A DNA stretch of 60,029 nt from an uncultured Gemmatimonadota bacterium (lineage in GTDB: Bacteria; Gemmatimonadota; Gemmatimonadetes; Gemmatimonadales; Gemmatimonadaceae): contig CADEDA010000016.1 of NCBI GenBank assembly GCA_902825965.1, positions 14,607 to 74,635 of the forward strand, read 5' to 3'. The notes under the pieces are model-generated. The model ran no database searches, was not told the origin of the DNA, and worked only from the letters and a program-made list of their open reading frames with translations. A program made the position numbers and the translations under genes. This document shows, piece after piece, positions 1 through 60,029 of the stretch. Position 1 is the first letter of the stretch. Every line of letters begins with the position of its first letter.

Positions 1-10
1 CCTAGCAGCT

Positions 11-1834
11 GTGAGGTCGCAACGCCTCAGCGAAGACGGCTACGCCCTCCCTTTGGAGCTTCAGATACTTCGCGACTGTGCGCTCGACGAAACCGATCCG
101 AAGCGGCGCGCAGATCTATGGCGCGACGGGATTCGGCTGTCCAGTCGGGGTGCGCCGTCCGCTGAGCGGGCTCTCGAATGGGCAGACTTTGCGATCGACT
201 GTTTTCAGGATCAGCTGTCTGACATGCCGTTCGCTGACAAGATCGGCCAGTTGCGTGCGTCCATGAGTGCGCTGGACGAGTTCATCCCCAAGGAGGCGGA
301 CCTCGGAACGACCAGTTCTCTGCTCACCAAGAAGGCCGGCGTGCTTCGGCACCTTAGCATTTCCGAGGATCGGGAGGTACGGCGGCGAACGCTCGCCAAA
401 GCCGGGCGCTGTGCATCTCTTGGGGTGGCAAAGCACCGCTCTCCCGGTAGCGTCCTTGAGCTCGCCCTCGTTACGTGGGCCGCCGGGCGCGCTGCGAACA
501 ACGAGAAGGTTTACGCCGAAAGCCTACAAGCGACAGAGTCGCTTCTGTCGGACGACATCCTCGCCGGCAGCGAAGTCGCGGCACTAACCACCGTAAGATT
601 CTACCGATTCACGTACCAAGCGCCGAAGGCGTGCCAGGCATTCATGGCGCTGCTACCCAGCGTTCGCAATACACGGCGCCTTCTGCGTGAAGCCCCAGTC
701 TTTGCCGAAGCCGTTGCCAGCATGGCGCTATCGGGCTTTCCGGAAGACGTTGTTTCCCCCTATCTCAGTTCAGCGATACATCTGTTGGAGCGTGGACTGG
801 CAGCCGGCTATACCATGTCACGACTTGTTGTGGCACTTGCATACCTCCACGCGATTCGAGACGGCGAGACCGAAGGTCGGACGGCGCTCACGGCGCTCTA
901 CCGAGACAGCAGCCTTGAATGGAACGCGGTGCTCTCACTTGCCTCCAACGCTTCCACAAGAGACTTCCCGGCACAGGCGTTTGCCCTCGGAATAGAGAGC
1001 TCGTCCGTTCTGACCCGCCTCGGAACGTTCGCGGCGAAGTTTGGTAGGGATGACTCGCTCGCTGAAGCCTTGTACCGTGCAGCGGAGCGAGTTGACAAGA
1101 AGGACCCGGTCGCCCTCACCAACCTTGCACGCCTGCTTATCCGCAAGGGCGCGCCGGAAGCACGGAGCGAGGCAGCGCGCCTCCTGCAGCGTGCGCAGAA
1201 CTTCGCTGACCAGCGCTTTCATTGGTGGCGGGATGTACTCCGCACTTTGCATGATAGAGACACCACAGTTGCTCACCATGTGCAACGCGACGAAGCGCCG
1301 ACTCGTTCAGAGAGCGCACTAACGTCGATCGACAGTGTCCTCCAACTATACCGAGAAGCAGCCGCCGACGAGGATCATCAACGTCGCGGATATCTGCTGG
1401 AGCATATTCTCATGGCTCTCGCAACCCTGAGCGGACTGAAGGTCGTGCCGTCATATCGTTTGGTTCGTCCACTGGTTAACAAGGTCCACCAGCTAGATGG
1501 ATGGTTTGAACACGAACGGAACAGCTACCGCTGCGAATGCAAGTGGCGAGACGATCCTGTGGGTTACAACGATATCGTGGCCTTTGCGGACAAGATCGAC
1601 GCTGCTGGCGTCTCGGCACTCCTCGTTTCGATCAATGGCTTCGATGACCGCGCACTCGCCAAGGCGAACGAGCTGCGTGGCCGCATCGCCTTTCTCTTCG
1701 TAGACGGCAACGACTTACTCCACGCACTTGAAGGCCGGGTGTCATTCTCTGAGCTGATGTCCATCAAGCGGGCGTACTTCGACTCCCGTTCCAAAGTCTA
1801 TCATCCTGTCACCCCTGTCATGGAATCGGACTGA
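11..1834 (+). CDS. Helical-repeat protein with C-terminal PD-(D/E)XK nuclease-like domain
   Basis: The first 480 or so residues are helical and Leu/Ala-rich, with TPR-like stretches (for example around residues 355-400). The last 115 residues look like a Mrr/restriction-endonuclease-like fold: Asp496 in QLDGWF, then Glu509-Cys-Lys511 in the strand CECKW, followed by a polar helix and a hydrophobic strand (ALLVSING). This D...ExK arrangement is the PD-(D/E)XK catalytic signature. I infer a DNA-cleaving effector with a repeat-built sensor or scaffold half, probably a defence protein. The GTG start is uncertain because no in-frame stop lies between it and the left edge, so the gene may be 5'-partial. 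It stands alone, with 321 bases before the next gene. Base composition is less GC-rich than the genes beyond 12 kb. Domain call moderate, function inferred. Confidence 0.7.
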   Translation: MRSQRLSEDGYALPLELQILRDCALDETDPKRRADLWRDGIRLSSRGAPSAERALEWADFAIDCFQDQLSDMPFADKIGQLRASMSALDEFIPKEADLGTTSSLLTKKAGVLRHLSISEDREVRRRTLAKAGRCASLGVAKHRSPGSVLELALVTWAAGRAANNEKVYAESLQATESLLSDDILAGSEVAALTTVRFYRFTYQAPKACQAFMALLPSVRNTRRLLREAPVFAEAVASMALSGFPEDVVSPYLSSAIHLLERGLAAGYTMSRLVVALAYLHAIRDGETEGRTALTALYRDSSLEWNAVLSLASNASTRDFPAQAFALGIESSSVLTRLGTFAAKFGRDDSLAEALYRAAERVDKKDPVALTNLARLLIRKGAPEARSEAARLLQRAQNFADQRFHWWRDVLRTLHDRDTTVAHHVQRDEAPTRSESALTSIDSVLQLYREAAADEDHQRRGYLLEHILMALATLSGLKVVPSYRLVRPLVNKVHQLDGWFEHERNSYRCECKWRDDPVGYNDIVAFADKIDAAGVSALLVSINGFDDRALAKANELRGRIAFLFVDGNDLLHALEGRVSFSELMSIKRAYFDSRSKVYHPVTPVMESD

Positions 1835-2155
1835 GAGCAGCCACCCTCCGGGCGTCCCGCGTGGCATTGAGCTGGCTCGCGACCTTTTTGGTTTGCAGCG
1901 ACGGCGCTGCTGCTGCTTTCTACCGGCTTACGCGCAACGTGTGCTTTGCGGAGAGACGTCAGGGATTTTTGTACTCTGAGTCTGCACGATGTCGTTTTGT
2001 ATTCGCGGCACTCCCGCTTGCTGCCGATTGGATGCTCCCTGACTTGGCAATCACCTTGGACCGGAATGGACGGGCCCTATGACGGCGCCCGGAGATTTCC
2101 TACTACCGAGATAGGTTGACACTGGAAGGGTCGAACCCGATAACTCCGCGCAACA
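1835..2155. other. Intergenic, no gene recognised
   Basis: An open frame of 73 codons (1861-2082) has no ribosome binding site and no recognisable protein character, so I do not call it. The only feature I can support is the promoter-like pair at its right end. Confidence 0.5.
2116..2144 (+). promoter_or_regulatory. Sigma-70-like promoter for the CoiA-like gene
   Basis: TTGACA (2116-2121) is a perfect -35 consensus. It is followed after 17 bases by GATAAC (2139-2144), which matches four of six -10 positions. Transcription would begin near 2150-2152, so an ATG at 2156 would be almost leaderless. The in-frame ATG at 2183 would leave a roughly 30-base leader. Confidence 0.5.
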
Positions 2156-3256
2156 ATGCCTCTTCGCGCCATCATCGCAGGCATGAATGCCTTCGCATTC
2201 GATCAGAGTCCGCACGAGTGGCGCGCACTCCAGCGTCGATTACGCGACGACCGTTCTATCGGGCGTCTGCCCTGTTGTGACGCTGAGGTAGTTGCGAAGA
2301 CCAGCAAGCTGGGTACCCAGTTCTTCGCCCATTACCGCAAGCGCGCGTGTGACGCGTCACGCGAGACCGAAACGCACTTGAACGCCAAGCGCGCGGTATA
2401 CGATGGATGCATTGACGCAGGCTGGAGTGCGCTCACCGAAGCTGTAGGTCCGGACAGTGCCTGGCGAGCGGACGTGCTAGCGTCGCGAGAACTGGCCCAG
2501 GTAGCATTCGAGATCCAGTGGAGTCGTCAGTCCGAGGCGACCACTCGCGAGCGGCAGCGTGGGTTTGCTCGACATCAGGTGCGCTGCTGCTGGCTCTTCC
2601 GGCGCCTTCCGTTTGCCGCCGCCGTGGAGCGGGTTCCCGCCTTCAAGCTCATTGAGGTGTCTGGGCAAAGCCTGCCGGTCGTTGACCTCGGAGCGCGCAC
2701 GCACTCGCTCCGCGAGTTTGCACGCTTGATGCTGGAAGAGCGCGTCAAGTTCGCTGTGGCTGTCAGCGTTCGAGTCGAGCCCGTGCGCCTCCGCATGCTG
2801 CGCGACCACTGTCCTCACTGCTCCGCGACGGTACATTTTGCGGACGCTAGTCTGCCACCTCTCGTTTCACTCTGCGGCCTTTCGCTGGCGCAGGTGAAGG
2901 AGTGCGTCGACGTTCAGCGAGTGCACAATGATTGGGGACGCCAGTTGCGGTCGCTCTACGCGGAGGACTTTGAAGACGTTCCGGTCCAGAGCGGCCTGAT
3001 CTCTGCTCTCGTGCGACGATCCCCTCCGGGAGAGACGTTCAAGACTGCGATAGGACGAAGCGGCTTCTGCCCCTCATGCTTGAAGGTCGTTCCCTTCACT
3101 GCGGCGAGCGCTCAACTCCCCGTTACCGCTGAACTACAGGCACCCCTTCAAGCGCCCCAGTGGCCGAAGACGCCGTTTCCGCATTGGTGCGTGGGCGACA
3201 ACGGCACGTACTGCTCGACCGCGGGACTGGATGTCGTGACTCCCCGCTTGACCTAG
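2156..3256 (+). CDS. CoiA-like nuclease-domain protein
   Basis: This 366-residue protein resembles the competence protein CoiA-like family. Near residues 55-80 a stretch HYRKRACD...ETETHLNAK matches the family's His/Lys-rich lead-in. It is followed by the nuclease core: Asp106 in RADVL, then Glu119-Ile-Gln121 in AFEIQWS, where Gln takes the usual Lys place as in CoiA. Next comes a segment containing RHQVRCCWLFR, the family's R...W(l/f)f element. Two later CxxC pairs (CPHC, CPSC) suggest a zinc-bound insert or tail. CoiA proteins act on incoming single-stranded DNA in transformable bacteria, but many distant members sit in mobile or defence regions, as here. The start is open: ATG 2156 lies at the predicted transcription start, and ATG 2183 (MNAFAF) is a good alternative. 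It is monocistronic. Family call moderately sure; role unknown. Confidence 0.7.
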   Translation: MPLRAIIAGMNAFAFDQSPHEWRALQRRLRDDRSIGRLPCCDAEVVAKTSKLGTQFFAHYRKRACDASRETETHLNAKRAVYDGCIDAGWSALTEAVGPDSAWRADVLASRELAQVAFEIQWSRQSEATTRERQRGFARHQVRCCWLFRRLPFAAAVERVPAFKLIEVSGQSLPVVDLGARTHSLREFARLMLEERVKFAVAVSVRVEPVRLRMLRDHCPHCSATVHFADASLPPLVSLCGLSLAQVKECVDVQRVHNDWGRQLRSLYAEDFEDVPVQSGLISALVRRSPPGETFKTAIGRSGFCPSCLKVVPFTAASAQLPVTAELQAPLQAPQWPKTPFPHWCVGDNGTYCSTAGLDVVTPRLT

Positions 3257-4211
3257 CGGAGGTTGGCGCTCATGGCCAGTTTGGCTGGCGGCTTGGAGTT
3301 CGATGAGTCGACCACAGCACAGCCTGATCTTTGGGGTCTCGAGTCATCAACTGCACCGACCGGCTGTGCGTTCGTCACCGCGCTCGGCGGGCGTGAACGT
3401 GGCCGCGAGACGAGCCCGCCGAACAGCACAACGTGCTGTCCGAGGAGCTGGCGGCATCTCTCCCGGTGTCCGACGCGAAGCGGTACACCGGCGCGTGTGT
3501 TGCCAGACGACGTGCTCAGGCCGGCGCGCAGCTTGATGTGGTCGTTCTGAACAGGTCGTCGCGCATGTGGGCGCGCGACGGGGCGTGTGCAACGTGCGTC
3601 GGGTGGCGGTTGCGGGTCGGGCGAGGAGGTGGTGGTGACGTGGCGACGGTTTGCGCAGAGGTTGGCGGTGGAGCGGACGAGCCACCGGCGTGATGGCCGG
3701 ATCGCGTCGAAGAACTCGCACGGCAACGACCCGTTCCCGCCGCGCGATGGTTGCAAGAGTGGTGCTTTCACATCAACTCGAATGGACGGGCGATCGCTAT
3801 GGTGGGAGCACCGGTGACGCTTCCTCCGATGAAGGAGGTGCTCGTGGTGTCGCACCAGGTGTCGCACCAGGTGTTGCGGCAGTCGGCGATCGCGCTGCCG
3901 CGGGTGATTGCGGCGTGTGGAGCGGCGTTGGCGACGTGGAGTGAGCGGCCGAGGATGAGGCGGCGGAGATGTTCGAGACTGGCGTAGACGACTGGACTGG
4001 CCTCGAAGTCGCTACGGGCACCGTTGTAAGTCGGGGGGATTGACCATGCGCACCGGCCCATCGCCCGCTGCACGAGCACCATCAGTGGCCGTTTTTGCCG
4101 ACAGTGCGGTGTGGTGATGGGCTTGCGGCGAACTCGTCCGGGCGGAGAATTGCAGCGACTACCTAGACTGGCAGCGTCCCAACGGTGCTACGCAGGTCAA
4201 GCCAATACACG
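3257..4211. other. Long non-coding or decayed stretch
   Basis: In these 955 bases every frame is short, lacks a convincing start, and shows no domain. A frame at 3433-3693 contains RDGACATC, faintly like the start of an HNH nuclease, but none of the required histidines follow. The stretch also carries a small 12-base tandem repeat. It is probably decayed accessory DNA or the remnant of an insertion beside the integron cassette. Confidence 0.45.
3846..3881 (+). repeat. 12-bp tandem repeat, 3 units
   Basis: GGTGTCGCACCA occurs twice in succession (3846-3857, 3858-3869), followed by a diverged third unit GGTGTTGCGGCA. Too few and too short for a CRISPR; it lies in the gene-free stretch. Confidence 0.7.
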
Positions 4212-5414
4212 TTAGCTGGACGACCACCATTCTCTCCGCCATGAAATGAAGCTGATTACGAGCACCCAACAGTCGGAGATTCGCGGCGCGGTGGGCGCGA
4301 AGTTCGCGATGATTGCGCCCGTCCTCGAGGCGATGCTCCACTCCCTGCCGTTGGACCGAACCGCTCGCCTCGGCGGCGCCGAGAAGATCACCTTGCACGA
4401 CTTGGCGCGAGAGCTCCGGCAAGGGAGCGGCGACGCGGGAATCTGCTTTGAGTACGCAGTGCACGAGGCTATCGCGTCACGAAGTCCACTCATCCATGAA
4501 CTTGCAAGCGATGTGCTCGGCAGGTTCTGCAACATCAAGGCCGAGGCGGCATCGATTCTCTTTGGACCGGAGAAGGACGGACGCATCCCTATCCTTGAGA
4601 GCGTTCAGGACGCGCTTACGGAGGATTCGATCGTCTTCGTGGGTAACCGGGGACGCCCGCCGAAGCTGCGCCGATACATCCCACAGATCGTGAACGCGTT
4701 CCGTCGTGCCGAGGAGAGGAATCGTCTTCCGCGTAGCATCAGTGGCCTCTGGAAGGCAGACCTGTTTCTTGGAAGCGCGGATCAGGACGTCTGGGTCGGA
4801 ACAACAGTGAAGATCAAAGGAAACGCACTAGACGGCGCAAAGGGCCTGCGCGTCGGCATCTACCCGCAGGAGAACGCGCGCGATCGACCGCGCCTCGATA
4901 GCAACTTGAACCTTGTGCGCCTTCCGCTTCCGTACGACGGCGCATTCATGGAGCTGTTTTACAAGGCATTCTTTCTTACGCGAGCCTTTATGAAGGCTGA
5001 CGCAAGCATCCCCCGCGAAGTCGACCTTCCGGACGCGGAGGATCGCATGATCACCAAGGAGCTCGCGAGTCGCCGGGATTTCCCCGTTCTAGAAGTGATT
5101 GAGTCACTCAGCATCATGGCACAGGACGGGTTGCTTGACACCTCGGGGGTACTATCGGTCAAGCCCTCTGCTACGCTGTCGACCGAGCAAGGCTTGCAGA
5201 CACAGGCCGAACTCGACCTCTCAGCGGACTCCGTGTCTCTCACGCCATCGTCTTACATCGCAAAACCCTAGATGGGAGCACCGCCAGCTAACGGCAGTTG
5301 GTGACCGACGGCCGGTCGAGCGAAGCAGGTGGGCCGCCGCGCCTTGTCGTACCTTTCAGTACGGCGCGGCCGCCCACCTGCATTTCATGGAAGCGGCCGC
5401 GGCACAACTTGACG
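4212..5414 (+). mobile_element. Integron-type gene cassette (one gene plus attC)
   Basis: The unit begins at a G/TTAGCTGG core (4211-4219) and ends at the G/TTAGGC core of an attC site (5414-5420). The first bases, CGTTAGCTGG at 4210-4219, are the exact reverse complement of CCAGCTAACG at 5284-5293, the inverse core of the attC. That is what a free circular cassette predicts, since the two halves come from the same attC. One gene fills it, starting 34 bases in and ending 12 bases before CCAGCTAACG, with no room for its own promoter; both are cassette hallmarks. No integron integrase and no second complete attC are visible, so it is either a lone cassette inserted at a secondary site or the edge of a larger array. 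Inference from structure, strongly supported by base pairing. Confidence 0.72.
4246..5271 (+). CDS. Cassette-borne protein of unknown function
   Basis: I do not recognise this 341-residue protein. It is soluble, with no signal peptide or membrane segment. The N-terminal 90 residues are helical (including FEYAVHEAIASRSP). The middle has RRYIPQIVNAFRR, then LWKADLFLG followed after a short loop by DVWVGTTVKIKG. A buried Asp followed by a strand ending in Lys is the outline of a PD-(D/E)XK nuclease, although Thr/Val stands where the family has Glu. The last 50 residues are Ser/Thr-rich and probably disordered. ATG 4246 is chosen because the ATG at 4241 meets a stop after two codons. Being the only gene in an integron cassette, it is very likely an adaptive trait, possibly defence. 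Nuclease assignment is a guess; that the gene is real is fairly sure. Confidence 0.75.
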   Translation: MKLITSTQQSEIRGAVGAKFAMIAPVLEAMLHSLPLDRTARLGGAEKITLHDLARELRQGSGDAGICFEYAVHEAIASRSPLIHELASDVLGRFCNIKAEAASILFGPEKDGRIPILESVQDALTEDSIVFVGNRGRPPKLRRYIPQIVNAFRRAEERNRLPRSISGLWKADLFLGSADQDVWVGTTVKIKGNALDGAKGLRVGIYPQENARDRPRLDSNLNLVRLPLPYDGAFMELFYKAFFLTRAFMKADASIPREVDLPDAEDRMITKELASRRDFPVLEVIESLSIMAQDGLLDTSGVLSVKPSATLSTEQGLQTQAELDLSADSVSLTPSSYIAKP

Positions 5415-5420
5415 TTAGGC
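5286..5420 (+). other. attC recombination site (59-base-element type)
   Basis: The 135-bp site has all attC parts. R'' is AGCTAAC (5286-5292) and R' is GTTAGGC (5414-5420). L'' is GTTGGTG (5297-5303) and L' is CACAAC (5403-5408); these pair fully except for one bulged G in L'', the extrahelical base expected for strand choice. Unpaired spacers GGCA and TTGAC lie between the boxes. The interior is a long imperfect palindrome: GCAGGTGGGC pairs with GCCCACCTGC and GCCGCGCC with GGCGCGGC, closing on a loop near 5369-5375. Length fits the known 57-141 bp range. Confidence 0.75.
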
Positions 5421-5426
5421 TGACCG

Positions 5427-5453
5427 GAGTCAGATGGTCATCGCAACACCTCC
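5427..5453 (+). repeat. IS30-family left inverted repeat
   Basis: Starts GAGTCAG and contains CGCAACACCT; matches the right end as inverse complement at 21 of 27 bases. The first ATG of the transposase frame (5434) lies inside it. Confidence 0.8.
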
Positions 5454-5478
5454 CATCTTTCAGGAGTTGGAGGTGTGC

Positions 5479-6636
5479 ATGGACCCGAGAACGACCACGC
5501 CGCGCGGTTACACCTGGGAACAGCGCGCGCTCCTCTGGAAGTGGCACCGCGAGGGCGTGTCCCGGCGCACGATCGCGCGCCGGCTCGGCAAGCGGCCTGG
5601 CTCGGTGCACGACGTCATCCGGAACGCCGGCGGGATCGCGCCGCAGCCGCGCGCGCGGTCGCCGTATCGCCTCTCGCTCGAGGACCGCGAGCTGATCGCC
5701 CGCGGTCTCGCGCGGGACGAGTCGTTCCGCCAGATCGCGCGCTGGGTCGGCTGCGCGCCGTCGACGATCAGTCGCGAGGTCGCAGCGCACGGCGGGCGGG
5801 CCGGCGATGCCGCGATGCGGGCCGACATCGCGTCGTGGGCGGCGGCGCGCCGCCCCAAGACCGGTCGGCTCGCGCTCCACGGGCCGCTGTGGCGTCGCGT
5901 CGCGCACTGGCTAGGCAAGCAGTGGTCCCCGCGCCAGATTAGCGCGCGACTTCGCGCGGACCATCCGCATCAGCCCGAGTACCACGTGTCGCACGAGACG
6001 ATCTACCGCTCGCTCTACATTCAGTCGCGCAATGTCCTCAAGCGGGAGCTCACGCAGGAGCTCCGGCGTCGACGCCGCGTGCGCGTGGCGCGCACGGCGA
6101 CGCGGTGGGGGCAGGGCCGTGGGCAGATCGTCGACGCGATCCCGATCGCGCAGCGGCCGCCCGAGGTGGCCGATCGTGCCGTGCCCGGCCACTGGGAGGG
6201 TGATCTCATCGCCGACCGCGGCAACAGTCACATCGCGACGCTCGTCGAGCGCACGACGCGCTTCGTGATTCTGGTGAACGTGCCGAGCAAGGAGACGACG
6301 GCCGTGATCCCCGCACTTATCCGCCAGATCACGCGGTTGCCGACGCACCTCAAGCGCTCGCTCACGTGGGACCGCGGCACCGAGCTCGCGCACCATCGCG
6401 TCTTCTCGGTCGCGACCGGCGTGCAGGTCTACTTCTGCGATCCGCAGAGCCCCTGGCAGCGCGGCTCGAACGAGAACACGAACGGCCTGCTCCGGCAGTA
6501 CTTCCCTCGGAGCGCGGACCTCTCCACCTTCACACAACGGCAGCTCGACGCCGTCGCCGACCGCCTCAACGGTCGGCCCCGCGAGACCCTCGGCTGGCGG
6601 ACGCCCGCCGAGATGATTCAGCAGGTGTTGCGTTGA
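5479..6636 (+). CDS. IS30-family transposase
   Basis: This 385-residue DDE transposase moves the surrounding insertion sequence. The N-terminal half has two helix-turn-helix segments: WHREGVSRRTIARRLGKRPG, and SFRQIARWVGCAPSTISREV, the family's DNA-binding signature. The catalytic core shows the IS30 triad: Asp in HWEGDLI, Asp in LTWDRGTE, and Glu in GSNENTNG, followed by LNGRPRETLGW near the end. The start is set at ATG 5479 because GGAGTTGGAGG stands just before it, and the length then equals the usual 380-390 residues; the in-frame ATG at 5434 lies in the inverted repeat with no ribosome site. The frame is intact, so the element may still be active. Confidence 0.92.
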   Translation: MDPRTTTPRGYTWEQRALLWKWHREGVSRRTIARRLGKRPGSVHDVIRNAGGIAPQPRARSPYRLSLEDRELIARGLARDESFRQIARWVGCAPSTISREVAAHGGRAGDAAMRADIASWAAARRPKTGRLALHGPLWRRVAHWLGKQWSPRQISARLRADHPHQPEYHVSHETIYRSLYIQSRNVLKRELTQELRRRRRVRVARTATRWGQGRGQIVDAIPIAQRPPEVADRAVPGHWEGDLIADRGNSHIATLVERTTRFVILVNVPSKETTAVIPALIRQITRLPTHLKRSLTWDRGTELAHHRVFSVATGVQVYFCDPQSPWQRGSNENTNGLLRQYFPRSADLSTFTQRQLDAVADRLNGRPRETLGWRTPAEMIQQVLR

Positions 6637-6647
6637 ATACCTGATTC
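6621..6647 (-). repeat. IS30-family right inverted repeat
   Basis: Inverse complement of the left end with six mismatches; the transposase stop codon lies inside it, as is usual for this family. Confidence 0.8.
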
Positions 6648-6812
6648 TACCCCACCGCCGGCTCTTGAGTACGATCGGAGACATTGTGGGTCTTGCCACG
6701 CCCATCGGCAGCCACGTGAAGCTAGAATTCACCTGCAGCCGGGCTCTCCAACCGCCGCACCGCGAACCCTGCACCTCCTCTTCAGTTCCACACCTGCACC
6801 GCCCCGCCTCCT

Positions 6813-7463
6813 GTGAGCCTTGTCAAGTCCAAACAGCGCGTCGCCGACCACGGGGAGGTTTTCACCCCCGCGTGGATGGTCGAGGCGATGCTCGACTTGG
6901 TCAAGGACGAGTCCGAGCGCATTGACTCGCGCTTTCTCGAGCCTGCCTGCGGGAGCGGCAACTTCCTGGTCCAGGTGCTCCGGCGCAAGCTTGCGGCCGT
7001 GGAGCGCAAGTTCGGAAGGTCCGACTTCGAGCGGCGGCACTATGCCCTGTTCGGGCTGATGTGCATCTACGGCATCGAGCTCTTGGCAGACAACATTGCC
7101 GAGTGCCGCACGAATATGCTGGAGGTTCTGGCCGAGTACTTGGGGCTCGAAGGGTCCGACGACCTGTTCCGTGCCGCGTTTCACGTGCTCTCGGTGAACC
7201 TCGTGCACGGCGATGCGTTGACGATGCGTACGAGCGGTGGCGCGCCCATCAGGTTTGCAGAGTGGGGCTACCTCGGCAAGGGCAAGTTCCAACGGCGCGA
7301 TTTCCGCTTGGACGTTCTCACCCAGTCCTCGGCGTTTAGCGAGGAGGGCTCGTTGTTTGCACATCTGGGCAAACACGAGTTGTTCGTACCGCTCACGACG
7401 TACCCGCCGATGACGGCGAGCGAGTTGGCAGTGATGGGTAACGGGCAGAAGGCGACCGTATGA
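6813..7463 (+). CDS. DNA methylase-like SAM-binding subunit, no catalytic NPPY
   Basis: A 216-residue protein like the front half of an N6-adenine DNA methylase. It begins with SKQRVADHGEVFTP, the lead-in of these enzymes. A perfect SAM-binding motif I follows (FLEPACGSGNFL), then YGIELLADNIAECR and VHGDAL, the element that normally precedes motif IV. There the similarity stops: no (N/D)PPY is present and the protein ends after a short tail. It may be the SAM-binding or scaffolding partner of the next gene's product. GTG start 6813 is supported by the match to the family N-terminus. The stop overlaps the next start as ATGA, so the two are translationally coupled. Methylase relationship sure; role as non-catalytic partner inferred. 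Confidence 0.82.
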   Translation: MSLVKSKQRVADHGEVFTPAWMVEAMLDLVKDESERIDSRFLEPACGSGNFLVQVLRRKLAAVERKFGRSDFERRHYALFGLMCIYGIELLADNIAECRTNMLEVLAEYLGLEGSDDLFRAAFHVLSVNLVHGDALTMRTSGGAPIRFAEWGYLGKGKFQRRDFRLDVLTQSSAFSEEGSLFAHLGKHELFVPLTTYPPMTASELAVMGNGQKATV

Positions 7464-9056
7464 ACGGCAAGGCGACCTTCGAGCTCCGGAACCGCAATCC
7501 GGACATCCTCACCTGCATTGCCAACCTCTCCAACGACGAGGTGTTTACGCCGCCGGAGTTTGCCAACCGGATGCTGGACACGTTGGCCGAGGCGTGGGCG
7601 GCGGACCACAAGGGCGCGGACCTTTGGGCGGACAGCACGGTGCGGTTCCTGGACCCGTGTACCAAGTCGGGCGTGTTCCTGCGCGAGATCACGAGCCGAC
7701 TGACGAAGGGGCTGGCCGTGAAGATGCCGGACCGTCAGGCGTGCGTGAACCACATCCTGACGCAGCAAGTGTTCGGGATCGGGATTACGCAGCTCACGAG
7801 CCTGCTGGCCCGGCGGAGCGTGTATTGCTCGAAGCACGCCAGGGGTATGCATTCGATTGCGAAGGGGTTTGCGAGGGACGAAGGCAACATTTGGTTCGAA
7901 CGCGTCCAACACTCGTGGGAGAGGGACAGGTGCGAGTACTGCGGCGCGAGCAGGAAGACCCTGGACCGAGGCGAGGGGCTCGAGACCCACGCTTACGCGT
8001 TCATCCACACCGACGACGTCAGGTCTCGGGTGGCCGAAATGTTCGGAGGCGCAATGCAGTTCGACGTGATCATCGGGAATCCGCCCTATCAGCTGGATGA
8101 CGGCGGGTTCGGTACGAGTGCGGCGCCCATCTACCAGATGTTCGTACAGCAGGCGCTGGCGCTCGACCCGCGTTACGCCGTCTTCGTGACGCCCTCACGA
8201 TGGATGGCGGGTGGCAAGGGACTCGACAAGTACCGTGAGCGGATGCTTTCTGACAAGCACCTGCGAAAGATCGTGGACTTCCCGAAACTCTACGAAGCCT
8301 TTCCAGGGGTGAAAATTCGCGGTGGCGTCTCCTACTTCCTCTGGGACCGCGACAACCAAGGTCCATGCGAAGTCCAGACCATCTGGGATGGCCGCCCGAC
8401 GGGACCGGTAGTAGCCCGTTACCTGAATACGTACGACATCCTCGTACGACGCAACGAAGCCGTGCCAATTCTGGAGAAGGTGCGGGCGAAGAACGAGCCC
8501 ACTTTGGACGCGCGCGTTTCGAGCAGGAAGCCGTTTGGCCTTGCCACGAACTTCAAGGGCCGGCCGTCCAAGACGGGCGTGCACAAACCCGTGCAGCTCT
8601 TCGAAAACCAACGCACAGGCTGGATCTCACGGAAGGACATCTCCGTCAACCCCGAGTGGATTGACGAGTGGAAAGTACTAATGACCGCCGTGCAAGGAAC
8701 GAGCGCCGCGCTCGAGACCAAGTTCTTGAGCAAGCCCATCATCGCCGAGCCGGGCACGGCGTGCACCGAAACCTACCTCGTGGCAGGCCACTTCGAGGAC
8801 AAGACAGAAGCGGTCAACTACGCGGCGTACCTGCGCACCCGCTTCGTGCGCTTTCTCGTCTCCCTTCGCAAGGCCACGCAACACGCCACTCGTGACGTTT
8901 ACGCCTTCGTTCCAGACCTTTCGCTGAGCCAAGCGTGGACTGACGCCAAGCTCTACAAGCGCTACGGACTCACCAAGGACGAAATCGCCTTCATCGAGTC
9001 GCAGGTCGCCGAGCAGACCGACGCCAACGACGACATCAGCACCGACGACGAGGCCG

Positions 9057-9064
<8 letters not shown>
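7460..9064 (+). CDS. Eco57I-type N6-adenine DNA methylase
   Basis: The modification enzyme of the operon, predicted to methylate adenine in a specific DNA site. This 534-residue protein has NDEVFTPPEFANRMLD, then a variant motif I (FLDPCTKSGVFL) and FGIGITQLTSLLARRSVYCS. A small CEYCGAS element may bind zinc. Then come catalytic motif IV, FDVIIGNPPYQ (near residue 210), FVTPSRWMAGGKGLD, and GGVSYFLW, all of the Eco57I-like methylase family. The C-terminal third is probably the target-recognition region. It overlaps the upstream gene by four bases and the downstream gene by eight. The variant motif I beside a neighbour with a perfect motif I but no NPPY raises the idea of shared labour between the two. 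Confidence 0.88.
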
Positions 9065-11597
<2,533 letters not shown>

Positions 11598-11923
11598 GTT
11601 TAGCCGCCTCAATCGAACAGCCCGCGTGGGCTACGGGACGACAAGTGGTCTCGGTCGTGGCAGGGCTTGCGGCAGCCGCAGTCGGTGCTTGGTCGCTTCC
11701 ACTCATCGAATCGGACGCGAGTTGCTCCCCCTGCTGAGCAGTCGGGACCGGAGGTTCGGCGTGCTGCCGGACGAGTGCGAGAACACGCCACCCGGATTGA
11801 GTCATGCGGACAGGCGCGGAGCGGCGCAGGTGCGTCAGCGCAGGCCGCTCGAAGCGATGTCGCAAGCGATGGACGCCCGCTCCCCTCGACAATCCGTCCT
11901 CGCGTCTTTGACGTAGTCAAGAC
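11598..11923. other. Intergenic, right edge of the accessory region
   Basis: These 326 bases hold no convincing gene. There is a weak hairpin, AGCCC-GCGT-GGGCT, soon after the helicase stop, without a T-run. GC content rises sharply to the right, so I place the accessory/core boundary here. Confidence 0.4.
11908..11920. promoter_or_regulatory. Small palindrome before a start codon
   Basis: TTGAC-GTA-GTCAA is a perfect inverted repeat four bases before the GTG at 11924. It could be an operator or chance; nothing else supports it. Confidence 0.2.
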
Positions 11924-12310
11924 GTGCCCCGACTCCTCCTCCGCCTCAACGCCCTCCTCACGCTCCCCTTCGGCCTCGCCGCACTCTTCGCCCCAGCAAA
12001 GACCTTCGCCAGCTTCGGCATCACCTTGGACGCCGGCGGCTCCCTCGTCGCACGAGGCTACGCCGCCAGCCTCATCGGCCTGGGCCTCCTCGTGCTCGGC
12101 CTCCGCGACCAGCGCGACCCCGCCGTGGTCAACGTGCTGCTCTGGGCACTCCTCTGCTTCAACGCCGCCGAGTCGGTGATCCAGCTCGCAGCTGGGGTCA
12201 CGGGAACAGCGACGCCCGCCGTCTTCGTGACGGCGGGCGTCCACAGCGTCATGTCGGTGTTGCTGCTGCTCAGCCTACGGCGCTCACGCCGCGCCCGTCG
12301 CGGTCACTGA
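11924..12310 (+). CDS. Small integral membrane protein
   Basis: A 128-residue protein with four hydrophobic segments (roughly 5-25, 42-60, 72-92, 98-117) and a basic tail RRSRRARRGH. I recognise no catalytic motif; it resembles the many four-helix membrane proteins of unknown function found in this type of genome. The start is GTG 11924 with no clear ribosome binding site, so an internal start is possible. It is convergent with the peptidase gene, only 15 bases apart. Confidence 0.65.
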   Translation: MPRLLLRLNALLTLPFGLAALFAPAKTFASFGITLDAGGSLVARGYAASLIGLGLLVLGLRDQRDPAVVNVLLWALLCFNAAESVIQLAAGVTGTATPAVFVTAGVHSVMSVLLLLSLRRSRRARRGH

Positions 12311-12325
12311 GTACGTCCTGCATCG

Positions 12326-15055
12326 TTACCGGTTGGCATCCAGGATCCGCTTGCGGTCGATCCACGTCTGGCCGTCGGTGATCCAGGTGGCCGCCGGTTC
12401 GCCCTTGAGGTAGTGCGCGAACCACTGGATGATGCGGCGCTGGTAGTCGACGGCGTTCTCCTTCTTGCCGAGCCCGTGGCCCTCGCCGGGATACAGCAAC
12501 ATCACCGCGTGTTTGCCGGCGCGGCGGGCATAGTTGTAGAGCTCGACCCCCTGCCGCATGTCCACCACGGGATCGTCGCCCCCGATCTCGATGAGCAGGC
12601 TCTTGGCCGGCATCTCGTGGATCTTGTTGAGGGGTGAGTTCTTCATCATCGCCGGCATGTCCTCCCAGGGCGGGACCTGCATGCGGAACTGACCCGTCTC
12701 CCAGTGATCGAACTCGGGCACGGAACCCCAGTGCATCTGGCCGGCGAAGCTGATCATGTCGGAGATGCCGGCGCCCATCACGGCGGTCTGGAACAGCCGG
12801 CTGTGTGTGGCGAGGTACGCGGCTTCGTAGCCGCCCTGCGAGTGGCCCGCATGCCCCACACGCGCCGGGTCCACCAGCCCGCGCGCGAGCACCGCGCGCA
12901 CGGCCGGCTCCACGGCGTGCAACGTGGAGAGACCGGGCTCCCGCGGCCGGAACACGATGTCCGGCATGAGCACGAAGTAGCCCTGCTGGGTGAAGATGTT
13001 CGCGTTGTAGTAGTCCTCCTCGCGCGGGGCGATGTAGCGGTGCAGGCCCTGGGAGAGGAGTTCGTAGGTGTACACGATCATCGGGTATTTCCGGCCCGGC
13101 GTGTAGTTCGCGGGATAGTACAGGATCGCCTGCAACGGACGACCGATGCTGCTGGTGAAGTCCATGAGCTCCGCCCTGCCCCAGGCGTAGTCGGACTGGA
13201 ACGTGTTGGTCGCCGTCTTGGCGACGGGGTCGGCCAGGTCGGCGCCCGCCACGAACACGTTGGGTGACTCGTCGAAGCGCTGGCGCGAGAATGCGTAGCG
13301 CTCGGCACTGTCGGCCTTGGTGAGCGCGGTGATGATGGCATCCCCCAGTTGCAGGCGCTCCACCCGGCCGTTCACGAGGCGTGCATACCCGCTCTGCTTG
13401 CTGCGGCGGCCGAACAACGTCAGGGGCACGGGGGCGGCGAGATCCACGGCACGTTCGGCCGGCGTGGCATTGAACGCCGCGAACGAATGCAGGCGGTGCG
13501 CGAGCCCGGTGGCCGCACCGTTGGTGAGTCGCGTGCCGCCGGAGCCGTCGAGTGCGAGCGACCACACGTCGGTCATGTCGTACACGAGCATCCGCGTGCC
13601 GTCCTTCGTCCACGTGGGCCCACCGATGCTCGGCAGCACGTCCACCGGATGGTCGTCGTCGCGGTTCACGAAGTCCGCGCGCCGCGACGCGGTGAGGGTC
13701 GCGGTGAGATTGGTGCGCTTGCCGGTCGCGATCTCGTGGGTCCAGTAGTCGCGGCCGTCGAACCAGGCCAGCAGGCGGCCGGTCGGGTCACCACCGAAGA
13801 AGTAGCGCACCTTCTCGAGCACCTTGGTGCGGCGCGCCCCCGCCACGTCGATGACGTACACATCGATGTCCGGCCGCCCGAACTTGTGGCCCCAGGCGTA
13901 CGGTGTGCGGTCGGTCTCGGTCACGTGCCGGTCGCCCTCGAGCACCACGGCGGATTCCCCGGCGTCCTCCGTGAGCGGCGTGACGGTGGATGCGGCGAGC
14001 GGCCAGACGGCGAGGCGCGTCGCCCGGAGGTCGGCCTGCTCGGTCGACCGCTGGTGCGGGATGACGCGGACGTCGTCGGGATGCCAGATCTCGACGTCGG
14101 AGACCTTCTCGCTGCTCTTCTTGGGCACGGCGGCCGTGTCGATGCGCTCGCGCACGCCGACGAACAGCGCCGACCCGTCGCGCGCCCACACGGGGCGCCG
14201 CGCCTCGGAGATGCGCAGCGTCGCGGGGATGCCGGCCGCCTGCGCGGCGGGATCGAAGCGCTGCGGCGCGCTGCCAGCGGCACTCGCGGTGTTCACGGCA
14301 CGCCACGCAATGATGGCATGCGTGGTGTCGGTGAAGGCCTTGTCCGCGTGGGACCGCAGCACGGCGAGGTCGGCGGACTTGGCGCGCCAGCTCAGCGACC
14401 GGTACAGCCCCGGCGCGGTCTCGAGCACCCGCGTGGCCCCGATGGCCCCATCGAACAACTGCACACTGCTGCCGGCGCCACCTTCGCCGTTTACGGTGAA
14501 GGCCAACAGCGCCCCCACCGGCGCCCACTGCTGCTCCGCGACCCCACTGAACAACAGGCGCGCACCGGTGCCCAGGTCGTGCAGCACGACGTCCGACGTG
14601 CGCTTGCCGTCGGCCGGATACCGCGTGAGCGCGACGTAGCGCCCGTCGGCGCTGAATGCGAAGGCCGAGACGTCCGGCAGCGTGAAGGTCTCGCCGCTGC
14701 GGAGGTCGCGCGCGGCGAAGCTGGTGCGGACGGGCTTCTTCTCCTTCTCCAGGCGCTCGCGCTCCTTGGGGGAGACGCGCACGAGGTAACCCACCCAACG
14801 CGAGTCGGGCGTGAAGACGGGAGTGGCGCCGTAGGCGACGACCACGGTGGTGTCGCGTGCGCCGCCACGCAGGCGGAGTTCGTGCTCCTCGTTCACGCGG
14901 TTGATGTTCACCGCGAGCCAGGCGCCGTCGGGGGAGAGCCGGAATCCGGCGAGTGTCTCCCACTTGCCGTAGTCGGCCGGCGTGAGGGTGGGCTTGGTCT
15001 GGGCGTGGAGTGGCGCTGCAAGGCAGAGCAGCGCGAGCAAGGCGAGCCGGATCAC
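12326..15055 (-). CDS. Secreted S9-family (prolyl oligopeptidase-like) peptidase
   Basis: A serine peptidase of about 909 residues. From the GTG at 15055 the protein starts with a signal peptide (IRLALLALLCLAAPLHAQ). The first 600 residues show the repeating SPDG-type strands of a beta-propeller (for example FRLSPDGAWLAV, FSADGRYVALTR). The C-terminal alpha/beta hydrolase has nucleophile Ser in GHSQGGYEAA, acid Asp in GGDDPVV and His in GEGHGLG, the ordered triad of family S9. It likely trims peptides outside the inner membrane. Translation could start 33 codons upstream, but only the later start gives a signal peptide and sits 22-30 bases after a promoter-like pair. Monocistronic. Confidence 0.93.
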   Translation of the reverse strand: MIRLALLALLCLAAPLHAQTKPTLTPADYGKWETLAGFRLSPDGAWLAVNINRVNEEHELRLRGGARDTTVVVAYGATPVFTPDSRWVGYLVRVSPKERERLEKEKKPVRTSFAARDLRSGETFTLPDVSAFAFSADGRYVALTRYPADGKRTSDVVLHDLGTGARLLFSGVAEQQWAPVGALLAFTVNGEGGAGSSVQLFDGAIGATRVLETAPGLYRSLSWRAKSADLAVLRSHADKAFTDTTHAIIAWRAVNTASAAGSAPQRFDPAAQAAGIPATLRISEARRPVWARDGSALFVGVRERIDTAAVPKKSSEKVSDVEIWHPDDVRVIPHQRSTEQADLRATRLAVWPLAASTVTPLTEDAGESAVVLEGDRHVTETDRTPYAWGHKFGRPDIDVYVIDVAGARRTKVLEKVRYFFGGDPTGRLLAWFDGRDYWTHEIATGKRTNLTATLTASRRADFVNRDDDHPVDVLPSIGGPTWTKDGTRMLVYDMTDVWSLALDGSGGTRLTNGAATGLAHRLHSFAAFNATPAERAVDLAAPVPLTLFGRRSKQSGYARLVNGRVERLQLGDAIITALTKADSAERYAFSRQRFDESPNVFVAGADLADPVAKTATNTFQSDYAWGRAELMDFTSSIGRPLQAILYYPANYTPGRKYPMIVYTYELLSQGLHRYIAPREEDYYNANIFTQQGYFVLMPDIVFRPREPGLSTLHAVEPAVRAVLARGLVDPARVGHAGHSQGGYEAAYLATHSRLFQTAVMGAGISDMISFAGQMHWGSVPEFDHWETGQFRMQVPPWEDMPAMMKNSPLNKIHEMPAKSLLIEIGGDDPVVDMRQGVELYNYARRAGKHAVMLLYPGEGHGLGKKENAVDYQRRIIQWFAHYLKGEPAATWITDGQTWIDRKRILDANR

Positions 15056-15083
15056 GGGAGTCCCGGGGAAGGAAGTTGGGCGG

Positions 15084-15111
15084 AACCTAGCGGGCGGCAG
15101 CCGTTTGTCAC
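15084..15111 (-). promoter_or_regulatory. Promoter-like pair before the S9 peptidase
   Basis: On the minus strand GTGACA (15111-15106), a 16-base spacer, then TAGGTT (15089-15084). Transcription would start about 22 bases before the GTG at 15055, which agrees with the chosen start. Confidence 0.4.
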
Positions 15112-15312
15112 CCCGGACCGTGCAAGCGTTGGCACGGTGCGAACCCGATTGCACGTCCAGCAGCGGTCAGGCGTCGGCCGACACGCGTGCTAAGCGGTTG
15201 TCCACGAACGGGTTCGCGTCGCGGCGCCACGCGGGCGCCTCACGGCATCATCGATGCGATTGAGCGAGCGGGAAGCCCGTTGCTCCGCCCCCTCCCCAGC
15301 TCGGAGTCCGTC

Positions 15313-15990
15313 GTGACGCTGCATCGTCGCATCGCGTGGTTCGTGCCACTCGCATTCATCTGGGCCGCACCGGCTTCACCGGCCGCCGCGCAGCAGGGCC
15401 CGGCCAGCGGTCCGCTGGTCGCCGAGCTGCAGGCCGGGGTCGTGCGGCTCCCAGTGGCACCTGTGGCACCTGTGACACCTGTGGCATCTCTCGCACCTGC
15501 GGCCGCAGGCATGGTGGACGCCGACACCGTGCGCCGGCGGACACGTCCGAAGGCGATCGAGTACTCCGTATGGTACGAGCGGCGCGCCACGGTGCACTGG
15601 ATCGCCTCGTGGACCACGGTACCGTTGTTCGCCGCGGAGTATGTCACGGGGCAGGAGCTCTTCGCTCACGGCCCGGAGTCGGCGGACTGGGCCAAGGACA
15701 GCCACGGCGCCATCGCGGGATCACTCGCCGGGCTGTTCGCGGTGAACACCGTGACCGGCGTCTGGAATCTCTGGGACGCGCGCCATGACCCGAACGGGCG
15801 CACGTGGCGCACGCTGCATTCGATCCTCATGCTCGCCGCCGACGCGGGATTCGCCTACGCCGGCTCACTCGCCGACGACGCGGAAGACTCGGCCGACATC
15901 CGCCGCAAACACAAACGGGTCGCCATCACCTCGGGGTCGATCGCGCTCGCGAGTTACGTGATGATGCTCCCTCCCCTTCGCCGAGACTGA
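15313..15990 (+). CDS. Membrane protein with conserved-looking histidines, first gene of Rieske cluster
   Basis: About 225 residues: a signal-like N-terminus ending in AAAQQG, a Val-Ala-Pro/Thr repeat linker (VAPVAPVTPVA), then four hydrophobic segments. Histidines occur at membrane edges (VHWIASW, DSHGAIAG, LHSILML), as in haem-binding four-helix proteins, but haem ligation is only a guess. GTG 15313 is chosen because GGAG sits seven bases upstream and a signal peptide follows directly; the longer frame from 15187 overlaps the divergent promoter region. The next gene starts one base after its stop, so these form an operon with two membrane genes and two Rieske genes. Confidence 0.72.
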   Translation: MTLHRRIAWFVPLAFIWAAPASPAAAQQGPASGPLVAELQAGVVRLPVAPVAPVTPVASLAPAAAGMVDADTVRRRTRPKAIEYSVWYERRATVHWIASWTTVPLFAAEYVTGQELFAHGPESADWAKDSHGAIAGSLAGLFAVNTVTGVWNLWDARHDPNGRTWRTLHSILMLAADAGFAYAGSLADDAEDSADIRRKHKRVAITSGSIALASYVMMLPPLRRD

Positions 15991-15991
15991 C

Positions 15992-16507
15992 ATGTCCGCC
16001 TTCCTGGCCACCGTGACGGCCGCGCTCACGAGCGCCGTACAGCCGTTCGCCGACCTCTACGCGGCGTCCGTGCCGCTGCAGGCCGGCACCTCGTTCCTGC
16101 ACTTCGCCGGGCTGCTGACGGGTGGCGGCTTTGCGATCGCGAGCGACCGCATGCTGCTGCGGGCGGCACGCGAGCGCGACGGCGGCGCACAACGCGCGCT
16201 GCTCCGCGAGCTCGACAGTGTCCATCGGCCGGTGCTGGTCGGTCTCGCGGTGGTCTTCGTGACCGGCCTTATGCTCACCGCTGCGGACATCGAGAGCTTC
16301 ATCGGCGCGCCGTCGTTCTGGTTCAAGATGGGGCTCATCACGCTGCTGCTCGCCAACGGCTGGTGGCTGGGCCACAACGCCGAGATGATGCGGCGGCGGC
16401 CGGACCGCTCGGCGCGCTATTGGCAGCTGCTGCTCGCCAGCTCGGTGCTCAGCCTGCTGCTGTGGTTCGCGGTCACCTTGGCTGGCGTCCTCCTCACCAC
16501 GGCCTGA
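15992..16507 (+). CDS. Four-helix membrane protein in Rieske cluster
   Basis: A 171-residue integral membrane protein with hydrophobic segments at about 30-52, 78-98, 108-126 and 142-166. His residues occur in TSFLHFAG and WLGHNAEMM, and SVHRPVLVG precedes the second segment, an arrangement reminiscent of CopD or cytochrome b561-like four-helix proteins. No function can be assigned with certainty. It starts one base after the stop of the upstream gene and lies eight bases before the first Rieske gene, so all are probably translated from one message. A redox or haem role is inferred from neighbours. Confidence 0.75.
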   Translation: MSAFLATVTAALTSAVQPFADLYAASVPLQAGTSFLHFAGLLTGGGFAIASDRMLLRAARERDGGAQRALLRELDSVHRPVLVGLAVVFVTGLMLTAADIESFIGAPSFWFKMGLITLLLANGWWLGHNAEMMRRRPDRSARYWQLLLASSVLSLLLWFAVTLAGVLLTTA

Positions 16508-16514
16508 GCCGACC

Positions 16515-17003
16515 ATGTCCTCACTCGGATCCTGCACCGGCGCCTGCGGACGGCGCGACTTCCTGCAGCAGGGCGCCGCACTGCTCGCCCTCACGCTGTT
16601 CTTCGGCCGCGATGCGGCGGCCATGCCCGTACGCATGGGTGCGGCACTGCGCCGGGACGGCGCGACGGTCACGTACCCGATCCCGGCCGCGGACGGCGTG
16701 ACGATCGATCGCGACCAGGATGTCATCCTCGCCCGCAGCGGCAACCGGGTCATCGCGTTCTCGCTGATCTGCCCGCACCAGAACACGGCACTGCGCTGGC
16801 AGGAGAAGGCGGGTGAGTTCCAGTGCCCCAAGCACAAGTCCCGCTACCGCACGGACGGCACGTTCATCGCCGGACGTGCGACGCGGGCGATGGATCGCTT
16901 CGCCATCACCCGCGCCGGCGAGACGGTGGTGGTGGACGTGGACCGCGTGTTCGAAGCCGACGCGCAGGCGGCCGACTGGGCCGCTGCCGTCGTGACGCTC
17001 TGA
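16515..17003 (+). CDS. Tat-exported Rieske [2Fe-2S] protein
   Basis: An electron carrier of 162 residues with a Rieske iron-sulfur cluster. The N-terminus carries a twin-arginine signal (GRRDFLQQGAALLALTLFF), so it is exported folded. The cluster ligands are seen as CPHQNTALRW and CPKHKSRY, the C-x-H...C-x2-H pattern in which two Cys and two His hold the [2Fe-2S] centre. The short C-terminal stretch shows no quinol-oxidase subunits. A CxxxC-type motif (SCTGACGRRDF) precedes the twin arginines. With the two membrane proteins upstream it may pass electrons to or from a periplasmic partner. Confidence 0.9.
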   Translation: MSSLGSCTGACGRRDFLQQGAALLALTLFFGRDAAAMPVRMGAALRRDGATVTYPIPAADGVTIDRDQDVILARSGNRVIAFSLICPHQNTALRWQEKAGEFQCPKHKSRYRTDGTFIAGRATRAMDRFAITRAGETVVVDVDRVFEADAQAADWAAAVVTL

Positions 17004-17031
17004 GTGCCCTCACTCCCAACCGGACGGACCC

Positions 17032-17585
17032 ATGCCCCATGACCCTGCGAACCACCGCCCCGCCTGCCGCGGTCGCTGCGGCGGGCACAGCGATGCGATG
17101 GACCGTCGCCGCTTCCTCAGTGCGGCGGCTGCCGCGTCGGTCACGCTCGCGCTTGTAGCCTGCGGCGACCACCAGATCGGCGGCGTCACAGGCCCACTGC
17201 CTGGCGGCCCGACCGGCGGCAGCACGATCACGGTGCGGCTCGCCGACTTCGCAGCGCTCGCGACGGTGGGTGGCGTGGCGCGCGTGACGTCCACGGGCAC
17301 ACCGATCGCCGTCCATCGCAGTGCCGCGAACACGTTCGAGGCCTTCGCGATGGGCTGCCCGCACGCCGGCACCACGGTCTCGATCACGGCGACGGGGTTC
17401 ACCTGCCCCAACCACAACGCGAAGTTCGGGAAGGACGGTGCGTGGCTCAGCGGGCAGCGCACCACGGCACTCGTGGCGATCCCGGTGACCTACGACGCCG
17501 CCGCGGGCACACTCACACTCGCCGCACCGGCGGCAGGACCCGGCGGTGGTGGTGACGATGACGACGATGATGACTTGCGCGTGCC

Positions 17586-17589
<4 letters not shown>
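17032..17589 (+). CDS. Tat/lipoprotein-type Rieske [2Fe-2S] protein
   Basis: Second Rieske protein, 185 residues. The export signal is DRRRFLSAAAAASVTLALVAC, with both twin arginines and a lipobox-like LVAC, so it may be a membrane-anchored Tat lipoprotein. Cluster ligands lie in CPHAGTTV and CPNHNAKF. The C-terminus ends in a run of seven Asp, perhaps metal- or partner-binding. ATG 17098 (MDRRRF) is a reasonable alternative start; the upstream codons include another CxxxC pair (CRGRC) that echoes the previous Rieske gene, so I keep the longer form. It is convergent with the response regulator, and the two genes share the four bases CTAG as stop codons. Confidence 0.88.
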
Positions 17590-18979
<1,390 letters not shown>

Positions 18980-18983
<4 letters not shown>

Positions 18984-20485
18984 GGCAGGGGGAAGGTGAG
19001 TCGGAAGTCGGCACCGCCGTCCGGGGCATCGACGAGCCGGACCTCGCCGTGATGCGCCTCGACGATGCGCTTGACGATCGCGAGCCCGAGGCCGGTTCCG
19101 GTGCGGCGCGACGTGACGAAGGGGTCCCAGAGGGTCGCGCGGAGCTCGGGCGGCACGCCGGGGCCGGTGTCGCGGACGGAGATCTCCGCCACGCGATCGA
19201 CGGCGCGTGTGCCGACGCGGACGACCCCACCGACGCCGGCGGCCCGCGCGGCGTTGTCCACGAGGTTGAACAGCAGCTGACGGATCTGTTCGCTGTCCAC
19301 GGGCGCGTCCACGGGCTCGAGGGCCAGTGCGAGGGTCGCCCCGTGCCGAGCGACGAGGGTCGCCAACAGGACCTCGGCGCCGCGCACGCAGGCCGCGAGG
19401 TCGGTGGGCACGAGTTGTGGCGCCCGCGGGCGCGCGAACGCGAGCAGGTCCTCGACGAGTCGGTCGAGGCGATCGGTCTCCTCGCGGACGATGCCGCCGA
19501 GTTCGGCTTGGCGTGCGGCATCGCCACCGCGCGCGAGCAGGTCGACCGAGGTGCGGAGCACACCGAGCGGCGTGCGGATCTCGTGCGCGAGCCCGGCCGC
19601 CATGGTGCCCAGTGTAGCGAGCGCCTCGTGCCGGGCCAGCTCACGCGACGCGGCGCCGGCGAGCAGCAGTGCCAGCGGCACCAGCACGGCGAGCACGGTC
19701 GCCCCCACGAGTACGGCCGAACGCCGGGCAGCACGCACCGGTGCGAGGACCGACTCACGCGACGCGACGAGGCCCACTTGCAGGGGGAGCTCCGGCGCAG
19801 CGTCGGCGCGCGCGAGGCCGATGACCGTGGCCGCGGCATCGTCCTGCGCGGCGGAGCCGCGGAACAGGACGCCGGACGGGCCCTCGACGCGTACCCGAGC
19901 GAGTGTGCCGGCGTCGAGGTGGCTGCGCACCAACGACGACACGGGCGCCAGCAGTGCCAGCCGCCCGATGACGCGGCCCGCGTCGTCGAGCACATACGAT
20001 GCGGAGACGAACCAGTCCACGCCGGCGGAGTCGCTGACGAGTGCGAGCTCGCCGGCAGCGGGCATGACGCTGTCGCGCCGGAATGCGGGGAAACGCCGAC
20101 CGAGCATCCCACCGATCGCGGTGGAATCACTCGCCGCCACGATGCGGCCGGTCGCATCCTCGGCCAACGCGAGGTCCGAGGCCTCGAGGTCGCGCGCGAG
20201 CGCCCGCAGTGTGGCCGAGAGGCGCTTGTCGACGTCGTCGACGGCGAGGTCCTGCGCGACATCGAGTGCGACCCAGGACGCGAGGGCACGCTGCCGCTCC
20301 TGCAGGTCGCGCGTGAGATGCGCGGCGACGTCCTCCGCACGGTCGGTGAGGTCCCGCTCGGCCTGGGCCAGTGCGCGCGTGCTGCCGCGCTGCCACTCGA
20401 CGGCCAGCACCAAGCCGGCGGCGAGCACACCGAACCCCAGCAGCCCGAGCAGGAGGCGGAGCTTGACCGCGCGGCTTCTCAGCAC
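18980..20485 (-). CDS. Membrane sensor histidine kinase
   Basis: Partner kinase of the sigma-54 regulator, 501 residues. One membrane segment near residues 8-28 and a second near 252-275 enclose a periplasmic sensor domain with Cache/PAS-like strands (for example GRIVAASD, GRVIGRLALL). The H-box is LAHEIRTPL. The ATPase domain has N-box NLVDNAARA, G1 DTGPGVP and G2 GTGLGLAIVK. No HAMP domain is evident between the second membrane helix and the H-box. The start is GTG 20485, 45 bases from the divergent porin gene. It probably senses a small periplasmic ligand or cell-envelope state; the linked PstS-like protein suggests an anion such as phosphate, which is inference. Confidence 0.94.
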
Positions 20486-20530
20486 TTCGCCGACTTACGA
20501 GACCCACCGGTGGTGCGCATCGTTCGCCGC

Positions 20531-21640
20531 ATGACGTCGCGCGCGTACCGGATCGTCGCCTCAAGCGCCGCAGTCTTTACACTCGCCGCGCTGCTCGGTG
20601 CGTGGACCGCGGCGGCGCGCGCGCAGTTGCCGGCGGCGCCGGCGTCGAGCCCGTCGCGCATCCAGGTGGGCGGATACGCATCGCTCACGTGGTCGCGCGC
20701 GGCGGACAGCACGCGCGTGCGGCTGGCCGAGGGCAACCTCGCCGCGATCCTGTCCGGGAGCCTCACCTCGCGCATCACCTACCTCGCTGAGTTGGATGCG
20801 GTGAGCAGTTCGCGTGAGAACTACGCGGGCCGACAGGATGACCGACAGCTCGAAGTGGCGCGCCTGTACGCTGACGTATCGTACAGCGACCTGCTCCGTC
20901 TCAGAGTCGGGCGATTCCTGACGCCGATCGGCCAGTGGAACGAGATCCACGCCGAACCGCTGACGTGGACCGCGGTGCGCCCGCTCACGACGTACCGTTC
21001 GTTCGCCAAGTACTCGACCGGTGCGGCCCTCGCCGGGCAGGGCAGCATCCTCTCGCGGGACGCGGGTTACGCCGTCTGGGTGGCGCCGGGACTGCTCGGC
21101 ATGCGCGACGACGATGAGGAGGAGCTCGAGTTCAGCGGCGCGGTGGGCACGCGGACGGCGGTCGAGCTGACGCGCGGTCTCTGGTTGGGGCTGAGTGCCG
21201 CCGTGGTGCGGGAGCGGCGCCCGGTGTCGGCGCTCGACGACGACTCGCTCGAGGTGCCGGAGCCCGGCGAGGACGACGAGGATGAGGACGACGAGCGCGA
21301 GGAACGTGAGGGTCGCGCCCTCGGTGGCTTCGACCTCACGTACCGCACCCGCGGGATGGAACTCCGTTCGGAAGTGGTGTGGTTGGCGCCGAGCGACTCG
21401 CGCCCGGGCGAGCGCGCGGGGTTCGTGCAGCTCGCGTTGCCGCTGGGGGGCGGACTGCACGCCGTCGGGCGCGCGGAGTCGGTCACACCCTTGGCCGGCA
21501 GCCGGCGCGAGTTGTGGCTGGGCGGCCTGCATTGGCGGGGCCCGGGACGGGTCGTGGTGAAGCTCGAACACCAGCATGCCGGGCGAGTCCCCGGCGCCGT
21601 GGCGCACGGATGGTTCCTGTCCGTCTCATCACTGTTCTGA
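20531..21640 (+). CDS. Outer-membrane porin-like beta-barrel protein
   Basis: A 369-residue exported protein. A signal peptide (AALLGAWTAAARAQ) is followed by amphipathic beta-strands and motifs of porin-like proteins: LRVGRFLTPIGQWNEIH, a typical first-barrel hairpin, and a C-terminal strand ending in Phe (FLSVSSLF), the outer-membrane insertion signal. A strikingly acidic loop (an Asp/Glu-rich stretch near residues 242-260) lies in the second half. It is divergent from the kinase and overlaps the following PstS-like gene by 31 bases. I infer a substrate-specific porin controlled by the neighbouring two-component system. Confidence 0.78.
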   Translation: MTSRAYRIVASSAAVFTLAALLGAWTAAARAQLPAAPASSPSRIQVGGYASLTWSRAADSTRVRLAEGNLAAILSGSLTSRITYLAELDAVSSSRENYAGRQDDRQLEVARLYADVSYSDLLRLRVGRFLTPIGQWNEIHAEPLTWTAVRPLTTYRSFAKYSTGAALAGQGSILSRDAGYAVWVAPGLLGMRDDDEEELEFSGAVGTRTAVELTRGLWLGLSAAVVRERRPVSALDDDSLEVPEPGEDDEDEDDEREEREGRALGGFDLTYRTRGMELRSEVVWLAPSDSRPGERAGFVQLALPLGGGLHAVGRAESVTPLAGSRRELWLGGLHWRGPGRVVVKLEHQHAGRVPGAVAHGWFLSVSSLF

Positions 21641-22110
21641 TCCTCGTCGCGCTCGGCGCGCGCACCACGATCGCGCAGGACGCGGTCGCGGTGGTGGTGC
21701 ACGCCGCGGTGCAGGATCCGATCGACGTGGCGACGCTGCGCCGGGTGTTCCTCGTGCGCCAGCGGTTCTGGAGCGACGGGATCGCGGTGCGCGCGGTGAA
21801 CCAGCCGGCGCGCAGTGCCGTGCGCATCCGCTTCACGCGCGAAGCGCTGGGCGGGACGGTGCAGGACTACTCCACGTACTGGAACGACCTGTGGTTCCAC
21901 GGCACCGCCCCGCCGGCCACACTCGCGAGCGATCAGGCGGTGCTGCTGTTCGTGGCGCGCACGCCCGGTGCTATCGGCTACGTGGACGAGGTGAGCGTTT
22001 CGGAGCCGCCGAGCGGGATCCGCGTGGCGTTGCGCCTCGGCGTGGCTTCGCCGAGGGCGCCGCAGCGTGAGACGCAGCATGCGCCGCCACCAGCTTCTTG
22101 GGTGCGATGA
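21610..22110 (+). CDS. PstS-like periplasmic substrate-binding protein (short)
   Basis: A 166-residue exported protein. The signal peptide (LITVLILVALGARTTIAQ) is followed by a single PstS-like module: VVVHAAVQDPIDVATLRRVFL, RFWSDG, VRIRFTREALGG, and late on GAIGYVDEV, the GxIGY(v/t) strand typical of phosphate-type binding proteins. It is about half the length of a transport PstS, so it more likely acts as a ligand sensor or accessory to the neighbouring porin and kinase than as a transporter subunit. ATG 21610 lies within the porin gene (31-base overlap). The last 46 codons overlap the opposite-strand MmcQ gene. Confidence 0.78.
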   Translation: MVPVRLITVLILVALGARTTIAQDAVAVVVHAAVQDPIDVATLRRVFLVRQRFWSDGIAVRAVNQPARSAVRIRFTREALGGTVQDYSTYWNDLWFHGTAPPATLASDQAVLLFVARTPGAIGYVDEVSVSEPPSGIRVALRLGVASPRAPQRETQHAPPPASWVR

Positions 22111-22432
22111 GGCGCCAGCTCTCCTCGACGAGTGCGGTGATCTCCTTCCACGGCGGCCGCTTGTCGAGGCGGACACCGATCCAGCCGGCCGGCCCGACGT
22201 AGGGCGGCACGAAGAAGCGGTCGGGGTCGCTGCGCACCATGTAGGCCTGATTGCCGGGGGCGGCCTTGAGCCACACGGCATCGCGGCCCCCGCCGTGGTG
22301 GTTCGCCCCCGAGGCGTACATGGCGAAGATCTTCCCGCAGCGGAACGTGGGCTCACCCCAGGCCTCGACCTCCGTGGCGTTGGGGAGGGCGAGACAGATC
22401 TGACGCAGGCGGGGCAGCGGGCTCGCGGGCAT
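21971..22432 (-). CDS. MmcQ/YjbR-family protein
   Basis: A 153-residue DNA-binding-fold protein of the MmcQ/YjbR (DUF419) family: LPNATEVEAWGEPTFRCGKIFAMY, then AVWLKA, MVRSDPDRFFVPPYVGPAGWIGVRLD and EESWRLIAPKKLVA are the family landmarks. The true family domain ends near residue 118; a basic, Ala/Pro/Arg-rich tail of about 35 residues follows and is encoded by the strand opposite the PstS-like gene. ATG 22432 has AGAGG before it; the longer frame adds a proline/arginine-rich lead without similarity. Function of the family is not well defined. Confidence 0.88.
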   Translation of the reverse strand: MPASPLPRLRQICLALPNATEVEAWGEPTFRCGKIFAMYASGANHHGGGRDAVWLKAAPGNQAYMVRSDPDRFFVPPYVGPAGWIGVRLDKRPPWKEITALVEESWRLIAPKKLVAAHAASHAAAPSAKPRRGATPRGSRSAAPKRSPRPRSR

Positions 22433-22611
22433 GGGGGGACCTCTGGGGCGGTGGCGGGAAGTGGCGGGCGGTCTTGGGCAACGGCGGGAAATGGCGGGCG
22501 CTGCCGAGCGCGCCTGGACGCAATGTGCGAGATTCGCGGCGGACACAACACCGGCGGCGGCCCGGACGTAACCCAGCGTCGGTCCCTTCCCACCCTCTGG
22601 AGTCCCTCCCC

Positions 22612-25608
22612 ATGACGTTCCCCGCGGCTTTTCTCCGCCCGGTCCACGCGTTGCTCGCCGTCACGCTCGCGGTGGTGCCCGCTTTGGTGCCCCCGGTGAC
22701 GCTCGCCGTGACCCTCGCTGCCCCGGCGCCGCTGCGCGCGCAGGCAGCGCGAGGCACGCAACCCGTCGACGCGGAGTACACCGCGAAGATCAAGGAACAC
22801 CTGCAGGATGCGCGGATCTCGACCGAGCTGGTGGACCACCTGCCGGCCTCGGACAAGGTGCCCACGCCGCTCAAGTTCTTCGGCCGCATCGTGGGCACGC
22901 CGGGCGAGCTCACCTACGCCAAGGACATCCACCGGTACTACGAGGCGCTCGACGCGGCCTCCGACCGGGTGAAGATGTGGAAGATCGGGCAGACGGAGGA
23001 GGGACGCGACATGGTGATCCTCGCGATCGCCGACGCAGCCGTGATCCGCGACCTCGACCGGTACCGTGGCATGCTGAAGGAGCTCACGGACCCGCGCCGC
23101 ACGTCGGCGGCCCGCGCGCAGGAGCTGCTCGACACCGCCAAGCCCATCTACTGGCTCACCTCGGGGCTGCACTCCACCGAGACCGGCGGCCCCGAGATGC
23201 TCATGGAGCTGGCGTACCGCCTCGCGGTGACGGAGACCCCGTTCTACGAGAACATCCGCAGCAACGTCATCACGTTCATCACGCCGGTGCTCGAGGTTGA
23301 CGGGCGCGAGCGGCAGGTGGACACGTACTACTACAACAAGAAGCGGCCAACCGGCGAAGGCCGCCTGCCCCTGATGTACTGGGGCAAGTACGTCGCGCAC
23401 GACAACAATCGCGACGGCATGGGCCAGTTCCTCGCGCTCACGCGCAACGTGAACAAGGCCTTCCTCGAGTGGACACCGCAGGTCATGCACGACCTGCATG
23501 AGTCGGTGTCGTACCTGTACTCCTCCACCGGCACGGGCCCCTACAACGAGTGGCTCGACGCCATCACCGTGAACGAGTGGTGGACCATGGCGCAGGCCGA
23601 CGTCATGGAGCTCACCAAGCGCGGCGTGCCCGGCGTGTGGACCTACGGGTTCTACGACGGCTGGACGCCCAACTACCTGTTCTTCGCCGCACACTCGCAC
23701 AACGCGATCGGGCGCTTCTACGAGGTGCAGAGCTACGGGCCGGACAACAACGCCAACCTGCGCGTGCCGGCCCAGACGACGAGCCGCGAGTGGTTCCGCC
23801 CCAACCCGCCGCTGCCCGAGATCAAGTGGGGTCCGCGCAACTCGGTGAACATCGGGCAGTCGGGTGTGCTGTTCTCGCTCGACCACTTCGCCAAGAACCG
23901 CAAGCTCTACCTCGAGAACTACTGGCTCAAGAACAAGCGCTCGATCGAGAAGGGCAAGGCGGGCCCGACGCACGCCTGGGTGATCCCGGCCGGCCAGCGC
24001 CGCAAGGCCGACGCGGTGGATGCGGTGAACGAGCTCTTCCGGCAGGGCCTCGAGATCCACGTCGCCGATGCCGCCATGACGCTCGGCAGCATGAAGATCG
24101 AGAAGGGGGACTTCATCGTGCGCGGCGACCAGCCGTACCGCACGCTGGCCGACATGTACTTCGCCGTGCAGAACTTCTCCCCGTCCAACCCGCGCCCCTA
24201 TGACGACACGGGCTGGACGTTCCAGCTGATGCGCAACGTGGTGATCAACCCGATCACCGACTCGAGCATCTTCACGCAGCGGATGACCAAGCTCACGGCG
24301 CTCACGCGCGCGCCGGGCGGCATCGTGGGGTCCGGCCCGGTGGTGGTGGTCGACCACACGACCGACAACAACCTCGTCACCATGCGGTTCCGCCTGAAGG
24401 ACGTGAAGATGACGGCGGCCGAGGAGGACTTCGAGGCCGGGGGCCGGAAGTTCCGCGCCGGGGCCTTCATCATCGCCAACGCCAACGCGTCGCAGCTGAC
24501 GCCGGTGCTCACCGAGCTCGGGCTCACCGGGCACGCACTCGCCGCCGCGCCGACGGTCAAGACGCACGACCTCGACATCCCGCGCATCGGCTACATCCAC
24601 AGCTGGCAGCGCACGCAGGACGAAGGCTGGGTGCGCGCCGCACTCGACACCTACGGCGTGCCGTACACCTACTTCGCCGACCAGAAGCTCCGCGAGGGGA
24701 ACCTGCGCGCGAAGTACGACGTGCTGATCTTCCCGCACGTGGGCGGCACGGCCGAGGCGCACGTGACGGGCGTCGCGATGACCGGCAAGACGCCCGTGCC
24801 GTACAAGCGGACGCCCGAGACCCCGAACCTCGGGGGCATCGACGAGACGGATGATATCCGCGGCGGCATGGGCTTCGAGGGCCTCATGGAGCTGCGCAAG
24901 TTCGTCGAGGCGGGTGGCACGCTCATCACCGAGGGCTCCACGTCCACGATCTTCCCCGAGTACAAGCTGACCAGCGGGATCACGGTCGAGACCCCGGCCA
25001 ACCTGTTCGTGCGCGGCTCGGTGATGCGCGGCATCGTGACGGACCGCAAGAGCCCCATCACCTACGGCTACAACGCGCAGGTGCCGGTGTACTTCAACCA
25101 GGCTCCGGTGCTGAGCGCCGGTGGTGCGGGCGGCGGCGGATTCGGCGGCGGTGGCGGCGGCAACGCCGCGGGCCAGAACACCACGCCGATGGCCAGCAGG
25201 CTCGCGCTCTCCACCTGGGACTGGAACGCGGTGGACGAGGCGCCGCGTGCCGCGGCGCCGGCCGGGCGCGGAGCAGGCGGCCCCGGCTCCGGCGCGGGAC
25301 CCGGCACCGGTGGCGGTGGTGGCGCAGGACAGGGCGGTGGGTTCGGACAGGGTGGCGGTCTCGCCGCGGGTGAACGTCCGCGCGTGGTGATGAGCTTCCC
25401 GGCCAACACCGCCGACATGCTGCTCTCCGGCACCCTCGCCGGCGGCGAGACGCTCTCCAACCGCGCGCAGATCGTGGACGCACCGCTCGGGACCGGACAC
25501 GTCGTGATGTTCGGCATCCGCCCCTTCTGGCGCTGGCAGACACACGGCACGTTCTTCCTCGGCTTCAACTCGATCCTGCACTGGAACGACTTGAGCGCGG
25601 GGCGCTGA
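22612..25608 (+). CDS. Secreted M14-family zinc carboxypeptidase-like protein
   Basis: A 998-residue exported metallopeptidase-like protein. After a hydrophobic signal region ending LRAQA, a M14 domain runs to about residue 330. Zinc ligands are expected in GLHSTETGGPE (HxxE) with the third His in MHDLHES. Further elements include ITPVLEVDGRER and GYFYDGW-like aromatic stretches. Residues 330-830 form a less-known second half with a class I glutamine-amidotransferase-like Rossmann pattern (VLIFPHVGG). A long Gly/Ala-rich linker at residues 840-930 precedes a final beta domain containing VMSFPANTADMLLSG. It probably digests peptides in the periplasm or outside the cell. It is monocistronic, with 12-bp repeats and a terminator after the stop. 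Confidence 0.9.
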   Translation: MTFPAAFLRPVHALLAVTLAVVPALVPPVTLAVTLAAPAPLRAQAARGTQPVDAEYTAKIKEHLQDARISTELVDHLPASDKVPTPLKFFGRIVGTPGELTYAKDIHRYYEALDAASDRVKMWKIGQTEEGRDMVILAIADAAVIRDLDRYRGMLKELTDPRRTSAARAQELLDTAKPIYWLTSGLHSTETGGPEMLMELAYRLAVTETPFYENIRSNVITFITPVLEVDGRERQVDTYYYNKKRPTGEGRLPLMYWGKYVAHDNNRDGMGQFLALTRNVNKAFLEWTPQVMHDLHESVSYLYSSTGTGPYNEWLDAITVNEWWTMAQADVMELTKRGVPGVWTYGFYDGWTPNYLFFAAHSHNAIGRFYEVQSYGPDNNANLRVPAQTTSREWFRPNPPLPEIKWGPRNSVNIGQSGVLFSLDHFAKNRKLYLENYWLKNKRSIEKGKAGPTHAWVIPAGQRRKADAVDAVNELFRQGLEIHVADAAMTLGSMKIEKGDFIVRGDQPYRTLADMYFAVQNFSPSNPRPYDDTGWTFQLMRNVVINPITDSSIFTQRMTKLTALTRAPGGIVGSGPVVVVDHTTDNNLVTMRFRLKDVKMTAAEEDFEAGGRKFRAGAFIIANANASQLTPVLTELGLTGHALAAAPTVKTHDLDIPRIGYIHSWQRTQDEGWVRAALDTYGVPYTYFADQKLREGNLRAKYDVLIFPHVGGTAEAHVTGVAMTGKTPVPYKRTPETPNLGGIDETDDIRGGMGFEGLMELRKFVEAGGTLITEGSTSTIFPEYKLTSGITVETPANLFVRGSVMRGIVTDRKSPITYGYNAQVPVYFNQAPVLSAGGAGGGGFGGGGGGNAAGQNTTPMASRLALSTWDWNAVDEAPRAAAPAGRGAGGPGSGAGPGTGGGGGAGQGGGFGQGGGLAAGERPRVVMSFPANTADMLLSGTLAGGETLSNRAQIVDAPLGTGHVVMFGIRPFWRWQTHGTFFLGFNSILHWNDLSAGR

Positions 25609-25660
25609 ACGCAGCGCTGAACGCAGCGCTGAACGCAGCGCTGAACGCAGCGCTGCAACG
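25604..25660 (+). repeat. 12-bp tandem repeat after the M14 peptidase
   Basis: GCTGAACGCAGC occurs four times without a gap (25604-25651), followed by a broken copy GCTGCAACG. The first unit contains the TGA stop of the peptidase gene, so the array extended from the gene end. Confidence 0.9.
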
Positions 25661-25670
25661 TACGGAACGA

Positions 25671-25706
25671 GAAGGGCCCGCTCCGGTGCGCTGGAGCGGG
25701 CCCTTC
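25671..25706. terminator. Strong hairpin terminator, probably bidirectional
   Basis: GAAGGGCCCGCTCC pairs perfectly with GGAGCGGGCCCTTC around an 8-base loop. It stands between the convergent M14 peptidase and small membrane protein genes; the T-run on either side is short. Confidence 0.75.
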
Positions 25707-25734
25707 GTTCATCCGAGCGGCCGACGGCGGTCGC

Positions 25735-25917
25735 CTACTCTTCCGGTGTGTCGTCCACGCGTGGCGGGGTGAGGCGCGAGGACGTCAGCGCCGCGAAGCC
25801 CATGGTCAGCCAGAGGGCTGCACCGAGCAGGTCGCGGGTCATGAACCCGTAGATCACCGAGGTCCAGAAGGCGACCACGAAGAGGATCACGTTCATTCCG
25901 ATGACGTACGACTGCAT
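25735..25917 (-). CDS. 60-residue two-helix membrane protein
   Basis: A tiny protein beginning MQSYVIGMNVILFVVAFW with two membrane helices (about 4-24 and 30-50) and a charged Arg/Pro/Asp/Glu tail. The start at 25917 is favoured over the longer frame because GGGAGG lies six bases before it. No family is recognised. It is encoded downstream of, but 243 bases from, the ATP-grasp-SET gene; no link is proven. Confidence 0.65.
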   Translation of the reverse strand: MQSYVIGMNVILFVVAFWTSVIYGFMTRDLLGAALWLTMGFAALTSSRLTPPRVDDTPEE

Positions 25918-26160
25918 TGCAGCCTCCCAGATGATGCCAGCGAAGATCGCCTTGCCAACGGGGTCTGTCTGCCGAACGACGCGTGACCGAGCACGTACGC
26001 AACCCGTACCGTCCTGATACACCGAAAGCGGCGATCCATCACGCTGTTCCCGGAACGGGACCCAGACTGCCACTGAAACCCCAATCCAACCGTCCACTCT
26101 TCGAACATCGGCCCGGGGGCCGAAGGACTTGAGTGTGAACCGGCGCGTGAGGTTCGGGGT

Positions 26161-27636
26161 TCAGGGTAATCGCTGCGCTGCCTCCCGCGCATCAATGGAA
26201 TTGCCTTTGGTACCGTACACTTTCCCCCGACAGCGCGGCGAGCCGCAGCGGCAGTCGAACGGGGCGCCGAGCTCGTTCAGAAGCTCGGCGTAGTCGAGCG
26301 TAAGTTCTTCCCCGGCAACGATATCGCGCGCTGCCACCACGTCGAGTCCGCGGTACGTCGTGTTCGCGTCGCAGGAGTGGTTCTGCGGCGCCCAGACGTT
26401 GGGGTCGTCGTCCCAGATCGCGTAGACCTCGCTGCCGACCGGGAACGCGTACTGCGCGAACAACTCACGATCGGCGGCGTCCCAGCGACGTTCGACGTGG
26501 CCTCGCGTGACCAGGCGGTGCGTGCGCTCCTCGCCGCGGAACAGCACCTCGCCGGCGGCGATCGCCCGCGACGCCACGATCCCGTAGCCGGCGATCGCGT
26601 CGCCGCGCATGGTGAAGGGCCGCGTGCGACGACGGTGCCGCGCGATGCCTTCTGCGATGATGCGCTTGAGGAATCCGGCCTGGCCGATACCGTCGTGCCG
26701 CAGGATGTGGTCGGCGGATCCTTCGCTGCCCTCGGCGTAGAAGACCGAGCAGGTGAAGTTGACCTCGAGGAAGTACAGCCGCCCCGCCGCGTCCATCCGG
26801 AAGTCCATGCGGGCGTAGCCCACGCCGGAGAACCCGCGGAAGATGCGCAGCGCCGCGTCCTTGAGGCGCGCCGCGAGTGCGGCATCGCGCACCGGGATGT
26901 TGGCTTCCGGGTGCAGCTCGCTCGTCTTGAGTGCGTAGCTCTTGTAGCGAAAACCCTCGGGGAAGATGTACTCCACCGGCGTGAGCGCCTCGCCATGCCC
27001 CACGCCCGAGGGCTCGCCGATCACGAGCACGGTGAACTCGCGCCCGTCGATGTACTCCTCGATGAGCAGCTCCGGGTACTCCTGCCCCACGTGCCGTGCC
27101 TGGCGCTCGAGTGCCTCGGCGTCGGCGACCACCGCATGTTCGTCCACGCCGAGGCTGTCGCCCGCCTTGACGGGTTTGACGAACAGCGGATAGCGCAGCC
27201 GGGCCGTGGCCGCGACCAGCGCGTCGTACATCGCCGGGCCAGCGTCGGCCGCCGCACGCGCCACCGCGCCCACGTCGACCGTGGTGTGCATGGGCGTCGC
27301 GATCCCCACCGTGTGCGCCACGTACTTCATGAGTGGCTTGGGCGGGTCGTAGAGCAGCGGCGTCGGCCCGGTGTACGGCAACCCCAGCGCCTCGAGCGAG
27401 TGGATCACGTCGATCGACGGGACGTCCCACTCGAGGTACCCCTCGCAGAGGTTCACGAAGACGTCGAAACCCTCGGCCGAGAGCCGCTTGAGCTGCCGGT
27501 ACGTGGAGAGTTTGTGCAGCGCCTCATGGTGGACCGTGTCGCCCGGCAGCAGGCGCGCGAGGTCGCGGGTCGGATCGTAATGGCGGTAGTCCACGCCGGA
27601 CGTCGAGTAGTCCGGCTGGAGGACGCAGACCTTCAT
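26161..27636 (-). CDS. ATP-grasp ligase fused to SET-domain methyltransferase
   Basis: A 491-residue two-domain enzyme. Residues 1-330 form an ATP-grasp ligase of the D-Ala-D-Ala ligase type: YPLFVKPVKAGDSLGV (nucleotide-binding Lys and glycine loop), LLIEEYIDGREF, and the metal-binding GYARMDFRMD...LYFLEVNF. Residues 340-480 form a SET domain: GYGIVASRAIAAGEVLF, the catalytic NHSCDANT, GEELTLDY, and a post-SET zinc cluster CRCGSPRC. SET domains methylate protein lysines, and ATP-grasp ligases join acids to amines at ATP cost. A fusion suggests one substrate is ligated and methylated. It overlaps the preceding ATP-grasp gene by four bases (ATGA). Both domain calls are clear; the substrate is unknown. 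Confidence 0.9.
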   Translation of the reverse strand: MKVCVLQPDYSTSGVDYRHYDPTRDLARLLPGDTVHHEALHKLSTYRQLKRLSAEGFDVFVNLCEGYLEWDVPSIDVIHSLEALGLPYTGPTPLLYDPPKPLMKYVAHTVGIATPMHTTVDVGAVARAAADAGPAMYDALVAATARLRYPLFVKPVKAGDSLGVDEHAVVADAEALERQARHVGQEYPELLIEEYIDGREFTVLVIGEPSGVGHGEALTPVEYIFPEGFRYKSYALKTSELHPEANIPVRDAALAARLKDAALRIFRGFSGVGYARMDFRMDAAGRLYFLEVNFTCSVFYAEGSEGSADHILRHDGIGQAGFLKRIIAEGIARHRRRTRPFTMRGDAIAGYGIVASRAIAAGEVLFRGEERTHRLVTRGHVERRWDAADRELFAQYAFPVGSEVYAIWDDDPNVWAPQNHSCDANTTYRGLDVVAARDIVAGEELTLDYAELLNELGAPFDCRCGSPRCRGKVYGTKGNSIDAREAAQRLP

Positions 27637-28808
27637 CGCGTGGCGGTGCGGGAAGCGGGGGCGGCCGCGCGGCGTGACTTGGCCAGCCGGGGACGGGAGA
27701 CGCCGGGATCAGCCGAGACCGCGATGATCTCGCGGACCGCATCGTGGAACGGCACGCCGGCGAACCGGAGGATGGCGCCGATCGAGGTATAGGCTTCGTC
27801 TTCGGAGATGCCGCACTGCGCGTTCACCTCGAGCACGACGATCTCGCCACTCTTGGCATCCTGCCGCAGGTCCACGCGGCCGTAGCCGCGTCCCCCGACC
27901 GCTTCGTACGCCGCCCAGCTGATGTCCTTGATGCGTTTGGCCGTCGCGCGGTCCCGCACGGGCCGGTAGTTCCAGAGCTCGCCGTCGCCGGTCTCGATGG
28001 GCTCCTCCACCTCGTACATGCCCCAGAGCCGGTCGAAGGACAGGAAGCGCTCGGCCGGCGGCAGCGTCTCATTGAAGAGCCGCTCGACCGGCGGGTACAC
28101 GGTCGAGCGCGACGCCGCGTCGTAAGAGCCCACGATGAAGGTCGTGTACTCGGGGCCCTCGACGAACCGCTCGACGAAGACACCGCCGCCGACCAGGTCC
28201 CAGCCGTGGTAGCCGTTGTGGAGGCGCTCGAGCTGTGCACGGAACGCCTGATGCGAATGCACCACCGACTTGGTGGTGATGCCCATGCTGCCGGCGGACA
28301 CGGCCGGCTTGAGGATGAGCGGAGCCCCCAGCGTGCGGAGGATCTCGCCGTACCGGGCGCCGGTGCGCGGCACCACGGCCCAGGGGGAGGTGGGCACCCC
28401 CGCGCGGTCGAAGGCTTCCTTCATCACGATCTTGGAGGTCGTGACGTCATAGAAGCGCTCGTCGGCGCCGGTGAAGCGCAGGCCATGCTCGCGCAGGCAG
28501 CGGATGACGCTCAGGCCGGGCGAGCCGTTGACCTCGTCGCCGTCGCAGAGATTGAGCACCACGGGCTCATGGCCCGCCGACTCCTGCACGATGCGCGCGA
28601 TGACGTCGCGGTGATTGGCGAGTGTGACGGGCTGCCAGCGCCAGGCGTGGCCGAGCGCCGTGAAGGCGCGATCGTACTCGGCGCGACTCTGCGAATAGTC
28701 GGCGTACCAAGCGATCTCGGGATCGTCGGTCTCGACGAGCGGCGACAGCACCCACACCAGGAGGGGTGCGTCTGCCGTTGCTCGTAACGCGATCGGTGCC
28801 GCGGTCAC
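27633..28808 (-). CDS. ATP-grasp ligase (D-Ala-D-Ala ligase-like)
   Basis: A 391-residue ligase with the same fold as its partner. VVLNLCDGDEVNGSPG matches the N-terminal substrate domain. APLILKPAVSAGSMGI carries the nucleotide-binding Lys, VFVERFVEGPEYTTFIVG the central strand, and GRVDLRQD...IVVLEVNAQCGISED the metal and substrate motif. Start GTG 28808. It is the first gene of a coupled pair (four-base ATGA overlap with the ligase-SET gene). Two different ATP-grasp ligases in one operon usually build a peptide or modify a peptide by stepwise ligation. A D-Ala-D-Ala ligase role in wall synthesis is unlikely because no mur genes are near. Confidence 0.9.
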   Translation of the reverse strand: MTAAPIALRATADAPLLVWVLSPLVETDDPEIAWYADYSQSRAEYDRAFTALGHAWRWQPVTLANHRDVIARIVQESAGHEPVVLNLCDGDEVNGSPGLSVIRCLREHGLRFTGADERFYDVTTSKIVMKEAFDRAGVPTSPWAVVPRTGARYGEILRTLGAPLILKPAVSAGSMGITTKSVVHSHQAFRAQLERLHNGYHGWDLVGGGVFVERFVEGPEYTTFIVGSYDAASRSTVYPPVERLFNETLPPAERFLSFDRLWGMYEVEEPIETGDGELWNYRPVRDRATAKRIKDISWAAYEAVGGRGYGRVDLRQDAKSGEIVVLEVNAQCGISEDEAYTSIGAILRFAGVPFHDAVREIIAVSADPGVSRPRLAKSRRAAAPASRTATR

Positions 28809-28936
28809 CGGGTCAGCGTGTGGTGCATGAGCGTTGATACAAACGATTTAGGTGCAGATGCGCAATAGGGGGCGATATCGCCTGCATCGCGGCGTCGCGA
28901 CTTGCGGCAGCACGCAGCCCGCGCGACGGTATAGGC

Positions 28937-30385
28937 GTGCCTCTGATGCGACCTCTCCTCGGGTACGGTCTCGTTCTCGGTCTGGCGATGCTCGGACCGC
29001 GGGACGTTGCTGCCCAACGGATCCTCGGGACCGTGCTGCGCGCCGATGGGGCGACACCGGCACCGGGGGTGCTCGTGGTCGCCTTCGATTCCACGGCGCA
29101 GGAGATGGCGCGCGCCGTCACCCGCGGCTCGGGCGACTTCTCGCTGTCGGTCGATCACGACGCACCCGTCTCGCTCCGCCTGCTGCGGCCGGGGCACCTG
29201 CCGCAGGACCTCGGCACCCGTCGACTCGCGACCGACGAAGTGGTGGACCTCGTGACGACGCTCGAGGACCGGCCGATCCCGCTGCCTACCTGGCGGACGG
29301 GTGCGCGCAGTTGTCGCGGCAGCGCCGAGGACCGCGCGCCGGTGCTGTTGCTGCTCGAGGAGGCACGGAAGACCCTGCTCATCGCGCAGGCGCGGATCGG
29401 CGACCCGGACCTGTCGTCGCGTGCGGTCACCTACGACCATCGGACGGCACGCAACGGCGAGGACACGCTGCGGAGCCTGCTGCGGCGCGTGGAAGGTCCG
29501 CTGCCGGAGACCTTCCGCGAGAGCAGCGTGGAGGAGCTGGAGCGGGACGGGTTCTTCGTGAACCTGCGGGGCGAGCGCATCTTCCGCGCGCCGACACCGC
29601 CGGTGCTGATCGATCCCTGGTTCGTGCGGCGGCACTGCTTCACGTTGGCCCTCGAGCGGGGCGTGGTGCCGGTGCTGCACTTCCGCCCCACCCGCGAGGC
29701 CCGCGGGCTCGTGGAGGTCTCGGGCAGCTATCGGTTCCACCCGCAGACGCTGGCGCTCACGCGCGTGGACTTCCGCTACGAGGGGCTCAGCGGCAGCGAG
29801 CGGTCGCCGCTGGTGGCCGGCATGATCGACCTGACCGTGCTGCGCTCCGGGGATCACGTGATCACCGCCTGGGAGCAGCGCTTCCCGCTGATCGGCTATC
29901 GCAGCTCGGAGGGGACGACGACGTTCGTCCGCAGCTCGATCATGGTCGCCGACCTCACGGGGTTCCGTTCGCAGGGCGGGTTCATCACCGCCGTCGGGCG
30001 CGACGGGCGCGTGCTCTGGCAGCGCGATCCCGTGACGGACGCCATGCCGGCCTCGCGGGCGGCGGCGCGCTGCAGCGAACGCGCGCTGGCGCGGTCGACG
30101 GTGGCGGCCGAGGGCACCCTGCCGGCGGACGACTCGGCCTCGCCCCCCGGCCGCGTCCTGCTGCGGGCGGTGTGGACCGAACCGGTCATCCTCGACCGCA
30201 CCACCTACGGCGCGCGCGAGCAGGTGCGCGAGACGCTCACGGACGAATCCGGCGGCTGGGTGTTCTGCGACCTGCCGCCCAACCGCGCATTCACGCTGCA
30301 GTGGGAGGTGCTCGGGAACCTCCGGACGCTGCCGGTCACGCCCGTGCGCGAGCCCGGCGGGCGTGTGCCCGAACACCTGCGCTGA
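28937..30385 (+). CDS. Secreted protein with carboxypeptidase-regulatory-like domain
   Basis: About 482 residues. A signal peptide (LGYGLVLGLAMLGPRDVAAQ) is followed by a beta-sandwich of the carboxypeptidase-regulatory type (residues 28-110: ILGTVLRADGATPAPGVLVVAF ... GDFSLSV). The long remainder is beta-rich with no recognised enzyme motif, and a second regulatory-like segment may lie near residues 400-450. Such secreted or outer-surface proteins are common in this type of genome. The start is GTG 28937 or ATG 28946 (MRPLLGYG); a TATAGG element just upstream favours the latter. It is divergent from the ATP-grasp pair. Confidence 0.78.
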   Translation: MPLMRPLLGYGLVLGLAMLGPRDVAAQRILGTVLRADGATPAPGVLVVAFDSTAQEMARAVTRGSGDFSLSVDHDAPVSLRLLRPGHLPQDLGTRRLATDEVVDLVTTLEDRPIPLPTWRTGARSCRGSAEDRAPVLLLLEEARKTLLIAQARIGDPDLSSRAVTYDHRTARNGEDTLRSLLRRVEGPLPETFRESSVEELERDGFFVNLRGERIFRAPTPPVLIDPWFVRRHCFTLALERGVVPVLHFRPTREARGLVEVSGSYRFHPQTLALTRVDFRYEGLSGSERSPLVAGMIDLTVLRSGDHVITAWEQRFPLIGYRSSEGTTTFVRSSIMVADLTGFRSQGGFITAVGRDGRVLWQRDPVTDAMPASRAAARCSERALARSTVAAEGTLPADDSASPPGRVLLRAVWTEPVILDRTTYGAREQVRETLTDESGGWVFCDLPPNRAFTLQWEVLGNLRTLPVTPVREPGGRVPEHLR

Positions 30386-30421
30386 TCGGCCGACCCGTCC
30401 GGTTTGTCGTATCATCCTGCC

Positions 30422-31735
30422 ATGGACCGTCGAGACTTCGTCGCCGCCCTGGGCGGCTCGCCGCTGTTCTTCCACGCGGGACTCTCCGCATCGTCCGCAG
30501 GGCAGGCCACCGCAGGTACGGGCAGCCTTGCACGACTGCGCGACGCGAACCGCGCGGTCGCCGGAAGCTCCCCGGAGGCGGTGGCGGAGGACGAGGCCTA
30601 CTGGTTGCGCGTGCGCCAGGCGTTCACGCTCGACGCGAACCACGTGAACCTGAACTCCGGCAGCGTCAGCCCCGCCCCGCGCGTGGTCTCGGAGGCCATG
30701 CAGCGGTACTGGACGCTCACGAACATGGCGCCGTCGTACTACGTCGACGAGTTGCTGTACCCCGAGGTGGAGCTGGTCCGGCGTCGGCTCGCCGCGATGT
30801 TCGGCTGCAGTCCCGAGGAACTGGCGCTCACGCGGAACACCAGCGAATCGCTCCAGACGGTACAGCTCGGATGGCCGCTGGAGCGCGGCGACGAGATCGT
30901 GAGCACCACGCAGGACTATCCGCGCATGCTCACCGCCTGGCGCCAGCGCGAGCGCCGCGACGGCGTGCGCCTGAAGCTGGTGACGGTTCCCACGCCGCCG
31001 CCGAGCATGGATGCACTGTACGACCGCATCTTCGCGGCCGTCACCCCGCGCACCAAGGTCATCCACATCTGCCACATGACCTACACGGTGGGGCAGATCT
31101 TCCCCGTGCGGCGCATCGCCGACGAGGCACGGCGCCGCGGGATCCTGTCCATCGTCGATGGCGGGCACACCTTCGCGCAGTTCCCGTTCACGCGCGACGA
31201 CCTCGGCTGCGACGTGTACGGGTCCAGTCTGCACAAGTGGCTCTGCGCGCCGGTGGGCAACGGCCTGCTCTACGTGCGCCGGCCGCTCATCGCGCGCATC
31301 TGGCCCCTGCTGGCCGCCGAGGCGGCGCAGGACGACGACATCCGCAAGTTCGAGTCGATCGGCACCTACCCCATCGCCTTGCGGACCGCGGTCAGCGACG
31401 CAGTGCTGTTCCACGAGGAGATCGGCGCCGAGCGGAAGGCCGCGCGGTTGCGGTTCCTGCGGGAGCGCTGGATGCGCGCCGTGGAGCCGCTGCCCGGGGT
31501 CACGCTGCGCACCAGCTACGACCCGGCGCAGGCCTGCGCACTCGGCGCGATGTCGCTCGCGGGCATGGGCGCGCAGCGCCTCACGGACACGCTGCAGCGT
31601 CGCTGGGGCATCCACGTGCGTCCCCGCTTCGTGCCCGACGAGTTCGAGTGCATCCGCGTGACCCCGAACGTGTTCACCACCCTCGACGAGATCGATCTCT
31701 TCGTGGAGGCGATCAGGACGCTCGCGACCGCGTGA
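30422..31735 (+). CDS. Tat-exported class V aminotransferase-like PLP enzyme
   Basis: A 437-residue PLP enzyme of the class V aminotransferase group (isopenicillin-N epimerase or cysteine desulfurase type). The N-terminus DRRDFVAALGG is a twin-arginine signal, so the folded enzyme is exported. VNLNSGSVSPAP, then ALTRNTSESLQ, SIVDGGHTFAQ (the Asp that binds the pyridine nitrogen) and the Schiff-base Lys in GSSLHKWLCAPVGNG are all seen. Start ATG 30422 lies seven bases after a TATCAT element, so its message may be nearly leaderless. The substrate is unknown. It overlaps the opposite nuclease gene by 23 bases. Confidence 0.88.
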   Translation: MDRRDFVAALGGSPLFFHAGLSASSAGQATAGTGSLARLRDANRAVAGSSPEAVAEDEAYWLRVRQAFTLDANHVNLNSGSVSPAPRVVSEAMQRYWTLTNMAPSYYVDELLYPEVELVRRRLAAMFGCSPEELALTRNTSESLQTVQLGWPLERGDEIVSTTQDYPRMLTAWRQRERRDGVRLKLVTVPTPPPSMDALYDRIFAAVTPRTKVIHICHMTYTVGQIFPVRRIADEARRRGILSIVDGGHTFAQFPFTRDDLGCDVYGSSLHKWLCAPVGNGLLYVRRPLIARIWPLLAAEAAQDDDIRKFESIGTYPIALRTAVSDAVLFHEEIGAERKAARLRFLRERWMRAVEPLPGVTLRTSYDPAQACALGAMSLAGMGAQRLTDTLQRRWGIHVRPRFVPDEFECIRVTPNVFTTLDEIDLFVEAIRTLATA

Positions 31736-33557
31736 GGCGTTCCCAGTGCTCCCAGATGAGGAGCATGGCCAGCGTGTCGAGCTTGCAGTACTCGAGCAGG
31801 AGGCGGGCCCAGTTGTCCTTGGCGGCGGGATCGTCCTTCTCGACGCCGTAGGCCATCGCGAAGTAGGCGCGCATGGCCCCGGTGCCCTCGGTGACGCTCT
31901 CCTCCTCCTGGTCGATGAGCAGCGGCGGCAGTGTCGCGTACGGGCCCTTGCCGGGATCGCCCTCGCGCCCCGCCAGCGCGACGAAACGCGCACGCAGCTC
32001 GGGTGAGGCCTTCCAGAGTGCGTCGAGCACGGCCTTGATGCTGTTGCTGCCGCCCATGCCCGGGTGGTAGTAGAACGCCCGGCAGAGCTTGAGCATGTCG
32101 AGCAGCCGCGCGCCGGGTTCTCCCGGCTTCACCGCCGTGGCCGTGAGCCAGGCCGCGAGCGCCGGGTCCCCGCTGCCGAGGGTGGCCAGCTCGCCGGCCA
32201 CGCGGTTCATGACGGTCCTCTCGAAGTCCGACCACACGAGCACCGTGCCCTGGTCGCCGATGGCTGCGCGCAGGGTCCGGGCGAACTCCTCGTTGGGCCA
32301 ACGGTCATCGCGGTTGAGGTACTCGCGGTGCTCGGGCATGGCCCCGGGTGACGCCACGGTGTGGCAGCTCCACTGGAAGGCGAGTTGCCCGTACGGCGGC
32401 ATGCCCTTGTGATGCGGCACCGCGATGGTCGCCGCCTCGAAGTCGACGAAGTGCAGCGGGTAGCGGATGTCCTGCATGGCGTCCCGCAGGGCGGGGTCGA
32501 ACCACTCCTCGCCCTTCCGGGACTGGGTGATCTGGATGCGCTGGCGATCCACGACCACGCCGGACTTCCCGCCGAAGTGCTCCTCGGTGACGTCATGCAG
32601 GTGGTCGACGCCGTTCGCGACCAGCGTGCCGACCAACGGCCCGCCGCGGTACAGGTCGAGCACGTGCGGTTGCACGCGCCCGCGGTCGCCCCAGCACTCG
32701 AGGAAGCCGTTCGGTGCGCGATCCGCATCCACGCGGAACTCGCAGCGGCGGCAGTGCCCCCCGAGCGGCACCTCGAGACGGCGGAGTGTGGGCGTGAGCG
32801 AGGCCACGAAGGTCGCCGCCGACTCGCGCACCTCGGGCTCCAGCGCCGCGACCTCGGCCGCGACGTCGAGTGCGATGGTGAGCGGATCGCGCCGGACGAG
32901 TTCCGGATCGCCGATGAACTCCGCCGTGAGCAGGCGCCCGTCCGCACTGCGACGCACACGCACCCAGTGGGGCATGCCGTCGTGCGCCGCCACGGCGCCC
33001 TTGTCCAGGAGGATGAGGTGCGGCCGCACCGGTACGCCGGGGAACAGGTCCTTGAGCAGCGCGACCTGATACGTCACGTCCTCGAGGTACTCGCGCCAGT
33101 CGGCGTTGATGGCGTGGGGCTTGGTCTTGTTCTTGAAGTAGCTGCCGGACTTGGCGTGCCGTTCCGCGGCGTCCTCGGGATCGAACACCTTGGACTTCAC
33201 CTCGTACAGGTCGAAGCCGGCCGGACCGCGCGCGAGCACGTCGACACGCGCCAGGCGCTGGCCATCGAACAGCGTCGCCTCGAACAGCGTGACGCTCGGT
33301 GTGGCCTCCAGCAGTGCACGCGTGGCCGCGTAGTCCTCCGCAGGACTGCGGCCGTACTCGAGGGTGATGCCGCCGGGGAAGCGTTGCTTGGCGAGCGCTT
33401 CAACCATGTAGCCGCCCTCGGCGAGGAAGTCGAGGTACTCGTCCTCGGCGAGCGTGTCCGGATACCGGAGCTCACGGTAGTAGAGCTTGCTCGCGCAGCT
33501 GCGCGCGATCTTGAAGTCGGACTTGGAGAGTGTGTGCGGACGGCCGGGTTCGCTCAT
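31713..33557 (-). CDS. DUF2779 nuclease-like protein with Cas4/RecB-type N-terminus
   Basis: A 614-residue protein. The N-terminal 250 residues look like a Cas4/RecB PD-(D/E)XK nuclease: a Cys near the start (FKIARSCASKLYY), Asp in LARVDVLARG, Glu-x-Lys in LYEVKSKVF, and a Cys pair in GGHCRRCEFR that could complete an iron-sulfur or zinc site. The C-terminal 280 residues are the DUF2779 domain, an RNase-H-like fold: YPLHFVDFEAA (Asp-x-Glu), VLVWSDFERT, and a late CKLDTLAML. ATG 33557 is coupled to the upstream molybdopterin gene (ATGA overlap). Nuclease architecture is clear; cellular role unknown. Confidence 0.86.
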   Translation of the reverse strand: MSEPGRPHTLSKSDFKIARSCASKLYYRELRYPDTLAEDEYLDFLAEGGYMVEALAKQRFPGGITLEYGRSPAEDYAATRALLEATPSVTLFEATLFDGQRLARVDVLARGPAGFDLYEVKSKVFDPEDAAERHAKSGSYFKNKTKPHAINADWREYLEDVTYQVALLKDLFPGVPVRPHLILLDKGAVAAHDGMPHWVRVRRSADGRLLTAEFIGDPELVRRDPLTIALDVAAEVAALEPEVRESAATFVASLTPTLRRLEVPLGGHCRRCEFRVDADRAPNGFLECWGDRGRVQPHVLDLYRGGPLVGTLVANGVDHLHDVTEEHFGGKSGVVVDRQRIQITQSRKGEEWFDPALRDAMQDIRYPLHFVDFEAATIAVPHHKGMPPYGQLAFQWSCHTVASPGAMPEHREYLNRDDRWPNEEFARTLRAAIGDQGTVLVWSDFERTVMNRVAGELATLGSGDPALAAWLTATAVKPGEPGARLLDMLKLCRAFYYHPGMGGSNSIKAVLDALWKASPELRARFVALAGREGDPGKGPYATLPPLLIDQEEESVTEGTGAMRAYFAMAYGVEKDDPAAKDNWARLLLEYCKLDTLAMLLIWEHWERLTRSRAS

Positions 33558-35725
33558 GGGACGACCAGGGCGTCGAGCGCCGCCGGGTCGGCGGACGCGG
33601 CGTCGACCTGCACCGGCACGGCGCTGAAGGCCGCGTTGCCGGTGAGGGCATCGATACGCCACTCGTCGGTGAGGTCGTTGATGCTCACGCCGGGATGCGC
33701 GGCGGCGATGCGCATCGCCGTGCCGTCGCGTCCATGTCCCCAGCCGTGCGGCAGGCTCACGACGCCGCGCATCACCTCGTCGCTCACCTCGAGCTCCACC
33801 GTCACCGCACCCGCCCGTGCCTGCACGCGGACCCGGTCGCCGTCGGCCAGTCCCCGTGCCACCGCATCATCGGGATGCATGAGCAGCGTGCAGCGACGTT
33901 TGCCGCGCACCAGGCGTTCGCTGTTGTGCATCCAGGAGTTGCAGGAGCGCAGGGCCCGCCGACCGATGAGCGCGAGTCCCCCTGCCGGCTCGTCGATGCT
34001 GCGCTCCAGCCGTGCGAGGTCGCGCAGGAAGGGGTCCGGGGCCAGGTGGATGCGACGATCCGCCGTCCGCAGGCGATCCGGCAGCACCGGCTTGAGTGCC
34101 CCGAGATCGACGCCGTGCGGCGCACGCTTGAGCCGCGCGAGTGATGCCCCGCCCCCGAACGGCCGGTAGCCGCTGCCGTACGGGCCGGTCCGCAGCGCGT
34201 GGTCGAGCAGTCGCGCGGGCCCGAGTCGGCCGAGCAGGCGTGCCCGCCAGCGCGCCGCGGCCGTCGGGGCGAGCCCGGCCGTGAGCGCGGAGAGGATCTC
34301 CCACTCGTGCCGCGTGTCCGCGGCACGACGGAAGACCGGCGCCGAGTACTTGGCGGTATCCCGAACGGCGAGCATGTGGAAGGCGAGGTCGTAGTGGTCG
34401 CGTTCGAGCGGGGAGCTCGGTGGCAGGATCAGGTGGGCGTGGCGCGTCGTCTCGTTGCGGTAGAAGTCGATCGCCACGAAGAACTCGAGCCCGCCGAGTG
34501 CGCGGTCGAGTCGTGCGCCGTTGGGGGTGGAGAGCACCGGGTTGCCCGCATGCGTGACCAGCGCGCGCACCTGTCCGGGCCCCGGGGTCTCGATCTCGTC
34601 GGCGAGTGTGGCGACCGGGAACTCACCGGCGAACTCGGGTAGGCCGCGCACGCGGCTCGTCCAGCGACCGAAGCGCACGCCGCGGGTGCGGCGCTGGTCG
34701 TCGCGCACCAGGTCCACGGCCGGTGTGGCGAACATCGCGCCGCCCTCGGCGTCGAGCCGGCCGCAGACGACGTTCAAGGCCGAGACCAGCCAGGTGGCGA
34801 GTCCCCCGAACGCCTGCATCGAAATGCCGACGCGGCCGTACACCACGCCGCGGCTCGCGGTGGCGATGTCCACGGCGAGCGTGCGGATGACGGCTGCCGG
34901 GATGCCCGTGGCCGCGGTGACGCGCTCCGGCGTGAACGGTGCGACGGCCGCCTGCAGGGCCTCGGCGCCCTGGGTGAAGCCCGCGAGGCGCCCGAGCGCC
35001 GTGTGACCATCGGCGAAGAGCACCTGCAGCAGCGCGGCGAGGAGCAGCGCGTCGGTCCCGGGACGGATGAAGTGGTGCTGGTCCGCGAGTGCGGCCGTCT
35101 CCGTGCGTCGCGGATCGATCACCACCACACGTCCGCCGCGCGATTGGATCGCCCGGAGGCGGTCGGCGACACCCGGCGCCGTCATGAGGCTGCCGTTGGA
35201 CACCACCGGATTCGCACCGATGATGACGAGGTGGTCCGTGCGATCGAGGTCGGGCACCGGGATCAGCAACGCATGCCCGAACATGAGCATCGCGGCGACG
35301 TGTGCCGGCAGTTGGTCCACGGACGTCGCGCTGTAGCGGTTGCGCGTGCCGAGGGCCCGGTTGAACTCCGGCACGAAGAGCATGGCCCCGAGCGAGTGCA
35401 CCGTCGGATTGCCCGCGTACGTCGCCACGGCGTCGCGGCCGTGTGTGCGCCGCACGCGCGCCAGACCGTCGATGGCGCTGCGCAGCGCCACGTCCCAGCC
35501 GATCGGCTCCCAGTCGTCGCCGACGCGGCGCATGGGGGTGCGGAGGCGATCGGGGTCCGCGTGGATGTCCTGGAGTGCGACCGCCTTGGGGCAGATGTGG
35601 CCGCGGCTCAGCGGATCGTCCGCGTCACCGCGGATGTCGGTGATGCGGTCGCCCTCGGTGCTGATGACGAGCCCGCACATGGCCTCGCAGAGCGTGCAGG
35701 TGCGCAGATGGCGCGTCGGTGCCAT
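33554..35725 (-). CDS. Molybdopterin-dependent oxidoreductase with N-terminal 4Fe-4S domain
   Basis: A 723-residue enzyme of the formate-dehydrogenase/nitrate-reductase (DMSO reductase) superfamily. The N-terminus carries CTLCEAMCGL and GHICPKA, the four Cys that bind a [4Fe-4S] cluster. Molybdopterin-binding elements follow: DRTDHLVIIGANPVVSNG, VVVIDPRRTETA, and near the C-terminus SWMHNSERL, HPDDAVARGLADGDRVRV and LPHGWGHGRD. It has no Tat signal, so it is cytoplasmic. A single-subunit enzyme of this kind is often annotated only as oxidoreductase, and the substrate cannot be read from sequence. It is coupled to the DUF2779 nuclease gene. ATG 35725 was chosen because the longer frame adds a non-conserved Arg/His-rich lead. 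Confidence 0.93.
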   Translation of the reverse strand: MAPTRHLRTCTLCEAMCGLVISTEGDRITDIRGDADDPLSRGHICPKAVALQDIHADPDRLRTPMRRVGDDWEPIGWDVALRSAIDGLARVRRTHGRDAVATYAGNPTVHSLGAMLFVPEFNRALGTRNRYSATSVDQLPAHVAAMLMFGHALLIPVPDLDRTDHLVIIGANPVVSNGSLMTAPGVADRLRAIQSRGGRVVVIDPRRTETAALADQHHFIRPGTDALLLAALLQVLFADGHTALGRLAGFTQGAEALQAAVAPFTPERVTAATGIPAAVIRTLAVDIATASRGVVYGRVGISMQAFGGLATWLVSALNVVCGRLDAEGGAMFATPAVDLVRDDQRRTRGVRFGRWTSRVRGLPEFAGEFPVATLADEIETPGPGQVRALVTHAGNPVLSTPNGARLDRALGGLEFFVAIDFYRNETTRHAHLILPPSSPLERDHYDLAFHMLAVRDTAKYSAPVFRRAADTRHEWEILSALTAGLAPTAAARWRARLLGRLGPARLLDHALRTGPYGSGYRPFGGGASLARLKRAPHGVDLGALKPVLPDRLRTADRRIHLAPDPFLRDLARLERSIDEPAGGLALIGRRALRSCNSWMHNSERLVRGKRRCTLLMHPDDAVARGLADGDRVRVQARAGAVTVELEVSDEVMRGVVSLPHGWGHGRDGTAMRIAAAHPGVSINDLTDEWRIDALTGNAAFSAVPVQVDAASADPAALDALVVP

Positions 35726-35747
35726 GGCGGGAAGCTGGCGACGCGAC

Positions 35748-35777
35748 GCGCCGGGCGCTACGGCGCCGGGCGCTACC
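35748..35777. repeat. 15-bp tandem duplication at the MATE gene end
   Basis: GCGCCGGGCGCTACG is followed by a near copy ending in ACC, between the start of the oxidoreductase gene and the stop of the MATE gene. Confidence 0.6.
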
Positions 35778-37191
35778 GCGTCGGCGAGGTCTCGATCGCG
35801 ATCGACCGCCAGGCGCCGCCCTTGAACCGCCGCACACTCAGCGTCGCGCGCATCATGTGCCCCAGGAGGATGGCGAGCCAGATGTCCGAGGGCACCAACG
35901 GGCGCGTCAGCTGCAGGATCGTGAGCAGGCCGATCGGCACGGCGATCTGCGACACCAGCGTGATGTACAGCGGCCCCTTCGTGTCGCCGGTGCCCTGCAG
36001 CCCGCCGGTGTAGGTGAGCGCCACCGTGATGAACAGCCCCGAGAGGCTCAGCCAGCGCAGCAACTCGGTGCCCACCGCGAGCACGGTCGCATCCTCCATG
36101 CCGAACAGGCCGAGCAGCACGGTCGGGATGGTGAGGAACAGCGTACCGATGAACACCGCGATCGCGAGCCCGAGCCGCGACGCGAGCTGGACGGTGCGCT
36201 CCACGCGCTCGGGTTTGCCCGCGCCGAGGTTCTGCCCCGCGACCGTGGCCGCGGCCCCCATCAGGCCCACGCTCGTCCACGTGATGAACGAGAACAACTC
36301 CGAATACCCCACGGCGTACGCCGCCTGCGTCTCGGCGCTGTTCTCCAACGACCCCATGAAGCGCAGCAGCATCACGCCCGCGATGTTCATCGCGATGCCC
36401 TGCAGGCCTGCGGGCAAGCCGAAGCGGAAGAGCTGCCGGATGGTCGTCCAATCCCAGCGACGGTCCATCCCCGCCTCCCAGTGGATCACGTACTTGCCGC
36501 TGAAGAGGCAGGAGAAGCCGTACGTGGCGATGATCGCGCCGGCAAGCACCGTGCCGAGCGCCGCCCCCATCACGCCCATCGGCGGGATGGGGCCCAGGCC
36601 CCGGATGAAGATGACGTTGAAGATGACGTTGAGCACCGTCATCGCGATGCCCAGGCGGAGCCCGGTCTTCGCATCCCCGGCCGCGCGCAGCGCGCCGCCG
36701 AGGAGGAAGATCATCATCATGCCCACGCTGCCCAGGAACATGGTGCGCAGGTAGCTGAGCGCCTCCACCTGCACCGCCGGGGCGGCATGTACGAGGTCGA
36801 GCAGGTACGGCGCGACGAACCAGCCCACCGGGGCGAACACGCCGAGGCAGAGGGCGAGTGTGGCCAGCACCGCCTGGTACACGGTGCGGTTCACCGCGTG
36901 CTCGTCACCGGCGCCCGCGAAGCGGGCCACCAGCACCCCCATCCCCGTGAAGATCGACATCACGAAGACGATGACCACGAGGAAGATCTGGAACGCGACC
37001 CCGACGGCCGCGTTGCCGTTGAACCCCACGTAGTGCCCGACCATCGCGTGATCGATGATGCCTTGGAGGCCGCCGATGACGTTCTGGAGCACGGTCGGCC
37101 ACGCGATCTTCCACACGGAACCCAGGATCGGACCCTCGACGATCGAGCGGTCGAAGGTCTTCTTCGGTTTCGCGGAGCTGGGTGCGGACAT
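35773..37191 (-). CDS. MATE-family efflux transporter
   Basis: A 472-residue inner-membrane antiporter with about twelve hydrophobic segments in two halves. The N-terminal half shows the family start IAWPTVLQNVIGGLQGIIDHAMVGHYVG and the second half GLPAGLQGIAMNIAGV, the two structurally equivalent first helices. ALRAAGDAKTG and GGLQGTGDTKGP are the matching GD loops. MATE proteins expel organic cations or drugs in exchange for sodium or protons. It stands 47 bases upstream of the oxidoreductase gene on the same strand and could share its message. Confidence 0.93.
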   Translation of the reverse strand: MSAPSSAKPKKTFDRSIVEGPILGSVWKIAWPTVLQNVIGGLQGIIDHAMVGHYVGFNGNAAVGVAFQIFLVVIVFVMSIFTGMGVLVARFAGAGDEHAVNRTVYQAVLATLALCLGVFAPVGWFVAPYLLDLVHAAPAVQVEALSYLRTMFLGSVGMMMIFLLGGALRAAGDAKTGLRLGIAMTVLNVIFNVIFIRGLGPIPPMGVMGAALGTVLAGAIIATYGFSCLFSGKYVIHWEAGMDRRWDWTTIRQLFRFGLPAGLQGIAMNIAGVMLLRFMGSLENSAETQAAYAVGYSELFSFITWTSVGLMGAAATVAGQNLGAGKPERVERTVQLASRLGLAIAVFIGTLFLTIPTVLLGLFGMEDATVLAVGTELLRWLSLSGLFITVALTYTGGLQGTGDTKGPLYITLVSQIAVPIGLLTILQLTRPLVPSDIWLAILLGHMMRATLSVRRFKGGAWRSIAIETSPTR

Positions 37192-37266
37192 TCGAGGGAA
37201 GGTGGGGAGGGGACCGGCGACCCGCTACCGTACGTGCAGTCAGCGTTCGGTGTTGGTTCCGGTGGA

Positions 37267-38550
37267 TCAGACGCCGCTGCGCTCGTCCGGATGCAGGCGC
37301 CCGAGCCGCCGCAGCGTCGGCACGAACGCGCCGATGCTCGCCACCACGCCCAGCGTGAGCACGCCGCCCACGACGACCGCACGGGTCGCCCCCCACCAGC
37401 GGGCGGTCACGCCGGACTCGAACGCCCCGATCTCGTTGGACGACCCGATGAAGATCTGGTTCACCGCCGAGACGCGGCCGAGCATGCCCTCCGGCGTGCG
37501 CGACTGCAGCAACGTGCTGCGGATGACGACGCTCACCATGTCGCACATGCCGCTGACCACGAGGATCGCGACCGAGAGCAGGAAGCTCCGCGAGAGCCCG
37601 AAGGCGATCATGGAGACGCCGAACCCCGCGACCGCGAGCAGGAGCACCCGTCCGGTATGCGTGAAGTCATGGTGCCGGGCGACGAGGATGCTGGTGGCCA
37701 CGGCACCGACCGCCGGCGCGGCCCGCAGCACGCCGAGCCCGGTGGGGCCCACCTGCAGCACCTCGGCCGCGAAGATCGGGAGCAGCGCCACCGCCCCGCC
37801 GAACAGCACCGAGAAGAGGTCGAGCGTGAGCGCCCCGAGCAGCACCGGTTCGCGGAACACGAATCGCACGCCGCCGGTCACGGACTCGAGCACGCTCTCG
37901 CGCGTGGCGCCGCGCGGCGGGGAGCGGTGCCGGATCACGCCGAAGATGCCCAGCGCCAGCACCATGAGCAGCGCGTCCACGGCGTAGGCGAGTGTGGTGC
38001 CGCCCAGCGCGTAGAGCCCGCCGCCGAGTGCGGGCCCGAGCACGGCCGCCATCTGCCACGTGCCGCTGCGCCAGGTGATCGCGTTCGCGAAGAGCGCGCG
38101 CGGCACGATCTCCGCCGACAGCGCCTGGCGCGCGGGCTGGAGGAAGGCCCGCGCGATGCCGCTGAGCACGATCACCGCGTAGATGGCCCGGATGCGCAGT
38201 GGCGTGACCAGCGCCGCGCTCAACGGCGCGGCCAGCACCCACAGCGCCACACTGCAGCCCAGCAGCACCGCGAGGGCGATCATCGCGATCCGGCGCCGGT
38301 CGTGCCGATCGACCACATGGCCGGCGTACAGCGCCATGGAGATGGCGGGCAACGCCTCGGCCAGGCCGATCAGGCCGAGCGCGAGCGGGTCCTTGGTGAG
38401 AGCGTAGACCTGCCAACCCACCACCGTACCCTGGATCTGGATGGCGACCGTGAGCGTGAACAGCGCGACGAGGTAGCGCGCGAAGTTGGGTTGCCGCAGC
38501 GCGGCGTACGGATCGCGGGCGGGTCCGGGCGCGGCGTGGGGCGGCGTCAT
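37267..38550 (-). CDS. MFS transporter
   Basis: A major-facilitator exporter of 427 residues with about twelve membrane helices. AGHVVDRHDRRRIAM is the family's loop 2-3 signature, and LLQSRTPEGMLGRVSAVNQ is its counterpart in the second half, typical of the EntS/enterobactin-exporter-like branch. The start is taken at ATG 38550 because it overlaps the stop of the decarboxylase gene as ATGA; the longer frame adds an Arg-rich lead. Coupling to the decarboxylase suggests it exports the amine that enzyme makes, which is inference. Confidence 0.92.
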   Translation of the reverse strand: MTPPHAAPGPARDPYAALRQPNFARYLVALFTLTVAIQIQGTVVGWQVYALTKDPLALGLIGLAEALPAISMALYAGHVVDRHDRRRIAMIALAVLLGCSVALWVLAAPLSAALVTPLRIRAIYAVIVLSGIARAFLQPARQALSAEIVPRALFANAITWRSGTWQMAAVLGPALGGGLYALGGTTLAYAVDALLMVLALGIFGVIRHRSPPRGATRESVLESVTGGVRFVFREPVLLGALTLDLFSVLFGGAVALLPIFAAEVLQVGPTGLGVLRAAPAVGAVATSILVARHHDFTHTGRVLLLAVAGFGVSMIAFGLSRSFLLSVAILVVSGMCDMVSVVIRSTLLQSRTPEGMLGRVSAVNQIFIGSSNEIGAFESGVTARWWGATRAVVVGGVLTLGVVASIGAFVPTLRRLGRLHPDERSGV

Positions 38551-39995
38551 GGCGCGGGCGCGCGGTGCAGCGACGCGCACTCCTCACGGAGGTGCTGCAC
38601 CGCCGTCTCCACCTGCGCGCGACGCGTGCGGAAACTCAGCACGCAGAGCCGGGCCAGCACGCGGTCATCGACCGTGCAGCCCGTGAGCATCACCTTGCCG
38701 CGGGCCGTGACCCGCTCGATGAGCGCGCGGGTCGCGGCATTCTCGGCGGCGCGGGTCGCGCCGGCCATGTGGAAGGCGAACAGCGAGAGCTGCGGCGGCG
38801 CGTCCAGCACCACGCCAGGGATCGCCGCGACCTGCTCCGCCGCCCACTGTGCCAGTGTGCGCTTCTCGGCGAGGGCCGCGCGGTAGCGGGCCGCGCCGAA
38901 CAACTTGAGCGTCAGCCAGACCCGCAGGCCCGGGAATCCGCGGGAGAGGTCGGGGCCGTACTGCGCCGGATCGTAGAACTCGCTTTGGTTCTCGGGCAGG
39001 TAGCCGGCCGTCGAGGCATGCACGGCACGCAGGGCCTCCCCGTCTCGCACCAGCAGTGCCCCCGTGCCGTAGGGCAGGAACAGGCCCTTGTGCGGATCGA
39101 GCGTGAGCGAGTCGGCCCGCGGCAGCCCGGCGAGCAGCGGCCGCAGCGACGGCACGAGGTGGAAGCAGGCGCCGTAGGCCCCGTCCACGTGATGCCAGAG
39201 CCCCTCGCGCGCCGCGACGTCCGCGATGGCGTCGAGCGGGTCGACCGCGCCGGTGTTGGTGGTGCCCGCCGTGGAGGCGATGCAGAACGGCGTGAGTCCC
39301 TGCGCCCGATCCGCAGCGATCGCGGCCTCGAGTGCATCGACGCGCATGCGGAACTGCGCGTCCACCGGGATCGCCCGCACCCGGTCGTGGGCGATCCCGG
39401 CGAGTTTGGCCGACTTCTCCACCGAGTGGTGCGCCTGCGACGAGGTGTACAGCGTGCCGCGCCGGATCTCCGGCCCGAGGTGCCGCTCACGCGCGCAGAG
39501 GATCGCGTTGAACGTCGCCATCGACCCGCCGGTGGTGAACACGCCGCGGGCCGTGGCGTGGAACTGCATCCACTCGCGCAGCCAGTCCAGCGCGTTGGCT
39601 TCGAGCTGCACCAGCGCCGGCGCCGCCGCCCAGATGCCCGTGAAGCGGTTGGTCGTGTCGGCGATGTAGTCGGCGAGTGCTGCCGGATAGATGCCGCCAC
39701 CGGGGATGTAGGCGAGGTAGCCCGGGCCGGGCGTCCCGAAGGAACGGGGGATGAGGTCGTCGAACAGCAGGTCGAGCAGCGGTTCGAGTGCGCTGCCTTC
39801 CTCCGGCACCGTCTCGCGCAGCGCTCGGCAGCGCTCCTCCGCCACCAGGTCGCCGCGGCTCGGGGCCGACGCAAGGGCCGCGAGGTGGGCGACCGCACGC
39901 GCCACCACCGCCTCGCCCATCGCCTGCATCGTCGCGGGCGTGAGGTCGAGGGCCGCGGGATCGTCCGGCGGCAGCGTGTTTGGGGCGAGTGGCAT
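38547..39995 (-). CDS. PLP-dependent amino-acid decarboxylase (group II)
   Basis: A 482-residue pyridoxal-phosphate enzyme of the aromatic-L-amino-acid/glutamate decarboxylase group. The motifs are in order: GYLAYIPGGG, FTTGGSMATFNAIL, SSQAHHSVEKSAKLAGI, ASTAGTTNTGAVDPL, LWHHVDGAYGA (pyridine-binding Asp) and the Schiff-base Lys in LDPHKGLFLPYG. The substrate-binding loop FYDPAQY and late Phe-rich strands favour an aromatic substrate, but this cannot be settled by eye. It is the first gene of an operon with the MFS exporter (4-base overlap). Confidence 0.92.
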   Translation of the reverse strand: MPLAPNTLPPDDPAALDLTPATMQAMGEAVVARAVAHLAALASAPSRGDLVAEERCRALRETVPEEGSALEPLLDLLFDDLIPRSFGTPGPGYLAYIPGGGIYPAALADYIADTTNRFTGIWAAAPALVQLEANALDWLREWMQFHATARGVFTTGGSMATFNAILCARERHLGPEIRRGTLYTSSQAHHSVEKSAKLAGIAHDRVRAIPVDAQFRMRVDALEAAIAADRAQGLTPFCIASTAGTTNTGAVDPLDAIADVAAREGLWHHVDGAYGACFHLVPSLRPLLAGLPRADSLTLDPHKGLFLPYGTGALLVRDGEALRAVHASTAGYLPENQSEFYDPAQYGPDLSRGFPGLRVWLTLKLFGAARYRAALAEKRTLAQWAAEQVAAIPGVVLDAPPQLSLFAFHMAGATRAAENAATRALIERVTARGKVMLTGCTVDDRVLARLCVLSFRTRRAQVETAVQHLREECASLHRAPAP

Positions 39996-40036
39996 CGCGC
40001 GAAGACTACTGGGTCCCGAGTCGTCGAACCACTGAC

Positions 40037-40070
40037 GGCTGTCGTTGCGGCTGTCGTTGCGGCTGTCGGC
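40037..40070. repeat. 12-bp tandem repeat upstream of the exonuclease-fold gene
   Basis: GGCTGTCGTTGC is present twice exactly (40037-40060), then a shortened copy GGCTGTCGGC, in the 102-base gap between the divergent decarboxylase and endonuclease/phosphatase-fold genes. Confidence 0.75.
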
Positions 40071-40097
40071 GGCGCCGAGGACGTGACAACTTCGGGC

Positions 40098-40943
40098 ATG
40101 ACCTCCCGCTCACGCGCCTCCGTCGCCCGGCGCCGGCTGATCCTCGCCGGCCTCGCGGCCGCGCTGCTTGCGGCGCTTACGCTACTCGCAGGCGGCGCCT
40201 GCCGACCGACGTCCGCGACACCACGCGATCCGCTCGCGCTCCACATCGTCTCGTACAACATCCGCCACGGGCGCGGATCGGACGATCGGCTGGATCTCGC
40301 GCGCACCGGGCAGGTGCTGGCGGCCCTGCGTCCCGATCTCGCGGGGCTGCAGGAGGTGGACCGGCGCGTGCAGCGCAGTGGCGGCGTGGACGAGGCGGCG
40401 ACGTTGGGTGCGCAACTCGGGATGTCGCACGCCTTCGGGGCATTCATGCCGTATCAGGGCGGCGAGTACGGGATGGCGATCCTCTCGCGGTTCCCCATCG
40501 AGTCACAGACCGCGATCCGCCTGCCCGAGGGCAACGAGCCGCGGGTCGCCCTCGCCGTCCGTGTGCGCCTGCCGGACGGGCGCGCGCTGAACGTGTACAA
40601 CGTGCACTTCGACTGGGTACAGGACGATGCCTTCCGATTCGCGCAGGCCCGCGCCCTGGCCGCCGTACTCGACACCGTGCAGGTGCCCTATGTGCTCCTG
40701 GGCGACTTCAACGACGAACCGGGGAGCCGCACACTCGCGCTGTTCCACGCGCGCGCGCAGGAGCTGGCCAAGCCGGCCGTCGACCGGTTCACGTTCTCCA
40801 GCACCGCCCCCACCAAGGAGATCGACTTCGTGTTCGTCGCGCCGCGGGCGGCGTGGACCGCCGGACGCGCACAGGCGGTGACCGAACGCCTCGCGTCCGA
40901 TCACCGCCCCGTTGTCGCCGACGTGGCGCTGCGTCGCCGCTAA
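40098..40943 (+). CDS. Secreted endonuclease/exonuclease/phosphatase-fold protein
   Basis: A 281-residue exported phosphoesterase-like protein. A long hydrophobic N-terminus (LILAGLAAALLAALTLLAGG) precedes a Cys that may be lipidated. The EEP fold then shows LHIVSYNIRHG, AGLQEVDRR (metal-binding Glu), YGMAILSRFPI, VHFDW, LLGDFNDEPG (Asp-x-Asn) and SDHRPVVADV (final Asp-His pair). Such proteins hydrolyse nucleic acid, sphingomyelin-type or inositol phosphodiesters; the substrate is not readable here. ATG 40098 is chosen over the long overlapping frame, which is the shadow of the opposite gene. Confidence 0.88.
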   Translation: MTSRSRASVARRRLILAGLAAALLAALTLLAGGACRPTSATPRDPLALHIVSYNIRHGRGSDDRLDLARTGQVLAALRPDLAGLQEVDRRVQRSGGVDEAATLGAQLGMSHAFGAFMPYQGGEYGMAILSRFPIESQTAIRLPEGNEPRVALAVRVRLPDGRALNVYNVHFDWVQDDAFRFAQARALAAVLDTVQVPYVLLGDFNDEPGSRTLALFHARAQELAKPAVDRFTFSSTAPTKEIDFVFVAPRAAWTAGRAQAVTERLASDHRPVVADVALRRR

Positions 40944-40946
40944 GGC

Positions 40947-40985
40947 GCCGCTAGTACGCCGTTAGTTCGCCGCTAGTCCGCCGCT
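40947..40985. repeat. 11-bp tandem repeat between convergent genes
   Basis: Three diverged units GCCGCTAGTAC, GCCGTTAGTTC, GCCGCTAGTCC and a fragment follow the stop of the EEP gene and precede the stop of the heptad-repeat gene. Confidence 0.75.
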
Positions 40986-40995
40986 CGCGTCGCGG

Positions 40996-41391
40996 TTAGC
41001 GACGCCCTGCCGGCTTCTTGGTCTCGCGACGCTTCTCGCGCACGTCTTCCTTGCGGTCCCGCACGTTCTCGCGGCGGTCGGCGCGGTTCTCCGCGCGGTC
41101 GCGGACGTCCTCGCGCGCATCGCGACGGTCCTCGATCTTGTCGCGCTTGCCGCCGTCGACCTTCGCGTCGCGCACGTCCTCGCGCTTGTCGCGGACGTCC
41201 TCGCGGCGGTCCCGCACGTTCTCGCGACGGTCGCGGACGTCCTCGCGCCGATCGACGCGGTCCTCGACCTTGTCGCACTTGCTGCCTTCCGCGCACTTGC
41301 GGGTCTTGGCGCTGTCCTGCGCGTTGCTCACGTCCGGGCTCGCCGCCAGGGCGAGGGCCGCGAGGGTCGCTACGAAGATGGTGGGGCGCAT
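40996..41391 (-). CDS. Exported heptad-repeat Arg/Asp/Glu protein
   Basis: A 131-residue protein of unusual composition. The first 24 residues are a signal peptide ending VSNAQ. After a short Cys-containing stretch (KCAEGSKCDK), nearly the whole chain is made of seven-residue units such as DRREDVR, DRRENVR, DKREDVR. Valine recurs every seven residues among alternating acidic and basic ones. This should form a long, stable, straight alpha-helix or coiled coil held by i/i+4 salt bridges. Its direct repeats also make the DNA repetitive. I cannot assign a family. It might be a periplasmic spacer or adhesive rod. The two Cys could link it to a partner. Confidence 0.72.
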   Translation of the reverse strand: MRPTIFVATLAALALAASPDVSNAQDSAKTRKCAEGSKCDKVEDRVDRREDVRDRRENVRDRREDVRDKREDVRDAKVDGGKRDKIEDRRDAREDVRDRAENRADRRENVRDRKEDVREKRRETKKPAGRR

Positions 41392-41565
41392 GGGGAATCT
41401 CCTCGGGTTGATGTCGGCGCCGGGAGTGGCGCGTCTGCAAGGGGAGACGCCGAGGCGGCGAGGGTGTTAGTCGTGTGATGTGGGTCACGCGCGGACCGCA
41501 ATGCGGATCGCCGGTCGGCCCGCGGCGATTGGCGCAGCGCGTCCCTGCGACGGAGATTCTTCCGC

Positions 41566-43506
41566 ATGCGTGTCCGCTCATTCGTGCTCTCCGGCGTGCT
41601 CTCCGGCCTCGCCGCCCTCCACCTCGCCCCGGCCCTCCCCGCCCAGGAGCGCCGACTCGAGTGGCCGCAGGTCGCCGTCACCGCACACCTCGATTCGGCA
41701 GGACGCCTGCATGTCCGCGAGGCACAGACCATCCGCTACACCGGCGACTGGAACGGTGGGGAACGGCAGTTCGACCTGCGATGGGGACAGGAACTCGCGT
41801 TGCATGCCCTCACGCGGCTCGACTCCGGCGAGACGGGCGAGGGACGCGCGCTGCGACCGGGTGGCCTCGCCCGCGTCGACGACTACGAGTGGGTCGATGC
41901 CACGCTGCTGCGTTGGCGTGGACGGTTGCCGGAGGATCCGCCCTTCGACGGGGTGCTGCGCACCTACACACTCGTCTACAGCTACGGCAACATCCTCAGG
42001 GCCCGCGAGGACACGCGCTACCTGCTCGATCACGATTTCGGCATCGGCACACGCGAAGCCCCGATCGGCCGCTACACGCTGCGCCTCACGCTCGACCCGG
42101 CTTGGCGTGCCGAGCGCCCCATGCCGCTCGAGCTCACGCTCACGGACGTCGCGGCGGACTCCGGTGTGGTGCTCAGCATCCCGCTGCACTTCGTCGCCGC
42201 CGGCCAGCCGTCGAGCGTGCGACGCGGAACCTCGGCGGCCAATCGCAAGGCGCTCGTCATCACACTGCTCGCGTTCGCCGTGGTCGCGCTGCTGCGGACG
42301 GCCAGGCACGAAGCGCGGCTCGGTCGCTTCCGACCCATCCCCGACCACCGGAGCATCACACCCGAGTGGCTCGCAACACACCTGTTCTCGATGCTGCCGG
42401 AGGCCGCCGGAGCGGCCATCGATGAGCACACCTCCGCCCCGGAGGTCGCGGCGACGCTCGCACGCCTCGTCCAAGAGGGGAAGCTCTCGAGCCGCATCGA
42501 ACAGGAGAAGGTCTGGATCTTCTCCTCGGAGACGCTGCACCTGCAGCTGGAGGTCCCGCGTGGCCAGCTCAAGGATCACGAACGCTCGCTGATCGACGGA
42601 CTGTTCCGCCCGCACGAGACCAGCACCGACACCACACGGGTCCGCAAGCGCTACAAGAAGACCGGCTTCGATCCGGCCCGACTCATCAAGGCCCAGCTCG
42701 AACAGCGCATCGTCGACGCCACGGCCGGCCCGACCGCCACCCCGTCCGGGCGACTCACCATCGGGCTCGCACTCGCGGCACTGCTGTGCATCGGGATCGG
42801 CGCCGCCCGGCATCCCGACGAGTTGCCGTTCGGACTCCTCGCCGTGGGCATCGGCATCGGCGGATTCATCGCAGGCGCCATCGGCGCGTTCGTCTACAAG
42901 GTCTCCGCGCGCACGACCATCTTCACGGCGTTCTTCGTCGTGCTGCCGGTGGCGGCGATCGTCGCGGCGTTCGCCGTCGCCGCGATCACTGCGCCGGCAC
43001 CGATCGGCCTGTTCACCTGGCTCGGTGCCGCATGCTGGGCCGCGGCCCTCATCAACAGCATCGCCAACACCGCCTGCACCTCACACTCGGCCGAACGTGT
43101 GGCGCTGCGCCAGCGATTGATGGCCGCAAGGCGCTACTTCGTCGAGGAGCTCAAGACCGCGAGCCCGCGACTCCAGGACGATTGGTATCCGTACCTCATC
43201 GCCTTCGGACTCGGCCGTTCGGTCGATAAGTGGTTCCGCGCCTTCGGCGGCGCGAGTGCCGCACGCGCGAGCACCGCGAGTGTCGCGGGCGCCGCGAGCC
43301 GCATGGGCGGCAGCAGCGCCGGCGGCGCCGGAGGCGGTTGGACGGGTTTCTCCGGTGGTGGTGGCTTCTCCGGCGCGGGGGCCGGGGCCAGCTTCGCGAG
43401 TGCCGTTGGCGGGATGGCCGCGAGTGTGCCGGCTCCCAGCTCCAGCAGTGGCGGGTCGCGCGGCGGTGGCGGCTCCTCCGGTGGTGGACGCAGCGGCGGC
43501 TGGTAG
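41566..43506 (+). CDS. DUF2207-family membrane protein
   Basis: A 646-residue protein. A signal peptide ending LPAQ leads into the DUF2207 exterior domain (residues 32-200: VAVTAHLDSAGRLHVREAQTIRYTGDWNGGERQF and FDGVLRTYTLVYSYGN). A membrane helix lies near 230-245, a cytoplasmic domain at about 250-385, and four further hydrophobic stretches at about 395-505. The C-terminal 70 residues are Gly/Ser-rich, ending GGGRSGGW, as in many DUF2207 proteins. Function of the family is unknown; it is often near envelope genes. Confidence 0.85.
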   Translation: MRVRSFVLSGVLSGLAALHLAPALPAQERRLEWPQVAVTAHLDSAGRLHVREAQTIRYTGDWNGGERQFDLRWGQELALHALTRLDSGETGEGRALRPGGLARVDDYEWVDATLLRWRGRLPEDPPFDGVLRTYTLVYSYGNILRAREDTRYLLDHDFGIGTREAPIGRYTLRLTLDPAWRAERPMPLELTLTDVAADSGVVLSIPLHFVAAGQPSSVRRGTSAANRKALVITLLAFAVVALLRTARHEARLGRFRPIPDHRSITPEWLATHLFSMLPEAAGAAIDEHTSAPEVAATLARLVQEGKLSSRIEQEKVWIFSSETLHLQLEVPRGQLKDHERSLIDGLFRPHETSTDTTRVRKRYKKTGFDPARLIKAQLEQRIVDATAGPTATPSGRLTIGLALAALLCIGIGAARHPDELPFGLLAVGIGIGGFIAGAIGAFVYKVSARTTIFTAFFVVLPVAAIVAAFAVAAITAPAPIGLFTWLGAACWAAALINSIANTACTSHSAERVALRQRLMAARRYFVEELKTASPRLQDDWYPYLIAFGLGRSVDKWFRAFGGASAARASTASVAGAASRMGGSSAGGAGGGWTGFSGGGGFSGAGAGASFASAVGGMAASVPAPSSSSGGSRGGGGSSGGGRSGGW

Positions 43507-43554
43507 CGCTCGCGCAACCGCTCTCCTCTCTCCGCGTTCCTACGCCGTCGCTCC

Positions 43555-43582
43555 GGCGTCGTTATGGCGTCGTTACGGCGTC
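43555..43582. repeat. 11-bp tandem repeat at an Ig-like gene end
   Basis: GGCGTCGTTAT, GGCGTCGTTAC and a fragment GGCGTC run across the stop of the lipoprotein gene. The same kind of 11-12 base array appears at three other gene ends in the window. Confidence 0.7.
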
Positions 43583-44265
43583 CCAGTCGCGGTGATCGTC
43601 ACCGGATCCAGCGTGGACACCTGCACGCTGGCGGTGTTGGTGCCTGCCGTGCTGCCGGTCGTCCAACGCACCGTCACCTCGCCGGTCGCGTTGGTGAGCG
43701 CCGTCTGCGGGGTGAACGAACCACCGCCCGATGTCACCTGGAGCGCTACCGGCACGCCCACGAGCGGCACGTTGCCGGCGCCGAGCACGCGGATGACGAT
43801 CTGCGTCGGCAGCGCGGTCCCGGCGCGCGCACTCTGGTTGTTGCCCTGCGCGATGATCACCTGCGTGGGCACGAGGCCCGTCGCCGACACCACGACGGGA
43901 TCGAGGCCCGGCGCGGTGGCGATCAGCGACTGCGAGGTCTCGTTCGGGCCGAGCGTCCACGTCGCCGTGATCTCGCCGGTGGCGTTCGTCTCACCGGCCG
44001 TCGGCGTGACGGTGCCGCTGCCGGCGCCGACGATCAACGTGACCGTGCGTCCTTCGACTGCGTTGCCCGTGGAGTCGAGCGCGCGGAAGATCACCGGTGT
44101 CGGGAGCGCGCGGCCGACCTGACCAGCCTGGTTGTCACCCTGCACGACGACGATGGACGCCAGCGGCGCCGGCGCCGCGACATCCTTGGCACAGGCCGCG
44201 CTGCCCAGCACCGCGAGGGCGCCGAGGAAGCCGATGACGAGACGGAGCGGGGATGGAGTGGGCAT
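43573..44265 (-). CDS. Lipoprotein with two Ig-like repeats
   Basis: A 230-residue exported lipoprotein (lipobox GSAAC after a hydrophobic signal). Two similar beta-sandwich repeats follow, at about 36-128 and 130-228. Each begins with an I-V-x-x-G(D/N)NQ strand followed by LPT, has a Gly-rich loop (GAGSGTVTP, TSGGGSFTP), then NATGE(I/V)T and ends in a (V/I)xATG strand. This is the invasin/intimin-like Big_1 pattern of surface proteins. It likely decorates the outer membrane. Its stop overlaps the 11-bp repeat array. Confidence 0.83.
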   Translation of the reverse strand: MPTPSPLRLVIGFLGALAVLGSAACAKDVAAPAPLASIVVVQGDNQAGQVGRALPTPVIFRALDSTGNAVEGRTVTLIVGAGSGTVTPTAGETNATGEITATWTLGPNETSQSLIATAPGLDPVVVSATGLVPTQVIIAQGNNQSARAGTALPTQIVIRVLGAGNVPLVGVPVALQVTSGGGSFTPQTALTNATGEVTVRWTTGSTAGTNTASVQVSTLDPVTITATGTP

Positions 44266-44325
44266 AGGACCTCATCCGCAGTATCGGCGGGTCCGTCCGC
44301 TCCGTGAGTCCCCGGCACGGCCCTT

Positions 44326-46641
44326 CTATTGAGTGGCGGGCTCCAGGCGCAGGGTGTTCACGGCCCGGGCCTCGACCTTGGCGCGCGTGAACGGCATGGG
44401 CCAGGGCGTGCCGGCGAGATGCGGCTCGAGGAAGTCGTCGAAATGCGGACTCAACGGATTGCCCGACTGGCCCAGATGCCGGCTGAGTGTGAAGCCGTCG
44501 ATGTCGGCCCAGTCCAGCACGAACCGCATGCTCGGTCCCGCTTCGTTGTGCCAGCGCTTGGTGGCGGTATCGAACCGCACGAACGCCGCATTGAGCGTCG
44601 CGTCATCACCGGCACTGGGGAACGGGCCGCGCGTCAGGCGCAACCAGCGCTCGAGCGCCGGGACACTCGCCAGCGGATGCCGGATCGTCAGCGTCTGCAC
44701 GGCACCGAACGGCTGCTCCCAGTCCTCGGCCAGCGCGGCGCGCATGGCCCGTGCGGCGATGGCCGTGTCCGATTCGGCGTGGTCGGTGCGTCGATCGTCC
44801 ACGAAGGCCCCCGCACTGTCGCTGAGCACGGCGGGCACCAGCGTGCGTGCCTTCGTCCAGTCGGCGCCGAGTTCATCCTCGAACAGCTCGCGCGGCAGTC
44901 GCTCCCACCAGTATGCGAAGAGGGTCGCCGTCGTGTCGTTGACGTCGAGCCGACCGTTCCACGCCGCCAGCCGTGCCGCGACCGTCGGCTCCCCGAGGGC
45001 GCTTGCGCCCGCCGCGGCCAGCGCCTTGAAGCGTTCCGCGTTGCCCGAGATGAGGTCCAGCTGCATGGCGGTCATCGCGGCGGCATCGGTGCGTGCCCCG
45101 CCGGCAGTCGCCGCGGCGAGCAACCCGGTCGCGCGCAGCTTGCGCGTGAGGTTGTAGAACCCCGGGATCGCATACGGCCACGAGGCGTCCACCACCTGGC
45201 TGTTGGTGGTCGCGATCCATCCCTGCGCGGGATTCAGCGCGTACGGTGTCGCGGCGAGCAGGCGATAGCCGCGCCACCGCACGGTGCTGTCGCCACCCCA
45301 CTGCGGTGTGAACGTATCGAAGGCCCCGCGCTCCGGGAGCGGTGCGCCGAGTTGGTAGCCGATGTTCCCGTCGCGATCGGCGTAGGTCCAGTTGACGCTC
45401 AGCGCGCCGGCCATCGTGACCGCGGTGCGGAACGCCGTGAAGTCCTTCGCCCGCATGAGCGTGCCGGCGCCCGCCACCACGCCCCAGGCGGGGAAGTCGT
45501 ACCCGGCCCAATGCATCACGCGCGCCGTGTCGCCGCGCATCGACATCACGGGGCCGCGGGTGCTGCGCAGGGTGCGCTGCACCCGCGGGGCTTCACCCTT
45601 CACGAGGATGGTGTCGACCTCCACGCGCAGCGTCTCGCCTCCGCCGGTCCGGATCCGCGGCGTGGGTCCGTCCGCGTCGTCGACCAGCTCCAGCGTCTCG
45701 TCCACCAGGTCGAGCGGTGCGACGGTGAACGCCCAGCTGATGCGTCCGTTGTGCCCCATCGACACGGCGGGGATCCCCGGCGCGGTGACACCCACGGCCT
45801 CGAGCCCCTCGGCGGAGTGGAGCCCGACGGCGTACCAGAGGCCCGGCGCACTCGAGAGCTCGAGGTGCGGATCGGAGGCGTGCAACGCCGCGCCACTGGT
45901 TGAGTGCTGCGGCGCGACGACCCAGGAGTTCGATGCCTTGGTCATGCGTGGCGCGCCGGCCGCGAGAGCCGTGGCGGCGGCCGGCACCGTCGGTGCGGAC
46001 CAGGCCTGCACCGTCGCCGCGAGCCGCGCCGCGTCGCCGCCCAGTGTGCCGAGGATGTCGCGGTAGTCCGCACCGCGGTCCATGAGTGTGAGCGCGAACC
46101 AGCTCTGGTAGAAACCCACCACCGTCACGTCCTCGACGGTCCACGGCGCGGGCCGGGTCCCCAGGAGCACGAACTCCGGCGGCAGCGGCTTCGCCTGCGC
46201 GATCCAGGCGTTGACCCCGGCGAGGTACTCCTCGAGCTCGCTGCGCACCGTGGCGTCGAGCGAGGCGAGGTCGCGCCGCGCCTGGCGGCCGAACCCCAGG
46301 CGTCGCTGCGAGGCGTCGAGCTCGGCGGCGATGGGGCCGAACAGCTCCGAGAGTTCGCCGCGCGCCATGCGCCGCGTGAGTTCCATCTGGAAGAGTCGCT
46401 CCGAGGCGTGCAGCCAGCCCAGGGCGAACCGCGCATCGGCGTCCGTGCGTGACCAGACCTGCGGCACGCCGCGGGCGTCGAACAGGATCTCCACCGGAGC
46501 GCTCACACCTGCCACAAGCACCGTTCCCCGCTCCTGCGCCACCGACCGTGCCAGGTAGGCGCGCCCGCCGTACCAGGCCGCGAGTGCGACCACGAACAGG
46601 ACCAACAGGATGCCCATGAGGACGCGGGAGAGTCGGCGCAT
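44326..46641 (-). CDS. Penicillin acylase-family (Ntn) hydrolase
   Basis: A 771-residue member of the penicillin acylase/N-acyl-homoserine lactone acylase family. A membrane anchor or signal (ILLVLFVVALAAWYGG) precedes the alpha chain, which contains FALGWLHASERLFQME. The precursor is expected to cut itself just before the Ser of SNSWVV (near residue 236), which then becomes the N-terminal nucleophile. Further family elements are ASDPHLELSS, SMGHNGRISWAFT and late GQSGNPLSPHFDD. It acts in the periplasm on an amide bond; the acyl substrate is unknown. Confidence 0.92.
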   Translation of the reverse strand: MRRLSRVLMGILLVLFVVALAAWYGGRAYLARSVAQERGTVLVAGVSAPVEILFDARGVPQVWSRTDADARFALGWLHASERLFQMELTRRMARGELSELFGPIAAELDASQRRLGFGRQARRDLASLDATVRSELEEYLAGVNAWIAQAKPLPPEFVLLGTRPAPWTVEDVTVVGFYQSWFALTLMDRGADYRDILGTLGGDAARLAATVQAWSAPTVPAAATALAAGAPRMTKASNSWVVAPQHSTSGAALHASDPHLELSSAPGLWYAVGLHSAEGLEAVGVTAPGIPAVSMGHNGRISWAFTVAPLDLVDETLELVDDADGPTPRIRTGGGETLRVEVDTILVKGEAPRVQRTLRSTRGPVMSMRGDTARVMHWAGYDFPAWGVVAGAGTLMRAKDFTAFRTAVTMAGALSVNWTYADRDGNIGYQLGAPLPERGAFDTFTPQWGGDSTVRWRGYRLLAATPYALNPAQGWIATTNSQVVDASWPYAIPGFYNLTRKLRATGLLAAATAGGARTDAAAMTAMQLDLISGNAERFKALAAAGASALGEPTVAARLAAWNGRLDVNDTTATLFAYWWERLPRELFEDELGADWTKARTLVPAVLSDSAGAFVDDRRTDHAESDTAIAARAMRAALAEDWEQPFGAVQTLTIRHPLASVPALERWLRLTRGPFPSAGDDATLNAAFVRFDTATKRWHNEAGPSMRFVLDWADIDGFTLSRHLGQSGNPLSPHFDDFLEPHLAGTPWPMPFTRAKVEARAVNTLRLEPATQ

Positions 46642-46747
46642 GGCTGGAAGCTACGCCGTCCTCCCCAGCGAAGCACGAGGGCCGTACGTTCTATCGCTGT
46701 TCGCCTGCCCCGTTCCCGCGTCCCACCCCCGTGCGTGGAGATCCCTC

Positions 46748-49700
46748 GTGATCGACCTGCGTTCCCGGACCCTTGCCGCCGCGCTCGTCCTGAGCGCCCT
46801 CGCGGCCAGCACGGTCCCCGCCCGACTGCCGGCCCAGCTCCCCGTCGCGACCGAGTTCGAGTCGCTGCACTTCCGGTCCATCGGCCCGGCGACGATGTCG
46901 GGCCGCATCGCCGACCTCGCCGTGTATGAGGCCAACCCCGCGGTCTACTACGTCGGCACCGCACACGGTGGCGTGTGGAAGACCACGTCCAACGGGGCCA
47001 CCTGGACCGCGCTCCTGCAGCACGAGGGGCTGATGTCCATCGGCGACGTCACCATCTCGCAGACCAATCCGGACCTCGTGTGGGTTGGCACCGGGGAGTC
47101 CAACAACCGCCAGTCCACGAGCTGGGGCGAGGGGCTCTACAAGTCCACCGACGGCGGCAAGACGTTCACGCACATGGGGCTGAGGAACTCGAAGCACATC
47201 AACGAGATCGTCATCGACCCCACCAACAACGACATCGTCTACGTCGCCGCCACCGGCGCGCTCTGGGGCCCGGGCGGCGAACGCGGCGTCTACAAGACCA
47301 TCGACGGCGGCCGGACCTGGCGGCAGGTGCTCAAGGGCGACGAGCACACCGGCGCCAATGACATCGTCATGTCGGCCAGCGATCCCAAGGTGCTGTTCGC
47401 CTCCATGTACCAGCGGCGGCGCACCACCTGCTGCATGAACGGTGGCGGCCCCGGGTCGGCGCTCTTCAAGTCCGTCGATGGCGGCGAGACCTGGACCAAG
47501 GTCGGCGGCGGCTACCCCACCGGCGACCTCGGACGCATCGCGGTGGACATCGCGCCGTCCAACACGGCGACGGTGTACTCGCTCGTCGAGGCGCCGAGTG
47601 CGGTGCCGGTGGACTCGGGCAAGACGGGCCTCTGGCGCTCCGACGACGGCGGTGCGACCTGGCGCAAGACCAGCAGCACCAACCCGCGCCCGATGTACTT
47701 CTCCAAGCTGCGCATCGACCCGTCCAACGCCGAGACCGTGTACTACGGCGGCGTCGGGCTGCAGATGAGCATCGATGGCGGCAAGTCGGTCGAGACCGAC
47801 GCCGCGCTCGTCACGCACGACGACGTACACGCCATCTGGGTGAACCCGCGCAACCCGCAGCACGTGCTCATCGGCAACGACGGCGGCCTCGCCGTCTCGT
47901 ACGACCAGGCCAAGAGCTGGACGTTCATCCCGAACCTGCCCGTGGGCCTGTTCTACCATGTCAGCTATGACATGGAACGGCCGTACAACATCTGCGGCGG
48001 CATGCAGGACAACTACAACTGGTGCGGACCCAGCGCCTCGCGCCACGGCGCCGGCATCTACAACTACGACTGGTTCCAGATCCTCGGCGGCGACGGCTTC
48101 GTGGCGCTCCCCGACCATCGGGACTCGCGCATCGTCTACACCGAGTCGCAGGACGGCAACCTCATCCGCCGCAACACCGTGACCGGCGAATCGCGTTCCA
48201 TCCGGCCCACGCCGCTGAACGTGACGCCGGCACCGCCGGCCGGGGAGGCCTTCCGCTTCCACTGGGACACGCCGCTCATCCGCTCGCCGCATGACCCGGG
48301 CGTGCTCTACGTGGGCGCCAACCGCGTCTTCCGCACCACCGACCGCGGCGACTCCTGGGCGATGATCAGTCCCGACCTCACCCGCAACGCCAATCGCAAC
48401 GACCTCGTGACGATGGGCGTGAAGAACAGCGACATCAAGCTGGCGCGCAACGACGGCATCGCCGCGTGGCCGGCCATCGTCGCACTGGCCGAATCGCCGC
48501 GCACCGCGGGCCTGCTGTTCGCCGGCACCGATGACGGTGTCGTGCAGATGACCCGGGATGCCGGGAAGACGTGGACCGACATCACCTCGCGCCTTCCGGG
48601 CTTCCCCGCCGGCGCCTTCGTCTCCGAGGTGGTGCCCTCCGCCCACGCCGCCGGCACCGTCTACGTCACCGTCCTCAACCACCGCGAGAACGACTACAAC
48701 CCGTACATCTGGGTGAGCACCGACTTCGGCGCGACCTTCCGTCGCATCGACAGCGGCCTCGGCGGCGAAGTGGTGCGGACACTCACCGAGGACCACCGGA
48801 ACGCCGACGTGCTCTACATCGGCACCGAGACCGGCATCTTCCTCTCGCTCGACCGCGGTGCCACTTGGCGGCGGCTGAAGGCGAACCTGCCGTCGGTGCG
48901 CGTGGACGAGATCACGCTGCACCACCGCGACAACGCGATGCTCGTCGCGACGCACGGCCGTTCCATCTGGGTGCTCGACCAGCTCTCGCCGATCCAGGAG
49001 TACGCCGCCGCCCAGGGCGCCGCGCAGTCGCGCCTGTTCACGGTACCGGCCGCGCTCCAGTGGAAGTTCAAGGACGATCGCAACGATGAGTTCTGGGGAC
49101 ACCAGACCTTCATCGGCGAGAATCCGCCCACCGATGCCGTCATCCAGTTCCATGTGAAGGGCAGCGCGCAGTCGCTCGCCCTGCGCATCACGCGCGGCTC
49201 GACCACGGTGCGGGAGATCGCCGTGCCCGCGAGCAAGAACCGCGCAGGCATCCAGACCGTGTGCTGGGACCAGCGCGTCGCACCGATCCCGGCCGCGCAG
49301 GGCGCCGGCCCGGGCGGCGGCGGCCCCGGCGGACCCGGTGGCGGCGGGCAGTTCGGTGGCGGACAGGGCGGTGCGCGACCGGTGCCGGGCGTCCGTGCTC
49401 CGCTGCCGACGGCGGGGTATCTCCCGCTCAATCCATGCGCTGCTGCGGGCCCCGGTGGTCCGGGTGGTCCCGGCGGTGGTGGTGGCTTCGGTGGATTCGG
49501 CGGCGGTGGCAACGCCGGCCCGTACGCGACGCCGGGCACCTACACCGTCTCGCTCGTCGCCGATGGCCAGGTGGTCGACAGCAAGCCGCTGCAGATCATC
49601 ATGGATCCCGAAGTGGAGAAGCACTTCAGCGGCTCGGCCCGCGTCGCCTACGACAAGGTCGTGACCGACCTGCACAGCGTGCAGACCACCGGCACGGCGA

Positions 49701-50152
49701 CGGCCGGCAGACTCGGCGCACTCGCCACGCAGGTCGCCATCATGGATTCCAAGATCGACTCCACGGCCAGCGTGACGCCCGAGATGAAGGCTCGCTACTC
49801 GGCGTTCAAGAAGGAGTTCGATGACCTCCGCGTGAAGTTCGGCGTGCAGCCGGGGCGGCTGCCCGGCACTGCACCGGCTGGCCCGGGCGCGGGCGGTCCG
49901 GGAGGCGGCGGCGGTGGTGGTGGGTTCGGTGGCGGATTCGCCGCGCCCAACAACGCACTCGGACGCGTCGGTCAGGTGAAGGGGCTGCTCATCGGCATCT
50001 GGGAAGCCCCCAGCGCGGCCAGTCTCAAGCAGGCAGCGGATGCGAGCAAGGCGCTCACCGATGCCATCAAGGAAGCCGATGCCCTGTTCGGGAAGATCGC
50101 CGGGGTGAACGAGACCCTGAGAACGACGGGTCTCGCCATCACCATGCCGTAG
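46748..50152 (+). CDS. Secreted VPS10/sialidase-like Asp-box beta-propeller protein
   Basis: A 1134-residue exported protein. GTG 46748 is chosen because GGAG lies seven bases before it and a signal peptide follows (LAAALVLSALAASTVPARLPAQ). Residues 25-760 contain at least nine Asp-box motifs (S/T-x-D-x-G-x-T/S-W/F), such as TSNGATW, STDGGKTF, TIDGGRTW, SVDGGETW, SDDGGATW and SLDRGATW, that build two or more beta-propellers as in VPS10 and exo-sialidase folds. A Gly/Pro-rich linker (about 850-920) and a helical tail with another Gly run follow. No catalytic acid pair is certain; such proteins often bind surface polymers. A terminator stands directly after. Confidence 0.9.
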   Translation: MIDLRSRTLAAALVLSALAASTVPARLPAQLPVATEFESLHFRSIGPATMSGRIADLAVYEANPAVYYVGTAHGGVWKTTSNGATWTALLQHEGLMSIGDVTISQTNPDLVWVGTGESNNRQSTSWGEGLYKSTDGGKTFTHMGLRNSKHINEIVIDPTNNDIVYVAATGALWGPGGERGVYKTIDGGRTWRQVLKGDEHTGANDIVMSASDPKVLFASMYQRRRTTCCMNGGGPGSALFKSVDGGETWTKVGGGYPTGDLGRIAVDIAPSNTATVYSLVEAPSAVPVDSGKTGLWRSDDGGATWRKTSSTNPRPMYFSKLRIDPSNAETVYYGGVGLQMSIDGGKSVETDAALVTHDDVHAIWVNPRNPQHVLIGNDGGLAVSYDQAKSWTFIPNLPVGLFYHVSYDMERPYNICGGMQDNYNWCGPSASRHGAGIYNYDWFQILGGDGFVALPDHRDSRIVYTESQDGNLIRRNTVTGESRSIRPTPLNVTPAPPAGEAFRFHWDTPLIRSPHDPGVLYVGANRVFRTTDRGDSWAMISPDLTRNANRNDLVTMGVKNSDIKLARNDGIAAWPAIVALAESPRTAGLLFAGTDDGVVQMTRDAGKTWTDITSRLPGFPAGAFVSEVVPSAHAAGTVYVTVLNHRENDYNPYIWVSTDFGATFRRIDSGLGGEVVRTLTEDHRNADVLYIGTETGIFLSLDRGATWRRLKANLPSVRVDEITLHHRDNAMLVATHGRSIWVLDQLSPIQEYAAAQGAAQSRLFTVPAALQWKFKDDRNDEFWGHQTFIGENPPTDAVIQFHVKGSAQSLALRITRGSTTVREIAVPASKNRAGIQTVCWDQRVAPIPAAQGAGPGGGGPGGPGGGGQFGGGQGGARPVPGVRAPLPTAGYLPLNPCAAAGPGGPGGPGGGGGFGGFGGGGNAGPYATPGTYTVSLVADGQVVDSKPLQIIMDPEVEKHFSGSARVAYDKVVTDLHSVQTTGTATAGRLGALATQVAIMDSKIDSTASVTPEMKARYSAFKKEFDDLRVKFGVQPGRLPGTAPAGPGAGGPGGGGGGGGFGGGFAAPNNALGRVGQVKGLLIGIWEAPSAASLKQAADASKALTDAIKEADALFGKIAGVNETLRTTGLAITMP

Positions 50153-50172
50153 TTAGGTTCCGGGGTAGTACC

Positions 50173-50210
50173 GGGGGCGCGTCCGGTCGGACGCGCCCCC
50201 GTTCTTTTCC
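50173..50210 (+). terminator. Rho-independent terminator after the Asp-box protein gene
   Basis: GGGGGCGCGTCC pairs perfectly with GGACGCGCCCCC around GGTC, followed by GTTCTTTTCC. The T-rich tail marks + strand termination. Confidence 0.85.
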
Positions 50211-50225
50211 CTCCAAGGAGTTGGC

Positions 50226-50630
50226 ATGCGATCCGTCCTCACCCGTCCGCTCTCGCGTGTCGCCGCCGCGCTGCTGGCTGTCACGCTCTCCGCGTCGGTC
50301 GCCGTCGCCGCCATCGTGGCGCACGACCTGACCGGCACCTGGGACTTCCAGGTGATCACCGACAACGGCACCGGCACGCCGACCGTGAAGATCAAGCAGG
50401 AAGGCGAGAAGATCACCGGGACCTACGAGTCGCGCATGATGGGCGTGCGCGCGATCTCCGGCACGCAGAAGGGCGACTCACTCAAGTTCGATCTCGCCGC
50501 CAACGGCCCCGACGGGGTCACGCTCACCTTCGCCGGCGTCGTCGTCGACAAGGACCACCTGAAGGGCACTGTCGACTTCGCGGGTCAGGGTGGCGCGGCG
50601 TTCACGGCCACGCGGCAGCCGCCGAAGTAA
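50226..50630 (+). CDS. Small secreted beta-rich protein
   Basis: A 134-residue exported protein: signal peptide AALLAVTLSASVAVAA, then a compact beta-rich domain (LTGTWDFQVITDNG, KIKQEGEKITGTYESR, AFTATRQ). The GTW and repeated short strands resemble small lipocalin-like ligand-binding proteins that recur in this type of genome, but no family is certain. An ideal ribosome site AAGGAG precedes ATG 50226. It stands alone between two terminators. Confidence 0.78.
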   Translation: MRSVLTRPLSRVAAALLAVTLSASVAVAAIVAHDLTGTWDFQVITDNGTGTPTVKIKQEGEKITGTYESRMMGVRAISGTQKGDSLKFDLAANGPDGVTLTFAGVVVDKDHLKGTVDFAGQGGAAFTATRQPPK

Positions 50631-50650
50631 GGCGCGCAGCATCCGGCTTC

Positions 50651-50685
50651 ACGCGGGGCGGCGGCCGATGGCCGCCGCCCCGCGT
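50651..50685. terminator. Perfect 16-bp hairpin between convergent genes
   Basis: ACGCGGGGCGGCGGCC pairs with GGCCGCCGCCCCGCGT around a 3-base loop. It lies between the small secreted protein gene and the stop of the FKBP gene, and probably ends transcription from both sides. Confidence 0.7.
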
Positions 50686-51344
50686 CATTGCACCCGATCC
50701 AGCCGTACCAGGAACACCATCACGCTGTTCGCCGGCACCTTGCCCACCGCACGGCTGCCGTACGCGTAGCGCGACGGGACGACGATCTGCCGGGTGCCGC
50801 CACGCTTCATGCCGCGCACCCCGAGGTCCCAACCGCGGATCACCTGCCCCTCGCCCACCTTGAACAGCAGCGGGCGCGCACCGGGTGCGGTACGGTCCAC
50901 CTCCGTGCCGTCCGCGAGGTACGCGATGTAGGTCATGTAGACCTCACGCCCCGGCATCGCGGGCACGCCCGTGCCCTCCTCCACGTCGCGATAGTAGATC
51001 CCCGTCGGCAGCCGCGTCATCGCGAGCAGCACGACGTTGAGGTCCTCGGCGAACTGCGTGCGCTCCACTTCGCCTTCGCGCGTCGCCAGCGCGGGATCCA
51101 CCTCCGCCTCGGCGCGCTCGTCCGGCCGCGCGGCGGGTGTCGTGGACGCACCCGCCGTGGTCGCGCCACCGCAGCCGGTCGCGCCGAGCAGGGAGACAAC
51201 CAGCGAGACGACCAGCGCGCCGACCAGGGTGTCGACCAAGGTGTCGGTCAGGGCGGGGCCGCGCGCGCCGTTCCGTGTGGACGTGCGGCGCGGACGACGC
51301 CCCAGCGCCCGCTGTACGTGGTCCCAACGCAGTCGGAGATGCAT
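50685..51344 (-). CDS. FKBP-type peptidyl-prolyl isomerase lipoprotein
   Basis: A 219-residue exported foldase. A long N-terminal region (1-57) ends in a lipobox LGATGC, so it is probably a periplasmic-facing lipoprotein. The FKBP domain (about 110-217) shows GTGVPAMPGREVYMTYIAYLADGTEVDRT, FKVGEGQVIRGWDLGVRGMKRGG and YAYGSRAVG...NSVMVFLVRLD, the standard order of the family. It helps fold exported proteins by turning prolyl bonds. Its start is not certain because the first 35 codons are Arg-rich and unusual for a signal peptide. Confidence 0.88.
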   Translation of the reverse strand: MHLRLRWDHVQRALGRRPRRTSTRNGARGPALTDTLVDTLVGALVVSLVVSLLGATGCGGATTAGASTTPAARPDERAEAEVDPALATREGEVERTQFAEDLNVVLLAMTRLPTGIYYRDVEEGTGVPAMPGREVYMTYIAYLADGTEVDRTAPGARPLLFKVGEGQVIRGWDLGVRGMKRGGTRQIVVPSRYAYGSRAVGKVPANSVMVFLVRLDRVQ

Positions 51345-51353
51345 GCCTCCATT

Positions 51354-52259
51354 CTAGCGCGGCTCGTGGGGCGGCACCACGAGCACCGGCACCGCCGCCG
51401 TGCGGATCAGCTTGTCCGCCACGCTGCCCACGACGAAGCGCTGCAGGCCACTCATCCCCTGCCCCGCGATGGCGATCAGCTCCGCGGAGTGGGTCTCCGC
51501 CGCCTCGAGCACCACCCGCGAGACGTTCGCGTCGACGCGGACGTCGAGCCGGATGTCGAGCTGCTCGCGGGCGAATCGCCGCGCCAGCGGCTCGAGGTAC
51601 TGCGTCGCGACCTCCTGCTCCGGCCCGTGTGCCAGGTCCGACGCGGCCGCGGCGACGGCCGTCATCGGATGCACCACATGCAGCAGCGTCAGCCGACTCG
51701 GCGCGCCGCGCAGCAGCGCGCTCACCGCCGTCAGCGCTTCCTCGGCGCGCGGGGATCCGTCCAGCGGCACCAGCGCCCGCGTGAAGGGGGCCGTGCCGAC
51801 CACGCGCTTGGCCGCCGGTCGGTTGCCGCGCACGAGGAGCACCGGCACCGGCGCGTGCCGCACCAGTCCATCGGCGACGCTGCCCAGCCAGAAGCGCTGG
51901 ATGCCGCCGCGGCCGTGGGTGCTCGCGACGATCAGGCTGGCCTGCATCGCGGCGGCCTGTGCGACCAGTGTCGGGACGATGCGTCCGTGCGCGAACACCG
52001 CCTCCACGGGCACGCGAGTGAGCTTGCGCGTCCGCTGCGCGAGCTTCATCACGCTCGCTTCCTGTTCGGCGCGATGCCGTTCGTCCAGTGCGGGATCGCG
52101 GACCGGCGCGCCCCCGCCCGAGACCAGTGGCAGGATGGGCTCGTGCACCAGCGTGACCACGAGTCGCGCGTCGTGCTGCTCTGCCAGCGGGATCGCGACC
52201 GCCAATGCGCGTTCCGCGAGCTTGGACCCGTCGACGGGGACGAGGATGGTGGAGATCAT
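51354..52259 (-). CDS. Tandem universal stress protein (UspA-like)
   Basis: A 301-residue protein with two UspA domains (1-145 and 150-298). Each has the opening strand (ILVPVDGS, ALVPLDGSP) and, near its end, a nucleotide-binding loop: STHGRGGIQRFWLGSVADGLVRHAPVPVLLV in the first and GQGMSGLQRFVVGSVADKLIR in the second, matching the G-x2-G-x9-G-(S/T) pattern. ATG 52259 is preceded by GGAGGG and is preferred to the longer frame. Usp proteins help survival in starvation and oxidative stress; the protein lies between FKBP and glutamine synthetase genes on the same strand. Confidence 0.93.
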   Translation of the reverse strand: MISTILVPVDGSKLAERALAVAIPLAEQHDARLVVTLVHEPILPLVSGGGAPVRDPALDERHRAEQEASVMKLAQRTRKLTRVPVEAVFAHGRIVPTLVAQAAAMQASLIVASTHGRGGIQRFWLGSVADGLVRHAPVPVLLVRGNRPAAKRVVGTAPFTRALVPLDGSPRAEEALTAVSALLRGAPSRLTLLHVVHPMTAVAAAASDLAHGPEQEVATQYLEPLARRFAREQLDIRLDVRVDANVSRVVLEAAETHSAELIAIAGQGMSGLQRFVVGSVADKLIRTAAVPVLVVPPHEPR

Positions 52260-52391
52260 GGGACCCTCCGGCGCCTGCGGTGTGGGAAGCCCTGCCCTCA
52301 CCACCACGTTGTGCTGCGCGCCGCCCGCGGTGTAGGGCGAGCCGCCTCACACGGCGTCAGGGTTCCCCTGTGCCCGCGCCCGGCGCGGCCC

Positions 52392-53753
52392 TCAGTACTT
52401 CGCGAGGTACTGGTCCAGCTCCCAGGCCGACACCTGCGAGATGTAGTCGCGCCACTCGGAGCGCTTCGCGTCGAGGAAGTGCGCCGTCACGTGCTCGCCG
52501 AGCGCCTCGACGATCTCCGCATCCTTCTCGAGTTCGTCGCAGGCCTCGTTGAGGTCGCGCGGCAGGTCGTCGATCCGCAGGCGGCGACGCTCGCGATGGC
52601 TCATCTCCCAGATGTTCTCGTTCACCGGTTCGCGGCTCGTCGCCTCCGTCGCGATGCCGTCGAGGCCGGCGGCCAGCATCACCGCGAGCGCGAGGTACGG
52701 ATTCGCCGCCGGGTCCGGTGACCGCAGCTCCACGCGCGTGCCCGTGCCGCGACGCGCCGGCACGCGGATGAGCGGCGATCGGTTCCGCATCGACCAGGCC
52801 ACGTTGATCGGGGCCTCGTAGCCGGGCACGAGCCGCTTGTACGAGTTCACCAGCGGATTGGTGATCGCACTCATGCCGCGCGCGTGCTTGAGCAGGCCGC
52901 CGATGTAGTGGTGCGCGATCGCCGACAGTTGGTACTCGCCCTTGGGGTCGAAGAACGCGTTCTCGCCCTGCGTAAACAGCGACTGGTGCGTGTGCATGCC
53001 GCTGCCGTTCTGCCCGAAGATCGGCTTGGGCATGAACGACGCGATCAGGCCGAACTGCTGCGCGACGTGTTTCACCACGAAGCGGAACGTCGCGATGTTG
53101 TCCGCGGTGGTGAGTGCGTCCGCGTAGCGGAAGTCGATCTCGTGCTGGCCGTGCGCGACTTCGTGGTGGGCCGCCTCCACCTCGAACCCCATCTGCTCCA
53201 GCGTCGCCACGATCGCGCGGCGCGCCTCCTCGCCGCGATCCATCGGGGCGAGGTCGAAGTAGCTGCCCACGTCGTGGGTGAGTGTCGCCGCCGAACCGTC
53301 GGCGGCCGGCCGGAAGAGGAAGAACTCCGCCTCCATGCCCGCGTTCATCACGTAGCCTTTCGCCGCCGCGCGCGCGACCTGGCGCTTGAGCACCTGCCGC
53401 GGATCACCGGCGAAGGCGACACCTTCCGGTGTCGTCACGTCGCAGATCACCCGCGCAACCCGGCTCTGCGGCTCGCCCCAGGGGAAGATGCGGAACGTCG
53501 CGAGGTCCGGCGCCAGCAGCATGTCCGACTCCTCCACGCGCACGAACCCTTCGATGCTCGACCCATCGAACAGGATGTCGCCCGCGAGTGCCTTCGCGAA
53601 CTGCGAGGCCGGCACCTCGACGTTCTTGTTCACCCCCAGGATGTCGGTGAACTGGAGGCGGAGGAACTTGACCTGGTGCGCGTGCGCGAGTTCCAGGATG
53701 TCCTTCGCGGTCGCGCCGGTGAGGTCGGCAGGGATGGGACGCGGTGCGTGCAT
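52392..53753 (-). CDS. glnA: Glutamine synthetase, type I (alpha-like)
   Basis: Ligates ammonia to glutamate with ATP, the main nitrogen assimilation step. The 453-residue protein has all type I landmarks: ILFDGSSIEGF, MEAEFFLF, HHEVAHGQHEIDFRY, KPIFGQNGSGMHTHQSL, NPLVNSYKRLVPGYEAP and RVELRSPDPAANPYLA. It lacks a Tyr in the adenylylation position (DDLPRDLNEA) and is short at 453 residues, so it belongs to the alpha-type class and is not controlled by adenylylation. ATG 53753 has GGAGGG before it. Start and family sure. Confidence 0.97.
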   Translation of the reverse strand: MHAPRPIPADLTGATAKDILELAHAHQVKFLRLQFTDILGVNKNVEVPASQFAKALAGDILFDGSSIEGFVRVEESDMLLAPDLATFRIFPWGEPQSRVARVICDVTTPEGVAFAGDPRQVLKRQVARAAAKGYVMNAGMEAEFFLFRPAADGSAATLTHDVGSYFDLAPMDRGEEARRAIVATLEQMGFEVEAAHHEVAHGQHEIDFRYADALTTADNIATFRFVVKHVAQQFGLIASFMPKPIFGQNGSGMHTHQSLFTQGENAFFDPKGEYQLSAIAHHYIGGLLKHARGMSAITNPLVNSYKRLVPGYEAPINVAWSMRNRSPLIRVPARRGTGTRVELRSPDPAANPYLALAVMLAAGLDGIATEATSREPVNENIWEMSHRERRRLRIDDLPRDLNEACDELEKDAEIVEALGEHVTAHFLDAKRSEWRDYISQVSAWELDQYLAKY

Positions 53754-53807
53754 GGCCCTCCAATATCGGTCGAGGGGGAAGGGGACGCTACGCTCGCAGC
53801 GGCCGAT

Positions 53808-53815
53808 TAGCTTTG
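53808..53815 (+). promoter_or_regulatory. TAnnTTTG promoter-like element
   Basis: TAGCTTTG sits seven bases before the ATG of the zinc-ribbon gene. It matches the -7 consensus TAnnTTTG known from Bacteroidetes; the same shape appears before the HD-GYP gene. If real, the mRNA would be leaderless. Confidence 0.3.
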
Positions 53816-53822
53816 GAGCACG

Positions 53823-54575
53823 ATGACCGCACACCGATTCTGCGTGAGTTGTGGCGCGCCGCTGTCGCCGACCGCCAAGTTCTGTCACCGCTGCGGTGCG
53901 CCGGCGGACGGCAGCGGCCCCGCCCGCAGTGCCGCGCCCGGCGGCGGCGGCCAGGGCAACCTGCTGCCTTGGAGCGTCGCGGGCATCGCGCTGCTCTGCC
54001 TCCTCGCCTTCATCGTCGGACAGAACTTCCGGCGCGGCGGCACTGCGCCGGCAGCGGCGAGTGCACCCGGCGCCGTGGCGGACGCACCGTCCCGGGCGCC
54101 CGACATCTCGCAGATGAGCCCCGAGGAGCGCGCCGACCGGCTCTTCCAGCGCGTGATGGTCTACGTCTCCGCCGGGCAGACCGACAGCGTGCAGTTCTTC
54201 TCGCCGATGGCGATCCAGTCCATCCTCGCGCTGAGTCCGCTCGACGCGCACCGCCGCTACGACCTCGGCCTGCTCGGCATGGTCAGCGGCGATCCCGTCA
54301 TGGCGCGCGCGCAGGCCGACACGATCCTGGGGTCGCAGCCGCAGCACCTGCTGGGGCTGATCCTCGCGATGCGCACCGCCGGGATGCAGCGCGATACCGT
54401 CGCCCGCCGCGGCTTCGCGAACCGGCTGGTCGCGTCGCTCAGCTCGGAGCGGGCCAAGAACCTCCCCGAGTACGTGGACCACGGCCCGGACATCGACGCA
54501 GCGCTGCGCGAAGCTGCGGGGCCGGCCCCTGTTCCGGCCCCAGCGCCTCCCCCGAGCCAGAACGCGCCTCGCTAA
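53823..54575 (+). CDS. Zinc-ribbon single-pass membrane protein
   Basis: A 250-residue protein. The N-terminal zinc ribbon has two Cys pairs (FCVSCGAPLSP...FCHRCGAPA). One membrane helix lies near residues 50-66 (WSVAGIALLCLLAFIVG). The helical outer region (residues 95-230) contains TPR-like pairs (RRYDLGLLGMVSGDPVMARAQAD), so it may bind a partner protein. A Pro/Ala-rich tail ends the chain. Divergent from glutamine synthetase. Confidence 0.8.
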   Translation: MTAHRFCVSCGAPLSPTAKFCHRCGAPADGSGPARSAAPGGGGQGNLLPWSVAGIALLCLLAFIVGQNFRRGGTAPAAASAPGAVADAPSRAPDISQMSPEERADRLFQRVMVYVSAGQTDSVQFFSPMAIQSILALSPLDAHRRYDLGLLGMVSGDPVMARAQADTILGSQPQHLLGLILAMRTAGMQRDTVARRGFANRLVASLSSERAKNLPEYVDHGPDIDAALREAAGPAPVPAPAPPPSQNAPR

Positions 54576-54579
54576 GCCG

Positions 54580-54608
54580 TTTACAGGACAGCAAGGCGAC
54601 AGTATAGA
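54580..54608 (+). promoter_or_regulatory. Strong sigma-70-like promoter with no nearby gene
   Basis: TTTACA (54580-54585), a 17-base spacer, then TATAGA (54603-54608), in an unusually AT-rich patch. It points right into some 300 bases without a convincing coding frame, so it may drive a small RNA or a long leader of the HD-GYP gene. Confidence 0.55.
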
Positions 54609-54615
54609 TACATAA

Positions 54616-54924
54616 AGTGGTGGCCGGAGAACTCTCGCGCCGGCTCAGTTACGCGGCCACCCGCGCGACCATCGGCAGGGTCGCGGGTACTGACCACTGC
54701 GCACAGCACCTGAGGTCCTCCCCCCGGCGCGGAATCGACAGCACCGGCGCCGGCCAACCCACCCGACTCCTCACCCGCCAGGCCCCCGCGCCACCGCCAG
54801 TCCGGCCTCCGCGTTCGTGTCGTAAGTCCGATACTAGGGTGGGCGACGCGGGCGGGTGGCCGTTCCCGTGCCGCGTCGTATCTTTGCCTCGGCATTCCGG
54901 CCCCTCGCGGACCTCTCGCCTCAC
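54616..54924 (+). other. Possible small RNA or long 5' leader
   Basis: Downstream of the promoter this stretch has a hairpin ACCCGCGCGACC/GGGTCGCGGGT (54659-54670 with 54678-54688) and no convincing gene. A frame of 103 codons from 54617 lacks a ribosome binding site and is Pro/Arg-rich. A second promoter-like TATCTTTG near 54879 separates it from the HD-GYP start. Confidence 0.3.
54879..54886 (+). promoter_or_regulatory. TAnnTTTG element before the HD-GYP regulator
   Basis: TATCTTTG lies 38 bases before ATG 54925 and supports that start over the longer GTG 54856 frame, which would begin upstream of this element. Confidence 0.35.
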
Positions 54925-56040
54925 ATGACCGAACGTCGCATCTCCCAACCCTCTCGACTCAGTCGCGCCATCCGGGCCATCACCGAGCCCCAGGTCCGGC
55001 GCATCCTTGTCGTGGACGACGAGGAGCTGATCCGGAGCGCACTCGCGAAGTTCCTCCGGTCGCGCGGCTACGAGGTGTCGACCTGCGATTCGGGACCGGC
55101 CGCCCTCGAGGCGCTGGAGAAGGAGAAGCACGTCCTCATGCTGGCCGACGTGCGCATGCCGGGCATGACCGGACTCGCACTCGTGCCGGCTGCGCTCGCC
55201 GTCGATCCTGACCTCGCAGTGATGATGCTCACCGCCGTCAATGACGCGCCCACCGCCACCGAAGCGCTCGCGCACGGGGCGATGGACTACCTCATGAAGC
55301 CGATCGAGCTCAGCGACCTCGCGGCGGCGGTCGAGCGCGTCCTGCACAAGCGCGACCTCTCCATCGAGCAGCGGAAGGTCGAGCGGCTCATCCGTGAGGA
55401 GGTCGCCGCGCAGACGGAGGAGCTCCAGCGCGAGCGCACGCTGCTGCACGGCGTCGTCGTCGACGTCGTCAAGGCACTGGTGAAGGCGCAGGAAGCCAAG
55501 GATCCCTTCCTCCGCGGCCACTCGGACCGTGTCGCGGATCTCGCCGCCTCCATCGCGTCGCAGCTCGGCCTCTCCGACGATGCGGTCGAGGATGTGCGGC
55601 TCGCCGGGCGCATCATGGACGTCGGCAAGATCGGCATCCGGGAGTCGGTGCTCAACAAGCCCGGTGCCCTCACGCCGGAGGAGTTCGACCACGTGAAGGA
55701 TCACGTGCGGATCGGACTCGACATCGTCGCCTCGCTCAAGCCGCTCGCCCGCATCCTGCCCGCCATCCGCGACCACCACGAGCACTTCGACGGCAACGGC
55801 TATCCGCATGGCCGCAAGGGCGAGGACATCGACCTCGGTGGCCGCATCCTCGCGGCTGCCGACGCCTTCGATGCGCTGACCTCGAGCCGCGCCTGGCGCG
55901 ACCCCCTCACGCCGGCGGCCGCGATCGAGTTCCTCATGGAGCGGCGCGGGACCCTCCTGGACCCCAAGGTCTTCGAGGCCCTGCACGTGGTCGTCACGCG
56001 CCGCAAGACGCTGCAGTTCCTCGACGCGGTCCCCGAGTAA
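54925..56040 (+). CDS. Response regulator with degenerate HD-GYP domain
   Basis: A 371-residue regulator. The receiver domain (about 25-140) has acidic VVDDEE and phospho-acceptor Asp in LMLADVRMPG. A short coiled linker leads to an HD-GYP domain (180-350): GHSDRVADLAASIA, RIMDVGKIGI, RDHHEHFDGNGYPHGRKG and AAADAFDALTSSR. HD-GYP domains degrade cyclic-di-GMP. Here the GYP and later His residues are intact, but the first His of the HD dyad is replaced by Met (MD instead of HD), so phosphodiesterase activity is doubtful; it may instead bind the nucleotide or another metal set. ATG 54925 is supported by the promoter-like TATCTTTG. Confidence 0.92.
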   Translation: MTERRISQPSRLSRAIRAITEPQVRRILVVDDEELIRSALAKFLRSRGYEVSTCDSGPAALEALEKEKHVLMLADVRMPGMTGLALVPAALAVDPDLAVMMLTAVNDAPTATEALAHGAMDYLMKPIELSDLAAAVERVLHKRDLSIEQRKVERLIREEVAAQTEELQRERTLLHGVVVDVVKALVKAQEAKDPFLRGHSDRVADLAASIASQLGLSDDAVEDVRLAGRIMDVGKIGIRESVLNKPGALTPEEFDHVKDHVRIGLDIVASLKPLARILPAIRDHHEHFDGNGYPHGRKGEDIDLGGRILAAADAFDALTSSRAWRDPLTPAAAIEFLMERRGTLLDPKVFEALHVVVTRRKTLQFLDAVPE

Positions 56041-56061
56041 GGGCTCGTACCTCCGGCCCCG

Positions 56062-56102
56062 CCCCGCCGCCCCCGGAATCCTGAACGGGGCGGCGGGGTT
56101 TT
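56062..56102 (+). terminator. Rho-independent terminator after the HD-GYP regulator
   Basis: CCCCGCCGCCCC pairs perfectly with GGGGCGGCGGGG over a 13-base loop, followed by TTTTA. The tail merges with the putative promoter of the efflux operon (TACGTTAT, 56102-56109). Confidence 0.8.
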
Positions 56103-56116
56103 ACGTTATTCCTCTG

Positions 56117-57544
56117 ATGATTGTGACCCGACCCGTTCTCGCGCGTGCCCTTGCCGCCTTGCTCTGCCTCGCCCCGACGCTGCCGGCGCAGGGCAGCGAC
56201 ACCCTGCGCCTCACCGTCGCGCAGGCGGTCGATCGCATGCTGCGCAGCTCCGACGAGTCGCGGATCGCGTCCGCACAGGTCGAACTCGCGGACGCGCAGG
56301 TCCTCTCCGCCCGCGCGGCCGGACTGCCGCAGCTGCGGCTCAACTCCACCTACGGCCAGCAGATCGAGAACGCCCGGGCGCTCATCGTGGGCAACGTGTT
56401 CGGCCAGGCCTACACGTACAACTCGAACCTCCTGCTGCAGCAGTCGTTCTTCCAGGGCGGCCGCATCGTCGCGGCATCGCAGGCCGCCGCACGGACCGAA
56501 CGCGCCGCACGCCTCTCGCGCGACCAGACCCGCGCCGACCTCACGCTGCTCGCGCAGCGCGCCTACCTGAACGCCGCCCTCGCGGCGCGGCTCGTCGACA
56601 TCCAGCGGCGCAACCTCGTCATCGCCGACGAGCGCCTCGCGCAGGTCGAGCAACTCGAGCGGTCCGGGCGGTCCTCGCGCTACGACGTGCTGCGCGCGCG
56701 CGTCGAACGCTCCAACCTGGAGCCGCTCGCCCTGCAGGCCGAGAGCGACCGCGCGCTCGCCGAACTCGAGCTCAAGCGCTTGCTGCAGATCCCGGTCGGC
56801 CAACCGGTGGCGCTCGAGTCGGACTTCGATGCGACGGTGATCACGACGCTCGCCGAGGCGGCGATCAACGACCGGTCCCCGGATGGCGTGCAGCCGGGGG
56901 TGCGGGCCGTGGAGCTCACGGCGAGTGCCCGCGAGGCGGCCATCAAGGTCGCCCGCGCCGACCTGCTCCCGACGCTCAACGCCTCGTTTACCTTCGGGTA
57001 CCTCGCGCTGCCCGCCTTCAACGGCCTCCCCACCCGCATGGGCGAGACGTCCACGGCGTTCTGCCCCAATCCCGGCACCGCGACGCGTCCCTGCCAGAAC
57101 AACGGCTGGTTCCCCGACCGCAGCTTCAACGTGCAGTTCAGCTGGCCGCTCTTCGACGGGTTCCGCGCGAAGGGCGCGATCGATCTCGCGCAGGCGCAGG
57201 CGCGGGTCGCCGACCTGCAGGTGCGCCAGGCGCGTGAGGCGGCGGCCGTCGACGTGGCCCGCGCCCGCGCCGAACTCGTGCGCGCCCGCGCGACGTTCAC
57301 GGCGCGCGCCGCCAACGTCCGTGAGGCCGACGAGGCCTTCCAACTCGCGTCACTGCGCTTCGCCCGCGGCATCGGCACGCAGCTCGAGGTCTCGGACGCG
57401 CAACTCGCGCTGCTCACGGCGCGTTCCACCGAAGCCCGCGCGACGTTCGACCTCCACCTTGCGGTCGCCGAGCTCGCGCGAGTGCGCGCGATGCCCATCC
57501 CGCTTCCCGACGGGAGCACCGTCTCCACCGGTGCCGCCCGATGA
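56117..57544 (+). CDS. TolC-family outer-membrane efflux channel
   Basis: A 475-residue outer-membrane exit duct. A signal peptide (LAALLCLAPTLPAQ) is followed by two repeated TolC-like halves: LRLTVAQAVDRMLRSSDE, QVELADAQVLSARAAGLPQL, and in the second half ARADLLPTLNASFTFGY and FQLASLRFARGIGTQLEVSDAQ, the signature just before the last helices. It forms the trimeric channel of a tripartite pump. First gene of an operon with an adaptor and RND pump; the next start overlaps its stop (ATGA). Confidence 0.94.
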   Translation: MIVTRPVLARALAALLCLAPTLPAQGSDTLRLTVAQAVDRMLRSSDESRIASAQVELADAQVLSARAAGLPQLRLNSTYGQQIENARALIVGNVFGQAYTYNSNLLLQQSFFQGGRIVAASQAAARTERAARLSRDQTRADLTLLAQRAYLNAALAARLVDIQRRNLVIADERLAQVEQLERSGRSSRYDVLRARVERSNLEPLALQAESDRALAELELKRLLQIPVGQPVALESDFDATVITTLAEAAINDRSPDGVQPGVRAVELTASAREAAIKVARADLLPTLNASFTFGYLALPAFNGLPTRMGETSTAFCPNPGTATRPCQNNGWFPDRSFNVQFSWPLFDGFRAKGAIDLAQAQARVADLQVRQAREAAAVDVARARAELVRARATFTARAANVREADEAFQLASLRFARGIGTQLEVSDAQLALLTARSTEARATFDLHLAVAELARVRAMPIPLPDGSTVSTGAAR

Positions 57545-58785
57545 CCTGGACTCCGATGCTGTCTCTCTCCTGCCGCGCGCCGCGGCGCGCCGCCCTCGCC
57601 CTCTCGCTCGTCGCGTTCGCCGCCTGCGGCGGCGATCCGGCGGACGCCGCGTCCGCCACGCCGGGCAAGGCGCCGGGCGCGACGCCCGGTGGTGCCGGAT
57701 CCACGCCCGGGTCCACGTCCGGGAAGGCGCCGGGTGGCGGCGGGCCGGGTGGACGGGGCGGCGGCTCTGTGGTGCTCTCCGGGGCGGACATCCACAAGGT
57801 CGGCCCGGGCCTGATCGAGGCGGGCATCGCGATCAGCGGCAACCTGCGTCCCATCGAGACGGTGAGCATCCGCGCCCGCATCGAGGGCGACCTCACCGCG
57901 CTGCTCGTGCGCGAGGGCGACGCGGTGCGCACGGGCACGGTGCTCGCCGAGTTCGAACGCACGGAGCAGGAGGCTGCCCTGCGCTCCGCCGAGGCCGACG
58001 AGCTCGCCGCGAAGAGTGATGCGCAGACGGCGCAGTGGAACCTCGAGCAGACGCGCGACCTCTTCAAGGCGGGCGCGGTCGCCGAGCGCGACATGCGCGC
58101 GGCCGAGCAGGCCGCACTCACGGCCACGGCACGCCTCGCGGCCGCCGAGTCCCGGGTGCGCGCGGCCGCCTCGCTCACCCGCGACACCAAGGTCATCTCG
58201 CCGGTCGACGGCATGGTCGAGCGGCGCAACGTCGAGAACGGCGAGCGCGTCTCGCGCGGCGCCGAGCTGTTCACGGTGGTGCGCAACGACGTCCTCGAAC
58301 TCACCGCCGCCGTCCCGGCGCGCCGCGCCTCGGCGCTCAAGCGCGGACAGGTGGTGCGATTCACCGCCGACGGACGCACCATCGAGGGACGCGTCTCGCG
58401 GGTGAGTCCCACCATCGACCTGCAGTCGCAATCGGTGACGGTGTTCGTGCAGGTCCCCAACGCGACCGGCGTGCTCAAGGGCAACGCCTTCGCCACGGGC
58501 CAGATCATCGAGAGCAGCATCCCCGATGGCCTCGTCATCCCGCAGGCCGCCGTGCGTGAGACCGCCCAGAGCGCCGGCGCCCAGACCTTCGTGTGGAAGC
58601 TCTCCGGCGGCACGCTCGCGCGCGCCGACATCAAGATCGGCATCGTCGATGACGCCCGCGGCGTCGTGCAGGTCGTGAGCGGACTCGCCGCCGGCGACGA
58701 GATCGTCGTCGGCAACGTCGGCCTGCTCGGCGCCGGCATGCAGGTGCAACTGATCGGGACCGAAGCGAACCGCGGCCGCCCGTAG
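57541..58785 (+). CDS. RND efflux periplasmic adaptor (membrane fusion) lipoprotein
   Basis: A 414-residue adaptor that links the inner-membrane pump to the outer channel. The lipobox SLVAFAAC anchors it. A Gly/Pro-rich linker (about 30-75) precedes the barrel-sandwich and lipoyl-like parts: IRARIEGDLTALLVREGDAVRTGTVLAEF and later VISPVDGMVERRNVENGERV, the split lipoyl halves. The helical hairpin between them is short (about 110-190). A beta-barrel domain (TAAVPARRASALKRGQVV) and the membrane-proximal domain follow. Coupled to the TolC-like gene, and 57 bases before the RND gene. Confidence 0.94.
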   Translation: MTWTPMLSLSCRAPRRAALALSLVAFAACGGDPADAASATPGKAPGATPGGAGSTPGSTSGKAPGGGGPGGRGGGSVVLSGADIHKVGPGLIEAGIAISGNLRPIETVSIRARIEGDLTALLVREGDAVRTGTVLAEFERTEQEAALRSAEADELAAKSDAQTAQWNLEQTRDLFKAGAVAERDMRAAEQAALTATARLAAAESRVRAAASLTRDTKVISPVDGMVERRNVENGERVSRGAELFTVVRNDVLELTAAVPARRASALKRGQVVRFTADGRTIEGRVSRVSPTIDLQSQSVTVFVQVPNATGVLKGNAFATGQIIESSIPDGLVIPQAAVRETAQSAGAQTFVWKLSGGTLARADIKIGIVDDARGVVQVVSGLAAGDEIVVGNVGLLGAGMQVQLIGTEANRGRP

Positions 58786-58842
58786 ACGGTCCCGTCCGGA
58801 CCGGCGCGCCACGTCGCCCTGCCCCCTACCTAGGACCCGCTG

Positions 58843-60029
58843 ATGTTCCTCTCCGACGTATCCATCAAGCGCCCCGTCTTCGCGACCATGCTCATGGTCG
58901 CGCTGGTGGTGCTCGGCGGCGTCTCGTTCTTCCGGCTGGCCGTCGACGAGTATCCCGACGTGACCTACCCGGTGATCGTGGCGCAGACGGCGTATCCCGG
59001 CGCCTCACCCGAGGTCGTCGAACGCGAGGTCTCCAAGCCCATCGAGGAGGCGCTCAACACCACCGAGGGGCTCAAGGAGATCACGTCGACCTCCACCGAG
59101 GGCTCGTCGTTCGTGCGCCTGCAGTTCAACCTCGGCGTCGACGTCATGAAGATGCAGCCCGAGGTGCAGGGCAAGGTGGCGCGCATCCGCCGCGCACTGC
59201 CGCGCGAGATCGAGGAGCCGGTGATCATCCGCTTCGATCCGAACGACCGCCCGATCATGAGCATCGTCATGCAGAGCAGCACGCGGCCGATGCGGGAGCT
59301 CACCGACCTCGCCGACGAGGTGATCGGCAAGCGCATCGAGTCCATCCCCGGCGTGGGCGGCGTGAACGTGGTCGGCGGCACGGCGCGCGAGATCAAGGTC
59401 GAGCTCGATCCCACGGCGCTGCGCTCCTACGGCATCTCGCCGGCGCAGGTCGTCTCGGCGCTGCAGCGTGAGAACCAGGAGGTGCCCGCGGGACGCATCC
59501 AGCGCGGGGACACCGAGCGGCTGGTGCGCATCACCGGCCGCGTGGGCGACCCGCTCGCGTTCGGCGACGTCACCGTGGTCGTGCGCAACGGCACCCCCAT
59601 CCGCGTGCGCGACGTGGGCAAGGTCGTCGACGGTACCGCCGAGAAGCGCAGCGCCTCCCTCATGGGCGATGACCCCGCGCTCTCGCTCGAGGTGCTCAAG
59701 ATCACGGGCTCCAACACCGTCGAGGTCGCGGACCAGGTCCGGCTCGTCGTCGGCGAGCTGCAGGAGCAGCTGCCCAGCGACATCGCACTCACCATCATCC
59801 GCGACGACTCCAGCAAGATCCGCGAGGCCCTGTTCGACGTCGAGCTCACGCTCGTGCTCGGCGCGATCCTCACGGTGATGATCATCTACCTGTTCCTGAA
59901 CTCCTGGCGCTCCACGGTCATCACCGGCCTGACGCTGCCGGTCGCGATCATCTCGTCGTTCTTCGCGATGTGGATGTTCGGCTTCACGCTGAACACCATG
60001 ACGCTGCTCGCCCTCTCGCTCGCGATCGG
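58843..60029 (+). CDS. RND-family efflux pump, 5' part
   Basis: Inner-membrane proton-driven pump of the HAE1/AcrB type, cut by the right end of the window after about 395 residues of roughly 1,030. The start MFLSDVSIKRPVFATMLMVA is the family's first membrane helix; AGGA precedes ATG 58843. The porter domain follows (AYPGASPEVVEREVSKPIEEALN, VRLQFNLGVDV, ARIRRALPREIEEPVI, GVGGVNVVGG). Then the second and third membrane helices begin (LVLGAILTVMIIYLFLNSWRST, GLTLPVAIISSFFAM). With the channel and adaptor it completes a drug or solute export system. Confidence 0.95.
   Translation, partial: MFLSDVSIKRPVFATMLMVALVVLGGVSFFRLAVDEYPDVTYPVIVAQTAYPGASPEVVEREVSKPIEEALNTTEGLKEITSTSTEGSSFVRLQFNLGVDVMKMQPEVQGKVARIRRALPREIEEPVIIRFDPNDRPIMSIVMQSSTRPMRELTDLADEVIGKRIESIPGVGGVNVVGGTAREIKVELDPTALRSYGISPAQVVSALQRENQEVPAGRIQRGDTERLVRITGRVGDPLAFGDVTVVVRNGTPIRVRDVGKVVDGTAEKRSASLMGDDPALSLEVLKITGSNTVEVADQVRLVVGELQEQLPSDIALTIIRDDSSKIREALFDVELTLVLGAILTVMIIYLFLNSWRSTVITGLTLPVAIISSFFAMWMFGFTLNTMTLLALSLAI

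Follow-up and report, generated by a model that had tools for sequence, protein, structure and literature searches.

How does a single integron cassette come to sit in a stretch of chromosome that encodes no integron integrase? The question is raised by 60,029 nucleotides of DNA from an uncultured Gemmatimonadota bacterium (here called the window), which correspond to C16:14607-74635 of the 4.07-Mb draft genome G000, an assembly of 73 contigs. A first-pass annotation of the letters alone had described a lone cassette with a well-formed attC and no integrase, and had offered a secondary-site insertion or a CALIN as possible origins. The features of the locus are collected in Table 1. Two of them were absent from that annotation, namely the attI copy and the IS30 element that lies about 10 bp beyond the attC.

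Table 1 Features of the window cassette locus, in window coordinates.
Feature	Position	Strand	Details
attI copy, no adjacent intI	4119..4214	+	core CCAATACACGTTA, 4202-4214; exchange at G4211/T4212
Integron gene cassette, integrated, 1203 bp	4212..5414	+	first bases match the R'' region of its own attC; joined exactly at the attI core
Cassette gene, 341 aa	4246..5271	+	family phrog_30306, an annotation without function; PD-(D/E)XK-like nuclease as a guess
attC, 135 bp	5286..5420	+	R'' AGCTAAC at 5286-5292; R' GTTAGGC at 5414-5420; folded form is the bottom strand
Probable start of next cassette, cut by the IS element	5415..5427	+	TTAGGCTGACCGG; resembles cassette starts on C41 and C17
IS30-family element	~5424..6655	+	transposase ORF 5434-6636; NF033563, 265 bits; ends placed by eye from an imperfect inverted repeat

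The window holds a genuine, complete integron cassette. The proposed attC with its R'' and R' boxes is borne out by the folding check that had been suggested for it: the bottom strand reaches -47.8 kcal/mol when folded, where shuffled sequences average -27.8 (z = -7.1) and none of 200 does as well, and in the folded form R'' pairs with R' and L'' with L', as expected of an integron gene cassette. When the window attC is aligned with eight others of this genome, both sides have changed with pairing retained at 19 of 39 consensus pairs. The suggested covariance-model check, run with our own model of nine attCs, gives the window site 138 bits, a score to be read with the site as part of the training set. 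We also see that the reported 10-bp match between the cassette start and the inverse core is exact, CGTTAGCTGG at 4210-4219 being the reverse complement of CCAGCTAACG at 5284-5293 (by reading; a 9-nt run in the junction test), and that a single ORF does fill the unit. The attC is 94% identical to one attC on contig C4. A scan with strict symmetry criteria found no attC, missing the known window site too, and detection was by a relaxed scan and the covariance model in its place. An Rfam search of the window gave no match, and a covariance-model match at window 50653-50689 (18.9 bits, GC 0.84) was dismissed as a GC-rich hairpin.

To the right of the cassette, some 10 bp separate the exchange point from the start of the IS30 element. 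These intervening bases look like a further cassette start, and with the IS30 element adjoining them this points to a distal array that was cut off, its cassettes probably lost at the insertion. A partial copy of the window transposase, 77% identical, lies inside an attC-bearing region of contig C18 (L033 6827-7217), and IS30 elements thus recur in these arrays.

That the cassette seemed to stand alone is an effect of the window. The covariance model detects about 30 attC sites in the genome, on ten contigs (C2, C4, C16, C17, C18, C26, C32, C33, C37 and C41). Mean column identity among seven of the genome's attCs is 80%, a homogeneity typical of a resident chromosomal integron. Decay is seen at several attCs of C2 and C18, from which the GTTA core is gone. 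A further site at C16:13592-13724 (L032; 57.7 bits) lies about 0.9 kb before the window start in the orientation of the window cassette, with a run of N between; it has no GTTA cores, and is counted only as a decayed relic.

The absence of an integrase holds for the window, where tblastn with IntI found neither a match nor an intI relic, but not for the genome, whose single IntI is encoded at C32:1676-2620 (TIGR02249, 412.7 bits against a cut-off of 265). This protein aligns nearly full-length to the structure of Vibrio cholerae IntI4 (2a3v, E 3.5e-80), and in that alignment keeps the catalytic R, K, H-x-x-R, H and Y together with the extra IntI region, with WQWLFPA; judged by these residues, the C32 gene is intact and functional-looking. 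The remark that chromosomal integrons have rarely been noted in this kind of bacterium does not agree with its relatives: IntI is matched strongly (E <= 1e-60) in 59 of 99 related genomes, and Gemmatimonadota are among the phyla with integrons in a published list (PMC8618304). On C32, attI and then cassettes adjoin intI, and gene and array share a strand. The three genomes inspected (L029 1622-2642 on C32, and also L106 and L107) all have intI in the direction of the array, with its 3' end toward attI. The usual integron layout has intI divergent from the array.

Ahead of the window cassette lies sequence homologous to the attI beside this integrase gene. Window 4119-4215 matches the intI-adjacent attI region C32:1201-1297 at 73% identity over 98 bp (E 3e-8), and outside the core, too, the window attI is only 73% identical. 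In a search that allowed up to one mismatch, the 13-bp core had four exact matches in 4.07 Mb and none in a reversed-pattern control. One is beside intI on C32; the other three, in the window on C16 and on C4 and C26, have no intI, and all four head cassettes. The attI regions of C4 and C26 are 84% identical over 225 bp. No attI core was found on the other arrays (C2, C17, C18, C33, C37 and C41), some of which are cut by contig ends and some of whose attCs are decayed. A 12-base core, CAATACACGTTR, was sought in 16 other genomes of the genus and not found in 15 of them; the sixteenth gave one match, ending GTTG, in a genome where the control matched once as well. A search for a sigma-70-like promoter at the window attI gave none; host promoters may not follow that pattern. 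Further upstream, window ~3600-3990 looks by eye like a decayed copy of small genes at L032 10800-11370, 7 kb upstream on C16.

These data fit neither of the usual categories in full. A chromosomal integron has attI adjacent to intI, as is seen at C32:1201-1297, but also a single attI in cis with intI, whereas here there are four attI copies, three of them without intI. The CALIN reading is formally close, as the window locus has an attC and no intI nearby; however, there is one attC only where the usual threshold is two, and the reading overlooks the attI copy, while a CALIN as usually read has no attI of its own. We consider it probable that the cassette is the leading one behind an attI platform with no integrase gene of its own, within a dispersed, multi-attI chromosomal integron on which one IntI acts in trans.

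The same departure from a single attI in cis is seen in two sister species. In G011, which is assembled as a single contig, the genome's own core TAATCCACGTTA occurs three times, at 2334121 (beside intI), 3120531 and 1344638, placing the attI copies 0.8-1.0 Mb apart. The G011 attC matches listed all fall in three clusters, each of which begins at an attI copy in matching orientation. In G004 the core occurs five times on one 3.1-Mb contig; four copies head attC clusters, and behind the fifth lies one cassette, whose attC is truncated, the outer arm being lost. Two small unplaced G004 contigs also carry attCs. Each of these genomes has one IntI at E <= 1e-60, a count confined to matches of at least this strength. 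This common layout suggests one enzyme serving several scattered gene-capture points.

Were the extra attI copies still in use after they were made, or are they debris? Under the latter reading, whole integrons were copied, their intI genes decayed, and the attI-headed cassettes are inert, CALIN-like leftovers. The remains at several copies are consistent with such a history. The C4 copy has the repeat region and 97-bp segment (73%) that are found just upstream of the C32 intI, with no intI between these and attI; the degenerate repeat tract, with units like CGGTCGGCGGCTTGGACAACT, is upstream of both the C32 intI (L029 ~3250-3600) and the intI-less C4 attI (L031 ~6990-7570). The attI of G011 cluster 3 has a 34-bp match (85%) to the intI 3' end, and the G004 attI copies have a motif that by eye resembles it. 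Duplicated integron heads with loss of intI would appear to be the simplest history of the extra platforms. Decay among the C2 and C18 attCs, and the IS30 element in the window platform, also favour inert leftovers.

The junctions and the first cassettes speak for continued use. At all 12 attI copies tested, the sequence that follows the core agrees over 7-10 nt with the reverse complement of the R'' region of the first attC, which indicates that the first detected attC belongs to the first cassette and that every cassette was joined at the core. First cassettes within one genome have no significant nucleotide similarity to each other, and unrelated ones sit behind attI segments that are 84-94% identical. 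In particular, the three intI-less G004 copies are 86-94% identical over 190-257 bp, with no intI in the shared segment, and are followed by unrelated first cassettes. Near-identical attI segments with unrelated first cassettes indicate that cassette turnover went on after the segments were copied and, because intI is missing from the copied segment, we infer cassette exchange in trans at the integrase-less platforms; alternatively, turnover could have taken place before intI disappeared from these loci. Over its final 20 bp, attI is 75-100% identical between copies, including those with flanks at 22-64% in a gapless comparison, and a core kept while its flanks diverge suggests selection on the core. 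With an intact IntI still present in each genome, we regard the inert-leftover explanation as unlikely.

A second alternative is that the resident IntI placed one cassette off target, at an attG-like chromosomal site without attI ancestry; in essence this is the secondary-site insertion first proposed. Such events have been put forward as an origin of CALINs (PMC8618304), and the window cassette is single and far from intI. This is contradicted by the 98-bp homology between the sequence that the cassette joins and the intI-adjacent attI, which largely refutes the idea, and by the exact 13-bp core, present only four times in the genome and heading cassettes at every copy; we hold it to be very improbable. 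An assembly artefact, in which one integron was split and misplaced among draft contigs so as to mimic several attI sites, might be suspected from the draft state of G000, a cassette start common to C4 and C32 near contig ends, and the run of N just ahead of the window, but is scarcely credible given that sequence, flank and first cassette vary among the four attI copies and that the G011 and G004 copies lie far apart or together on single large contigs.

In the favoured multi-attI arrangement, at least four attI sites would be targets in trans of the single IntI encoded on C32. With the attC bottom strand folded, IntI would join it to the core of attI (G^TTA), placing the cassette gene immediately downstream of the platform. 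The additional platforms would derive from duplicated integron heads minus intI, two copies of which seem to retain recognisable remains of the intI neighbourhood. At the window copy, IS30 probably removed the rest of the array, leaving one cassette. For the genus, we lean towards a polycentric integron in which one IntI services three to five dispersed attI platforms, the platform having been duplicated without intI and selected as a trans capture site.

The cargo of the window cassette is less easily placed. Searches of Pfam, NCBIfam and PADLOC gave no match to the protein. Its relatives are found in several phyla, in Pseudomonas phages and on actinobacterial plasmids, and also with phage-like or integrase genes nearby (genes called by eye). 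Two relatives bear attC-like sequence on their 3' side, one from a Burkholderiales MAG with such a site at its end (L022 5985-6096) and one from an Armatimonadetes MAG with it in the 3' flank (L014 ~2405-2540). The gene therefore probably moves as a cassette in other genomes as well, which suggests passage between phyla. An AlphaFold model was obtained with pLDDT 74. Structure and fold searches gave no confident match (Foldseek none at E <= 0.001); Can2, Upx and LmuAB were among the structural matches, with Z only 2.4-2.7. E69, D172 and K189 are invariant. Our guess is a PD-(D/E)XK-like nuclease, perhaps with a role in phage defence. Elsewhere in the window, three consecutive ORFs at 6813-11597 resemble restriction-modification pieces (an N6-methylase-like protein, an Eco57I-like methylase and a ResIII-like helicase), and an ORF at 2156-3256 has a CoiA-like competence nuclease domain.

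An array that lacks intI is commonly taken for debris or for the product of off-target insertion. The system described here resembles the sedentary chromosomal integron of Vibrio cholerae, the superintegron, in its VchIntIA-type IntI, its attI beside intI and its large arrays with a homogeneous attC family. It differs in having several attI-headed arrays at distant loci with one intI, and in the orientation of intI, which points toward attI and runs with the array. The CALINs of Xanthomonas are likewise attC cassettes at loci away from intI in genomes that retain it, and are said to be mobilisable in trans; here, by contrast, clusters are headed by attI copies, whereas attI at CALINs goes unmentioned in the portion of that account available to us (PMC12444791). 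Extra copies of attI sequence in one system are also known from Delta-attI-type cassettes of class 1 and 2 integrons, but there attI fragments replace attC at the cassette 3' end within one array, while here attI lies upstream of separate, distant arrays (PMC12901181). Integrons are described with one attI close to the integrase (PMC9024848), and we found no report in the open-licence literature of several attI-headed arrays served by one IntI.

Overall, as read from these genomes, this is a dispersed, multi-attI chromosomal integron, a variant marked by attI copies without intI in a genome with a single intI. If attI platforms are copied without intI and served in trans, each genome would have several entry points for cassettes, each with different chromosomal surroundings. 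Standard software looks for attI in class 1 integrons only (PMC9024848), and some CALINs in other taxa may for this reason be attI-headed platforms that have gone unrecognised.
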